64,000 nucleotides of DNA from Cadophora sp. MPI-SDFR-AT-0126 (taxonomy: Eukaryota; Ascomycota; Leotiomycetes; Helotiales; Ploettnerulaceae), in the NCBI GenBank assembly GCA_020747065.1, contig JAGMVK010000004.1:930001-994000 (forward strand). The letters run 5' to 3'. A program made the position numbers and the translations under genes. Positions 1 to 64,000 of the stretch are shown piece after piece. Under the pieces are notes generated by a model. That model was not told the DNA's origin. It worked only from the letters and a program-made list of their open reading frames with translations, and ran no database searches. Positions within the stretch are counted from its first letter, which is position 1; the number at the start of each line of letters is the position of its first letter.

Positions 1-932
1 CTGGATGATCGGGTTTCCAAACGTCTGGGCAGAAGGTGATGGCATTTCGGAGGAGATCTGTGATTGCATCAGTGGGCTCTGGATCAGAGCCCACTGGTCC
101 GCACATACCTAATTTTAAATCGAACTGTCCTCCCCAGGGAATTCGAGAAAAGTAATTGCTCTCTTTGTCATAAAACTTTTCTATTTGACGATATGCTTAG
201 CAAGATTTGGAAGTTTTGTGGTTTGATCTTGAATGAACTTACGGCCCTCTGGAAACTTGATCGCCGTCTGTAAGCCTCTGCCATCTCTTTCATACTCTTC
301 CGGAACAAGCCAGGTCGAATCACAATACAATCGAGTTTTCTGTATCTTTTCTAGGCCGTGCCAAGTAAAACCTCCCATAGCATGTTTGGCGATGAAAACC
401 ATCACGCCTGTCAAGAAGCAGAAATATTAGCAAGCATCGATAGTGACGCACAGCTAGCAGCTTCAAGAAACTTACCTCTGATATGCTGGAGTTTCCAGAA
501 CTCTTCGGGACCTCGAGCAGAGACAGGATCCTCGCCGCCTTCGTAGCTGCCACCCCCGTCCGGGTCGGAAATGTAGTAGCTGGGATGAACACCGAAGACA
601 TTAAACATGAGATCTCCCACATCTGTGTTAGGAGTCACCCCAAGAATCTCTTCCAACACATAGTCGTACACCAGACGAGCAAGATGAATGACCTCATTGA
701 ATGCATCTTGGAGCTTACGCTTTTGATCTTCTGTGCAGCCACCTTCACGGATCTCATCGGTTGGAAATCTACAGGCGTCGAAGAACCTGGCTTGGGTCCA
801 ATCTGGTACTGGTAAGACAGGAGGCGTCGGCGGGTTGACGTACGGGTTGTAGGGTTGAGGGCCCCCAAATGGAGCCACAGCCATAGCCAGGGATACATAT
901 ACGAGTGAAATAATGGTTTCTTTGAGAAGCAT
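1..932 (-). CDS. Secreted HExxH-type metalloprotease-like protein, copy 1 (C-terminus beyond window)
   Basis: I read three exons: 932-476, 407-243 and 180 to the window edge, with GTAAGT donors at 475 and 242 and matching phases. An N-terminal signal peptide (about residues 1-18) precedes a proline-rich stretch. It is colinear with the complete gene at 8015-9255: both share a GGCT(E/P)(D/K)Q segment, a KTR(L/I)YC segment, a (F/W)YDK motif and an ITFCP motif. The zinc-binding part would lie left of base 1, so catalysis cannot be judged here. By homology it is a secreted aspzincin-like peptidase. It is divergently arranged with the decayed gene at about 2046-3940, mirroring the 4473-9255 pair. 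The third exon has no ATG of its own and is recognised only by homology to the second copy. Confidence 0.72.
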
Positions 933-2045
933 GTTAAAACTTTAGCTTACTGTCGCTAGAAGTATGGCGAACATGATCAAGTGAGAGTTAGACTTATATG
1001 TATCTTCTTAAAATTCCGAGCGCTCGGTGAAATGAACCTCCTGAATCAACCTTCTCAGCGGCTTGAATCTATTCGAATCCCATATTGGATAGTATCCCAT
1101 TCTACTCAACTTTGGTACGTAATAATACGAACAGGTAAACAACCCAGTAAATCCGTGATCGATGGTCTCCAACTGCATAGCCGCTGTTGCAACATGTAGT
1201 CCGATCGGAAAGCATTTCTATCTTGATATAGATATTTATGTCCACAGGAACAAGAAGATATTTCATGATGTTTCAATGTACCCTGCACAGTCCTCAGTGA
1301 TCCGGGGCTAACATACGTGGTGCGTAAAGCTTCGGCCGTTTTCATTGTTGGTCGCGTTGGTAGCCGAAAAAAGCATTCCAACGTTGGTGTTGCCAGATTT
1401 CCCAATTGCCAACAGGGCTCAGCGGGAACGCTTTGCACTGCCTTCCGGACTCTTTTCTACAGCTTGAAACTAATTTTGAAGGAGCATAACAATCGAAGGA
1501 GCACGGCGTTTGTTGTGCATGCCACCTGGGAGACCGCTGGTATTCCTTCTATTATGGACTCTGACTTCAGAAGTTGGTCTCGGTAGCCTGGTCAAGCGAA
1601 GCGAACTTCAATGCGGGGTCACACAGTATACCAAATCGGGTTGTTTCAGCTGTTTATATCACTGAACAAGTTCTTCAACCAATGTTATTGTTCGAATACT
1701 CTTTTGGGATTTTTCTTGCGTCATTTTGCTGTTCGCTCGTATCATTTGTTAATGGATGATCACTTGAACGATGTTGCTCTAGAATAACAAAAACTAACTT
1801 GATCTGGAACGAATCAATTTCGAGCACTCTTTCAGAATCCTGAAAATAACTTATGAGCACCCAGGTATAGCATCTGCACAGCGAGTTCAAATCATATAGT
1901 TTCGAGTTTGTTTGATGAATTCTACCATACGTCCGTTTTGCCCTTTCCCGCTCAGACAACTGATACCCTCAAACCATTCGACTTTCATCATAATGTATTT
2001 CTCTTGGCCATTAATCATCAGTATTGTAGTATCGCTCTCGTAAAT
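933..2045. other. Intergenic, divergent promoter region
   Basis: It lies between two divergently oriented genes (metalloprotease copy 1 and the decayed Ser/Thr-rich gene). Only short, composition-poor reading frames are present, and I see no recognisable gene, repeat or RNA. Confidence 0.5.
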
Positions 2046-3940
2046 CTGCTTTGCCGCATGGTTCGCAGGACCAGATACCCCGCCTTGGGCACCTCGCAAA
2101 GCTCTCAAAGCACCGCCGTCCCACGTCTCATCGAGGAAGCTGGCCCGGTCTTACAAGTCAATTTTCTTATCGAAACGAACAGTTGATTAGGCACGGGTGT
2201 TCGCATACCACCAGTAAATACTGGAGGACTTCCAATTCTGCTATCTTCGACGCCTTCTTCCCTGTCAGCCGAATCATCGTCGCTCGACATCAACACGCAA
2301 GTAAAGCAATCATCGACTCTTTCTCTCATTCCAACATCAGACTCGACTCTTTCATCAAGCCTCCTACCCACTTCTGTCTCCGAAACTACTACTACATTTG
2401 ATGTCACCCTCCCAGCTACAGTGCCCAGCAGTATCAACGTTCCAGAACCAAGCACCAGTCCTGTTACACCTTTCCCTAACCCTTCGTAGTCTGCAAATGT
2501 CGATCCTATCACCTCGGTAGTGACAGTGGACGGGCAGGCATTGGCGTATTCGGCAATATATATTCCCACAGCAGCTTCTGTGACAGCAGTTCAAACTGCA
2601 ACTGAGACAGACTCATCAGGTATCTTTGGCATCGTCATGTTTCCTGGAACAGAAGGTCGATCTTGGAAGTTTCCATGCCTGATAAGTTGTGACAAAGGCT
2701 TCTCAACGTCGTCACTTGGGCCTCCACTTCATCTTCGAGTTCCGAACGCAACACACAAACCGCATCTTCCTGCAGCATAATTTGTCAGACATCAGTCAGC
2801 GGGGTAAGATCCTGTCTGCTCTACGACATGCACGACACACTGCGGTTGTTCGGTTACCAATACATATACAATAACAACAATGAGTTGTAGCAACTCTCCT
2901 CCGTGCCTTACAGCTTGTTCAACTACATTGGAAGGGCCTCCTGTAGCATGCTCAACATACTGCATAGACTGCGCATCAGCTCCATCGAGTACTAGCATGC
3001 CTCCAGCTACAGGGACCGCTAGTCCTGACTCAGAGGCTACTTTCTGGACCATTACTATCGTTACGAACGTGTTTATTGACCCATTGTATACATTTGACAG
3101 TCCCCTTGCTTATGCAGCTATGCAATCCATCCACAATGAGCAAAAGACCCTCCGACCCTGGCCTCAGGACACGAACATCTGGAACCTCCGTTGCGAGTGT
3201 TTCCTCAACAGCGAGCTCCGTTATACAGTCTAGTGCTGCTTCAACTTCGCAGTTGGGCTCAGCAGAACCAGAGACAGGCATCCTAAGTTCCTCGTCGACT
3301 GCCGCTCCCGCTGCGACAAGTAAACAACCCTCGCTTAATTCCCCGCCCCCTATTTCTACCCCGCCGACTTCCAAGGCTTCTGTCCCACCATCTTCAACGA
3401 CAAAAATGTCAACGATAACAAGTGCTTCAGAACCACCACACGATACAGCCGCGACGTACCTTGATTGTTCACCTATAGGTTGCGTGGGTATCGCCCGGGA
3501 CGACGCAATCGAGTCCATCAAATCCTTCTGCAAGCACCTGGCAACAATTAATTCCGCCACACCAACTGCCGTACTTTCCTTCAATTTTGAAGGCTCAAAG
3601 GTCCGACCAACGCCAGCCGCTGGGCCATTTACTGAGCTGTTGGTTATCGCCATTGAGCTTGATACAGATCCTCGATGCGCTGAGGCGGAACGTCGTGTTT
3701 CCCCACCACGAGGGTACGACAAAAGCGTTGTCAGCGGCCCTGACGGGAAGTGCGTGAAGATGTTAGAGTCCACCTTGGATAAGTAAGTGTAAGTTTTGCT
3801 CAGTCAATCTTGCCTTTTCACGACTTATGTCTGATTTTCGTGCACATAGGCAATACAGATACAGTTCTCAATATGCTAGGCGGTACAGTCACTACGGATT
3901 GTTTTGCTTGGTCTATCTTTATCGGGAATGCACATGGCAA
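2046..3940 (+). pseudogene. Decayed copy of the Ser/Thr/Gly-rich cell-surface-type protein
   Basis: The translation aligns along its length with the intact gene at 4473-6678, but in changing frames. One frame holds the FPG..GR.WKFPCLISC block (about 2640-2700). Another holds the SSS..TQTASSC block (about 2720-2800). The CS..C..HCGCS and YC.DCA blocks return to the first frame (about 2810-3140), and the C-terminal IAIELD...RC...GPDGKC block is in a third (to 3782). The last exon (3850 to about 3936) matches the partner's final exon only in a phase that the GTAAGT donor at 3783 does not supply. The glycine-rich stretch of the partner is absent. Repeated frame changes without splice sites argue for a pseudogene; a mis-assembled functional copy is less likely. 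Confidence 0.72.
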
Positions 3941-4472
3941 CTGTTAGATCATGATCTCAGCACTTTCAAACTTAGCTTTTCTCTCCTCGTGCTGAAACCC
4001 CTCTTTAACACACCAATTTAGCCTGCCCAGTCATCAATCTGACAAGCGTCAATGCTTTCATTGCCTCAAGTGCGGCAAACACTTCTTTGGGCTCTGCCGT
4101 CTGATCTCGGAAGCGAAGCGCTGACGAAGGAGCATTCCGAGCTATTAGCGCACAGATGCTCGCATAGTTAGTGGCTCGCCACAGGCACTTCTAGGCAGTG
4201 CTAGTCAAGGAGATAGCTGGTCAACTGTACTGTGGCTCTGCCTTCTCTAAAATCGTTGCACATTCACCATCACTATGGGAACCTTTCATGTCGGCCCAGC
4301 TGAATTTCATTGATTGAATGTAGAAGAAATATTTTTGGGGGAAATATCATGCTGTACGGGAACGGGCAACTTGACAATATATCCAACATTCCGAGACGCG
4401 AGATGTACTCATCCAGAACGTAATGACAGGAAAGAAAAAACCAGCTTATCGTCTGGTAAGGCCTTTGAAAGT
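3941..4472. other. Intergenic, centre of the inverted duplication
   Basis: This stretch lies between the converging 3' ends of the decayed and intact copies of the Ser/Thr-rich gene. I see no gene and no long palindrome remaining at the axis. Confidence 0.4.
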
Positions 4473-6678
4473 CTATTTAACGGAACATTTATCTCCCACA
4501 TCTATGGCTAAAACCGACCACGAGATGCAGTTCGCGATCTGTTTGCCACCTTTTTTTGCCATGGTGGTATCTGTATCGCCTGTCATGAACAGTAAAGTCA
4601 GCTTGGTTGAGACCGACAAGAATGTGAAATCGATCCTACTCACAATGATCCAAGGCCGCTTGCATCATATCCATGCACAACTGATTCGGTCCCACAACTC
4701 TGGGCTCATAATCAATTGGATCCATAGATGGCTTTTGAATAATTGGCAGATTCACATATTCAACAGCTGTACAGCGGTCATCCTTGTGATCTAGTTCGAT
4801 CGCCAGGTGTAAATCGGCCAGTCTCGGCTGAACAGGCTTCGATATTGATGTCGGTAGGATTACCACGTCCGTGCTGACGCTGACGGTCTTGGAGTTGATT
4901 GTTACTTCTGTAGAACAGAACTTCTTGACTTCCTTCAAAGCTAGGTCTCTGTCTACACCTTCGCAACCTGAAGAATTGCATTCGCCTCGAGTGACGGTAA
5001 TTGGAAGTTGCTCTGGGGCAGGAGGCTCCCCAGTGGGTGCTGGAGTAGGTGTGGGTTCTTGGAGCACAGGTTGCAAGCTTGAGGTTAATATGGAAGATGG
5101 CGATGAGACTTGCAGAGAAGTGCTGAGACTTGCTTCGGCAGAACTGCGGGATGAAGCAGGAAGTACGCTCGTGATAAGGGTGCTTGACAACTTGGTATGA
5201 TACATGGCAGAAATTTCCTTGTCCATAGAAGACATTTGACTGTATTCCAGGGCCGTATCGATCACGAACTCCGGGTTAACGAATCCATAATCGGTTGCAA
5301 TGGTGATTGTAAGTAGAGTGACATATGAGTATGAGGACCCGGTAGTTGCCCATCCACTTTCTACCGGATCTGTCACGATTTCGGTAGATGTGGCGGCACA
5401 ATCTGGACAGTACGTTTCCGATGTCATGCTTCCACCGATCGTTGTCACGACCAGGGTTTGACAAGGTAGGGAGCTACATGGCAAAGTAGTTGTAGAGGCG
5501 ACATCTGAGATGGAACATCCAGTTTTTGTGACGCAGGTCTCGAAGCAAGTAGACGACCCACTTTGACTAGCTGGCGGGCATGTCTGGACACAAGATGATG
5601 CTGTTTGGGTACTGCATTGAGACGAGGACGACGATGTTGAGCTCGGCTCGGACTTCGTAGATTCGGATTGGCTTTGTGACTTCTGCTCGTCTTCGTTCTC
5701 GTTGTCATTGTCGTTCTTGTTGTCTTCGTTACCCGAGTCATTACCATTCGACCCTCCACCACCCCCATTCGAGCCTCCCCCTCCTCCCCCTCCTCCCCCT
5801 CCTCCCCCTGAACTTCCCCCTCCTCCTGAGCTTCCACCACCTCCTCCCCCATCACCACCGCCACCGCCGCCCCCTCCTCCTATACCGCCAAGGGCACCAA
5901 ACCCAGGTGGAGCTCCAGGCAAAGAGAAACCTCCACCACAACTGATCAAGCAAGGGAACTTCCAACCACGACCACCCTTTCCAGGAAAGGTAATGACACC
6001 GAAAACAGCTCCTGCTGCATCTGTTTCTTGCGAGGTTGTTACCACCGTAACTGATGTTTGGGAAGAGACGAACGTCGCTGAGTAACTGTACACTGTGCCG
6101 TCTTTGGTGATGATCGTGGTGATTGGTGTTTCGCTTATCTGTGGAACTGGCGTAGCATTTGATGAGATTGGGGTGACCGGTCCCGAAACGATAGGGGTGT
6201 TTTGGAGAGTTGCGCGGGGAGTTGCGGATGAGGATGAGGTGTCTGCAGAGTCTGTAATTGGCGATTTTGTCAGAGAAGTCGGGAGTACGTTTGGAGACGA
6301 AGTACTGCTGGTGAGTTTGTTGATGCCGTGTAGTGGCGAAGAAGTGGAAGTCGATTGCTCAAAGCCAGCAAATGACGAGCTGATGGTCGTGGATGATGGC
6401 TGCGAGAAGACCGGTGAGGGAAGCTGTAAGCCACCACTGACAGAAGACGATTCATCAAGCCTAGTTCCGATTGCCCGACGGCTGATAGATTGCAAACTCA
6501 GAGCTGAGCGATATGACCAGGTCAATTTTTGAGGTTCAGGGTCAAGGGGAGATGATTCAGGCTCCAAAGATATGACCGATGTAGCGCTGACTCCTGAGAT
6601 CGAAATCCTAAGCTGAATGGTGACAATGCCTAGAAAGACGGCTAATATGAAGAGGAGATGCACAAATCGTGACTGCAT
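4473..6678 (-). CDS. Ser/Thr-rich, Gly-rich, Cys-containing secreted or membrane-anchored protein
   Basis: I do not recognise a named family. The ATG at 6678 opens a hydrophobic segment (about residues 6-26), read as a signal peptide or anchor. Next come a Ser/Thr-rich region, a conserved FPGKGGRGWKFPCLISCGGG block near residue 230, a long poly-Gly tract with Ser/Asn interruptions (about 255-315) and an acidic Asn/Asp/Glu stretch. A cysteine-rich part (CxxTC, TGCS, YCPDC), another Ser/Thr-rich spacer and a C-terminal region with paired cysteines complete it. A short intron (GTGAGT at 4643, acceptor before 4579) gives a last exon of 35 codons ending at 4473; without splicing the frame ends at 4636. 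The layout resembles fungal cell-wall or extracellular proteins. A frameshifted paralogue lies head-on at 2046-3940. Confidence 0.75.
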
Positions 6679-8014
6679 TTTGGTTGGAATGCGAGGAACG
6701 AAGTGGTTTGCTAGTTGTACTGAAGAATTTCAAGTGGAGTTGAGAAGATGCACAAGACTTGGAGGAATTGAGCAGGGCCAGACTTGAACAGAAGCCGCTG
6801 ATGGTGACTTGTCCCTCAGGCAGAATGGCCTTCCAGACCTTATCAGACTTGACCTTCTGATTTTCCGAGAGTAGCACAATCTAGAAATGGTGCTTTATGG
6901 CCCATCTCAGGATCATGGGATGGCCATGGGGACAGTGACGAACCGAAGAGTAACGAATGTGGCGGACAGCACTTTCCGATCCCGAAACCGAACATGACGA
7001 CCTGTTTCATCTATTATTCTCACAGAGGTGAGATTTCTATTTATGCTCACTCGATTGCATCATCGCACCAGAGAATGATCGAGTAGCAACATCGATTACC
7101 ACACCACACCGCGAGTAAAAGCACCAATGTTGGTCCTGCGGACCATACATCAGCTTCAAAGACCCGGCATGTTGGCACGGAAGGGAACTCAACTCTCGAA
7201 ATAGTATGACCATAGTAAAAACTTGACATGTGTCCTCAGCACCTCTTATCTTATACTAAATGAGGCTTTTGGCGATCGATCGAAGGATCTTACTGCGCGT
7301 TGGCGGCGTGGAAAGAGGCTGTTCACAAATAAAGTCGCTGAGCGAAATGCGTGACAACCATTCGCCTATTTGAAAATCAACAAAATCGAAATAGAATCAG
7401 GGTACCAGAAGTCGTGTTTCATGTAAATAAACTCAGAGGTGAATGTGTGAAATAAATAGTTGCCGCGTGACCGTGGACGACAACAAATTCTGGATGAAAG
7501 GATGCGACGTGGGGGAGAGAAGACTTGACAATCTGTCAAGATGGAAAGGCAACGCGGCGCTCAACTCCAACATTGTTGGGAAAATACACTCAAAATAAAT
7601 CTCATCAATGATGAAACGCGGACAGAAGAGCTCTGTGATACCATGATGCCTTGATTTTCGGCAAGGAAGGATTCTCGCAGCAGACAAACGATTTTGTTTG
7701 GAACGATCAGCGCAGCCTTTCAAGGATTCCTTGAACCAACATACCAGAGATTCAAAAGCATGATACAGCAGACATGCTCGAAGAAGTTCGATATATAGAA
7801 TGATCTTGCAGGAGTGTTGGATCCTCTGATTGTACTGGCTGCTCATCCAACACAGCCCAACAACTCGGTCGGTGTGAACAGTGTCTGCTCACTAAAAGGC
7901 GGACTTCGAATCAGCCCCATCGGCAATAAGTCCCAGCAGAGATTACGAACATAAAGCGCACAGTAAAGATTCAAGGCAATTGACAATTCAAAAAAGCAGT
8001 CACTCGACTTCAAC
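6679..8014. other. Intergenic, divergent promoter region
   Basis: This 1.3 kb region lies between divergently transcribed genes and is the counterpart of 933-2045. Only short frames without protein-like composition are present. Confidence 0.4.
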
Positions 8015-9255
8015 ATGCATCCTCTTACTCCTTGCCTTTTTTTCATCAAGATCACACTCCTGATCTTGATCCTAGCATCAATCGCTCAAGCACAAACAAA
8101 CGCACCTCAGCCACCGCAATCTGGTCCACCGCGTCCAATCGACACCGCATTTGATGTCCAGCCTGAGTCCATCGCAGGTGGATGCACCCCGAAGCAACAG
8201 AACGATCTGTCTACAGCCTTTGATGAGATGATCGAGATGAAGAACCTCATCTCAATTGCAACAGGCCATATGTCCGATGGCCAGGAGTCGCCTGCTACAG
8301 GCTGGATGTTCAATTATCTATTTGCCATCCCATCGAGTCAAGAAAATCAAGACTATGGCGAGGATCGCGACAGTACTCATGTTGACTACCTCTTGAGCAT
8401 TTGGAGTAAGTTCCAAACAGGAAACAATGTGGAATTCACCTGATATTGACCCGCAGCACTTATGGACTTGATCGGCCGACATAGCTCGGGAGAATTCTTG
8501 CTCTATGACGGGCGTGGCCAAGCAACCAAAACGAGAATATATTGCAGCAGTGACTGGATCATGCGCACCAGTCATGCGATAGACGCTAGAACCGACGAGG
8601 TCATTCGACCGCGAAGGGCATTGAACGGCGGAGGCGAGTTGTTTGTGACCACTCCTTTTCGGTCTGTGTGCTGATAAGCCAAGAACACTGGTATGACAAG
8701 GTAACGAAGATAGCCGCCCTCAAACAGACAGTTCCGCCTCTTTTAGAACCGCGAGACACGATTTGCGGAGCAAACAACAACGCCGTCACACACCTTCACT
8801 TCAACACCATCACTTTCTGCCCTCGTATGTGGACTGGGCCGGAAGGCGAAATGAAAATCACATTGGCCAGCTCGGATCCGCCAGAAGTAGGTGTGCTCCT
8901 CGATAAGTATCAATCGTTCTCCGAGACATTTCTCCACGAGTATGCGCATCTCGTAGGAAGAATGGGTGAGTCTTCCTTTCCTATGACTGACTTGGCGAAG
9001 CTGACAACAATAGATCTTCAGGAGAACCTAATGGTGAATGTGGAGTCTGCTGACCGAGGACGTGAGGTTTATGGATTTTATGCTTGCAACAGCCTCGCAG
9101 AGAATGGAGGAGCGCAACTTGCCATGAAGAATGCAGACTCTTATGCAGTTTTGGGAGTTGCGCTGTTTTTCAGTGGCTACGATTGGAGAGATGGCACCTG
9201 TCAGACTGCCGAGTACTGGGAGGCTTGGAGAGCGCAAGAGGAGAACCCTGCTTGA
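8015..9255 (+). CDS. Secreted zinc metallopeptidase, aspzincin (M35/peptidyl-Lys endopeptidase)-like, copy 2
   Basis: Four exons are read: 8015-8405, 8457-8640, 8679-8965 and 9014-9255, about 367 aa. The 8641-8678 intron is only 38 nt and is the weakest call. Residues 1-27 form a signal peptide ending near AQAQT. The third exon holds HEYAH, an HExxH zinc site. The fourth carries a D(x)nVYG segment and a NADSYA motif, which in aspzincins follow the catalytic zone and include the third metal-ligand Asp. That supports an extracellular Zn peptidase, though its family is assigned from motifs only. A paralogue truncated by the window edge is at 1-932. It is transcribed away from the Ser/Thr-rich gene at 4473-6678. 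Confidence 0.75.
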
Positions 9256-9406
9256 GAAGCAGAATGCCAATACGTGTTAGCTCCGGTTGGGTTGATGTGA
9301 GATTGAACCACTGAAAGATAGGTACTAGTTACATATCGAGTGTTTGACGGATGTACAAGGTGTTATCTTGCTGGCTACTCAGGTTATACATCGAATCAAC
9401 CTTGTT

Positions 9407-11106
9407 CTACCAGTCCGAGATGATCTTGCGTTCGTTGATACGACTAATGCGTCCGTTTGGAATATCAGACACCGCGTATTTGAATGATCCACTTGAATCC
9501 CAGGTAAACTGTAGGAGTAATTGTGGATACCGGACAGGGTCTTGGCGGTCATTCTCAGATATCTCAGCCCACGGCGAAGCACCTCCTCTAAAAGGACTCC
9601 AGCCCCTTGTGATCATTCCTAGGCTGTGCAAGGGTAGTCCTTGCTTTCGGTCACATAAGTACCGCATGATCTCGTAGGCAGAGCTGCGGATCACGTCTGT
9701 AGTATCTGAAAGTGGAGTACCCAAAAGGCATTTGGAATACAAGGTCAAGTTTCTGAGGTTTCTGAGTCCAGAGAGGATATCCAAAGACCGGCAGCTGCCG
9801 TTCTGTTATTCAATGATTAGCTGTAACATTGAGCGAAATTACACAAGGACTCACTACAACACCATCAAAGTCAACGGATAGTGCTAGGCTAACGAGGCGC
9901 GCACAAGCTGCATGAAGGATTTGTAGGTCGAACATTGAGGTCGTGACTGGATCTATACCATCGGCTTCAAAGCCACTCACATCCAGCAACGATAAATTTC
10001 TCAGGCTTTTCCCATGACGTACAATGGAAGTAATGGGGAGATGAGAGAGACAACATGTGACCTCAAGCTCTCGAAGTTGTTGATGAGGAATGCGCTCGAT
10101 GATCCGGCGAAGCACCACAGTGCACTCTTCATGATATTCGGCGTCCGAGTCTTCACCATGACTGAGATTGGCCCATTGAAAGTTAACATTAAGACGAGTC
10201 AATCTAGTCAGACCGTATGCTTCTGCCAATGGTGCAAGAGAGTGGAGCGTTTCCAGTTGCACGTGGAAAGCTTCGAGACGAGAAAAGTCCCAAACCAAAA
10301 GGGATTCCTCAGGCGAATAATCCCAAATCAGGGGCGCTAGGACAAGTTTCCGAACCGCAGGTAGTTTACCCACATGAGGCACGAAAGGATGCCGTAGCAT
10401 TCCGATTCGGAGAGATTCTAGGTTTTTGGATGCGACTAGAAGAGCTTGCACAGGCTCGGTGATCGACGGGATATTCATGTTATCAACAAGTATGTCTATG
10501 ATGTTCAAAGCCGGAAAGTATTCCCCTGGATAAGCAGCTCGATGATTCAATGGACAGTCGATTCTGGCGACATTGAGGCGGACATGGGGCCAGTAGTCAT
10601 GGATGGCTTGACTGAGAGTCCTCGGAAAGCCGTCACTGGAGTTGTCATACAAGACTGACCAGCTATTACAATATCAGTTATTGGGCTCTAGACGGCTTCT
10701 TGAATTTCACCCACGTCATGGACTTCAGTCGACTGCAGCCAGACAATAAATGGACGACGATATCCCAGTCAAATGTGGTCTTTATGTTGACATGCTGCGT
10801 GTGGTTGTGCACTTTTTCCCAAGCGGCATTGACACCGTCGGTATTTGGGTCGAGTAATTTATGGCTGAGTGTGATTGATCGATACCGGACGGGAGTTGCG
10901 AAGCAATTGAAGCTGCGAGACACAAGTCTCAAGCTCTGAAGGAATTCGGACGAGCATTCAGAAAGCTAAGAAAAGTGTCAATTGCTAGTTGCTGTACGAT
11001 CGATTTAATTGGCACTCACGTTCTCAAAGACGAGTAGCAAGATATCCGGGCCTAGCATTTCGGAAAATTTCTCGTTGCGACCAGATAGAATTGAAACATT
11101 TGCCAT
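9407..11106 (-). CDS. F-box / leucine-rich-type protein, copy 1
   Basis: Four exons (11106-11020, 10965-10715, 10662-9855, 9802-9407) give 513 aa with every phase consistent. The N-terminus carries an F-box-like start (LGPDILLLVFENL) followed by LRLVSRSFNCFATP, the usual F-box helix pair. The rest is rich in Leu and in L..L.L patterns resembling leucine-rich repeats, without clear repeat borders. F-box proteins recruit substrates to SCF ubiquitin ligases via Skp1. The target here is unknown. A tandem paralogue with the same intron layout follows at 11392-13176. Confidence 0.72.
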
Positions 11107-11391
11107 ATCGTACTGTCTGTTTGGGTTGACCGGAAGTCGTGTACAAATGACTGCCGTGCTGGATGCGCTCGCTGAAGGGTGGTACTGGGCTGCTGATAAT
11201 GTGCCCTGTTAGTAGCTACCTAGTGCATGTGGACAGATGTATGCACTTTATCAGGCTTGAGAATACAATGCCTGGCAGGTAGCCCGCGCTGATTGGAGGC
11301 TTCGCTTCCCTCGTTGGTGATTGAGGTGCGTTAGTCTGAATCTAAATATGGACATGGAGCACAAGGGCGGGGGAAGCGGTGCAGGTCAGGC

Positions 11392-13176
11392 TCATCTCCC
11401 ACGCCCAACAGTTTCTTCGAACAAAATCTGTCCTTCACCATCCCAAGAGAAATTGAGCAGTCGACGAGGCTGATAGATTTCAGCCATATCTATCTGCACC
11501 TTCGATAGTTGTATGCGCCTGTGTGGGGTATTCATCATCGTGAACTCCCCGATATTGATAGACACTGATGACAGTGGAAGGCCGGTCTTGTGTTTCTGCA
11601 GTTGGTCGGCGAAAAATTGGCCAAAACCCAAAACCTGATCATTCGCTCCAGAAAAGTACGACTTTGGAGGCTTTTGCATGTATATAGTAACGATTCTGAC
11701 ATTTCTGAAGCGGCTGAGTATATCCACAAAGGTTGAAATTTTCTGCGACGATCAGCGAGGCTATGGAAAGCGACATGTATATATATTCACTTACTTTAGC
11801 GGAGTCAATGTTCAATCCGATAGCCAATTCTGTCAAGGAAGGGCACGTGGACTGAAGAAAAGTCAAGTCTTCCACTGTCGTTGTCGGAGTGATTGATCCA
11901 TCGACCTCAAACCCGGAGACGTCCAAGAGTTTGATAATACGAAGCGAGCGGCCGTGTCTCGTGAGTGCCGTGATGGAAAATGTAGATAAATGACATTTGA
12001 CGTCCAGTTCCTGGAATTGATTCTCCGGAGCTTGTTCGAGGATCGAGTTCAAGAAAGAAGTCCTGGTCGTGTGATATTGAGTATACTCAACTATGCTGTC
12101 CGCTCCAACCCATCTGTATTCCGTTCTCAAGTGACGCAGATGAAGAAAGTCTTCTGGTAACATCGACTGCGACAAGAGGCCGAACAAATGCCAACGAATA
12201 TCGATCTCCTCTAGCCGAGAAAAGTCCCACAAAAGACGAACATTATCTGACCTATATGGCCATGATTGGATATCTGTGAAGAACGTTTTGACTTATGCGT
12301 ACGGATCAGCAAGTCTATCCAACAGAGCATGAAATCAATCTGAGCAACTTACCTGCGGGTAGGCGTCCGGCCGTAGGCTCAAACGGCGATTTCAAATCAT
12401 ACAATCGAAGTTCTTTCAGATTCACACAGGATGTGAGAAATTGGTGCAGAGGTCCGTTTGATTGGTCAAAGACTCGGTTGTGTAAAGTCAAACTAATCAT
12501 GTTTGACGCAGGAAAGGTCTTCAGGAAACTGCCACTCTGTCGCATGCCTGGATAGTCGAGGAACTCATTGAAAATGTGCACTTTCGGCCACTTGTCACGT
12601 ACTAGCCTTTGCATCGCATCTGGAAAGTAACATTGAAGTATCTCTCGACCACACGCCCAGCTAGATGCTGTGTTAGATCGGCATGTAATATACTCGAAGA
12701 TTGTAGCGACATAATCTGTCAGATGTCATGGTTGGAGGGAACTTACGTTATGGTGTCGAGCTGTGCACAACCAAAAAGCAGTGAAGCTACATCGTCCCAG
12801 TCTAATAGATGTCGGAGCTCAACATGCCGCATATGAGCATGTACATTCCGCACGGTGTCTTCGCGCTTGCTACGACCAGATACAGCCGAGAGTTTCTTGA
12901 CACTAAGCACGATTCGTCGATAAGAGAGTGGCGCGATGATCTGATCGACACGACGAGACAAGAGCCTCAAATTTGGCAGAATCTCTGGCTTAGCGATACA
13001 GATCTTGACAGCCGTTAGAAGTGTTACGCTGGAAGCAGAGAATCTGCACCTACGTGCTCAAATATCATGATCAAGATCTCTGGTCCGAGGCATTCCAGGA
13101 GCAGTGGGGCTCTGTTGCTGACAACGTGATCGCCCGGAGAAGGGACTTTCACAGCGTCATTGCTGCTGAGTTCCAT
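11392..13176 (-). CDS. F-box / leucine-rich-type protein, copy 2
   Basis: Five exons are read: 13176-13054, 13003-12747, 12663 to about 12353, about 12265 to 11793, and about 11735 to 11392. The start is the ATG at 13176; an upstream reading frame begins only with TTG. The F-box core is LGPEILIMIFEH joined by splicing to a segment ending NLRLLSRRVDQI. The parallel with copy 1 continues in WDFSRLE, in (S/T)LLDVSGFE and in the closing (S/R)(L/F)...LNFSWD segment. These are tandem duplicates that have diverged strongly, as is common for fungal F-box families. The substrate is unknown. Confidence 0.7.
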
Positions 13177-13933
13177 GATTCTGTTGTGAACATTCAAAGC
13201 ACGTCGAGATGGCTCTGATTTGTTACACAATGAAAGGGTTTCTTGCGGCCGGACTTGGATGTCGATTCTCGCGGGTCACATCCAGCGGGGCTGCGTAAAA
13301 GTACAGCCAAGACATTCTTTGTCAGCAACTTTTCCATTTTCAGGGGAATTCCTGAACTTCCAACTTGACCTGCCTTGCAAAGTTCGCGATTCAATATGTA
13401 AAGTATAGCCGCTTTCCGTCAGATATGACCATCCTCAAATATAGTGTCGAGAATTTGGAGATATGTCTTTAGGAGGCAAGCAGTGACATATACTGCCCAC
13501 TTTCTCTCATTTCTATTCTGGTGTTTATTTTAACGCTTTGTTTTCTTCTGCCCCAATGCAATGTTTTCCTAATGTTACATCTTTCAAGACACTATAGTTT
13601 CTGTGCATTTGTCTATACAAGATTTGAGGTTACATTCTCATGGTCTACATGATGAATATCGAGTTTCGCTGACCATCTCATGGGTTTCTCAAGCGAGCCT
13701 GCTCCTCCTGACAAGGTCAACATTGTTCCTTCCTTAACCCAGATCAAGAGGAAGTATCCAGATTCTGTCGCAGTCTTCTCTGATTTCCCCATTCATCATC
13801 GACATCATCAACTTTGACCATCACCAATTCATACGTCCCATCATCATTGTGCTGGACTTCTTTCTTGCTTCAACTTCATCTGTATTGTTAAGCATACATC
13901 ATACGTCTGTCCCGATTTCCATCACTCAGCATT
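13177..13933. other. Intergenic
   Basis: I see only short spurious frames. It separates the F-box pair from the next gene and probably holds the divergent promoters of both. Confidence 0.4.
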
Positions 13934-15005
13934 ATGAAGTGCTTCGTTCAGCTCATCCCGCTCTTTTTGGCACTGTCCAACGCAAACATTCTCCATCCTC
14001 GCAAGACAGCCTCGTGCCAAGATGTTTGTGGTAAGCAATTCGCCGGCAAGACGATGACTCCAGACAATCAGTCGTTCTGTCGGACTGCAACAGCTATCTG
14101 GCGACAACAGTTGCTGGTCCTGTCACCACGTATGGCCGTGACCTTCACAGATCATGATCTGTACTGATGCTTCCAGGATTACGGCTACTGTTCCTCTCGC
14201 CGTCTTCGCTAACGTGACGATTAATGAATCCACACGATTTACCATCACACCTCTTCAAAACGCCACCCAAAGACACCCGCCTATCCCTAAATATATTAAC
14301 GACTTTGAATGCCAGTCTTCTAGTGGTGCCAGCCTTAGTGCGGATCAATACACATCATTGTGCCACTGTGCTGGTGCGAAGGCCACGCAAACTAAACTGC
14401 CAGCTTCTGTATGTGACCAAGCGCCTGGTCTTGGCTTCGGGCCTTGCTAACTATATATCTAGACCGTAACTGTTGCCGTACATGTCCCAACCCAGGTCTC
14501 ATCCTTCAAGATCCGTGTCGTTTTCGAAAATGGTACCTACAACTACCTCAATCCTCAACCATACAACGTCGTCGGCGGAGAATGGGTCGGAGGTGTCGTC
14601 CCAGCTTACGCCAATTCCACCAAAGTCAAGGCGAGCTTTGCGCTTCACAATGGCACGCTCATGTACAAGAGCATGAAGTTAATTGAATACGAGCGAGTTC
14701 TTCCTTCTATTGGTGACGGCACGCCACAACTGATCTGGTTCGTCACTCCCAAGGAAGAACGCATGCAGAATTCCCGACCTTTTGAGCTTGCTCAGAAGTA
14801 TTTGAACAATGAGATAGTCCATTCCCTTGTTCCTCAGGGGGGTGGAGCGGGTATTGAGTACTCGGAGTTCTTCATCTGTGAAAGTTGTGGCAATCAACTC
14901 TTCATTTCCACGTCTGCCTGGAAGGATGGATACATCAAGAGGATTGCTACCGACAAGTGGGATAGATATGGCTGGGTTGAGTTGCATGCCGAGCCTGAGT
15001 TCTAA
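13934..15005 (+). CDS. Secreted hypothetical protein
   Basis: The ATG at 13934 opens a signal peptide (about residues 1-18). Three introns fit in phase: about 14031-14072, about 14131-14174 and about 14413-14461. They join a CQDVC segment to DCNSYLATT, a Thr/Val-rich stretch, a Cys-containing middle (FECQ, SLCHC) and a long last exon running to the stop at 15003-15005. The last exon has an internal CESCGNQLF motif. It looks like an extracellular ascomycete protein of about 310 aa. I do not recognise the family. Confidence 0.62.
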
Positions 15006-15679
15006 ACAAACTTGCTTGTTGGCTTGTTGTATTAGTGATTGAGGAGTTCTAGGGATACAAAGGGACATGACGCTGTGGAAAGATGCGCTCTCTAGAGCGA
15101 AGTCATGAGCCGTATATTCAAATTATTGACTTTCAATGAGAAATTTATCTTTCTCATATGCAGTTGGCACTTGTGCAACCTCTACGAGTGTACGATGCCC
15201 ATTTACAAGATTTTTTTTGATTTTTTTGCTTTTGGAACCAAGGCTCTCCATGTTCTTACCTACGGTGGTAATTCGGATGATCACAATCTTGCTCGAATAA
15301 CGAATCGAAGTCAACATAAACGCAGAGGGGTAGAGGGGATAAGAGGAATGTTGCCTGCAGGGGCTCCACAACTTGACTGCCCGCCCGAGTCAGGGGTCTT
15401 GCATGCTGCCCCACTTGAGCTGTTCTGTGACGCGGGAGCTCCATCAACCTCCAGCTTCACTCTCTGCCTGGGAATAACATTGATAATCGTTTGAACGGGC
15501 GCTCTCTCTCTCTCTCCTTACTTGCATTATCTCTACAGCTTCTTCACGATAGAAGCTAACACCTTTCATTTTGGCAAAAGAATGGAAAGGGCAATACATC
15601 GCTCTCTGTACCAGCTGGTGTCAACAACACAAGCCGACCTCATCAAAAGCCTCTACGGTCAACACAACACAACGACATC
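15006..15679. other. Intergenic with a short CT microsatellite
   Basis: A (CT)8 run lies at about 15502-15517, roughly 165 nt upstream of the RNase T2 start. Pyrimidine tracts are common in fungal promoters. No gene is seen. Confidence 0.45.
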
Positions 15680-16752
15680 ATGCCCTCCCTCCAAACCCTC
15701 ACACGATATGCAGCCAACGCCTTAAACCTCGCACAAATCCCTCTCCTCTCCGACACACCTCTCCAATCCTCCCAACCATCACAATCTCCCCTCTCCCTGC
15801 CGAGTGCACAATCGACATTCGATCACACATGTCCGGTCGATAGCCCAGTTTCCTGCCATAATAGCACGAGCTTCCCGGACTCGTGCTGTTTTATATATCC
15901 TGGTGGACAGCTACTGCAGACGCAGTTTTGGGATACGACGCCCAGTGTTGGACCGGGGGATAGTTGGACGTTGCATGGGCTTTGGTGAGTTTGGAGGTCA
16001 TCTGTTTCTGGTTTCGGTTCTAGTGCGTGCTTTTGGGATCGTAAATTGTACGAGGTGTCTGTAGATGGATGGGAATGGTTTGCAGAAGAGAGTGCATATT
16101 AGTGGGATAGCTAAATGCTAACTCTTAAACCCAATACAGGCCCGACCTTTGCGACGGTTCCTACCCAACCTTCTGCACAGCGGCGCCAATGTACCACAAC
16201 ATCACCGCAATCCTCTCCTCCTCCAACGCATCACTTCCCCCGTCATCCCCTCCCTCAACACCAGCAACAACAACAACAACATCATCCACCCTCCTAGACT
16301 TCATGCAAACCTACTGGCTCCCCAACCGCGGCACCGCCGACTCCTTCTGGGAGCACGAATGGAACAAACACGGCACCTGCATCAACACCCTCTCGCCCAC
16401 CTGCTACCCCTCTTCCTCCTACACCTCCGGCCACGAAGCCGTCGACTTCTTCACGCGCGCCGTCTCCCTCTTCCGCACCCTCGACACCTATTCCGCTCTC
16501 GCTTCCGCGGGAATCGTCCCCTCTACCAGAACCACGTACAGGAGAGAGCAGATTGAGAACGCGTTGAGGAAGGTTACGGGGAGAGAGGTGCTGATCAGGT
16601 GTAGGGGGAATAGACTGAATGAGGTGTGGTATAGTTTTAATGTTAGGGGGAGTCTGCAGGAGGGAGAGTTTGTGCCTAGTGAGCCGGTGGGGAAGGTGGG
16701 GAGGGGTGGGTGTCCTCCGGTTGGGGTGAGGTATTTGCCGAAATATTTGTAG
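15680..16752 (+). CDS. Ribonuclease T2 family protein
   Basis: Two exons are read (15680-15984 and 16140-16752, GTGAGT donor), about 305 aa. Both family active-site blocks are present: CAS I across the splice junction (WTLHGLWPD) and CAS II (EHEWNKHGTC), with the catalytic histidines, Glu and Lys. RNase T2 cleaves single-stranded RNA through a 2',3'-cyclic phosphate in vacuolar or extracellular acidic compartments. No classical signal peptide is obvious at the chosen ATG. The C-terminal extension seen in yeast Rny1 is absent. A Ser/Pro/Thr-rich insert with a short Thr run sits between the two motifs. Confidence 0.92.
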
Positions 16753-17525
16753 GGATGGGTATTGAGATGTGAGGGAGGGAGGGGCGGGAGGGGCGTGAAC
16801 GACTGCTGGCTATTCATGGAGCGAGAGGTTGGAGGATGAGAAGGATCGGAGATTTGCTGATTGGGGGACCCTTTCTACGTCTGGGGTTGGTTAACGATCT
16901 GGGATTGTACTGTACAATTGGATACATTGGATGGCGCTGCTTGGATAGAGTTTCACTTTAAGATGGACAGGAAGGCGTCAATACTTACTTTGGTTGGGGC
17001 AATCGCACCCGAATTCCTGTACACCTGCATTCCCGAATTCTTAGACCTAGAATATGGATAGTTTTTTTTTCGATCTGGGAACTAACCGCGCCTCAGTACT
17101 TTCTCTCCTTCCTTCCTTCCTTCCTTCCCTCTTTGTTTCACCACTCTCCCCAGTCTTGATTTTGTCTTCGCTTTTTGTGCCAGCCGCTGGGGGCCGGTAA
17201 GTAAACAAGTAGTTTAAGCGAGCGAAGACTTACTTACATCTTATATTGTAAACAAACCTCGATTCTTACCTCAATTTGTCTACCTACCGTTGGCATCCAC
17301 TGGAAAGGCGAGATACATCATACGGTCAGATACATCACAATAGTGTGGTTCTTTGTTCAATGTTTGAATGAAGATTTAGCCAAGCGAGTAAGCAATGTTA
17401 AGAGTTTTTGGATTCCATTTCCGATTCCAGATTCCAGAGACAGATACAATACATTTTACCCCTTTCGAAGAAAACGATTCGAAAGCATTCCGCCGTCTGT
17501 TGCACCACGAGTAGTATAAATCCAC
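16753..17525. other. Intergenic with TTCC tetranucleotide repeat
   Basis: It holds a (CCTT)n tract at about 17107-17129 in the space between two converging genes. Nothing else is recognisable. Confidence 0.45.
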
Positions 17526-19385
17526 CTACGCAGCAACAAACTCCCCATCGGTAATACACCCATGACTGGCATCACTCACGACCCTCGCATACTTCGCCAA
17601 CGTGCCTTTTGTATACTTCGCCGGCTTGGGAACAAACTCCTTCCTCCGCTTAACCAACTCCTCCTCACCCACCATCAGATCCAACACCCTCGTCTCGGCA
17701 TCAATAACAACTTCATCACCGTCCCTCACCAATCCAATCGGTCCACCTTCTTGAGCCTCAGGCACGATATGTCCGATCAGGAAACCGTGCGATCCACCGC
17801 TGAAGCGGCCGTCAGTGATGAGCGCTACGTCTTTGCCGAGTCCGGCACCCATGATGGCTGAAGATGGCTTGAGCATCTCAGGCATGCCGGGTCCGCCTTT
17901 AGGTCCTTCGTAGCGGATTACAACGACTGTTTTCTCGCCCTTCTTGATCTCGCCTCTCTCGAGAGCAGCAATGAAGTCGTCTTCGTCATCATAGCACTTT
18001 GCCTTACCGACGAAGCGAAGTCCTTCCTTGCCGGTGATCTTACCAACTGAGCCACCTGGAGCGAGGGATCCACGGAGAATTTGGATATGGCCTGTTTCCT
18101 TGATGGGGGCTGAGAAGGGACGGATGATGTCTTGGTCGGAGGGGAAGTCAGGTGCGGATTCGAGGTTCTTGGCCAGGGTTTGGCCGGTGACAGTCATTCC
18201 TGAGCCGTCGATGACGCCTTCCTTGAGGAGGAATTTGAGGAGGGATGGGGTCCCGCCGATGTTGAAGAGGTCATTCATGACGTATTTTCCGGAGGGCTTG
18301 AGGTCTGCTAGGAAGGGTGTGCGGTCAGATACAGCTTGGAAGTCGTCGATTGTGAGTTTGACCCCGACACTGTCTGCGATGGCGATGAGATGGAGAACGG
18401 CGTTGGTGGAACCACCGGTGATATTGACAACGATCATGGCGTTCTCGAAGGCTTTACGTGTCATAATGTCGCGGGGTCGGATATCTTCTTGAAGAAGGAC
18501 TTTTATGGCACCTCCTGCGGCGAGACACTCGAGGTATTTGGCTTGCGATTGGGCGGGGTTGGACGACGAGCCGGGGAGGGTCATGCCCATTACCTCGATA
18601 GCTGTGGCCATTGTGTTGGCTGTGTACATGCCTCCGCATGCTCCTTCGCCTGGGCAAGCGTGGTGGATAATATCGTCTCTGACCTCCTCCGTGATCTCGC
18701 CCGTGATGAATTGACCATAGGCTTGGAAAGCAGATACAATATCGATAGGAGCGTTATTTTGTGTAGCAGAGCAACCTGGCTTGATCGAACCACCGTACAC
18801 CATCAGAGAGGGACGATTGACTCTGCCCATAGCCATCATAACACCAGGCATATTCTTGTCGCATCCAGGAATGGAGATATTGGCATCATACCATTGACCG
18901 CCCATCACCGTCTCGATACTATCCGCGATCAAATCTCTCGATTGGAGAGAATACCGCATGCCCTTCGTTCCCATAGATATACCGTCCGAGACACCAACGG
19001 TGTTGAATTGGTATCCCACCAAGCCCGCCCTCTCCACGCCCTCCTTCACACGATGGTTGAGATCCAAGAGATGCATATTACATGGGTTTCCTGTATACCA
19101 CACCGACGAGATTCCTACTTGGGCCTTATTCCGCCTCTCGTCTGTCAGACCGGTGGCGTACAGCATAGCTTGTGAAGCACCCTGGGACTTGGGTTGTGTG
19201 ATGGCGGCGGAGACCTTGTTGAGTTTGGGTTCGTCATTTCGAAGAGAGCTTGTGGTAGAGATTGAACGTCTGCAGAGTATCAGAATTGCTCACACATATC
19301 AAGGGACGACTCACATGTATTGTGAAGTTCTTCTCGAGGTGAGAAGTGAGGCATTTGCCCTGGTTCTAAGCTGTGGGAGCAACAT
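17526..19385 (-). CDS. ILV3: Dihydroxyacid dehydratase, mitochondrial
   Basis: Two exons (19385-19315 and 19269-17526, 45-nt intron) give 604 aa, the usual ILV3 length. The enzyme converts 2,3-dihydroxy-isovalerate and its methyl homologue to the 2-keto acids of valine and isoleucine synthesis in the mitochondrial matrix. Fe-S ligand cysteines are visible in [16 protein letters not shown] and [11 protein letters not shown], and the C-terminus has [11 protein letters not shown]. The spliced N-terminus is basic and Ser/Thr/Arg-rich without acidic residues for its first 40 residues, as expected for a mitochondrial presequence. A model starting at the ATG within exon 2 would lose it. It is a single-copy housekeeping gene. 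Confidence 0.96.
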
Positions 19386-20257
19386 GATGTTGATGTTGAT
19401 ATATCCCAAGCAACGAAGGAATGAGAAACGATTGTGAAGCAATTAAGCCCAGCTGAATATTACAGCAGCTGTGATGCGATCCAATGCCTTTAACCTCTTG
19501 TGCCAACCTCAGACTCCGAGTGTGTTGTGCTCGCAATAAAGCTTTGGAGAAGGAGAAGCACGGCCAGGATATGATTCATACCTCTCTCCCGGCATCCAGT
19601 CTCGAAACTTTTTGATTTGGCGATATCGCTCGCTCGCTTCGCATCGGCGGTCGGCACTGCACTGAACTTTATCCCTTCCAGCTTTCCCCACTCGATTCTA
19701 TGAATTGACCAGTCAGAAGTCCGTCTTTACTCACCCACAGCCTCGTCCCTGTTGGTCCACTCCACCCACTCGACTCCGCTCATGCCTGCCTGCCTGTTTT
19801 GCTGCTCTCCGCATTCGTTTCTCCTTGGCCGTGGTTCTAATCCCCTTTGAGCGAATGGGGAAGCGACGACACATGTGAAGAACGAGGCTACCCCTTCTCT
19901 TGTATGTATCCACTTCAACTAGCGACGCACCTCGGCATGTCATGTCAAGGCTGAGCAGAGACGAGCAAGATAAATAAGTACCGACCGACAACGTCTGTCT
20001 CTCCCAATTGTTGACTCTTCATACAACCGATTATACTGTACCTCCCTCCATACTACTTCTTGCATACCCGATTCGGCATTGATTGGCATGCATAGCCTTG
20101 GATGCTGACCCCGCATTGACACCTCTGATACTTAACGAACCATTTCTATCCAGTACCTTACGTTTCACACGAGTACCCTTCCTAACTATTTATCCAAGTA
20201 CTCCTGCGGTTGTTTTCCAATTGATCCCTTCTACGATAAACATCCATCAACACAACA
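19386..20257. other. Divergent promoter region between ILV3 and the 187-aa gene
   Basis: It is pyrimidine/purine biased with no credible ORF. It should contain both promoters; no binding site was assigned. Confidence 0.4.
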
Positions 20258-20913
20258 ATGGCGGCTCCAGCAGAAGTCACCCTGAAGGACCTCACTGGTC
20301 AATGGGTCATGGTACGACCTCCCCCAGCTCTTCTATCACAAATCTGCCACCTACACCCAATCAAACTCCCCGTTCCCTACCCAAGCTAATTAATCCACCC
20401 CAGAACAAAACCCTCTCCGACGACACCGACGCCGTCCTCGCCCTCCAAGGCATCGGCTGGTGGACCCGCAAAGCCATCTCCCTCGCCACCGTCACCCTGC
20501 ACACCAAACAATACGTCGAGGACAACATCACCCACATCGACATCGAGCAGACCGCCACGGGCGGCGTCAAAGGCACGACTGAGCTCCGCGCCCTCAACTG
20601 GGTTGAGCACACACACACGGACCACGTCTTCGGCACAGTCAAAGGCAAGGCGCGCTGGAGCTCGTTCCAGGAGGTCGACGATGACTTCCTGAAGGATGGG
20701 TGGCTCGAGGGCGAAGAGGAGGTTGCCGGTCCGGATGGGGAGAAGCATATTGAGAGTTGGGCGGTCAATGAGGAGAAGGGGTGGACGGCGAAGCAGATCT
20801 GGGGCTTTGCGATTGTGGATGGGAAGAGGTATTATGTGAGGAGGGTGGTGGTCAGTAAGGGGAGTGAGGTGCTGAAGGTTAGACTGGTGTATAACTGGCA
20901 AGGGAAGAAGTAG
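20258..20913 (+). CDS. Conserved hypothetical protein, possibly lipocalin-like
   Basis: Two exons (20258-20311 and 20404-20913) give 187 aa. The start is the ATG in a CACAACAATGGC context, close to the fungal Kozak consensus. The first exon is 18 codons and the second is very GC-rich at third positions, suggesting good expression. The order LTGxWxxNK, LQGIGWW and several alternating hydrophobic strands suggests a small beta-barrel such as a lipocalin/calycin. That is inference only; I cannot name a ligand. There is no signal peptide, so it is probably cytosolic. Confidence 0.75.
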
Positions 20914-22429
20914 ATTTGGGGCCAGTACAGACAGTGGTCTTGGATGCTTCGATAGACTGCCTAGATAGAGGCTTGCTTGTTGCGTAAGATTGGATACCCG
21001 CTAAGGTACCGACTTTGATGGAGATTCTCATTAGAAGAAATGAATGCATGCCTTTCCTTTTCCTACATCCAGATTACCTCCGTTCTTACACCTCCGAGCT
21101 GTGAGTAGATTGTTCTCCCAGCTGTCCAATCCACTTGATTGAATTCCATCTAGCCGCTGCCCCTGCCCACCACTTTCCTCTCATTCTCATTCTCATTCTC
21201 ATTCTCAAATCGGTATTTCCATGTGAACAGTACCAAGTAAGTACTGACAAGGGCATCGGATTTTCACATGTTAGAATCACTCAGATTATCCGTCAGTTGC
21301 TCACGGAAATACACTGGTCCAAGCGCCACACTGAAGGTCCCTGAAGCAACATTCTAAGCGAGGTGTAATCCTGGCAGCAGTCAGACGGATAATTCACCAG
21401 CTATGGTTAGCCTGGTATTTGACTAGAATTTGAGGGTAAGCGAGCAAGAAAATGGGCATGGGGTATGATAGAGATCTTGCGATCTTGCCGCCTATGATTA
21501 AAGTCGATCTACGCTAATATATTCCTGTAGTCCAGATTTCACTCATTTCACCACCCTCTAGTCTGCGTCTACATCCACGCCCTCATCTCCCATCTCCCAT
21601 CTCTCTTGCACCCGAACTACCTAATACCCATCAACCATGCAATATCCACGCAATTCCAATGAAAATTAAATTTCAGGATAGTGTCATTTTCAACGCCCAA
21701 AAACACCATTTATTTCCAGGTCGCTCACCCCGCGTTGAGGATGCAGTCATGGACCTGTGGTGGGCGCTCCAGTGAAGCTGGCTTGTCAAAATCCCGATCT
21801 CTTTCTTGGGGCTTGGGGGTGAGTTCGGTAGATGGGTGTTTCGAAGTTTGATTTGAGCAGCGAGGTTCTTTAGTTAATTTGTTCTCTTGTGACCTACATC
21901 CTCGGCTTGGAGATTGCCCATTCAATGTCGCCACCAGGAACTTCCTTCAGGCGCGTTTTGAAATGCCATGCTTTAAATCTTGTCAAGAATATTGACTCCG
22001 CTTGTGAATACTCGGGAACTCGCCGCAGAGCTGTCGAAAATAGTAGGGCGATGTTGGGTCTGTGACATTCGGCTTGCCTTCGGGTTCGGCAGCGCGGGTG
22101 GCCGTTTCATGAACGCGGGGATAGGCGAGCTCGCTTGTTTTGTTTACTTGCTTTCCTCCCGTGAAAAGATGTCTCGGCTCCTTCACGAGTATGAAGTCAC
22201 TGCGACCAAATTGGCTATTTTGCGGTTGCTACACACAAATATCGTTTGCAAAATCATCAGTTCCCGTTTATATCTAGTCCTCGTACTGCAGTCTGGGCGA
22301 AAAGCACTATTTTGTTTCCATCCTCCATCTTCTTCTCCATCTCCAAACACTCCAACACACCTCCTCTCCTCACTCTCACGCTCACACTCTCAAACTCACA
22401 TTCACATATCCCCCACTCCACCTGTCAAT
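20914..22429. other. Intergenic with CATTCT hexamer repeat
   Basis: A CATTCT repeat (four units) lies at about 21182-21206. The long frame covering 21980-22430 starts at TTG and shows no family resemblance. A CT/CA-rich tract at about 22320-22420 leads into the antiporter fragment. Otherwise I see nothing. Confidence 0.4.
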
Positions 22430-23233
22430 CAATCCGAAGCCCTTCATGATGAAGTCAACTCATGTATGGATGTCCTCCTCAACTTTGGAGGCTTCATGTA
22501 CATCGGTATCATCATGCCATTCTCCGATTTCCACCAGCCAGATACCACAGGTCTCACAATTCCACGTCTCATCGGACTCGGCTTCTTGGTCCTTATCTTC
22601 CGCCGGATTCCAGCAATCTTGATAACTTATAAATATATGCCATCCTGCGTGAAGAGCTGGAAAGAGGCATTGTTCATGGGCTACTTCGGACCAATTGGCA
22701 AGTCACATGCGACTTGTAAATTAAATCGACTAACAATCCGTAGGCATTGGTGCAGTCTTTTACATTGAACACACCAAGCACCTTTTCCCCGAGAAAGGGC
22801 AGGCAAGTGATGCCGAGGTCAACAACATGACAGCAGTCATGGTTCCAGGTATGAAATTTGGCTCTTACGCATCAAACCCCGCTGATTTCTATAAGTTGTC
22901 TATTGGCTCGTCCTTTTCTCCATCGTCGTTCACGGCCTCTCTATTCCTGCGCTCAATCTTATCTACAAGTGGCGTGGTGTTCCAGCTATCGAAGAAGACG
23001 ATCCAACGGAGATTCTCATGCCGTCGAATAACGCAGCACTGCCTAAGAACTCGAAAGCCAACCCCAACAGAAAGTCCATTCTAGTTCACAACCGCTTCGC
23101 CGCAGCAATAAGACCCGAGATCAGCGCGCCAACCGAGTTGTCCCGTTGGAACTCGGCCGGTGACAGACAAGTTTTTAGAAAGAGAGACAGCATGGACTCA
23201 ATCGATTTGAAGCAGTTGCGCCCAATTCAATGA
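22430..23233 (+). pseudogene. 5'-truncated Na+/H+ antiporter (NHA1/SOD2 type)
   Basis: Three segments splice in phase: to 22697, 22744-22858 and 22896-23233. The first intron uses a GC donor (GCAAGT) and the second GTATGA. They encode a (D)EVN(S) segment, a membrane helix, RRIPAILITYKYMP, GYFGPIGIGAVFY, a VVYWLVLFSIVVHGLSIP helix and a short basic tail. These are the last transmembrane segments of fungal plasma-membrane Na+,K+/H+ antiporters. The N-terminal two thirds, including the ion-binding helices, are missing, and upstream DNA is low-complexity. The intact 3' part with usable introns suggests a recent truncation or rearrangement. A short expressed protein starting at an internal ATG is possible but unlikely to transport. 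Confidence 0.66.
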
Positions 23234-24028
23234 AATAGGTTGAATGATTGGGGAGGGGGCGTTGCGAGGGATGTAGAGCTGGAAGGGGGCTGGGGGTTTT
23301 GTTGCTTCAAGAGTAAAACTAGATTTGGACTTGAATCTACCACAAAGCTTTCCTTCAGTTTTGTCAAATGTACTTTAAGTCTTCATCCTTGAGTGTCTCG
23401 AGTGTCTCGTCCTTTTCTTTCACCGGCGATGATGTTCACGGTAAAATCTTCCCATTGCCCAAACCCATGCTGAGTAAGTTGTACTTGGGCTCTTCAGTGA
23501 CTGAAGCGATGCGGTCGTCTGAGTGCTGCGGAAGCTGGCCTTCTCAAGAATTGAGCTTGCTTTGAGGCTGCATAAATTGATTCAAAAAACATCTACTTGC
23601 ACCACTGGTTTCATGATTGCACTTTTAAAGCCCTGATAGTAGTTGGCAGTGACTTGCCGAGCTATCTTCGAGACTCGCTAAGGGTGGTTGTGCAACTACC
23701 TCTCTCAGTCTCTAAATGCTGATTAGATCTTAACTACGAGGTAGATAAGTCACAGCACGCGCCTGTGGGCATGTGCTAGAAGTGGGCCATGCATGGTCAA
23801 GCTGAGAGTTGGTGGAGGCATGCAGTGGACCTCCTTCGCCCAGCATCGTCGGATCCTATCGGATCTATCAGCCTTGGTATCGTTCCTATGTTCAACTTCA
23901 CTCTCGCTCATTAGTCGAAGTCGACCTTCTATTTCTTGCTGTCTATGGTTCTTGGTATAAAATATTTCCTTTGCTTGATTTCACAGCAACATCGACATTG
24001 AAGGGTTTCATTCTCAGGAAATACCTCG
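23234..24028. other. Intergenic
   Basis: No gene or repeat is recognised. Confidence 0.4.
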
Positions 24029-25346
24029 ATGACCGTCATGGCAACATATTGCGGTCATGTTCGCACAAGACAAGATGCCAACTTGTTGTTTGAGGCTTGT
24101 CAACTGGATGATTTGCCAAAGATTCAGCGCCGTCTATCACGCAAGGAGCGAAAGGTCATGATATCGCCTGGAGCGGTATTCGTTTGGGATGAGGTGGAAA
24201 CTGGGATCCAGAGGTGGACAAATGGAAGACTGTGGGGCTCCGTTACGCTCTCAGAGGAATTCATCGTCCGTCGTGAGATGGAAAGGAAGGCAAAGATTCC
24301 GAGCATCATCCACCAGAGCATCGATATACCCATAGACATGGACGGATGCACCTAGTCGAAATGGGAGTGACGGAGATGTCCAAATGGAAGATTGAACAAC
24401 AGATGACTACCACTACAAGAAGAACGGATTCATTAGGAGGTCAATGACGATCACTTCGGATGGGCGCGAACTTCATTTGGTGACTTATGACGACCCGGGT
24501 TGTGGATTTAGCCCTGAGCTACCGACCCCGACAACAGATTCCCTTCTCAAGCATCAAGTTGAGGAGAAAATTGCCCTCCATTCTGCCACTTTCAGATATA
24601 GTCCTGAAAATCTTCATGGAGGGCTAGTTCTGCATCCACAGCCAGTTTTCGAGACACATTCAAGCGAAGCATTATCACCAAACCAACAGGTCCAGGCCCC
24701 AAGCGATACAAGTCTCCCGTGGGAAGTCCCTTCAAGTCAAAGACATCCTTGGAACCACACAATGACGAATCTTTACATACTACTTGCAGCTCTCTCCCAT
24801 AGCCCGCCGCCAGACATACCAGCGCACGAGTCGCAACACCTGCAGGATTCTGTTATCTGTCCGCGGAGCGCGTCCTCAGGTTTACGTCAATTTGCAAGTC
24901 CGACGGCACATGTGCACCCTTTTCAGAGGGTTCAACCACCGCCATCACCACCAAGGTCTCCATTGCTACTTCAAACTTCCCCACCAGCTATTATTCATGA
25001 TCAAGCAGCCCTGGTGAACGTCACTCATGGCAATTCTTGTAACTACAGCCCGCCGAGCAATTGCATCGAAGTATCGTCTATAACAGACATTCCTAGCATG
25101 TCATACGTCCCGTCCATGAACTTTCCGCCTTGCTCGTCTCTCCTGATGCCATATGTTGTATCAGAAACAACAGGCACGCATCAGACAAATCTATCAAGTC
25201 AAGAGGTAGGCTTCAGGACAGTGGCGTATGGAGGCACACGTTGGGAAGAGCGAAAGACGAAGGACTTTTCGCGTCGCACTTTGAAGGTTCACAGAGACGA
25301 CGTGAAGGTTGTGCGTTCTTTGGACAAGAGGTTTTTTGTTGATTGA
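24029..25346 (+). CDS. Divergent Gti1/Pac2 (WOPR) family DNA-binding regulator, possibly disrupted
   Basis: The first half matches the WOPRa box: TYCGHVRTRQDANLLFEAC near the N-terminus, then RRLSRKER, FVWDE, RWTNGR and the FIVRREME strand. The second half begins YHYKKNGFIRRSMTI..G..LHLVTY, the WOPRb box, and continues into a long Pro/Ser-rich tail with a DDVKVVRSLDKRF end typical of Pac2-like proteins. Read straight through, the frame hits TAG at 24353 and needs a shift plus another stop. One in-phase intron, 24273-24402 (GTGAGA...ACAG), removes all of this but also deletes the end of the last WOPRa strand and the linker. The likely start is the second ATG at 24038. It is a transcription factor by family; the function is uncertain if the gene is disrupted. 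Confidence 0.6.
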
Positions 25347-26201
25347 CAATCAATTCCGACATCCGCCGTTGGGCAGCGGAGGTCGATGAAAACAGTGATT
25401 ATTGTACACTATACTTTAGGCCTGAACGAGTCATTAGAGATCAACTGCTTGAGTCCGTACCGTGTACTTTATGATATTCACAGCGCATCTGATTCTCCCT
25501 CCTGATCTCGCGGCTAAGTGAAAACGTGAAGAATCTTGGCGAAAACTTGCCAATTATGTTCGCTGGGCGTTCATCAAACCTTTTTATATGAGAACAATTC
25601 ATGCTTACGAGGAAGCAAAACTAATCTGCAACATATCACCCTCGTGGTTTCAACCCTCAATACTATTGTATCGAAGGGTAGGGTGCGACTTATAGCCAAG
25701 TCTCTTGTACTTAAGCGACTCCGACAGCTTCCGGTGCCAACACCACACCAAGTAAATCCCAAGAAGTCCAAGCTCCCCACCGAATCCGCGATTACGTCGG
25801 ATCATGCTCATGGTGCTTTGAGAAGCAGTCACATAGAAAGCATGCAAAGAACCGCCAAGGTATTTCCAAGCCGATCAGGCGTTTTGTTGCGTGTTTGCTG
25901 CTGGAAGCATGTGGGCACTTTACTTGGGAGGTGGCGTAGATGATGCACTCTTACGACATGTCAGCCTTGATCTGGTGGTTTCCCATCAACTGTACATATA
26001 CAAACATTCCAGAAAACATACAGTTCAACACAAGTGTCACTTCTTCCAAAATTCCGACTAAAGTGTCAAAATGGGGATTGAATAACAGCAACACTTATCC
26101 TCCTGGCCTCATTTGTTGTCTAAATATTTGGTGTCATCTCAAACTTGAGAACTATGTATCTTCTCCATCTAGGGACACTGAGCCTTAGAGATGAAAGTAG
26201 C
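25347..26201. other. Intergenic
   Basis: No convincing coding or structural feature is visible. Confidence 0.35.
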
Positions 26202-26797
26202 ATGGCCAGTCGCGATGTCTCTTCGGGATCAACAAGAAACCCACTTGCGATGGTCTTTGTCGGCTGTATCCTAGGATTCGCATTTCTCGCTTTCGTGATG
26301 TACGTACACATTGTCATAAATTTCGTATTGCCTACCATCTAAGCTATCAAAATTGCATGACAAAAGGTTGACAGATAGTTCAGTTGCACTTGCAATCGTT
26401 ATTACAGGCGACACAGAAATACCTGCTGCCAAATAAACCGTCCAGATGCGAAGGGGAGTAATAGCAATATTCAGAGATACTCGGACTGGAAAAGAGCACA
26501 CTCGAGGTCCTCGAGTTGCGATGAAGATCATTTGGAGCAGGGCAATATTCCATCTGAGTGGGACGTCACAGTCTGGTGAGTCCAGTCGCGGTCGATATCA
26601 ACGAATGGCGAAGCTAATTGTTCACTAGCGCGATATGCTTGGAGTTTGTGAGAGATCGTGATCCGATCTATGAGCTGAAATGCTCGCATATTTTTCATTT
26701 TGGGTGCGCTAAAGCGTGGTATGACTGTCAGATTGGAAGGACTTGTCCAATTTGCAGGGACGGGACGGACGGCGTTGGTGGGGCTCCCAGAGGGTGA
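26202..26797 (+). CDS. Small transmembrane RING-H2 (ATL-like) ubiquitin ligase
   Basis: Three exons (26202-26299, 26408-26575, 26629-26797) join in consistent phases to about 144 aa. No single open frame shows the protein. One hydrophobic helix (about residues 17-34) is followed directly by basic residues, then a polar linker. The RING-H2 finger is built across the last splice: CAIC, then CSHIFHFGC, then CPIC, giving the C3H2C3 ligand order. Such proteins act as membrane-anchored E3 ubiquitin ligases with an E2. The C-terminus ends soon after the RING. Two further in-frame ATGs lie upstream (26145, 26154), so the exact start is open. Confidence 0.72.
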
Positions 26798-27849
26798 GAA
26801 GAACCTTCAGGGTCCTGATGTGCCTTGTTGGTAAGAAACATAATTTTTGAAAGTGTTCTACCAGGCCATACCGATACCTTGATAATGCATATTGTGGGGG
26901 TCATGGCAAAATATGCTGGACAATTGTCGGATAAGAGCAGAACCACAACAAGGACAGTAACTTCCATCCTTGCGTGCCGGAAAACCCCCTATGCCGGAAA
27001 ATTTGACCGGTATATTGACTTTAAGTATTATTAAATCCATAAATAATGTAATACCTTTGATAAATTTTAGTAGGTTTTATTCCCCAGCTACTCTTAAATA
27101 TCTTAAAATCCCTTCGACTAAAAAAATTATATTTTTATTATTGTCTTTTATTTGATTTATAAAGGAATTCTTTTTATATTATAATGAATTTCTTATACTA
27201 AAGCTGTATTATTAAGCCTACACTATTTTTAAAACTCATTAACGGGTTTTAGTTTAGTTCTTTGCCTTTCTCATAATACGGGAGATCATCTCGATAGCCT
27301 TGTTGCGGTTGTGGCGTACAGATTTATGCAAGATCACTCCGCGTTTCGGTACTGTAACGTCAGAATCCAAGCAAAGGTCGAAGTGCACAGAGGTCAAGGT
27401 AGAATCAATGTCAGTGTCAAAATATCAAGTTGATTTCTATCTGTCGGGATTTCCTTCGACTGATATAAGGCTTTTGTCAGCTTTCCTATACTTGCTGATA
27501 ACAACGTCTTTTCATAGATGTTGGAGTCTTATGCGACGATCCTGCGGTTCCAGTCTTGTTTGACGATCCTGCTTGAATCGTCACAGGTACCTCGGATTGA
27601 AGCGATTGACCATCTTATTGCGGAACAGCCCTGCATGCACGCACTGTGGAGAGTCACGTGATGTTTACCAGCTGCTAATTGATATTGGCAGAAGCGCCTC
27701 ACTCAATGCCTACACACTCACGTTAAGTGACTGTACTAATGAATCAAATACCAATCGTCAGCCTGTTATGAATATTTATGTTACAGGACACTCTGAAATC
27801 TATCAAGTATACCCTCCTGCAGGACTCTGAGTTGACAATTTAACATATT
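26798..27849. other. AT-rich island and degenerate DNA
   Basis: About 27020-27260 is strikingly AT-rich with almost no coding capacity, unlike its surroundings. This is the composition left by repeat-induced point mutation of old transposons. No transposase is readable and no terminal repeats are recognised. The frames at 27300-27830 are not protein-like. Confidence 0.45.
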
Positions 27850-28672
27850 CTTACTCAGCCTTCCATACATCTAAGGCAGTGTAGCATGAAATAAAATGTG
27901 CATGATTCAGTCCTAGGACACATTTCCGAACTCGTACACATTCTTCTAGAAGTATTACAGCTTCAGCTTCTTTACCGTTTCCCTTCCATGTTACCGCCAG
28001 GTTGGCTATGCTTGTCAGCGTGTGTGGGAACATGGCTTGGCACCTGGCCCAGTCATATCCGGTGGGGAATTCATTAAAAAGGATCTTACAGTAATGTCAT
28101 CTCCATCGTTCTATATCTCCTTTTGCTTTTAGCCACGTCTTCATTGCAAGCTGCACGAGTGTGTGCATTTTAAATGCTGACTGGATCTCAGAGACAGGGA
28201 TAAAAGCATAATTTCTTAACACAAGCAAATCTTCTTCAAAGTCGTTACCACGCCCATCACTCTTCGCCTCTCGGTCGCGTCGAAGTTGTTCAGCTTCATT
28301 GTCTAAGAGACTTGTCTTCTCCCGATCGCTTTTCCCAAACTTGTCTGGGTACTGCGATACTGAAAACCTCGGCGCTCGTTGGGAAATATAAGCCGCTGCT
28401 TGGACGAGAGCAAGCGGCATGTATTCCAGCACTGCTGCTGGCTCACCGATGTTACTCTGTCTACCGTCAGTATCGCTACCCTCTCGTATCCCGAGTTTCT
28501 TTTCAAGCAGTGCTACTGCGTCAACATTGTCCATAGACTCTATTGCAATCAGGCTGCTGTCTTCCACAAGCTGCGATGCCACCACCTTATTCCTTGTGGT
28601 GATAAGAATCGTCCCATGCTGGCATTGCGGAAGGTAGGAGACAAGCGGTCGTAATTTTCCGCTGTCTGCGGA
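27850..28672 (-). pseudogene. Relic of an NB-ARC/TPR (NLR-like STAND) gene
   Basis: Minus-strand reading gives ILITTRNKVVASQL (NB-ARC RNBS-B region), then LPLALVQAAAYIS (the GxP/LPLA motif) and FKMHTLVQLAMKTWL, typical of fungal NB-ARC proteins. A TGA follows near 28100. The frame then resumes with NEFPTG.DWARCQ fused to a kinesin-light-chain-type TPR unit (HTLTSIANLAVTWK...EEAV.LLEECV). The P-loop and the N-terminal effector are missing, and the junction into the TPR implies an internal deletion. Intact relatives act in fungal self/non-self recognition and cell death. Here it is a remnant. Confidence 0.72.
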
Positions 28673-28674
28673 GC

Positions 28675-29160
28675 TTAGGTGAATCCAATATCAGTGATGA
28701 TGGTAGGCAAGAAGTCTGGGAGAGAGCCAAAGGCAGTCTGCAATCTAGTTAGTAATTCCAATTGAAACCTCGTATCGCAACCTACATTAAGATAGAAGAT
28801 GATAGTAGCTTGCAAGTAGTTCTTGTAGTCATAAAAGGCTGCAAAAACCTGCTGAAAATTGAGCTTCCCCTGCTTCTTATGACCTCCGCCTTTCAAGGCG
28901 CGAGCACCGACGATAGAAATTTGCCTCTCGTTTAGGGCGGTCCATTGCCCAGGCCTTTGGGGAGATAGAAATAGGCAAGGAAGTCAATCAGAATAGTTGG
29001 GGTCCCCTCTATAGTAGTGATTAGCAATTATCATTGAGGTTCTAATAGATATCGTACCAACAAGGAAAACTAGTTGCCATCTATCAACCCCAGCCTCGGC
29101 TTGGACGATGCCATAGGCCAAAGCGCAATGCTAGCCCAATGATAGTGGCTGTATGTAAAG
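28675..29160 (-). pseudogene. Relic of a Dal5-type MFS permease
   Basis: Fragments in two frames read YGIVQAEAGVDRWQLVFLV, PTILIDFLAYFYLPKGLGNGPP, RQISIVGARALK, QVFAAFYDYKNYLQATIIF and FGSLPDFLPTIITDIGFT. In that order they match the middle of allantoate/anion:H+ symporter family transporters. Stops and frame changes interrupt it, and both termini are missing. It ends at 28675 and abuts the NB-ARC relic almost directly, a junction probably made by rearrangement. Confidence 0.6.
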
Positions 29161-29487
29161 GCACAAGGAACCATTGATCGTTTCTACAAGTCAAACAAGT
29201 CTTTTATTGCAAGTGTCATCCCTTTACCTCTCCATGATATCAAGTAACCATGTGATAGTGGCAAACTGTTCAAATACCTAAGTACAATGCAACGGCAACT
29301 GACACGATATTTAGTTTCGATGCCAAAACGACCCCTGACACCAAGGCCGAAACAAGACAGATAGAAGAAATTCCTTAAACATCCGTGAAAGCAATAATCC
29401 GATTGAAATGAAAATTAATTAATTCGAAACTATGAACTTTCATATACAACTTTCTTTTAGATACCTGCCGAGCGAGCCTCGCAGGTT
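29161..29487. other. Intergenic
   Basis: Short AT-leaning sequence downstream of the glycosidase; nothing recognised. Confidence 0.4.
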
Positions 29488-31179
29488 TCAGAAATCTTCG
29501 CTTTTCTCGTGGAGAGTGAAGAGTGTGACACTGGTGATCATAGTTGTCGCCGGTGTGATGAAAGGAATTGGAAAACCGCCATGATCTGGATCCAGGCGGT
29601 GCATAATGATGTTCTTATGATGGTTCGTCTCGTCACCGTTCAAAGTTCGAATAGTGTAAAGGTTGCCTTCGGTGTCGAAATCCTTTTCCGTGACCGCTAA
29701 GATACCAGTGTAGGTTGTCTCTGGATCCAGGCTTGTAAAAGTGAGCTGGAAGCCATAGCCTGCGACAAGATATGTGCCGTCAGGCTGGCGAATGACCATG
29801 CCAGCACCCGACGCCTGCTTCCCTAAGATGGGTGGCCGGTCTACGGTGACTCGATACTGACCAATATCCTTGATCCATGTCCTTTTAGTGGTGGTTTCTT
29901 TGACATTATCGTAGAAAAATCCGAATAAATCATCAGGTCTGTTCGCTTGCGCATCCAAGATGTGCTTGCTCAGCTTAGACAGCAGGCCAAAATGAAGTGG
30001 GATTGTGCAATTTTCAAGCGGCTGGGAGTCTATACCGAAAGGCGAGCAGCCGATGGAAAGCTGATTCGCTAAGGCAGTCCAGATGCGGCGAACGCCATAA
30101 TCGTCTCGTCGCTGCTCTGGGATGAAGAGGGGCAAACCACGCCATGCGAAGCACTCCGTAATCTTCTCATAGTCTTGCAAATAGATGTCTGGTGCGTAGA
30201 AAGCAATCTCTGGCGCATTAAAGATGTAGACGTCCATGTTGTGGCCCACTGGTCCCCCGGAAGGAAACGCGCCAGGTCGATTCCCGGTGGGAATCCCCTC
30301 TGGGATCTGGGAAAAATCGTCCCAGCTGGGATCTTCCGAGCACAAGGCAACGTTGATGTACACGGGCAGTTGATATTCTCGGCGTCCAGCAAGCGCAATG
30401 TTTTGGACAAATCCAGAGAATGCGTCTGCCATGAAGATATCCTCTGCCCACTCCCCTTCGCCAAAAGCCTCGCTCCAAGTCAACGAACCAGTCGCTTGCC
30501 GGGGGAAGTTCGGAAACTTGACCCGAAACGTCGGATGTAAGTCGGTCCAAGAACTTCGAAGATGCTGCAAAAGTTCCTGTCGAACAGGTCCCTTGAAGAG
30601 CTCGTTCGACGTGCGGGAACGGTCTCTTGTATCTCCCATGATGCCTATCTCGTTCTCGATTTGAACCATGATTACAGTCTGGTGTTCCTCATCAATCTCC
30701 TTCAAATGCCTCATCAGCGCGGCAAAAGCTGTCGCGTCGGCCTTACGTCCTGCCTCACAGGTCGGTTGGACAGCATCAATGGTCTGCAGGCCACCATCGG
30801 CGCCCTTGATATGAATGCGGGGAAAGCGCTTAACGTCCTGTCGAACCCAACTTGGTGCGTAGCCACTGAGGGCGTTCTTGTACATGCCGAACCACAGAAG
30901 GACCAAGTGAATTCCATGACAGCGTGCATCATTGATCACTTGGTCCAACTCTCGGAAATTGAACTGTCCTTCGATAGGCTCCATAAGAGCCCAGGAAACC
31001 CCACCAAGCAGGGTGTTGATGTGCCTTGCCTTCGTGTCCGCCCAGATCGTCGACATGTACTCGATATTCGTCCAAGTCGAATTGTGAAGCTCGCCTGCCA
31101 GCATCAGAAATGGCTCCCCCCTGACGATGAGCTGCTGAGAGCGCTCCGTTCGACGGAGGTGAGGAGAAGGCAACCCCAT
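29488..31179 (-). CDS. Beta-galactosidase-like glycoside hydrolase (GH35/42 clan, DUF5597 type)
   Basis: A single uninterrupted exon of 563 aa starts at a true ATG (31179). The TIM-barrel region shows LLGGVSWALMEPIEGQF near the N-terminus, the acid/base block MVQIENEIG (about residue 175) and a second carboxylate in LFIPEQRRDD (about residue 365), which I infer to be the nucleophile. The C-terminal part is beta-rich (VAGYGFQLTF, YTGILAV), as in the DUF5597 tail. It probably hydrolyses terminal galactosides or related sugars. No signal peptide is seen, so it is probably intracellular. A 31-base G run lies about 255 bp upstream of the start. Confidence 0.85.
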   Translation of the reverse strand: MGLPSPHLRRTERSQQLIVRGEPFLMLAGELHNSTWTNIEYMSTIWADTKARHINTLLGGVSWALMEPIEGQFNFRELDQVINDARCHGIHLVLLWFGMYKNALSGYAPSWVRQDVKRFPRIHIKGADGGLQTIDAVQPTCEAGRKADATAFAALMRHLKEIDEEHQTVIMVQIENEIGIMGDTRDRSRTSNELFKGPVRQELLQHLRSSWTDLHPTFRVKFPNFPRQATGSLTWSEAFGEGEWAEDIFMADAFSGFVQNIALAGRREYQLPVYINVALCSEDPSWDDFSQIPEGIPTGNRPGAFPSGGPVGHNMDVYIFNAPEIAFYAPDIYLQDYEKITECFAWRGLPLFIPEQRRDDYGVRRIWTALANQLSIGCSPFGIDSQPLENCTIPLHFGLLSKLSKHILDAQANRPDDLFGFFYDNVKETTTKRTWIKDIGQYRVTVDRPPILGKQASGAGMVIRQPDGTYLVAGYGFQLTFTSLDPETTYTGILAVTEKDFDTEGNLYTIRTLNGDETNHHKNIIMHRLDPDHGGFPIPFITPATTMITSVTLFTLHEKSEDF

Positions 31180-31432
31180 TGTGTTGAGTCGTGTCCCGGT
31201 ATATCAGAAAAGAATGTACGTTGACGGGAAGGATTGGTGCGCAGGCTGGCACAACAGTTTTAAGTATTGATCTCTCTGCCCTCGGTTGCAGGCCACATAA
31301 GAACCAGATGCTCCAAACGCTCGTAGGTCGGCGAAACGGTCTATGATCTACCGATGCTCGTATCTCGGGGACAGCGCCCCGAAACATGTCGTTGTATCGG
31401 GGAGGATAAAAATGTGCGGCTACAGCGGGGGT

Positions 31433-31464
<32 letters not shown>

Positions 31465-31999
31465 CGGCCTGGGGCTGTGGCTGTGGCTGGGCCTGAAAAC
31501 AGCGGGGAAGAACCGACACTTCCTGATGTTGGTGGTCCACGCGCAGGGTGAGCTTAGGTTATAGCTTATCTTAGTCCTATTTTATACGCGACTTATATCT
31601 ATACTTAAGTTAGTAAAGAGATATACGTAGGTTTTTCCGGCACACAGGGACGTACGTTGTTTGAGGTTTTCTGGTAAGACATCCGATAAGACATGCGACG
31701 AGGTCAGGAACAGAGTCTTTGGTGAAGCATCTGTTGTACCGAAGTAGAGGATTCTCTTCATCTTGTACCACTTGCGAGGGAATATACTTGGGCAGTGCAA
31801 ACCCCATATTTGGAGAAGGAACGGAGGGCCAAACATGTGGCAATTACTAAATCTATTATAACACGCCGTTTAAACGACTCTGAATGGATACTGAGACGCC
31901 ATAGACTTCTTAAAAACACATTCGATTTGTCAGTTAAGCTTCGAAGGTGCGACGCACCCCCAAGCAGCACCCCGATCCCTTTCATCCTCTCAACCTTAC
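31180..31999. other. Intergenic with AT-rich, RIP-like stretch
   Basis: It separates the glycosidase start from the MFS transporter end. It contains the poly-G tract (separate entry) and a TA-rich segment at about 31560-31625. Confidence 0.4.
31434..31464 (+). repeat. 31-base guanine homopolymer
   Basis: An uninterrupted G run (C on the minus strand) occurs in the 5' flank of the beta-galactosidase-like gene. Such a tract can form quadruplex structures and is prone to length change. The exact count in an assembly is unreliable. Confidence 0.85.
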
Positions 32000-34269
32000 T
32001 TAACCATGAGCAGCAAATGTACTCTTTGACCTCAACCATCCACCATACCTCCACAAGTAGAACATACCCACGACTCCCAAACACGACAGACCCGCCAACA
32101 AACTCACCCCTCCTCCAACCCCCAAGTTGATGAACATCGGTCGCGAGAATAGAATGCAAGCAGCGGCAAACATAGACCGGGACAGATCATTCGCTGCGAA
32201 GAGACTTGCCGCATATCGCGGGTACGACAGAGGCAGATACACAAATACGCATTGGAAAATCAGGAAATTCGCTGCGACGAGAATCGAAACACCGATGAGA
32301 CTCACAATCCACTTCAACAATATTAGCGCTGTAGGATACAAAAGTTGAGGATGAGGTTCGATTCCGAAGACAAGCTACCAAGACAGGTCTTGGATACGAG
32401 ATCCTACATCTTTCAGAGAAACGGGTGAGAAAAGTTACATACGTGCACAGCTTGTCTCGCCGTCCAGCCGAACATGAAATATCCTACTGGAAGAAAGACG
32501 ACTCCGAGAAGGGCAGGGACGAGACGGTGTTCTGGCGCCCTCAGACCGTTCTTCTTGATGTCTGGAATCAGATATTTGAATTGATATATCAGAAAGCCGA
32601 TCACACCGATGACGCACGCGACGCCGATGGTCAGAAAGCAGAGACCGACTTCGCCAATGTTGAAATGGTAAATAGGTGGGTATACCAGTTGAAAGACTTC
32701 GAAGAAAGAATAATAGATTCCGTAAGTGAGGGATGTCTGTTGAGTTGTTAGTCCCACTCCTAATTATTTTATCTGAACAGTCTCTGGGGACTTACATAGA
32801 TATTTGTGAATGCAACAGCAGGATCTTTGATCATGATCTCAATTGGCTTGATGATTGCATCCAGGAATACCTCTGAGGCTTTCAACTTTGCTTGGTCAAT
32901 CTCGCTCTTCGACTTGATATTGCTACGTCCTGTAAGCTTTCGAAGACGCTGCGCTCGTCGGCGGAGGATGTTGTCTGCTGAGGTCTCGGGGTACGCAAAG
33001 AGGAAGACGATGAGGATCGGGCCCGTGAGCCAGACAATTTCCCAAAGTCCCCAACGCCAACCTTTAGCTTGAACAGCGAATCTTAGAATCTTGTCAGTAC
33101 TTCCACAGTTTCCGCAACATGAAATCAATCGACTTACCCCGCGATGATGGGACCGATAGCAGGACCCCAGAAACAAGCGGCCGTCCAGGCTGACAAATAC
33201 ACGGGTAGCTCTAGGAGAGAATACATGTCTCCAACTGAAGCTCCTCCGTTGGCTAGACATGGACTCCCGAAAAATCCTGTAAGGAATCTGAGTACCAGCA
33301 AGCCAGCATAGTTGTCCACGACGGCCGTTGGAATTGACAGAATGACGAACAGAGCAAATGTTGGCACATAGACCCAGTTCCTTCCAATGGATGCAATCTC
33401 ACTCAGAGGTGCCCACAAGAGAGGACCGATTCCATATCCTACAACATAGATAGCGAGACCTAAGGCTGCTGCTGTGTCGCCGACGTGGAATTTTCTCATA
33501 ACTCCACCTTCTCCCGGAACATACATGCTGGACGCGCCGTACACGGCAAGGGAGTACGCGCAGAGTTGGAGAAGTACGATAGATTTCTTGGAATATGGCC
33601 ACTTCAATCAAGTCAGCAGTGCTAGCAGAAAGTGCGAACATCAGGAAGTAAGTTCCCCAGACACATCCTCATTCTGAGACGAAGAACATAAACGAGGAAA
33701 TCTACATACGTTCTGTGGATTGGCAGGATCATCGGTAGCATACCAGTCGACGAGGATTGTACCATCGGCAGTTTTTGTTGGTGCGATAGCGATAGATTTT
33801 GTTCTCTCTGCTTCGATCCCTTGCTCAGCATCGAAACGTTCACGAGTGTACGGAGCGGTAGAAGTGCGAGTCAACTCTCGATGGATCGAAGAACCCTTAG
33901 TACGGGTGCGAGTTGCTTCATTGTCTGGTTCTGTTCTGATGGCCTCGAGTTGTAACGGTGTTGGATCTTGGGGTTGATCAGTCTCGTAGTCGTCGTCGAG
34001 CTCCTTGGGGTTCCTCTTTTCATTGTTTTCATTGTCGCTGTCTGAAGCTGGGGGATTCTCTGGAGCTTTTTCTTCGGAAGTTGGTGCGTTGTCTTCTTCT
34101 TTTAGAAGTGCATCCTGTTACATGTTAGCAAAAGTGCCATTGAATAGGTATAAGTATGTACCAGTGGAGCCCAGTGAAAGTTTCCCTGCTCCTCAGGGTA
34201 TTTCAAGTAATGATTCTTGGTCGCGTATCTGATCAATTGGCCTACAGCCGATTCTCGAAACAGCTCCAT
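32000..34269 (-). CDS. MFS multidrug/polyamine transporter (DHA1 type)
   Basis: The start is the ATG at 34269 (MELFRESAVGQ). A short intron precedes a long hydrophilic, acidic N-terminal region. Membrane exons then follow with WPYSKK, DTAAALGLAIYVVGYGIGPLLWAPLSE, RFLTGFFGSPCLANGGASVGDMY and WGLWE, the family pattern of DHA1 drug:H+ antiporters (FLR1/TPO group). Later exons (32757-32413 and 32341-32000) supply the C-terminal helices. Six exons are expected, with introns near 34130, 33650, 33100, 32770 and 32380. Predicted topology is 12 helices in the plasma membrane, exporting drugs or polyamines; the substrate cannot be read. The glycosidase lies downstream in the same orientation. Confidence 0.85.
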
Positions 34270-34797
34270 CTTTGCTTCTAAATTCGTGAGATTTGAAACG
34301 CTTGGGAACTGGAGTTCTGTTGATTTCTCATCCTCTTTTTCTGGAGAGGAATCACAAGATATAGAAGAAAGCTCAAGAAAGTGAAAGACAGTGCGCTTAT
34401 TATCAGCACTACTGCTTTGGGAGAGTCACCGATAGGCAACTGCTGGACTAAGCTACGGAAGCCACTAATTTCGTTTCATAGACAAGTTTATTAATCATTA
34501 CACTAGTGCGCATTCCTGAAGAGGGAATTATGGAACTGAATTGGCTTGTCAGCAACGCTGCATATGCAATGAAGGTTGCTGCCGGCAGACCAGGGTCGAA
34601 CTGACAAATCCCCCGTCACTTTACCATACTTTCAATTATATCAGAAGGCAACGGAATCTTTTGAAGTAATCCACAAGAGACTTTATTTGTTTCGCTTTCC
34701 AAAGTGTCGCATGGAGGAGATTTACCGTTGCCAAGGCTTTTTCACGATTTATAAGCTTGGCTGGTTCCGCGGAAGTTACATGTTTTGAAATTCTAAT

Positions 34798-34893
34798 CTG
34801 GGATCAGTTTGAGTCTTACTTGTGATATCTGTCTTGTCAATCGTGCTCACGGCAAGACAGATACATCACAAGTAAGACTCAAACTGATCCCAG
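34798..34893. repeat. Near-perfect inverted repeat (hairpin)
   Basis: The left arm 34798-34836 (39 nt) and right arm 34853-34893 (41 nt) are reverse complements except for a two-base insertion in the right arm. They flank a 16-nt loop. The arms start CTGGGATCAG and end with its complement. It may be a MITE-like element, a residue of transposition, or a transcribed small-RNA hairpin. Confidence 0.88.
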
Positions 34894-35677
34894 GGGGTTG
34901 GTTGCCTCAGCGTTGAGGAGGTTGACCAGGTAGTGACCGCTTTTTGAGTGAACTATCCATCAACTGCTCTGAACCCCGGTCCAAACAAGGGCAGATTCGC
35001 GTTCAAAAGATGACTTCAAACAAGTACATCTTGAACCCTGCAAATTCGAAGTTTGAGGTGTCAAGAATACGCAATACCCGATTTTGCTTTCAATACCCGC
35101 AGTCCATTTCCTCGGGTTAGCTTTGCCGAAACCAGGGAACAATTGCCCCTGACTTCTTACATCTGGTACCGCCGTGTAAGAAAACATTGGGTCCGTTGCA
35201 ATAAGCTCGTACTATAAGATGACGCGGGTTGTTCTGGGATTGAAGGGTTAAAGCCGATAAATGGAGTCAGCATACATTATCGCCGCATACACCAAAGCTG
35301 CTCGCTTGCCATGCAGGGGTTGCTTCGCAAATCAGCATTGAGTCGGATATACGTTCGGCCTTGGTGTTTACGAGGCTGCTGAGTGGACTTTGATGTGCGA
35401 TGCAATATGTGGTGGTCACTCCCGTGCTAGACTAGTTTAATCAACGAGTCATTCTTCTGAAAGCCGATCACGACATTGTTTACCCCTGGACATGCGCCTG
35501 GTCACTAAGAACCAGGAATAAGATTCGAATACCTAGAGCCAAACAGAGATTGCTCCTCAATTCTTGCGGGTCCGATTTTCCTCAACGGCCATCATGATTT
35601 GGAATAATTCTCGTATCTCGTTTCGCAACATACTCACGATTGAAATGTACTCCATAAAGACTTTTTGCGTGGTTCTA

Positions 35678-35703
35678 TTTTTTTTTTGGGGGGGGGGGGG
35701 GGG
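35678..35703 (+). repeat. T10-G16 homopolymer junction
   Basis: Ten T directly followed by sixteen G, then AGGGGGA. This is a second G tract in the window, in gene-free DNA. Confidence 0.85.
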
Positions 35704-35924
35704 AGGGGGATGTCAGCTTATTTGAATTTAATTAGCGTTATGGTTATGCGACTCAATGTGGTAGCAGAATGTCAAAAAATACCTCGAGTAATTCGTACTT
35801 TGATGTCAAGGAGCACTACCAGTGGTTTCATAGCAGGTCATCATGAAAGCAAACATGAAGAGTGAATTTTTTCAAATTTTGTATATACATCCAATCTTTC
35901 TAGCTGTTAATTTCATCAATTGGG

Positions 35925-38640
35925 TCACTCGCCAGTGTTTTCATTCTCGACGACTCTATTTCTCCTCTCCGATAAACGATCCACCCTCCTCGTGTCTCTG
36001 ATTGCAGTATCCACAGCATATGACAGATCGATATGGAAGAATGACCTGTCTACTCCATGGACCGGGTTTTGACTTTTGGTCTGAATCGCACCTCTCCCAC
36101 CGGTATTTGGGTTGTCGACCTCCTTGCTTGGTAATTTTGCCGTTCGCCATTGCATCTCCTCCGTTGTGGCGTTCTCTTTCTCATCAGGTCTACTCTCTTC
36201 TTCTAACTCACCTACTTCCTTCGTTCTTGCTCCCGCAAGTCTCCTATCACCCTCCGTGGCACCTGCCAACAAGCTCGCAACAGAATAAGCAGGGCAACAG
36301 TTACCTGGACTATCTCCATTCGGGGACATAGAAGGCCTGCCAAAGCCTACAACAGCGAGGGATTTCCGTGTCCATTTGTTGTGAAGACCCGCAAAATGCC
36401 ATTCCACCACTGAAGGTGCGACGTAGCGATCACAGTGTTGCGAATATCGACGAGAGCTTGAATCGCTGCGATGTCTATATAATTCAGGGCTGAGCAGTCT
36501 AAGATGACTGCACGAAGGGCAGGAAGCTTGGTCCCTGTTGTGGCAGACTGGGCTGTTGGGTCCGACCAAAGACGATCCTGTAGTTGGGTCAGTAATTATG
36601 GTATTCTTGAGTTTTTCCCCGTGAAAGGAATATTTCATAGGAAGCCTATTTTGGTGGGAACAATGCCGTTTGATGTGGTGCTTCGTGTATGTGCCGTAAT
36701 GTAAGACAGTATATGGTCAACATGCCTCGCAACATTGACGTAATTCAACGCCTCCTAGAGACTTGTAGAGGAAAACTCCAGGATATGGTATGGCCCTTCA
36801 AGCCTTGGATTCGAGCTGTCCTTCTTGTCCATTGGTAGGTAAACGTCCCTAACTTTACCCTGGGTTTCTGCTGATGAGCAAGCAGTCTCTGAGGCACTAG
36901 CGACAGCCTCCGATGTCTCTGTCTTCTCTTCGCAGACGACCCGCTTCACCTGAATCTGTCCCAAGAATTCTCCATGTGATTGAGCCATCCGGATAAGCAA
37001 GACCGCGAATAAGAGAGCAATGGTTGTGTAAATACTCGTCTCAAGCGAGATCAAGATTCCCATCGCAACACCAACAATCCAAATTAGTAGTTCCAGAGGA
37101 GATAATTGCCAATATCTGTAAAGATCATATGGAGATGTCATCAGGTTGATCACGGCATGGATGATCAACCCTGCTAAAACGGACGTGGGAATGTAGTAGA
37201 AGACTGCTATAGTGTAGACAAGGCAAGGATCAAGCTCATCGCGCTGAACAGACCTGCGAGGGGCGTGCGAACTCCCGCCTTGTTCAGCACTGCGGAGGCG
37301 CCGAAGGAAGCCCTACAAGCATAGCCTCCCAAAAGCGTTCCGAGAGCCTTCGATATGCCTTGAGCAAGTATTTCTTGCGAAGGGATTACTGTGTAACCGT
37401 AGCGGCGACCAAAAGATTTTGCGATGGCGATGTGTTCGATGAGCAGGATGATGACGATTGCTGGAAGCTTTGGTAACGCCAATTTGACAATATCTCGGTT
37501 CAAGCTTGGAGACCCAGTATGTTTGAAGCCCGATCCAATCTTTCCGACGAGTCTGAACTTCCAGTACTGTTTCTCATGGGGAATGGTTCGGTGAACTAGC
37601 CAGCTGATAGAAGTATAGAAGGAAATGGGGAACGTAAGGCGGAGAGAAGAGATTGTTGCCCAGAGTCTCTTCTTTGCTGGCTGACGAACCTTAAATTTTG
37701 CGCAAACCTCTCGGATTATGTAAAGAAGTAGGATTGAAGAAAGACCGATGGTGGCATCCAGTTGTGTATCGGAAAGCTTCTTGAACACTTCCACATAAAC
37801 TCGAAATGGAGCCTGCCCAGTGTTGATTCCCTTGATACCAAGAGCTACAGGAAGCTGTGTCCCGACTATGGTGATGCTGGCTGACGTGAAGAAAGACGAG
37901 ATAGGAATGTAAGGAATCAGTTCGATGATCCAACCGGGACGAAAAAGGCCAAGGAAGGTGAGAATAAGTCCTGATAGGGGTATCAGGCATTTGGCAACTT
38001 CTTCTGCCGAATACAGGCTGGGGTGTTTTTCCTCAATCGAAATGATTACCCCACCAATAAGAAGGGAACCGACTGCTGTGGTCTGTGTCTCAGGTCAGAT
38101 GGATTCACTTTGACATTTTCTCATGCTGGTACTTACCCCGATTACGATATCTTTGGAAATACCAAACGGCCAATACAACGCAGCTCCTATGAAAGATGTA
38201 TAGAGACCATACTCAGGCCCAAGCTCTGCAAGAACGGTATAAGCCATTGCCTGTGGAACAACAACAAAGCCAACAGTCAGACCTAGAAAGCTTAGCCCTG
38301 TAGCTTACGCAAACTATCCAAGAAATCAAGTGGACGCAAGCGGACCCGCAATTGCATCTCCCAACAGCCAAGTCGTGAATGGAAATAGGCTTCCAAGGTA
38401 TCTTCGTGTGCCATCTCGAGTGGGTCTCATGCTCAGAAACCATTGTTTAATGGAAGGTTCTTCTTCAACGTATGAAGTGACGACAGCAGATTTCGCTTCA
38501 TTCTCCAATGCAGTCCTCTCCTTCAGTTTCGAGTTGGTTTCAATACGGAGAATCTTTCTGCTAACCCCGGCAGCTGGACGACATAAACTCATCCTGATGT
38601 GTGTAGATACCCTTTTGAAACTGGAGAATTTTGGTGGCAT
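35925..38640 (-). pseudogene. SLC26-type sulfate permease, multiply frameshifted
   Basis: Order along the gene: an N-terminal segment ending WLLGDAIAG, spliced to LTVGFVVVPQAMAYTVLAELGPEYGLYTSF; middle helices (SLLIGGVIISIEEKHPSLY, IIELIPYIPISSFF, ILAQGISKALGTLLGGYACRASFG, YYIPTSVLAGLIIHAVINL); then STAS-domain pieces (LPALRAVILDCSALNYIDIA, DRYVAPSVVEWHFAGLHNKW) and a C-terminal VDRSFFHIDLS.AV motif. These identify a plasma-membrane SulP sulfate transporter. Frame changes without splice sites occur near 37228, 36785, 36765 and 36450, and a stop falls near 36650, so the STAS half is broken. The first intron donor (GTCCGC) is also poor. The gene is probably inactive. Confidence 0.78.
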
Positions 38641-39433
38641 ATCTGGTGTAGTACTAGGTAGGGTATGTATCTTATCTCATTTATGGCCAGGTGGATAGCG
38701 TGATGGGACTAGTATATAGAAAGTCGATGAATGTGGCTCCACACGCGAGATCGATCAGATCGCAAGCTTCTACATGGACGTGACCACATCTTACCGCGAT
38801 TCGTCCATGGATCTGGTCAACGACTTGGCGAATTCGAGCTGGTCGGGCAACCTGAGGGACGGCCATCACCAACATTCGATGCGCACTCTCCGCTACCAAG
38901 ACTGGTCGCCGAAACGATCTTATTCTGGTCGGCGTTCACTCGCACTGAAGATTCACTAGTTACGAGATAGAGTTTGACGCTTGCGCGGCACAGCGGGAGA
39001 ACCCTGGTGGGCTTCTCGTTAATCGAAGTGGTTTGTTTGGTGACAATGAAAGTGAAGCCTGCTAATCTCCTGCTTTTTCATGAACTCGAAGTCCATCATG
39101 AAAAGTGAAATTAACACGTCGATTGGTTTGCGCCTGTAAAGAACAGATGTTCACGATAGATTTAATACCCGTCACATTTACTGGTCTTCAATTGTACATG
39201 GCTCCGGAACTTGAGCATAATCTTGAGATGACTGGAGAAAACACTCCACGAGTAATGCTAATGGCGATCTAATTCTACAAGTATGCTTTTGGTCCATGCT
39301 TTTGATCTTTTACATTAGCTTCCAGGCCTGAAAAATTGCCACAGGGAAAAGCAAATTCCACCATGAATATATTCGATGGTCCCCCGAACAACCTCCTATG
39401 TGAGAACCCTCAAGCCGAGCTTCAATTCTCCAT
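38641..39433. other. Intergenic
   Basis: No gene is recognised between the permease start and the oxidoreductase end. Confidence 0.4.
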
Positions 39434-40793
39434 TCAGTTGATCCAACCCTTCGGCCCTCCCCATTTGCCTTTCACCATGTACTTGCCATACACCCAAGGA
39501 AAGAAATCCTTTTTGAGATGATAAAATGCTCTGCGGGGGTACTGCTTGATCTATGCCGAACCAGCTGTTAAATGTCTCCTTCGGCTCCCCTCCATACTTG
39601 AATTCTGCCAAGAGGACCTTTCCATACTCTGTCAGTAGCGGACAAGATGTGTATCCATCGTACACCGCGTCCGGTTCCTTCCCTTCCAGCGAAGACATCA
39701 GATTGCTGACCAAGACCGGAGCTTGAGAGGTGATAGCCGCTACAGTTTTCGAAGTTGGCAGGCTTGAAGCATCGCCAATCGACCAGACATTTTTGTACTT
39801 TTTATGCTGAGTGCTGCTGTCACTCACGTCGACGTATCCAGCTTCATTCGACAGAGGACTTTTCTTGACGAAAGTGTGTGGCCTGTTCTTTGGTGCAACG
39901 TGCAGGAAATCGAACTTTTTCTTCACTTGCTCTTTGCCGCCTGGCCGAGCAAAGGTTGCTGTGTTGCCCTCGACTTCAACTAGATCGTGCTCGAACATGC
40001 CTTCAACACCTCTCTCGATGCGCAATTCTTCAAGCTTGGCGCTGTACTTTGGTACGCCGAACATCGTGGGCAAACCGGTAGCAAAGGTGATCTTGATTGG
40101 TGAATCAGATGCATTACTCTTGTACAGGCCAGCGTTCTTCCAGTGATCCAGTGCCAGCCACATGATTTTTTGAGGCGCCCCGGCGCACTTGACTACACCA
40201 GCTGGTTGAGTGAAGATGGCCGTCCCACTTTTGAGTTTCTGAATCTGAGGGAACACTTTGTCGCAATACCGATAGTCGTAAATGGAGGAGACAGGAGATT
40301 CCGGATCGGCGATGATTTCGGGCAAGCCCTTGACAGTTTCATAATCCACCTTGATTCCGGGAACAACGACAAGTTGCTCATAATTGATCTTGTCGCCATT
40401 GCCGAGGGTAATGGAATTGTCATCTGGGGAGAAAGTTTGGACGCCATTGTTGTAGAACTTGAGTTTTGGATCGATCAAGCTGTCGAGTGGTTCCCGTAAC
40501 TCTTCTTTTGTTTTAAGTCCTCCACCGACAAGTGTCCATCCAGGTTGATAATTGTGCCATGTTGCCGGATCCACAACGGCGATATCGTTTTCAGCGAACT
40601 GCCCCTTCCGTAGAAGCTGATGACTGACGGATAAGCCTGCTGAACCACCACCAACGACGACAACTTTGTGATTTCGATTGGCTGAGCTCACAGGAGATAC
40701 TGTAGCCAATCCTCGAAATATAAGACCTTTTTGCGACTGAGCACCAGAGCGCACAGCCGAAGCTGCCGTCCTGGAGATCTGGCTGCGGTACAT
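39396..40793 (-). CDS. SQR: Sulfide:quinone oxidoreductase, mitochondrial (C-terminal frameshift)
   Basis: One exon with ATG at 40793. The N-terminus is basic and Ser/Arg-rich (about 35 residues, mitochondrial presequence). Next are the FAD-binding VVVGGGSAGLS and the WHNYQPGWTLVG block, then KCAGAPQKIMW with a redox cysteine and NVWSIGDASSLPTSKT near the C-terminal FAD contact. The enzyme oxidises H2S at the inner mitochondrial membrane, passing electrons to ubiquinone. The last 36 or so residues are off-family in the open frame. Dropping one C from a five-C run (39535-39539) restores the expected WVYGKYMVKGKWGG ending with a stop at 39434-39436. The run may be an assembly error or a real lesion. 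A persulfide dioxygenase gene lies divergently upstream. Confidence 0.9.
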   Translation of the reverse strand: MYRSQISRTAASAVRSGAQSQKGLIFRGLATVSPVSSANRNHKVVVVGGGSAGLSVSHQLLRKGQFAENDIAVVDPATWHNYQPGWTLVGGGLKTKEELREPLDSLIDPKLKFYNNGVQTFSPDDNSITLGNGDKINYEQLVVVPGIKVDYETVKGLPEIIADPESPVSSIYDYRYCDKVFPQIQKLKSGTAIFTQPAGVVKCAGAPQKIMWLALDHWKNAGLYKSNASDSPIKITFATGLPTMFGVPKYSAKLEELRIERGVEGMFEHDLVEVEGNTATFARPGGKEQVKKKFDFLHVAPKNRPHTFVKKSPLSNEAGYVDVSDSSTQHKKYKNVWSIGDASSLPTSKTVAAITSQAPVLVSNLMSSLEGKEPDAVYDGYTSCPLLTEYGKVLLAEFKYGGEPKETFNSWFGIDQAVPPQSILSSQKGFLSLGVWQVHGERQMGRAEGLDQLNGELKLGLRVLT

Positions 40794-42055
40794 GTTGGCG
40801 GCGGCCTTGAGAAAAGAAATACGGGGTTTCTGGCTCTTAGAAGATGAATAATATCAAGGACAAAGAAAGATGAAAGATGCAACTAGCGAAACCGGAGGAT
40901 GACTGTCCTTGCATGTCGTGAATGGCGAGGTGGAAAATGAGGCGAAAGATTTTTAATCCTGGTTGAAACTCAGGCGACCAATCGCAGTGGCCAAATCTAG
41001 CCAAAATAATGGGGCCATATGAGGAATTCTCAATAATATGATGCATCCCTAGATTGAAAACATACGAGTATACTTATGACATTCCGTATCTCCCCGCGTT
41101 CTCGGGCTCTATATTTCACGCAAACTTGCGCATGTCAGACCATCGACAAAGTCGATTTGAGGTTTACTGGATTTCGGGGACGTTGGTGAGAGATCCCTGC
41201 TCCTGGCCTGTCAATTCGCCCGTCAGGCATGCTGACAGGTGCTAACCTGGTTTAATTAGTAAATTCCAGGCCTGGACCTCCACAGTTTGGGGCAAGATTT
41301 ACAGGCTTTGTCAGGGTTTGCATCACGGTCATCCGGGGCTTTTCGCTTATTCGGCGACCAAAACATTGAAAGCACAGTTAAGTATCCTAACAAAGTCGAC
41401 GTAAGCTGAGAAGACACCATCCGTTGCTAAAGGTTTCATAGAATCCAACAAGAAGCATGAGGGAAGAGGCTCAGCGTCTGCCGAAAATGAGTACTGACGA
41501 TGGCACATTGACGTCTGTATGAAGATCAAATGAAAGGTCAAAGCGAAGCTTCCTTCCCCCCTGGGCGGCCCTTTTCACGAATCCAGAGGGCGAATCATAT
41601 CTGGAAATTCAAATTTGCAGAATAACAAAGGCATGCACCATAATAAATTCCATGAGACAATCTCTCCAACATTTTCCAACGTCCGCATACCTCCTGTCTT
41701 TGCGGGTGCATCCTTGTCAGCACCCAAGGAGTAACGGGTATCGAGATCTGCCGTGAACAGCTTCAAATTCAGGTCATGAACTACCGACAAGGTACACAAT
41801 GATTCTGAACTAATACTAGAATACCTCGGGATCGTATCTTCACATCTGTTAGGGTGAGATTCGAAACGTCGTGCCAGAAGCAGTACATGTGTTAATAGTC
41901 GGCGACCCGTTAAGCGGTCGCCGAAGCGAAACCTCCGGCAGTGGCGGATTAGGTCCTGGATCAGGACTGCGTGCACTCGAATATATTTATACTTCCGACT
42001 CTTCGACAATATCTTCTCGTGCGCAGCCACTCTTGCACGAATCTCTGCTAGCAAC
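40794..42055. other. Divergent promoter region of the sulfide-oxidation pair
   Basis: This 1.26 kb lies between SQR and persulfide dioxygenase starts, transcribed away from each other. Only weak ORFs are present. A shared promoter is plausible but no binding site was assigned. Confidence 0.45.
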
Positions 42056-43297
42056 ATGAAAGGTTTTCAGCATCACTTCAAGCATGTTGGGCGGCGGGTC
42101 CCAAGTTTATCCATGACCTCCGGGCCTTCGCGATGCCTCTCCTCCAAAATTATGGACTCAAAAAGTTGTGTTTCTGAGCAGCAATCCAATTTCAAGGTCC
42201 CATACACCTCACATGGGTCAAGCAAAGCTTCAATTCTGCCAACCAGCAGCCAGGGTCCTCAACGGCAATTGCGTAATGGCTTGAGAACAACTGCCTTCCC
42301 AGAGGGTCAACAAAATTTGGCAAGAAGAGAGCCATACAGTACCGTTGTGTCAAAAACCGCGGAGGCGATCATTCATAATATATTTGAGAAGACTACGGGG
42401 ACTTGGCAATATTTGATAGCGGACCCTTCGACGCTCTCGGCGGTCATCATCGATCCTGTTCTGGATTACGATCCCGTGACTCAAGTCATTTCCACGAGAA
42501 CCGCTGATGCACTTCTCGCGACGGCTATCGGAAAGGGATATAAGGTGGATAAAATCCTAGAAACACATGCCCACGCCGATCATCTCACAGCCGCTTTCTA
42601 CCTCCAGAAACAAGTCACGCGATTACAAGGTCACAGGCCGCCGACATGTATTGGGAAGCGCATCAAACAGGTACAGAGGATGTTGGGAGAGAAGTATGGT
42701 GTCGTGGCAGAAGAATATGATGGTGTCTTCGATATATTCCTCGATGACGATGAGACATTCAGCCTTGGGGACGTGGAAGTGATAGCCATGCATTTGCCAG
42801 GACATACACCAGATCATTTGGGGTACAAGATCGGAGGTAAGATCTCATCAACACATCACTTTCCAATGGGCTGACAAATAAATCCAGATAATGTGTTCTG
42901 TGGAGATTCAATCTTCCATGCGGACATTGGCAGTGCACGCTGCGATTTCCCAGGCGGGAGTGCTCACGACTTATTTCGTTCTGGCCGAAGACTCCTCGCA
43001 TTACCCAGCACTGTAAAAATCTGGACCGGTCATGACTATCCTCCAAACGATCGGACTACACCCATGGCATTCATGACTGTTCAAGATCATAGAAAGCAGA
43101 ACAAACATTTATCGGACAGCGTCACGGAGGAAGATTTTGTACATCTACGAAAAGAACGTGATGCGACTCTGGGAGAACCGAGATTGCTGCACCAGTCTCT
43201 ACAGATCAACATTCGGGGTGGACGGCCACCGAAGCCTACAGCGCTGGGAGATTCCTTTCTTCATCTGCCGATGAAGTTGAAGGGTGTGGAACTATAA
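42056..43297 (+). CDS. Persulfide dioxygenase (ETHE1-like metallo-beta-lactamase fold)
   Basis: Two exons (42056-42836 and 42888-43297) give 396 aa. A long basic/Ser-rich N-terminus (about 90 residues) probably directs it to mitochondria. The domain shows ETHAHADHLTAA (HxHxDH iron site), MHLPGHTPDHLGY (second-sphere His), FCGDSIFHADIGSARCDFPGGSA and WTGHDYPP (final His). These are hallmarks of ETHE1/persulfide dioxygenases, which oxidise glutathione persulfide to sulfite with O2. That is the step after SQR in mitochondrial sulfide removal, and the SQR gene lies divergently next door. The LRKERDATLGEPRLLHQSLQ segment near the end is typical of the bacterial-like Blh subgroup. Confidence 0.9.
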
Positions 43298-43432
43298 ATA
43301 TTTGGGCCGTTCACTGGCTGGGATTCAGAGAAGTGGGAAATTGTACCATTTGTGGACTCCCTTCGATCTGAAAGACAAGATTTCCTTAGTGAGTGATTTG
43401 CAATTTCAGGTGAAAAAGTGCCGAGACTCTCA

Positions 43433-44216
43433 TTAGTCTCCCGTCAAAAACCTCTCCATAGTATTGTCTCGCATGATAGACATGTCAATCCTAATCGCTG
43501 GGACAGACACCCTTGCATTTGGATCTGCCCCACTTTCAAGCAGTATCCTAACGGAAGCGTCCTCCCCATTGTCCACTGCAGCAAACAGTGGGGTGTGTCC
43601 CTGATCATTCTTTGCATCAATCTCTGCTCCAGCTTCGATTAACGCAACGATGGTGCTCGTATGTCCATGAGCCGCTGCCAGATGAAGAGGAGTCTGGCCT
43701 GTATCATCTCTCGCCGCAATGTCAACTTCGGAGTCTGATAGGATGCGAACAATAGTATGATAGCCCTTCTGAGCAGCGATGTGCATCACCGTGGATCCCG
43801 GAACGGGACGTGATGGAGAATGATTCTGTTTGAAAGTCAATGAAGTGAAGCACAAAATTTCGCAAAGTGATATCCTACCACAGCACTCTCGGGTGGCGAA
43901 AGTTGGCCAGTCTCAGCTTGCATAGCACAGGATGTATTCAGCGCTATCCAATCTATGAACATCAGTCAAGGATTGGACGTCATCAACTTAAGTTGTTGAC
44001 TTTTAACCAACCAAAATCTAATATTGGGGAGGAGACTCCTTCCTGGACATTGGAAGGCTTGTCAACTTCATTCCCACAGCTGAATGCGAAGTTGTCAGTT
44101 ACAATCATCGAATCTCTTCTGTTTTCCAATTGTCGTTCTGCCATTTTCAGCTTCCGCTTAATATTCTCCCTGTATCTGCGTTGAGCTTCTCGATTTTGCA
44201 GTTTCCGGCGCTCCAT
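43433..44216 (-). CDS. bZIP-like basic region plus ankyrin repeats
   Basis: Three exons (44216-43988, 43952-43879, 43825-43433) join to 231 aa with consistent phases, though the first donor (GTTGAT) is non-consensus. The N-terminus RRKLQNREAQRRYRENIKRKL matches the fungal AP-1-type basic region (N..AQR.YR), followed by a short charged helix. The C-terminal half has three ankyrin units with TPLHLAAAHGH and TPLFAAVDNG signatures. Ascomycetes commonly carry such bZIP-ANK proteins as transcriptional regulators. It lies about 1.5 kb from the RiPP precursor gene and could regulate the neighbouring cluster; no evidence beyond proximity. Confidence 0.7.
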
Positions 44217-45703
44217 TGGATGAAAGGTGCTCCTTCGAGGAAGCTGCGCACGTCTGCTATGATAGAGTTAAGGATCCAAAGTTCTGCAAAGCTTCGACCG
44301 AGACTCCAGAAATAGAATTCCCGTCAGTCTATCAAATGAAAAGTACTATTTCGAGTTGTCGAAAGGCTTTCTCAGAACAGCTGGTGCTGGCTGCCATCCT
44401 GCATGGCTTAAGTTGAGTTTCTGAATCTCCACCGTCGGCATTCAGTTGTACCAAAAATCGAGATCAAGACATATGTCGTACACGAAGTCTAGACCTATGG
44501 TGCGCAATGAAGAGCGGTCAAAATTATCCATTCGACATGACAGTGATTGGGCCCGAAACGAGGAAGGCACACCGATCCTGGCGGTCAACGGCGGTGGAGA
44601 GCCAGATCACCTAACAAATAGCAATTGAGGATCGGAACATGAGAATGTCCACCATCAAGGGGGAATCTTTCGGCTGCCTACAGCCGGCTCGAGTGAGAAC
44701 TTAAGTGGACGTTGATTTTGTAGGTTATAAAAAAGGCGGGGTACATACGATTCAAGTTTCGCCACTTTGTGATCTCGAGTTTGGAACACTCTAGAAACCC
44801 TAGAGCATAGAACAAGCTTTGGAATTTGATGAGTTCGTACCTGCACGATTCCCTTTGACGGGTCGCACAGAAGCATGTTGTCGGTGGGGTCACTTGTTTT
44901 GACTCGGTTCCAACCTCGCTTAACCCTTTGCGGGGTACTGCCACAAATCGAAGTGAGTAGTAGTTTCCAAACCACCTCACGAATGAAAGAGTGAATCGGC
45001 TTCTCAATGATTCCCGGATCAGTAACTACTGCTCAGTCTTAGTTGTTAACTAAGATTGAAACATGCTCAGCATAATTTCATTTAACTGCACGTAATTTTC
45101 TACGGCGACGGCCCTCTTGTCTGTCACACAGCATCAGTGGCTTCATTCCGCTGTCGCACGCACCTCACCGCCATCTCGACGTGGATCGATTTTAGAGATA
45201 TATCCAATTAACAAATCAGCTATACAAATTTTTCCATCAAGGACGGCCTTCACCGCATATCCATTAGGATGTTCGGGGTGACATTGATGTGGACAGGTCC
45301 CTTTTGGCGATGCGGAGTTAAATGATACAAGCCGAAGCTTTGCATATTGTACTTGCAATGGTGGGTTTTTTGGGCCAAAGGCAACATCGCAAAGTAGGCA
45401 GAGTCTTCTGTGCTTGATCTGGAACTCATATTTCATTCGAAAGACGCGAACACTAGCTACTAATCAAGAAAACGATCCCAGAAATATCCCGATCCAGCAC
45501 GTAAAGCCTTTAGGAGCATGAGGATGTCCAGAGATTCCTTCCAAGACCCTGTGTTTTCTAGCAATGTCAGCTCGTCCTATCTCAGGATAATGTCCGAGCC
45601 CATGAATAAGAGGGGGTAGAGATTTATGATGGTCTCTTCCCCGTGGACGAATTTCTCACACTTACTGGGGTATCAGAGGAATTTAGATGGTCCTCTATAC
45701 TGC
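44217..45703. other. Intergenic
   Basis: It includes a weak 97-codon frame at 45143-45436 (separate entry). Otherwise nothing is recognised. Confidence 0.4.
45143..45436 (-). CDS. Possible small ORF, unrecognised
   Basis: It is 97 codons from a true ATG with CLLC and CPHQC cysteine pairs that could bind a metal. There is no family match and no neighbour logic except its position beside the RiPP precursor gene. It may be spurious. Confidence 0.2.
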   Translation of the reverse strand: MKYEFQIKHRRLCLLCDVAFGPKNPPLQVQYAKLRLVSFNSASPKGTCPHQCHPEHPNGYAVKAVLDGKICIADLLIGYISKIDPRRDGGEVRATAE

Positions 45704-46299
45704 CTAGCAGTAATTCCCAAGTGCTTGATCGGCCTGTGCGTTGTTCCTGGCAGAAGCCACGCAGTAATTGCCAATGAGTTGGTCAGCAGACATTTCACGC
45801 TTGTCATTATGACCAGCAAAGCGCTCGTTGTAGCTTCCCAGAGCCTGGTCGTCAGCCGCTTCAGATCGCTTCTCGGTGGAATCAGAGAGTCTCTGGTTTT
45901 CGCAGTAGTTTCCCAAGGCGTGGTCACTAGTCCCTTCAGAACGCTTGACAACAGAGTTGGTCTGTCGTTTTTGCTCGTAGTAGTTTCCAAGTGCCACATC
46001 TCCAACTGATTCCTCTCTCTTTTCAATTGGAGAGCTCGCGATGCGCGGACGGTAACTCCCAATGGCTGCGGCCTCATGATGCTCAGCACGCTGTCCAACA
46101 CGCGAGGCGGCTCTTTGCTCGTAGTAGTTTCCCAGTGCTGTGTCTTCCATGGACTCAGCACGTTTGGCAATCACGAGGCTGGGGTCTTTTAAGCAAGTTA
46201 GAGACAATTTGATCACGTTTTTCTTCTGGGATAGTTACCAGCAACTGGAAGGGCAACAGTTGAGCCAATGATGGCTGCGAGGAGCAGTTGGTAACGCAT
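45704..46299 (-). CDS. RiPP precursor (dikaritin/ustiloxin-type, Kex2-processed repeat peptide)
   Basis: Two exons (46299-46239 and 46185-45704, 53-nt intron with GTAACT donor and CTAAC branch site) give 180 aa. Residues 1-20 form a signal peptide. The rest is seven imperfect repeats of roughly 18-25 residues, each ending in a small acidic leader, then (A/L)-(L/I)-G-(N/S)-Y. The core tyrosines fall at residues 41, 65, 89, 114, 139, 161 and 179. Lys-Arg sites at 28-29, 76-77, 93-94, 101-102, 126-127 and 149-150 suit Kex2. This architecture matches fungal precursors such as UstA and PhomA, with a different core. The product may be toxic but nothing here shows it. A mating pheromone is considered and rejected. 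Confidence 0.88.
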
Positions 46300-46728
46300 T
46301 CTGAACGAGGTGTTGCTAAATTTCGAGTGATGAGATAGCTTGTTGATCGAGATGTTTTGGGGGTGATGAAGGGAGCAGCTGGCGATTGATATAGCAGCAC
46401 CCAGCGAGACAATTCCTAGGCTTCTGGTAGAATACAGAATTCTAAAACAACCCGTTGGGTATGATTGGCGTTTGCTTTGTAAAGCTTATGCCGATTGTCA
46501 TAATCATAGCATTACCGATGCGTTGTCTCTACTCATCTGCTCACTCCAGACATAATCAGGTATCACAACTTTGCGCGGTGCCACAAGAACCCACAACACT
46601 AACTAACCTAACTTTGAGGCTACTGCTCTGTCAGCTCCAAACGCTCTTCAGTATTGACTTGCATGTCCTATCACAAAGTCTCTCTGATTCTCAGACTTTC
46701 GATTTCTGTTTCTGCCGCCTTCAAACAA
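46300..46728. promoter_or_regulatory. Bidirectional promoter between RiPP precursor and UstYa-like gene 1
   Basis: This 429-bp region separates two divergently starting cluster genes. A weak TATATC-type element on the minus strand near 46390 lies about 90 bp before the precursor ATG. Shared control of precursor and modifying enzyme is likely by position; no factor site was assigned. Confidence 0.5.
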
Positions 46729-47855
46729 ATGATGGTGCCTACCTACAGTGAATCAACATCCAGCCGGATATCTGATGGAGAAGACCTTGGGGACGAAGAG
46801 AAACTCCTCACCAGCTTCGCATGCTCTACGGTACGGCAATCGAAGTCGAATTCACTCAAATGTTGGTGGAGCTTGCTGTTTGGGAAACGTCAAAGTCGAG
46901 ATAATCCTCCAGAAAGGAGGACATGGCAAACCGGACTGCATTCCTCTGCGTTTCATATTCCACTCATCCTTACTTACTCCCTCGTCTGGCTTCTTGTCAT
47001 CCACCAGTCGCTACAATCAAAAAGGTGCATTCCCTTGGTCTACAGTATGTCAATTTCCAGTATATAATTATCGTCACAGACGCTCAGCATGATTTTCATA
47101 GCTCCAGCCCAAGATGCTATTTCGCCCGAAGCCAAGATCTTGAGTGTAAAAATCAACCAGACTTCCAGCATTTTCAACGCAGAGCCATCGCCAGAAGTGG
47201 ATGATGCTTGGGCGTCACTTTTCCAATGTAGGTTGAGCATTCGATGACACTTCGAAATGCCCAGTCTTGACTGGATTTTAGATGCCAATATTCGAATCAC
47301 GAAGCAAGAGGTTCAACAACTTGGAAGATCATCTGTCGCGTTGAGTGATGGGTCAGGAGACTACTTTGGGACACTTGGTGAGTACAATACAAATATGCGG
47401 GAGGTAACAAACTTTGACATTTATTTAGATGTTTATCATCAGCTCCATTGCTTGGTGAGTGTCGTCAATGCCTGCATGACTAGTTCTTAATGTCCAACTT
47501 CAAGAAATATATTCGGCAATATGTTCATCAAGACTACTACACTGTTAAAGACACGAACGTCCCTGTGAAAGACCATGTTAGTACGTGTTTCAATTCTCGC
47601 TGACCACATGGAAGATGTCTAACAGCTCCAGACCATTGCATCGAGATGCTCCGCCAAGTCATCATGTGTAAAGCCGACACAGCGCTCATGACATATGAAT
47701 GGCTTCCAGATTTCCCCGGTCCATGGCCGAATTTTGGAATCCAGCACGAGTGCGTTAATTGGGAGAAGATTGATAATTGGTCGAAAGAACGGTCGATCGA
47801 TATCTTTGATCCGAAATACTTGCATCATCCTAAAATTGGTAAAGCTTGTCTCTGA
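46729..47855 (+). CDS. UstYa-family (DUF3328) oxidase 1
   Basis: Six exons (46729-47044, 47102-47227, 47282-47377, 47429-47454, 47505-47580, 47626-47855) give 289 aa, all phases consistent; exon 4 is only 26 nt. A single transmembrane helix (about residues 75-93) follows a hydrophilic cytosolic N-terminus. The two family copper/metal motifs are present: HQLHC at about 183-187 and DHCIEMLRQ at about 216-224. UstYa proteins in ustiloxin and asperipin synthesis oxidatively cross-link tyrosine side chains of the precursor. It lies divergently beside the precursor gene. The PSPEVDxAW and NIRI segments are also standard in this family. Confidence 0.88.
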
Positions 47856-48551
47856 ATCCTGGCGAACGGAGAGACGTGTAGCTGACTGTTTGTCCCAGGA
47901 TTTTCGTATGCCCGTCATGATGAAACTCCAACAAATCATGGTGATTGATAGGGAACGAAATCGTTATTCACAATCAATTGAATGTCACTGAGCTTCTCGT
48001 AGATAGATATAGGTGAACTCAATGCGATGCTCTCTCAAGAGTCTTTCTTTCATCGTCACTGGCAACCTGTGTAATGGTCTCGTTTTCTGTTGTTGATATT
48101 TCTGGGTTGAGCCCTGTAAACGCGCGATTGGCAGGGCAAGTTACGAAGTTAGGACGAGGAGCCTACAAAACGAACACTGGCATCTGTATTTAGCGAGCCC
48201 ACACAGCAGTGGACTCTGTAGACGGGGTATGAAAATACAACGCGAGACAGAGGAATGGAATCGTCTTGCTTCCACATCATTCAATCGAGGCAAAATCTCA
48301 TCGTTACTGACCACGCCTGGAATTGATTTGATCCAGCTCAGATCGGAGGTGTCGCTCGATGACATGGAACTGGCCATCAAGTGAGACCTTGACATACGAT
48401 GCTTCGGAAGAAACCAGAATGAGCATTGAGAAGCGGAGATTTGGAAATTTATTGCTATTTGTATACCTCACAGATGCACGGGTCAAGGTCGTTACTTCAG
48501 GATTGACATTTGGCTATGTCGGGACATTTTGTTGCCACAAGTACGTGTCAT
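47856..48551. other. Intergenic within the RiPP cluster
   Basis: It lies between the convergent 3' ends of the first two oxidase genes. No gene is recognised. Confidence 0.45.
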
Positions 48552-49295
48552 TCAATGGCCATGGCCATGTACACTATCTTCGCTGGTCTTCGATCTCGAA
48601 TGCGTACTTGACTGACGAGACGCCAGAGACTTCTCATACAATGATGAGGGATCTCTACACTGATGCGGTACCATACCATTCGTCGTCGGTAAACCTCCCA
48701 CTGAATCCGCGGTCGAGGGCTCGAGGGAGCCGTCCGCGAAGCACAAAAAGACCTGTAGGAATGTCAGCATCCTAAATTAATTCACTATAGAAGTGACGTA
48801 AAATTGAGTACACTGTACCTGTCGAAAATAATCCATACAATGCAACGTATGCCCCAAGTCAAGATGATGCCCGTGAACCACACCCCTCTTCGTGCCTCTA
48901 CTATTCATCGCATCCAGCTTCGAATACTGCTCCTGGATATGATTTCTGATTATTTGCAAGCAATGCAGCTGATGGAACATTCCCACTCCGTAGACTTGTG
49001 AATCCTCCCCCAAATTCTCTAGAATGAATCCTCCATTTGGTGTCACAAGTTGATTCCACAGGCCGTCCGTTGCGGGGTCCAAGCTCTGGTAGGTGGAATT
49101 CGCTTCGAAAGGGGTTGTGACTGTGTTTTCAGAAGGACTAGAGATTGAGTGGCAGATCTCGGTTATGCTGGTGTGGATTTGTTGGCGAAAAAGGGCGAGG
49201 AGGAGGCCGGAAATCGCGCTGGTGATAAGGAGGATGAAGAGTGCTTGGTGAGTAGCATTTTTGGGCGTGTACCAGGGATTCTTTGCGAATGGCAT
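48552..49295 (-). CDS. UstYa-family (DUF3328) oxidase 2
   Basis: Two exons (49295-48819 and 48752-48552) give 225 aa. A longer upstream frame begins only with TTG, so the ATG at 49295 is used. A transmembrane helix lies near residues 17-36. HQLHC (108-112) and the LHCMDYFRQ motif (151-159) are present, then a spliced LCFADGSLE segment that usually follows. A His-rich insert (HGHHLDLGHTLHC) precedes the second motif and the tail ends HGHGH. Its role is probably the same class of oxidative tailoring as its two neighbours, likely on a different bond or residue. Confidence 0.82.
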
Positions 49296-50055
49296 ATTCT
49301 CTGTAGCAATATCTTGACTGATTGTTGACCGTGGCAAAAGAAAACCAAGAAGATACCGAAGAACGACAAGAATCGATTTCGGGAGACGGGAATGAAAATG
49401 CAGGCTGGGCTCACTTCAATCACTTGATACATGTTCCGAAGATCGCGATCAACGCAAAGTGAGCAATCGAATAATGATGCATGATGAGAAGACTCTTGTC
49501 AGTCAATTGCATCCAATTTACCAAGACCTTACTCGCCCGAATCACAATATGCGCGAGTCTCAGCTCATCGCTTAGCAATTTTAGGAGAGCATCAACATCA
49601 ACAAATACACTTCACTTCACATCAGTAATCACCCGAAGGGCACTGGCATTGCATTCAGACGATTAGCAAAACATCGAATTTATCATCGCTGATTCGCTGC
49701 TGTAGGGTGATCAGTAGGTAGTGGGGGAGATAAGCATCATGGGTCGGGCCGGGGAAGCTGTCCCAATGCGGCAGGTGACCGAATCGAGGAGGTCCTTAGC
49801 CAAGAATGGGGACTGATGCAACTACCGACTTCCCTGCACAACATAATGCTTATATTCTCATCTATCTCTCCAATTATTTTAATGCTGATACGTGTGAGCA
49901 TTGCGTGATTACTAAATACTCATCTCATGTATCTCATGATCCAGATGCAGTATTAACACCTGGACAGGTTGTAACGGAGTACAGACGATGTGGGAAAAGG
50001 AACAACGAATTGTGCAACGACACATCGCGGGAATTTTGGTTGCAGAGGTGCAAAT
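49296..50055. other. Divergent promoter region, oxidases 2 and 3
   Basis: Transcription starts in both directions from here. No further gene is recognised. Confidence 0.4.
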
Positions 50056-51082
50056 ATGACCACGCGATATTCACCGATTGGTGTGGGGGAGGCATCTCAT
50101 GATGGTCATGGAGAGGAAATGTTCTCAGATGTTGAGACCTCCACGGCAATCGATGAGAAATATTCACAGCCCTCGAAACCTCGAGAAAGGAAACACGTAC
50201 GACCTCTTACGATTACAGTCGGTGGCTTATCCATTTTGCTCCTCATTGCACTCGTGGCCTCCACAGTATTAATGGAAAGATCGAGCAAATGGAAAAGTCC
50301 AGTCCCTGACAGTCAGTTCTATCCTATTCTGACTATTGACGTTATGTACTGACAATCCGGCTGCAGTTCCTAGGGAGAGCATACTGTTTGGAAATTATTC
50401 CGATTACAGTGCTGCGCCAACTATTGAAAACAATGTGATGTGGATGGATTTGCTGGGTCGTATGTAACATCATCCAAATCTTGACTTAATCCAGTCAATC
50501 ACAATTTCTGGCGATTGCTGATGCATTCTCAAACAGCCGGGATGGGATTCGTATCCATCAAAAACCCATCTCAATACGGACTGCCGAATGGTGTCTCAAA
50601 CCCTCACATGCCACCCACCGTACAAAACTACGGCGTGAGCATGTACCACCAACTCCACTGCCTGGTAAACCACCCCCTTTTCCTCCCCACCTCACCTTCC
50701 AGCTCCCTCCCTCTATCGAATCCAACACTAATCCGAGACCCCATTCACAGATGATGATCCGCACTCTCTACTGGCAAGCCCTCCGCGGCGACCGCAACCT
50801 CAAGATGGTCGAGAATGACGGCCTCGAAGAGGAAATGGGACATGTGAACCACTGTTTCGATTATATCCGTCAGGGCATCATGTGTGCGGGCGACATGTCG
50901 ATTGAGGCGGCTGCAGATGAGGGGAATGGGGAAGGCCCGCATATTAGTGGGATCGGAATGAGGCATGATTGTAAGAGTTGGGTATGTATGAATCCTAGTC
51001 TGAGGCTGTGGTGCTAGGTGATGCTGATTGTGCATAGGAGGCATCGAGGACGTGGATGGATGAGAATCTGCCGGCGAGGTGA
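50056..51082 (+). CDS. UstYa-family (DUF3328) oxidase 3
   Basis: Five exons (50056-50311, 50367-50459, 50537-50664, 50751-50981, 51038-51082) give 250 aa with matched phases. A Pro/Glu-rich cytosolic N-terminus is followed by a transmembrane helix (50-72). YHQLHC lies at about 153-158 and NHCFDYIRQ at about 192-200, spaced as in the family. The end ESRTW/ASRTWMDENLP-like motif is reached through the last intron. It completes a set of three divergent paralogues in one cluster. Well-studied dikaritin clusters usually have one to several such enzymes. Confidence 0.85.
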
Positions 51083-51282
51083 AGAACGGTCCGTGGGTGT
51101 TCCTTTAAAAGGAGAGATTGATAGGCGATAGCTCGCATCCACCCCCAAAAAGCAACAATTTGTAACGTGTAGCCGTTAGAGCATGCAAGAGGCGCTCAAT
51201 AAGTTACAAATACAAACTCGCCTTCGATATGTCCAAAAATTCTTGCGAATAACAGGCATATCTTGCGTTCACTCCTACCTGA

Positions 51283-52789
51283 TCAAACATAAATATAACA
51301 AAACTCACCACCCAAGCCACCCATTGTATCCAGCAAACTCCCCAACTTCACAGCCGGTGCTACAATACCTAAGTCGACATCATCATTCAAAGTCGTATTC
51401 CGGGATGGCGGCTCATTGAAGAGCGTAATAGTTCCAGACACAGCTTTCAAACGAGCCGACAAATTCTGCGTTTGCCATATCCACCAGACGCGATCGATCA
51501 TCCCGTGATGTAGAAAGAATGCTGGGTCGTTTGGTGAGGTGAAGAAGTCCTAAGAGGGAAACATGTCAGATATTGGTGACGGGCTTTGGGAGCTGCTGTA
51601 GACTTACCCCGCCAGGATCGCCTCCGATGGTGTAATGACCGCCCGTGTGAACACCCCATTTGCCTTCTGGGAATTGACCTTGCATGACTGTTTGGAACCA
51701 GTAGATATCAGAGTGCAGAGGATCGGTGATGAGTGCGTAGGTGTAATTAGTTGCTGTCACGGCTGCTGCGTGGGGATTGATGTCTCGTCGGAGACAGCGT
51801 GGGTTGTACCCCAAGCCATCTTGTTGAGGATTTGGTGGGACGCCTGATATGGATGGGAATATGGGACCAAGGTTTACGCTCATGCTAGGATCGTTAGCGA
51901 TGAACTCGTCTACGTTGCAGATTTTGGAGATCTCACTTCTTGAATGGACCAGTGGTAACACATCCACCCCCAACTCCAGGTGGAATCACATCAAACGGTG
52001 GTGGGGCTCCAGTAATGAGAACACCGGTATGATTGTAATAGAGACCGTTGCCTGACAAGCTTGTGTCGCTTCCATCGAACAACGGAGAGTTGATGGGATC
52101 GCTAGTTTCGATCAGCATTCGGAAGTCGCCTGAAAATTTGGGATTTGAAAACTGACCTGGAGTAGCGGCCCCAATTCCAGTAAGGTTGATAGCCTTTGTA
52201 GCCACACTCATCACGAAGAGCGGTCTCATATGCCCAGACAAAGTATCTATGCCAGGAGAGAAAATTGCCCTGGATGTGTCAATTGAGGTCAGTGGAGCAC
52301 AGATGATGGTCGTACCGTAGCGTGGATTGTGAACGTTTGATTGATGTGTACTAGTACAAAGTCGTCATATCTAATGAATGGGAAGTTAACATAAGCAAGA
52401 GATGTATGAAGGGATAAGTTGGATTTAGGCCGATATCACTTGCCTCGACCGTGCGCCTGGTGCAACAGAGCGGGGTGCCTTTGATGGCTTAGACTGAAGA
52501 CAGAGGACAGCAGAGATGTATTTTTTCTTGTCACTTGAGGATATATCACCCCTGAAGTCAATTAGTACAGTGGGAATTCGTACGAAGCTGAAAGAACTCA
52601 CCATTCTTTTCGCTTGGCAGCATTCTTGACACTACACCCGCTGTGTCTTTTGGCCTGGTACTTCTCTAGATTGATGAGTCCTTTGGCAGCGAGTTTATCG
52701 ACTTCGTCCGGGACCTGGAAAGACTGTGGGGTTGCAGTTGCAAGATTGAAAAAGATGAACAACGCCGTAAGGAAATGACGAAACTGCAT
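51283..52789 (-). CDS. Secreted tyrosinase (UstQ-like, binuclear copper)
   Basis: About seven exons are read, starting at the ATG 52789. A signal peptide (about residues 1-20) is present. The CuA side is built across splices: LVHINQTFTIHATG, then FLSWHRYFVWAYE and QPYWNWGRYSS. The CuB side has GGHYTIGGDPGGDFFTSPNDPAFFLHHGMIDRVWW. The second intron uses a GC donor (GCAAGT near 52450). The rest are GT-AG, including one of 57 nt that joins WNWGRYS to DPINSPLFDG. Tyrosinases hydroxylate or oxidise phenols. In ustiloxin synthesis the tyrosinase UstQ acts with UstYa/UstYb on the Tyr of the peptide core, and the same partnership is likely here. A TATATA box lies at 52885-52890, about 96 bp upstream. 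Confidence 0.87.
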
Positions 52790-52884
52790 TCTGAAAATGA
52801 CAATTTAAATAGGAAATCCAGGGAGACTTGTAAGGATCCTGAGAGAAGAGGTGAAGATGAAAAGAACAAAAGGAGGAGGGCATC

Positions 52885-52890
52885 TATATA
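52885..52890 (-). promoter_or_regulatory. Candidate TATA box of the tyrosinase gene
   Basis: TATATA (palindromic as written) about 96-101 bp upstream of the tyrosinase ATG, in a conventional position for a regulated fungal promoter. Confidence 0.4.
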
Positions 52891-53249
52891 CTTGTCTATA
52901 TGCATGGTGAAATTTGCCCAGTCAATAATCAAAATAGAAATCTTACCGGGTACAGTATGCAGGTGGGTGTGGTAGGGGAATTGCTTCCGGACAGCCGCAC
53001 TTCAACTCAGGCATCGGAAATGCACCTTTCGCAACTAGCGCGAATACCCTAGCATCTTCGAAGGTCGACAAGGCGTTGAACTTCACCTGGTGTCGTGGTA
53101 TACAACTGTTCGATTTCGTTCATCTTGAAAAAGCAGGAAGATTGGCAGTGAGCGTGCTGTTCAGAAACTTACGAGCTCGGACTTTTCATACAAGGTAGTA
53201 TATTTATGTTTGAAGTCGAGGGAGAAAATGCTGAAGTAAATGGAAGAAA

Positions 53250-53732
53250 CTACAGAGCAGCCACACAAAGAGCTTCGAGTGGGGATGGATGGCCAGAGAG
53301 CAATGCCACCTGGTCCACCAAGAGATGAAGTATCGAGGGACAAATAGGATCTTCAGCGTCGGGTTCCAAAGCCCCTTCTAGCCACGCCGCATCAGTGCAT
53401 ATTTCACAGCCAAGTGTAATGTGGAAAGCATAGTAACCGGCATGAACACGCACTTCCCACGAGGCAATGTGACATTGAAAAGTTGTGCTGTACAGGAAGC
53501 TATTGAAGGGGCTTGAAATCTTCGATGTGGGACGGAGAATCTTCCCGGTCCGGACAATAGGAATAGATTGTGGCGTCCAGTCGACATATATAGATCGTGA
53601 TATGATTGGAGTGATGGAACACCAGGGGGCTTTTTCATGGGATTCTGCAGTACAAGAGTGGCGGGGGAGGATGATTTTGTTCTGAAATTCTGGTAGCGAA
53701 CATGAGTAATCGATGACTTGGCACTTTGACAT
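53250..53732 (-). CDS. Possible ORF of 160 aa, unrecognised
   Basis: A true ATG begins a cysteine-rich frame without a signal peptide or known motif. It lies just upstream of the tyrosinase on the same strand. It could be an uncharacterised cluster member or chance. Confidence 0.22.
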   Translation of the reverse strand: MSKCQVIDYSCSLPEFQNKIILPRHSCTAESHEKAPWCSITPIISRSIYVDWTPQSIPIVRTGKILRPTSKISSPFNSFLYSTTFQCHIASWEVRVHAGYYAFHITLGCEICTDAAWLEGALEPDAEDPICPSILHLLVDQVALLSGHPSPLEALCVAAL

Positions 53733-54823
53733 GCAGCGGTTGACAGCGCCTAAATGTCCAACGAGATTAGAATGGAAACTTTGGATGAAATGCTACGTTG
53801 AGGGACTTAATTGAGGACCATGACCGGCTGTATGGATGGCTTGTGGTTGAGATCAGGGTGGCTCGAGCTGAAACCATAGCTATCAAAAGCTTGGGAGTCG
53901 GTGAGACCTGGGGTGAAATGCTCGAAATGGAAACATACTGGGGTTGCTGCAGGATTGAGGGCATTGTCCTTGCAGGTCGATTTGCGACGCGCGGTCACCG
54001 ATTGGTGGGAAAAGAATATCCTCATCATGCCTAGCACGCAAACGAGTTATCAACATGTTTGCAAGGTGGACGGAGATGAAACCAAGAACATGTGGAAATG
54101 TATGAAGTATTGGCGGTCAGTGACTGCTGGAACTTGCTCGCCTGGATAAGTTCTCCACGAAGTCATCGAACTGGCCCATTTACGGTCACCTCTTCGTCGC
54201 AAGTAATCGGCTGAGATAATAACAATCGCAGGCATGAGCAGACGACCGCTGATTCCAGACACGTTTTCTCGGTCTGTCAGTTGATGCAGGGTGTTTCTAG
54301 ATACATATACCCCCAGAAACACAATTGGGAGTCCTTCGTCAACTCAAGTAGACTCCTACGAGGACGACATGGGAAGTATCCTGAGGTGCGGTGAAGGGGC
54401 TCGTCGGTCGCCAGCAACTATTTGATCGGAAGAAATATATATGAGATGTAGGCTGATTATAGTTTCTTCAAATCTTGGAACAGTGAGTGTACATCTGCGA
54501 AATCGAACATTTACAATGAGTTGACATGATACCTCTCTTTTTTCTTCTCGTCTCGCCAAGACTCAGATATCGGGCATTCGGCTTCAGACTAAAAAAGTGG
54601 ACCCTCGTCGTTGCCCCGGACCTCAGCCCCACGTGACGATTGTAAACAACATGAATTGAAGTCAACAAATCTTTCAACGCTCTCGCCGACAGTCGAATCC
54701 CAACCCACACCTCCGCAACTATTCATAACTACACGACTTGCCATTGCTTGCTACTCATACGAGCTTCTACTACTTATGTGCGCGACAATTTAGTGAGCCA
54801 GGTTGCAATTGCCACGATTCGAA

Positions 54824-57800
54824 ATGGATTATACCGAAGAGGAGAATTCCGTACGTCGCGATACCAGCTTCCCAAACTACCTTCTTGGGTCACCCATTGA
54901 TCTTATGTCTATAGTATCGCCACTCTCAACTTAAGCCACCTGGAAGTCGAATCCCCTCGCCACCGAAGATGGGTCTTGCAGAGATCTCTGAGTCGCAAAA
55001 CAATGCGCGATCAAGGATGATCTCAAAGATGCCCCCTCCAACATCTCTGAAGCATAAGCTGGGCGGAACATGTCTGTGATACTTGCAGATGAAGCTGGCT
55101 AGAGAATAAAACTGACAGATATGCCAGACAACGAGCCAGAACCAAAGCGAAAGACATTGGCGGAAAGAGCAGGGGAGGTTGGGACGAGGTCCATCGCAGC
55201 TCCCACAACCAGTGCAAGGCCTGCTGTGAAAGGAACATCACTTGTTGGTGCAGGGGTAAGTGATCTGAGAACATAGCTCTCAACCAGCACATTCTACGAT
55301 CACCATGGAAGACAAGAGGACCCCAAGCTATTCGAAATACACTTCCAGGCGGGAGCCGAGTGCAGATTGCTTACACATACCTCGAACCCGCTCACGATTG
55401 AAGCCACCACAAACTGTGACTTAGAACCATCATGGAAGGATACCGGGGCTAACTTGGTCGCAGAAGTCTATGCACAGTCGGAACCCCTCATTTACATCCT
55501 CCACGTCTTCACGAGCCCCATCAGCATCGTCCCGAAATCCATCGAATAGCAGTTTTTCCAGCAGCGTTGGACCGAATGGACGACCGAAGTCCTCATACGG
55601 CGGCAGGTCGCAGTTCAGCCAGTCGACAGCTACAAGAGGAACCGCTCTACCTCGACCAGCAACATCCATGGACACACATTCGTCCGATGATGATCTTCCA
55701 TCACACGGAAGGCGCAAGGGTACGGAACCTTTAATTTCAATCCCTAGTTCCATACAGTCAACCGACGGATACCAAAGTCTTCGAAGCAAGAAATTGCGCG
55801 CTCCTCACTCAATGCAATCATTGAGGCCCCAACATTCCGCTGCCAACATGAGGGATATCTCCGTCAGTACTGCCTTGAGCAGGTTAGGCCTTGACGGAGA
55901 AGTCAGATCCCAGGAACAGCACGAGTATCAAGCGAGCTCCACCAGAATGAGGCCACCGCCATCCCTCCTATCTCATAAGTCTTTTATTAGTTCGGGTCTG
56001 CGGGGGCTGAGGATTGACAGCGCTGAGACTGCTCTGGTGCTCTTTGAGCCTCCTGGAGAATCATCAGCTCCAAAGTCACCCTCTCATATTCCGGTGCTTT
56101 CCAAGGCGGAGGCATCGATGGAACCGCCAGTTACCCCCCGCAGAACCCCAAAACCATCTCCCCAAAAGACTCCATTTTTGACAAAAGATTCTAACGTGCC
56201 TGGTTTTACAGCATGGGATGTCGATGTGCGTATCGAGCGTATGGAGGGCATGTTCTCGGAGATGCAGAACAAAGTTACAAATACCAGTCTAGAACGCAGT
56301 GTCCTCGAAGAAGCGATTGCTCTCTACAAGGAACGAAGTGAGTGCTCCAAATGCCGATCAACTTGACATATCACTAATATTGCTTGGTAGTCACCGAACT
56401 TGATGGCCTGAGATCGCAACTTTCTTCGTCGAACATGATTTTGCAGTCCGATTTGAACGAGATGAAATTGAAGGTCGAGACACTTCAACAGAACCTAATG
56501 TCAGCCAATGCCACTCTTGATGAGCAAATGCGAATACATCGAATCGAGTTGGACGATGCGAAAAGGGAGAGTCGGAACGAGATTGACCAGATGAAGCGGG
56601 ACAACACTGACGAGATGGACCGGCTGCTTCGAAAGCACAGAGACGAATTGCGGGAGATGGAACGTCGAGCCACTGTGGAACTGGAGGACAGAATTCGGGA
56701 CCTTGAGCGGCGGAACAACGCAACTCTCGAAGAAGAACGCAGTCGAAGACTTCGCGAAGTTCAAGATTTGGAATCTCGAATCGCATCCGAAAGTGTTAAT
56801 CTGGACCTGGAGTTGCAAAAGAAGGACCGCGAAATTCAAAATATGAGAGGGGAGCTGGAGGATGTTAGAGGAGACCTTGATCGGGAGCAAATATTGAAGG
56901 CCAATGCCCAGAGCGAGATTGCTACCATGAGAGAGACGCTTCAAAAGACTGGAGTTGAATCGGCTTCGACCATTCACACTCTCGAGAGCACTGTCGCAAG
57001 TCTTCGCGCCCGGATACACTTCCTGGAATCTGGATCCAAGGCACAGTCTGATAGTTTCGTTGAGATGGAAAGAAGGTTGCAAGAGGCACTGGATTCTGCT
57101 GAGGAGTCGAAGCGGAAGCTGATCAAGGAAGAATCTCTTCGTCGTATACTTTTCAACCAAGTCCAGGAGCTGAAGGGTAATATCCGGGTCATGTGTAGAG
57201 TTCGGCCAGTCTTCAGCAACAACGCGGATGAAGGACCAGTAGCCAAATTGACCTATCCTGACTTGGATAAGGAATCAAAGGAGCTCGAGATTCAAGGCAA
57301 GGAAGAGAAAAGCAGTTTGGGAACGATCACCCGGAAGAATCACTCGTTCTCTTTTGACAGAGTGTTTGGGCCCGAGAGTCAGAACCAAGAGGTGTTTGAA
57401 GAAATCTCGCAACTTGTTCAGAGCGCTCTAGATGGGTATAATGTCTGTATTTTCTGTTACGGCCAAACTGGATCCGGAAAGACTCACACGATGTCATCCG
57501 CTGACGGCATGATTCCTCGGGCCACTCATCAGATATACGAGACGGCGACCAATCTTAAGGAGAAGGGATGGACGTATACAATGGAGGGAAGCTTCGTGGA
57601 GGTATATAATGAGGAGATTCACGATCTCCTCGGCAACTCGAAGGACTTTGACAAGAAGAAGCATGAAATCCGACATGACGAGCAGAGAAAGCAAACCACA
57701 ATCACAGGGCTCAAGACTGTGCCACTGGATTCGGCAAACACTGTTGAGTCTATTCTCAAGCAAGCTGCCAATAACAGAAGTGTGGCTGCTACGAAGTCAA

Positions 57801-58331
57801 ACGAGAGATCTTCTAGATCTCACTCCGTCTTCATTCTGAAGCTGGTTGGGCGAAACAGCACTACAAATGAGACCTCTGAAGGCACGCTAAACCTTGTCGA
57901 CTTGGCTGGTTCCGAGAGATTGAAGCAATCCGGCGCAGAGGGAGATCGAATGAAGGAGACTCAAAATATCAACAAGAGTTTAAGTTGCCTTGGGGATGTT
58001 ATCGGAGCGTTGGGCCAAGGCAAAGAAGGTGGCCACATCCCATACAGAAATTCCAAGGTAAGGGTGTCCTATCTCACTGACTGGTTGATGCTGACATGTC
58101 TAGTTAACTTACCTGCTCCAATACTCGTTGGGTGGTAACTCAAAGACGCTCATGTTCGTAATGGCTAGCCCTCTGGAGGCCCATTTGACTGAGACTCTCA
58201 CGAGTCTGAAGTTCGCGACGAAGGTACGTCCATCTTCTCATCATACAAAGTATTCCTCTGACAACAGATAGGTACATAACACACATATCGGAACGGCCAA
58301 AAAGTCCACAAAGGTCCGCAGCAGCGACTGA
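54824..58331 (+). CDS. klpA: Kinesin-14, C-terminal minus-end motor (KlpA/Kar3 type)
   Basis: Seven exons (54824-54850, 54915-55071, 55119-55255, 55464-56337, 56391-58057, 58104-58223, 58272-58331) give about 1013 aa. A Ser/Pro-rich tail (to about 400) is followed by a long heptad-rich coiled coil (about 400-680). The motor begins with the neck [11 protein letters not shown], then [10 protein letters not shown] (P-loop), NERSSRSHS (switch I), LVDLAGSE (switch II) and [14 protein letters not shown] motor at the C-terminus with this neck is diagnostic for kinesin-14, which slides microtubules toward minus ends in the spindle. It is longer than A. nidulans KlpA; the 5' exon choices are the least certain part. 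Confidence 0.93.
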
Positions 58332-58825
58332 AGATGAGCCACGGCATTGTTTGACTATTATTTTGGCGTCCGTGCATTCATTCGGGGTTTGTAATCGGCC
58401 AGATCAACGACTTGTGGATTCTGAGGGTGGGCACGGAGTATTATTAGTTTTGATGCTGGGCAGGATAATTGTCTATGTTGTATACATGGGGCGTGTTGGA
58501 TTGGTCTGGTTGCTCTAGGAAGCTCGATCCTCTTGTTAGGATGAATCGAAAATGATCAAGAATTGCATTTCTTTTCATCCCTATCTTCTGACATCTAAGC
58601 CCCACTGAGTATCAAGTCTTCTCTGAAAGCGCTCCTGCCATCTTGGATACTGACAAGTTCTGCCAGTCCTCATCGAAAAACCCCCACTACACCATCTTCA
58701 CAACTGCAACATCTCAATCCTCGGGACCCTCCACTCACTGTTAAACCTCATCCTAAAACTCTCAAGCCTTCCTGTGGCCCGCCTCATCTCCTCTTCTGTC
58801 GCAGCCCTACTTCCCGAATCTCCTG
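58332..58825. other. Intergenic
   Basis: Between the converging kinesin and the following hypothetical gene; nothing recognised. Confidence 0.4.
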
Positions 58826-59730
58826 TCAGGCAATACCAAGTCTCGAGATTGGAAAAGATACGGACCTATATATGCTCGTCAATTCTATTCTGCACCGTAT
58901 ACAGTACACCAAAAAGGTGAGAGGGGAGAAGAAACACACCGATGGACCACCCCCTCTCCCACCCCACCAAGCTTCCCTCTCTGCACTCGGATAAAAAGAG
59001 TCTTTCGTCGTAGCTAGATACCTAATCCCTTCCAAAGCGCTCCTCAAACGTTCCAGATCGTCACCGCCGAATTTAAAAGATGAAGCGAATTCGGCGGACC
59101 GCTGTAGGGTGGTGTAGTTGGTTATGTGGAATATTGCTTGCGAAGGAGAGAAGTGGAGTTTTCCTTGAGAGCTGGTTGGGATGGAGGAGGGATGTTGGGT
59201 GAGGTAGATGGTGCGGGATTCGTGGGTGGTGAGGAGGAGAGCAGTTGGATGGGTGGGGAGGTTTGGATTGCCTGTTGATGTTGGGGTTGGGGTTGGCGCT
59301 GGATGGTGGATCTTGAAGGAGATGGATGGGTTAGAGATAAGCGGGATTGCGATTGAAACTGAGACTGTGTAAAGACATTTTGCTGGTGGGAGAGCGAGAG
59401 TCCAGATTTGGATCCGAACTGGAGGGCTTATGTTATTTCTGTTTTGATGTAAATCTGTTTGTGGATTGACTGACGCTCTGCTGGTAGTCTGGGAAAAGGA
59501 TGGAAAGTTTGGTACGTGTCTGCTTGGTGTAAATTGGAGTAATTGGAATCCTCTCCTTCTTTCTGATCGTTTGAAATTGAGGGTGAGGAAATGCTCGTCG
59601 CTGCAAGAGCTTTTGCGAGCTTGTCCAATGCTTTCGCGGACGCATTCTGCTGTTGTCCGTTCGATAATTCTGTATTCTCTACTACTCCGCTTTTGGAATG
59701 ATTTGAGGAATCCATGGTCGTTTCGGCCAT
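58826..59730 (-). CDS. Hypothetical protein
   Basis: Two exons (59730-59516 and 59426-58826) fit in phase and give 271 aa. The N-terminal part is Ser/Asn-rich with a small Ala/Lys helix (SAKALDKLAKALAAT). The second exon has alternating hydrophobic segments (VRIQIWTLALP, TVSVSIAIPLIS) and a closing Arg/Leu helix. It is not a family I recognise. The second exon lacks an ATG and was found by frame and splice phase alone, so the model is moderate. Confidence 0.5.
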
Positions 59731-60220
59731 GTATACTTACATTTATTTTGAGGATAGATGGGGGTTCTTATAAGCTGGAAATGTGGTTGTTTTGAGGTGT
59801 CGTAGAAATTGACCAATGATCTTGAGGTGGCTGTGAAGCACATAAGCGAGTCACCAAGTCACCAAGTCATCAAATGACTCACGAATGGGACTTATGGATG
59901 TCAAAGCCTCTCTAGAATCCTCTGTGACTAGATGAGAGATTTGGCTGATGCTTATTGGGACATTAGCTCCATGACTATTTTCAGAAACTGTGGTACTAAT
60001 GGGTGAAGGTTTATTTTTCGTCTGCAAATCTGCCGAGGTTGCACTGCTATCCTATCAACAAATCATCGCTGGGATCTCTTCGCTCGATCTGCAGTCAAAG
60101 CCTCACCATTTCGGTTTCCGGGCGTAACTCAAGTATCTTCAGTAACCTTCGTAAGCGTGAGATATTAAAGGCAGCGCTTGCAGCAAATATCCACCTGACA
60201 TTGCGCCTCGGCTCAGATGA
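59731..60220. other. Intergenic with AGTCACCA repeats
   Basis: The stretch at about 59850-59880 repeats AAGTCACCAAGTCA-type units. No gene. Confidence 0.4.
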
Positions 60221-61276
60221 TCAGATATTTGTCGGAAATTGGATATCCATTTCCTTCATCTCCCGATTGAGTGTCCGCTGTTCGTGCAGCAAATTCCGTA
60301 TATCATGTCTCACCCTGTGATATCTGGCTTGCCGTGTCACAACTTCCAGATACTCTTCATCTTCCTGCGAGTTCTCGTCGTCATCGGGCCCGACCACAGC
60401 GAGTGCTCTCAGCGCCGGCACACAGCAATTGTCCTCATCTGCCGGCTTTTTCAGCTTGACAGTCTGCGTATCATGAGGAAACTCCTCCTTGATCTCCTTA
60501 TACTTGATGTGTGTCAGGATGAAATCGACAGCCTTAGCTCTGACCGTACCCAAAGTGACTTCTTTCAGCCTCGTCTCGACATATGGTGAGAATTCGGGTA
60601 TAGGACCTGGATCGTGCGGATTCTTGATGACGATTGTGAGGTCTCCTTGTTCGCTCAGTCCGAATCCACCCATCCACGTCCAGTCGCAGAATGTTGTTGC
60701 TTTTAGCCAGCACCACCAGTCCACTGCGAAATGATTTATGTCCTTCGCACATTCCCGCCACAGTTTCTCAATTTTCTTTGTGTCTTCTTCCTCAATGTTG
60801 GGTATATCCTCTGGGATACCGACAAAGCTGCTCAGGATCCAAAAGTCAGTAGGGACGCCGTCTGCGAAGTAGAATGTATCGTGCTCTTTGCTGACATAGA
60901 TGAATGTGCCATCGTCGTGGTAGGTAAGCGGTTCCGCGCAACGCCATAGATTCCAATGGCACTTGGCCTCTAATCTTGAGTCACGGCAGACGTGTAGGAG
61001 GGAGGGGACTCGGTATCGTTTCTGGGCGAGGATCCGCAGCTCCAGTGGTTTCGAGAGCAACTTTACCTCGTCCAGAGGATCTTTTGCGATTCGCTGTATG
61101 CGCGCATTATTTCGAGCCTCTTCTTTACACGTGTAGTTCCATATCTGATGCTTGATTTCGTTGGGGAGGGCTTTGAAGGAGTGGAAGGTCGTCGCTGGTT
61201 CCATGGTGAGGGATGTCCAAGGACTTGACGGACGTATTTCGAGAGCAGGTCGGTGCTTTTGGATGTCACCGTTCAT
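60221..61276 (-). CDS. 2EXR domain protein 1
   Basis: One exon, 351 aa. The domain opens F.SFKALPNEIKHQIWNYTC, continues with R.LAQKRYRVPSLLHVCRDSRLEA and holds the two Glu/Arg-type repeats of the 2EXR fold. The family is very expanded in ascomycetes and its function is unknown. A charged C-terminal helix follows. It heads a run of three similar genes on the same strand. Confidence 0.85.
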   Translation of the reverse strand: MNGDIQKHRPALEIRPSSPWTSLTMEPATTFHSFKALPNEIKHQIWNYTCKEEARNNARIQRIAKDPLDEVKLLSKPLELRILAQKRYRVPSLLHVCRDSRLEAKCHWNLWRCAEPLTYHDDGTFIYVSKEHDTFYFADGVPTDFWILSSFVGIPEDIPNIEEEDTKKIEKLWRECAKDINHFAVDWWCWLKATTFCDWTWMGGFGLSEQGDLTIVIKNPHDPGPIPEFSPYVETRLKEVTLGTVRAKAVDFILTHIKYKEIKEEFPHDTQTVKLKKPADEDNCCVPALRALAVVGPDDDENSQEDEEYLEVVTRQARYHRVRHDIRNLLHEQRTLNREMKEMDIQFPTNI

Positions 61277-61842
61277 GTCAATGATAAGGTTCCAGTCTCG
61301 GATATTGTGAGGAAGTAGCGATTCAGAAAATATGGCGCAAGTTCAGGTGATTTATGCTGATATTTGTTGCAAATCAACTTTGGGCTCGCGGCGCTGGAGA
61401 GGCTGGCGCTGGCCGTGGGGGATGGCTTTCGGGAGCGCTAGGTCGAGAACGGATAAGCCGCGGTTGGAGGGGTCGTGTGGGGGAGTGTAAACAAAGTATC
61501 AAGTGCCTATGATCAACAACGGTCAGATATCAGCTCACTTATCCAAAAATAGCTGGCAGACTTACTGTGTTCTTTTCTTCATCGACTATCTCGAAGTGGT
61601 TTCAGGTCATTCTCTAGGTTGAAGGGAATCTCCATGTCAATAAAATTTCCTTTTCTGCCGGGTTGGGTAGCCATCAAGCGTTGGCTCATTCATTGTCATG
61701 TACAATATCTTTGAGTCACCTGAGTTTACTGCGAACAGCCTGCAAGTCATCTTTCGAGAAGAAGCTGATCGGCATCAAGCCGTAATCTTGCTTCTTGCAC
61801 TACAGTGAATTTTTCCCACTAGCCACCCACGTGTAGAGGCAG
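61277..61842. other. Intergenic
   Basis: No gene, RNA or repeat is recognised between the first two 2EXR genes. Confidence 0.4.
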
Positions 61843-62760
61843 CTAATCAGGAAGAGAAACCCTAACAATACTCCTCCACTTCTTGCGATCACTCTGAGCT
61901 TTCGCAATGGCCACATCATCCGAAGAGTACATCTCTCGTCCTTCCGTATCCCTCCATGTATCCCAGTAATCCTGAAGCGCAAGTCCACAGGACTTAACAT
62001 ATTCGCTGTGAATATCAGGCTGTTCTTCCTCCCATCCATGGTCCGGACTTCCAAGAACCAGATGTATCAGCTCCAGATTCGGCGCATTCAGGAACATTTT
62101 CATGACGGCGGGAAATCCCATGTCGATATATGTCAGCGCATCTAAGTCGTACAAATCCGATGCATAGACGGAGACAAATCGCAGAGGTATCAACCTATCT
62201 TTCCCGAACTCAATCATCGCTCTACAGGTATCCGTACTCATAGACAGCGTATCGAGCTTAGGATTGAATCGTACGCCCTTATATGGCCTTGCCCATCGAA
62301 GTCCGACATCCTGCCAGGGGCTTTGATAATCGGCCAGAGATGCTTCAGGATTATCTTCCTCCAGTCTGTCGAATCCAAAGTGCACTTTATATAACCCATT
62401 CAGTGTATTGTATGATTCGTAGCTTGCGCCAAGGACGCTGAGGGATATCGTGTCGGGCTTTGGTTGGGGTCGTGTGGGATCGAAGCAGATTTCCCGCTCC
62501 CACAGAGCCATCTTGCGCTCCAGGGAGACATGTGGAAACTCTACGACTCTGCGAGGCAGAGATTCTTCCCATATTCGACGGCGTAGCTCTATTGGTAGTA
62601 AAGGGAACTTGGGGAACGTGTTGGTAATGGGTGTTGGTGAGGACATTGTTGGTGGTTCGTCGATTTTGATGAACTGCGGGGTGAAGCTCCAGTTCATTTT
62701 CGTGGAAACTTTTGGCGTCGCCCACTTGCGGCCGCCTCGGTTGCCTTTGTTTACATTCAT
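61843..62760 (-). CDS. 2EXR domain protein 2
   Basis: One exon, about 305 aa from the ATG at 62760; the frame continues upstream but only from a GTG. The core FPKFPLLPIELRRRIWEESLP is the 2EXR signature, followed by a central segment with LDTLSMSTDTCRAM and a C-terminal PNLELIHLV part. It is a paralogue of the flanking genes, with an unknown role. Confidence 0.82.
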   Translation of the reverse strand: MNVNKGNRGGRKWATPKVSTKMNWSFTPQFIKIDEPPTMSSPTPITNTFPKFPLLPIELRRRIWEESLPRRVVEFPHVSLERKMALWEREICFDPTRPQPKPDTISLSVLGASYESYNTLNGLYKVHFGFDRLEEDNPEASLADYQSPWQDVGLRWARPYKGVRFNPKLDTLSMSTDTCRAMIEFGKDRLIPLRFVSVYASDLYDLDALTYIDMGFPAVMKMFLNAPNLELIHLVLGSPDHGWEEEQPDIHSEYVKSCGLALQDYWDTWRDTEGREMYSSDDVAIAKAQSDRKKWRSIVRVSLPD

Positions 62761-63218
62761 ACTGGTGAATTTGCCCAAGTCTGCGATTGTGCGATCAGTA
62801 GAAAGCACCGTACGTCGAAGGACCACCAGAAAGAAGAGCACGAAAGTTTTATACGTTGTATGTATGTAGTATAATCGCCTGAGAAGTCATTCGCCTGACA
62901 CTCTTCCGCAGTTATTTGCTTGGCGAAACACCGGGTACGAAAACACGTCCCGATCACTTGTGCCCTTACAAATGCCTCACTCCATGTATTTGGCCTTGAG
63001 TGATGCTCTTGCCTTGAGATCCTCTTGGATACATCCTTGCCCTATCTCTGATCGATCCACCAGCTTCAAGGATACACTCTGTAGTCCACAGAACCAATAC
63101 CATACATCATCAATCGAGGCTTTGGCATGACATACTCAGGAGCAAATTGAGCTGCCCATGAATCCAAGCGCGGTTGTAGAACGAGTTGTGCTAGACGTCG
63201 AAATCGTGTGTACTGGCC
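62761..63218. other. Intergenic
   Basis: No gene recognised. Confidence 0.4.
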
Positions 63219-63986
63219 TCAGTTCCTGGGATCGTAGACTGGCTCTAAACATCTGTCGGCAATTCCGATCCACAACTCCCTCAAGCTCTTGAACGCCCGA
63301 AGAGAAGATAGTGGGCTGATGTTTCCTTCATCTCTCTTCGAAAGCAGCCTTTCGCTTCCCTCGAATGGATCTAGCGCTAGTCGTTCGATTTGCTCGAGCC
63401 ATGTTGGCCTCCATGATTTAGAACTATAGGCTTCTTTGAGGGTGGTGTTCATGGCGAGAACTGCGTAATTTTGGATGAATATTGGAGTGTTCTTGGGGTC
63501 GAAGTAGATCAGATTCTTGCCTGAGCCAGGTAGACATCCCTACAGTCAATATTAGAATCGTTTTTACAAAATGATTAAGAGGGTAGCGTTCAGTGTACTC
63601 ACCCTCATGTTCTCTAGAAACACTTCCCGCGACTCCCAACACACCTTGAGCGACCGAATATCCTTAACATCCTTTGACTGTGTCGGCATACCCCGTCTTC
63701 GTGGTGAGACCGCGAAGAAAACATATGCCTGCTTTTTGGGCATGAGCTTCCGATAATGGATGCACACAGTAATCATTTGATTCGACAACGGGAGGGCAAA
63801 CTTGAATATGAGGCGTCGTAGCTCCTTCGGAAGGCGAGGAAATGGCTCGAATTTCTCCAATGGCTCAGTGCTCCAAAGGTGAAGTCCCGCCATTCGCTGG
63901 CAGAGGTCCTCGACTGCGTCTTCATGTGGGATCGGCATCTTGGGTGGTCGGTGGGTGAGCATGCGCGTGTGGATTGAGAAGTACAT
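63219..63986 (-). CDS. 2EXR domain protein 3 (close to window end)
   Basis: Two exons (63986-63603 and 63539-63219) give 234 aa. FEPFPRLPKELRRLIFKFALP is the 2EXR signature, and SLKVCWESREVFLENM is the second conserved block. The splice joins ENMR to GCLPGSGKNLIYFDP in phase. An ATG lies 14 bp from the window edge, so an upstream exon beyond it cannot be excluded. Confidence 0.8.
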
Positions 63987-64000
63987 CTTTGTCTTGGGCA

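What the first reader, a model, noticed from the sequence alone, without database searches (positions are those of the whole stretch)
45704..52789. An apparently undescribed RiPP cluster of the dikaritin type
A secreted repeat precursor, three UstYa-family oxidases (HQLHC + HC..(L/F/I)RQ motifs) and a secreted UstQ-like tyrosinase sit within 7 kb, bounded by ordinary genes (bZIP-ankyrin left, kinesin right). This is the minimal kit by which ustiloxin, phomopsin and asperipin are made: Kex2 release of short cores, then oxidative cross-linking at tyrosine. The core here, (A/L)(L/I)G(N/S)Y, is not one of those I know. Presence of the genes is seen; the product is inferred.
Basis: partly seen in the sequence, partly recalled or inferred. 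Interest (0 to 1): 0.93.

Follow-up and report, generated by a model that had tools for sequence, protein, structure and literature searches.

The report
Fungal RiPP peptide gene cluster
A root-associated fungus carries a compact, apparently intact set of five genes that looks built to make small cross-linked peptides from a gene-encoded repeat protein, with a core sequence unlike those in the papers we read; it is a new example of a known kind of pathway.

Summary
Confirmed. Window 45,704-52,789 of a Cadophora genome (Helotiales) holds five apparently intact, intron-containing genes: a 180-aa precursor, three UstYa-family oxidases and a short tyrosinase, four of them paired on two divergent promoters. 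My spliced tyrosinase and third-oxidase models equal annotated proteins exactly. The precursor found no relative in a search of 5.8 billion proteins, yet is hardly a chance frame: seven (A/L)(L/I)G(N/S)Y cores, each 7 (once 6) residues after an arginine; every Tyr and Cys after residue 20 at core position 5 or directly after it; core DNA varying mostly at third codon positions. Orthologues of the oxidases (and, in three other species, the tyrosinase) are neighbours or share contigs in other Helotiales. UstY enzymes are published as dicopper peptide cross-linkers, so an oxidised Tyr peptide is the likeliest product. Product, expression and precursor conservation are untested. New member of a known kind.

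The parts
45704..46299 (-). Precursor gene, 180 aa, two exons (46239-46299 and 45704-46185, 53-nt intron): hydrophobic signal-like N-terminus, then seven (A/L)(L/I)G(N/S)Y cores
   Evidence: no relative at E <= 1 in the protein search; one locus in its own genome, matched exon by exon
46300..46728 (.). 429-bp divergent promoter region shared by the precursor and oxidase 1
   Evidence: from the gene models; no convincing shared motif found
46729..47948 (+). UstYa-family oxidase 1 (Y1), 300 aa, 7 exons, one hydrophobic helix, HQLHC / HCIEMLRQ / HEC
   Evidence: the annotated version P0127 is spliced differently (288 aa); orthologues such as P0129 align to the model from residue 2
48552..49295 (-). 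UstYa-family oxidase 2 (Y2), 225 aa, 2 exons, one hydrophobic helix, HQLHC / HCMDYFRQ / HQC
   Evidence: 79% identical to Cadophora sp. DSE1049 P0135 over 225 residues
49296..50055 (.). 760-bp divergent promoter region shared by oxidases 2 and 3
   Evidence: from the gene models
50056..51082 (+). UstYa-family oxidase 3 (Y3), 250 aa, 5 exons, one hydrophobic helix, HQLHC / HCFDYIRQ / HDC
   Evidence: identical to annotated P0121; in the predicted model 13 of 17 ten-residue blocks after residue 80 have mean pLDDT above 85
51283..52789 (-). Short tyrosinase (Q) with a signal-like start, 390 aa, 7 exons, copper-site histidines aligned with solved catechol oxidase
   Evidence: annotated P0001 is 100% identical over 390 aa
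43433..44216 (-). Ankyrin-repeat gene with a bZIP-like basic N-terminus; possible regulator, membership of the cluster uncertain
   Evidence: ankyrin by Pfam; basic region by eye only, no Pfam match; intron structure not resolved

Best explanation
This is a five-gene RiPP cluster of the dikaritin kind. The precursor enters the secretory pathway and is cut after KR (five cores) and probably at single arginines (QR, AR, two cores). That yields pieces with a 6-7 residue, mostly acidic leader, the core (A/L)(L/I)G(N/S)Y and a short follower. UstYa-family membrane oxidases with HxxHC/HC copper-type sites facing the lumen, with the tyrosinase, then oxidise the core tyrosine and close a side-chain cross-link, most simply from the Tyr phenol to the Leu/Ile three residues before it; trimming frees the core. 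Shown here: the genes, their integrity, the repeat architecture and the association of the enzymes in other Helotiales. Inferred: cleavage, topology, the cross-link, its partner residue, the order of steps and secretion.
For: Intact gene models; Y3 and Q equal annotated proteins. Pfam domains. Regular Arg-x7-core units, 1 of 200,000 shuffles. All 9 Tyr and 3 Cys after residue 20 lie at core position 5 or the next residue; for the five not fixed by the core pattern P = 9e-8, pattern chosen post hoc. Core codons differ at 19%, 15% and 50% of first, second and third positions. Neighbouring tags: Y1-Y2-Y3 consecutive in Cadophora sp. DSE1049 (590632-4), Y1-Y3 consecutive in C. gregata, Y1/Y3 two apart in C. 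malorum and M221, Y1-Y2 consecutive in Rhynchosporium graminicola and Diplocarpon mali, Y2-Q consecutive in Oculimacula yallundae; equal contig lengths in Rhexocercosporidium (Q, Y1, Y3) and Leptodontidium sp. 2 (Q, Y1). Published: UstQ with UstYa and UstYb gives the first cyclic ustiloxin intermediate (PMC6514808; PMC12048977); UstY enzymes use a dicopper site to cross-link peptides (PMC12186524).
Against: The precursor found no relative (191 candidates, none at E <= 1), and its conservation beside the enzymes could not be checked because no fungal genome but this one was open to search. Two cores lack a KR site. No S41 peptidase was found in the genome (4 candidates scored; introns limit that search) and no Methyltransf_25 match among the 50 of 90 candidates scored fell in the window. 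UstYa-family enzymes also serve non-RiPP pathways (PMC12048977). The tyrosinase is shown adjacent to an oxidase in only one other species; in two more it shares a contig of 0.37 and 2.9 Mb. No shared promoter motif. No expression or mass data.
Confidence: 0.83

Rival explanations
1. The precursor is a secreted protein processed to linear signalling peptides, and the oxidases and tyrosinase next to it serve another substrate.
For: Most repeat precursors in fungi (6,120 of 7,878) have no UstYa-family neighbour, and some are known to act as linear peptides (PMC7329392). The precursor is not shown to be conserved with the enzymes.
Against: 429-bp divergent promoter region with Y1. All Tyr and Cys after residue 20 sit in or directly after the cores, as expected for oxidase substrates. 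Precursors annotated as mating factors or pheromones lack such neighbours with three exceptions (PMC7329392, abstract).
Confidence: 0.09
2. The tyrosinase is an unrelated secreted catechol oxidase that happens to sit at the cluster edge; the RiPP pathway is precursor plus three UstY enzymes only, as in asperipin-2a where one UstY enzyme suffices. (This rival concerns one part and overlaps with the best explanation.)
For: Nearest solved relatives are catechol oxidases, 365 bits. The family is broad: 1,950 hits. Tyrosinases did not significantly accumulate near repeat precursors overall (PMC7329392).
Against: Next tag to Y2 in Oculimacula, same contig as oxidases in Rhexocercosporidium and Leptodontidium sp. 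2. Tyrosinase within 10 kb of 4 of 26 UstYa loci against 0.22 expected. In the 2020 survey tyrosinases did peak two genes away when UstYa-family genes were present.
Confidence: 0.2
3. The precursor frame is a chance or decaying open frame.
For: Seemingly not annotated; repeats degenerate; 0 of 160 positions pass a filter modelled on the published one.
Against: Seven cores against a shuffle maximum of 1, regular units, third-position variation, a 53-nt intron that joins a signal-like exon in frame.
Confidence: 0.03

Closest known systems
Ustiloxin and phomopsin pathways (dikaritins)
   Same: Signal peptide plus repeated cores with KR sites, UstYa-family oxidases and a tyrosinase (PMC6514808 passages; PMC10512285 passages)
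   Different: Known cores are of YXIX type with N-terminal Tyr (PMC7329392 discussion; PMC9233826 passages); here no Y.I. string occurs after residue 20 and Tyr is at the C-terminal end of the core. No Methyltransf_25 or S41 match in the window (limited searches).
Epichloecyclins (gigA) and victorin
   Same: Multi-core precursors (imperfect repeats in GigA); an aliphatic residue before the aromatic one that it is joined to (PMC9233826 passages; PMC7317419 passages)
   Different: Core sequences not compared here; the gigA cluster has one DUF3328 gene and a kexin gene, while here there are three UstYa-family genes and a tyrosinase.
Asperipin-2a
   Same: Small cluster, UstY enzyme cross-linking at Tyr (PMC6514808); the cross-link is cited as made by a dicopper enzyme (PMC12186524)
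   Different: One UstY enzyme, a transporter and a reductase, with no tyrosinase listed.
Lichen clan R1 clusters (PMC12048977)
   Same: Two UstY homologues with a tyrosinase nearby, product unknown
   Different: No precursor repeats were found there; methyltransferases present.
Putative RiPP cluster on chromosome 3 of Sclerotinia sclerotiorum (PMC6941272)
   Same: Paired DUF3328 genes in another member of Helotiales (order recalled), eight genes co-expressed during infection (passages)
   Different: Not compared gene by gene; no precursor is given in the passages seen.

Membership tests
Dikaritin (KEP precursor plus UstYa-family enzyme) | UstYa-family (PF11807) protein with HxxHC and HC motifs beside the precursor | tested here: met
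   Three genes, 64.7-188 bits; motifs
Dikaritin (KEP precursor plus UstYa-family enzyme) | ER signal peptide on the precursor | tested here: inconclusive
   Hydrophobic stretch at residues 3-20 by hydropathy; no signal-peptide predictor at hand
Dikaritin (KEP precursor plus UstYa-family enzyme) | Several cores released at Kex2 sites | tested here: inconclusive
   7 cores; KR directly before the leader of 5, QR and AR for 2
Dikaritin (KEP precursor plus UstYa-family enzyme) | Cyclised product | not testable with these tools
   No chemistry available
Kex2-processed repeat protein as computed in PMC7329392 | Three or more repeats of at least 8 aa passing a 0.6 identity score | tested here: inconclusive
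   0 of 160 positions pass in my approximation of the published filter, 80 of 83 for the C5 precursor as control; the authors' own code was not run
Ustiloxin/phomopsin type | YXIX core | tested here: not met
   No Y.I. after residue 20
Ustiloxin/phomopsin type | Tyrosinase in the cluster | tested here: met
   200 bits; next tag to Y2 in Oculimacula, same contig as oxidases in two more species
Ustiloxin/phomopsin type | S41 peptidase and SAM methyltransferase in the cluster | tested here: inconclusive
   None matched in the window, but the searches ignore introns and scored 4 candidates and the best 50 of 90
Ustiloxin/phomopsin type | Tyrosinase orthologous to UstQ or PhomQ | not tested
   Neither sequence was fetched

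The most novel reading that the evidence does not exclude
The core is a hexapeptide ALGNY(Y/C): the residue after the core Tyr is Tyr or Cys in 5 of 7 copies, and all three Cys of the precursor lie there. The tyrosinase would oxidise the core Tyr so that a gene-encoded Cys or Tyr next to it, or on a second peptide, couples to the ring, while a UstY enzyme ties the Tyr back to Leu/Ile three residues earlier. That would be a reverse-polarity dikaritin family of Helotiales with a built-in sulfur donor, hidden from repeat-based surveys because its repeats are degenerate.
Probability: 0.15. Interest if true: 0.75.

Novelty: new member of a known kind. Interest (0 to 1): 0.52.

Why it matters
Few dikaritin products are known (five by a 2022 review, PMC10512285) against 1,758 UstYa-linked repeat precursors counted (PMC7329392). 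Here an enzyme cassette shared by root-associated and plant-pathogenic Helotiales (lifestyles recalled) comes with a precise precursor prediction and predicted masses. It also suggests that precursors with degenerate repeats, missed by annotation, can be recognised by arginine-to-core spacing and by Tyr/Cys confined to the core, which bears on clusters where no precursor has been found (PMC12048977).

Tried and rejected
A pathway regulator of the bZIP-ankyrin type was considered for the left neighbour. The ten-base tox-box pattern (recalled from memory) is not enriched: 55 matches with up to 1 mismatch in the window, 58.4 expected. No 9-mer is shared by the three cluster promoter regions; one 8-mer is, and of 1,662 candidate 10-mers one (nominal P 0.0007) recurs in all three with one mismatch allowed, which is chance level.

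Precursors at the other UstYa-tyrosinase loci: a scan of ORFs of 60-400 aa with four or more KR in 22 sources (6 such ORFs) ranked the C5 precursor and the window precursor far above the other four (z 10.5 and 6.5 against 1.2 or less); nothing convincing at C7 and C12. The scan only sees single open frames.

Pfam was run on 20 of the 37 ORFs of 150 aa or more, plus shorter frames and the five gene models; no further tailoring gene was recognised next to the cluster. ORF 53,250-53,732 (160 aa) has no match. The other 17 ORFs were not scanned as such.

The search of the precursor against the protein collection gave 191 candidates, none with E <= 1. Own Y2 is not among the best 120, so I infer it is unannotated or outside the length limits.
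Full report
What was checked. The window is C33:930,001-994,000 of a 54-Mb fungal assembly. My spliced tyrosinase is 100% identical over 390 aa to BKA64DRAFT_337575 of Cadophora sp. MPI-SDFR-AT-0126, and the contig lengths agree (3,254,938); the taxonomy gives Helotiales, Ploettnerulaceae. The five gene models are open from start to stop across introns with GT-AG borders, one of them GC-AG in the tyrosinase. Oxidase 3 is letter for letter the annotated protein. Oxidase 1 is annotated with other splice sites; orthologues such as Cadophora sp. DSE1049 P0129 (78% over 302 columns) follow my model. The precursor and oxidase 2 seem to be missing from the annotation (inference).

Precursor. Residues 3-20 form a hydrophobic, signal-like start. 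Seven cores follow: ALGNY four times, and AIGSY, ALGSY and LIGNY once each. Each begins 7 residues (once 6) after an arginine: KR for cores 1, 3, 4, 5, 6; QR for core 2; AR for core 7. Shuffling all non-core residues gives a spacing shared by six or more cores once in 200,000. Six of the seven leaders hold two or more Glu or Asp and one holds a single Asp (sequences). Beyond the seven core Tyr, the remaining two Tyr and all three Cys stand directly after a core. These patterns were noticed first and tested afterwards, so the figures describe how regular they are rather than a pre-set test. Differences between core copies are concentrated at third codon positions, 50% against 19% and 15%, and Tandem Repeats Finder lists no repeat there: the copies look old and held at protein level. 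KR cuts alone would leave two pieces with two cores each and one with none, so Kex2 release of short cores is only partly right.

Enzymes. All three oxidases have one hydrophobic helix and the HxxHC and HC motifs. HxxHC and HC-x4-R are present in 120 of 120 listed relatives, and the stricter ordered form ending in RQ in 104. In a 74-sequence alignment the invariant and nearly invariant columns include these His and Cys, the Arg-Gln after them and a late H-x-C, besides other residues. A 2025 paper states that UstY enzymes use a dicopper site for oxidations such as peptide cross-linking (PMC12186524, passages read). The tyrosinase aligns from residue 47 to its end with a solved catechol oxidase (4j3p, 365 bits), with the copper-motif histidines in place.

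Conservation. From the two protein searches (best 120 of 1,950 and best 120 of 1,122 shown) and local assignment, the enzymes stand together elsewhere. Cadophora sp. DSE1049 has Y1, Y2 and Y3 under consecutive tags. C. gregata has Y1 and Y3 consecutive (its two clusters list different longest contigs). C. malorum and Cadophora sp. M221 have Y1 and Y3 two tags apart. Rhynchosporium graminicola and Diplocarpon mali have Y1 and Y2 consecutive. Oculimacula yallundae has Y2 and the tyrosinase consecutive. Rhexocercosporidium has tyrosinase, Y1 and Y3 on contigs of equal length (2.9 Mb); Leptodontidium sp. 2 has tyrosinase and Y1 likewise (0.37 Mb). Five contig lengths are shared between the two lists of 120: these three, the window's own, and one of Phlyctema vagabunda (copies at 56% and 51%). 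Y3 was seen only in Cadophora, Leptodontidium and Rhexocercosporidium at 68% or more, so it may be a later addition; capped lists cannot show absence elsewhere. Against: a precursor could not be looked for in any of these species, since no fungal genome but this one was open to search.

Genome context. UstYa matches (46) fall at 26 loci and tyrosinase matches (43) in 23 groups; four UstYa loci have a tyrosinase within 10 kb, 0.22 expected (counts are lower bounds, one UstYa match is below its cut-off, and the null treats the genome as one line). One of the other three, on C5, carries a textbook precursor with near-identical units. So this strain seems to have at least two such clusters, and the window's is the degenerate one.

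Comparison with what is known. In PMC7329392 (abstract and sections 6, 7, 9 and 11 read) 7,878 repeat precursors were found, 1,758 next to UstYa-family genes, 65.6% of the repeats of the latter containing Tyr, and tyrosinases peaked two genes away when UstYa-family genes were present. The ustiloxin/phomopsin type is YXIX there; this precursor has no Y.I. after residue 20. PMC9233826 (passages) describes epichloecyclins with N-terminal Ile joined to an internal Tyr, and victorin with C-terminal Phe joined to an internal Leu: the order aliphatic then aromatic, as here. In my approximation of the published repeat filter the precursor scores 0 of 160 positions, the C5 one 80 of 83. Paper searches naming UstYa, DUF3328, dikaritin, RiPP, Helotiales, Cadophora, Rhynchosporium, Oculimacula or Diplocarpon showed nothing on this cluster in the listings seen; supplementary tables could not be read and two key papers are not held, so a listing there is not excluded.

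Judgement. The pathway reading is about 0.83 likely; that the tyrosinase takes part, about 0.8. It is a new member of a known kind whose best features are a precise testable prediction and a precursor type that repeat filters may miss.

Noticed in passing
L022:356-604 (+), i.e. C5:1,076,256-1,076,504 of the same genome: A second, regular repeat precursor with units (S/N)PVQTIEDYVGGVDVDK(K)R beside a UstYa match (C5:1,077,344) and tyrosinase matches (C5:1,070,942-1,074,635). The frame has a stop in its first unit, which an intron might skip; not resolved.
   Followed up: partly
C20:135,734-144,359 of the same genome (L025, L026): UstYa-family matches at many places within 9 kb (at least five genes by eye), with no tyrosinase match within 10 kb and no KR-repeat precursor found.
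   Followed up: partly
C7 about 0.999-1.008 Mb and C12 about 0.970-0.974 Mb: Two more loci where UstYa-family and tyrosinase matches lie within 10 kb; no repeat precursor found with my scans.
   Followed up: partly
window 43,433-44,216 (-): Ankyrin-repeat gene with a bZIP-like basic start next to the precursor; proteins of this build regulate some fungal metabolite clusters (recalled; ToxE papers only seen in a listing).
   Followed up: partly
window 31,434-31,464: A run of 31 G.
   Followed up: no
window 60,221-62,841 (-): Two neighbouring 2EXR-family genes.
   Followed up: no
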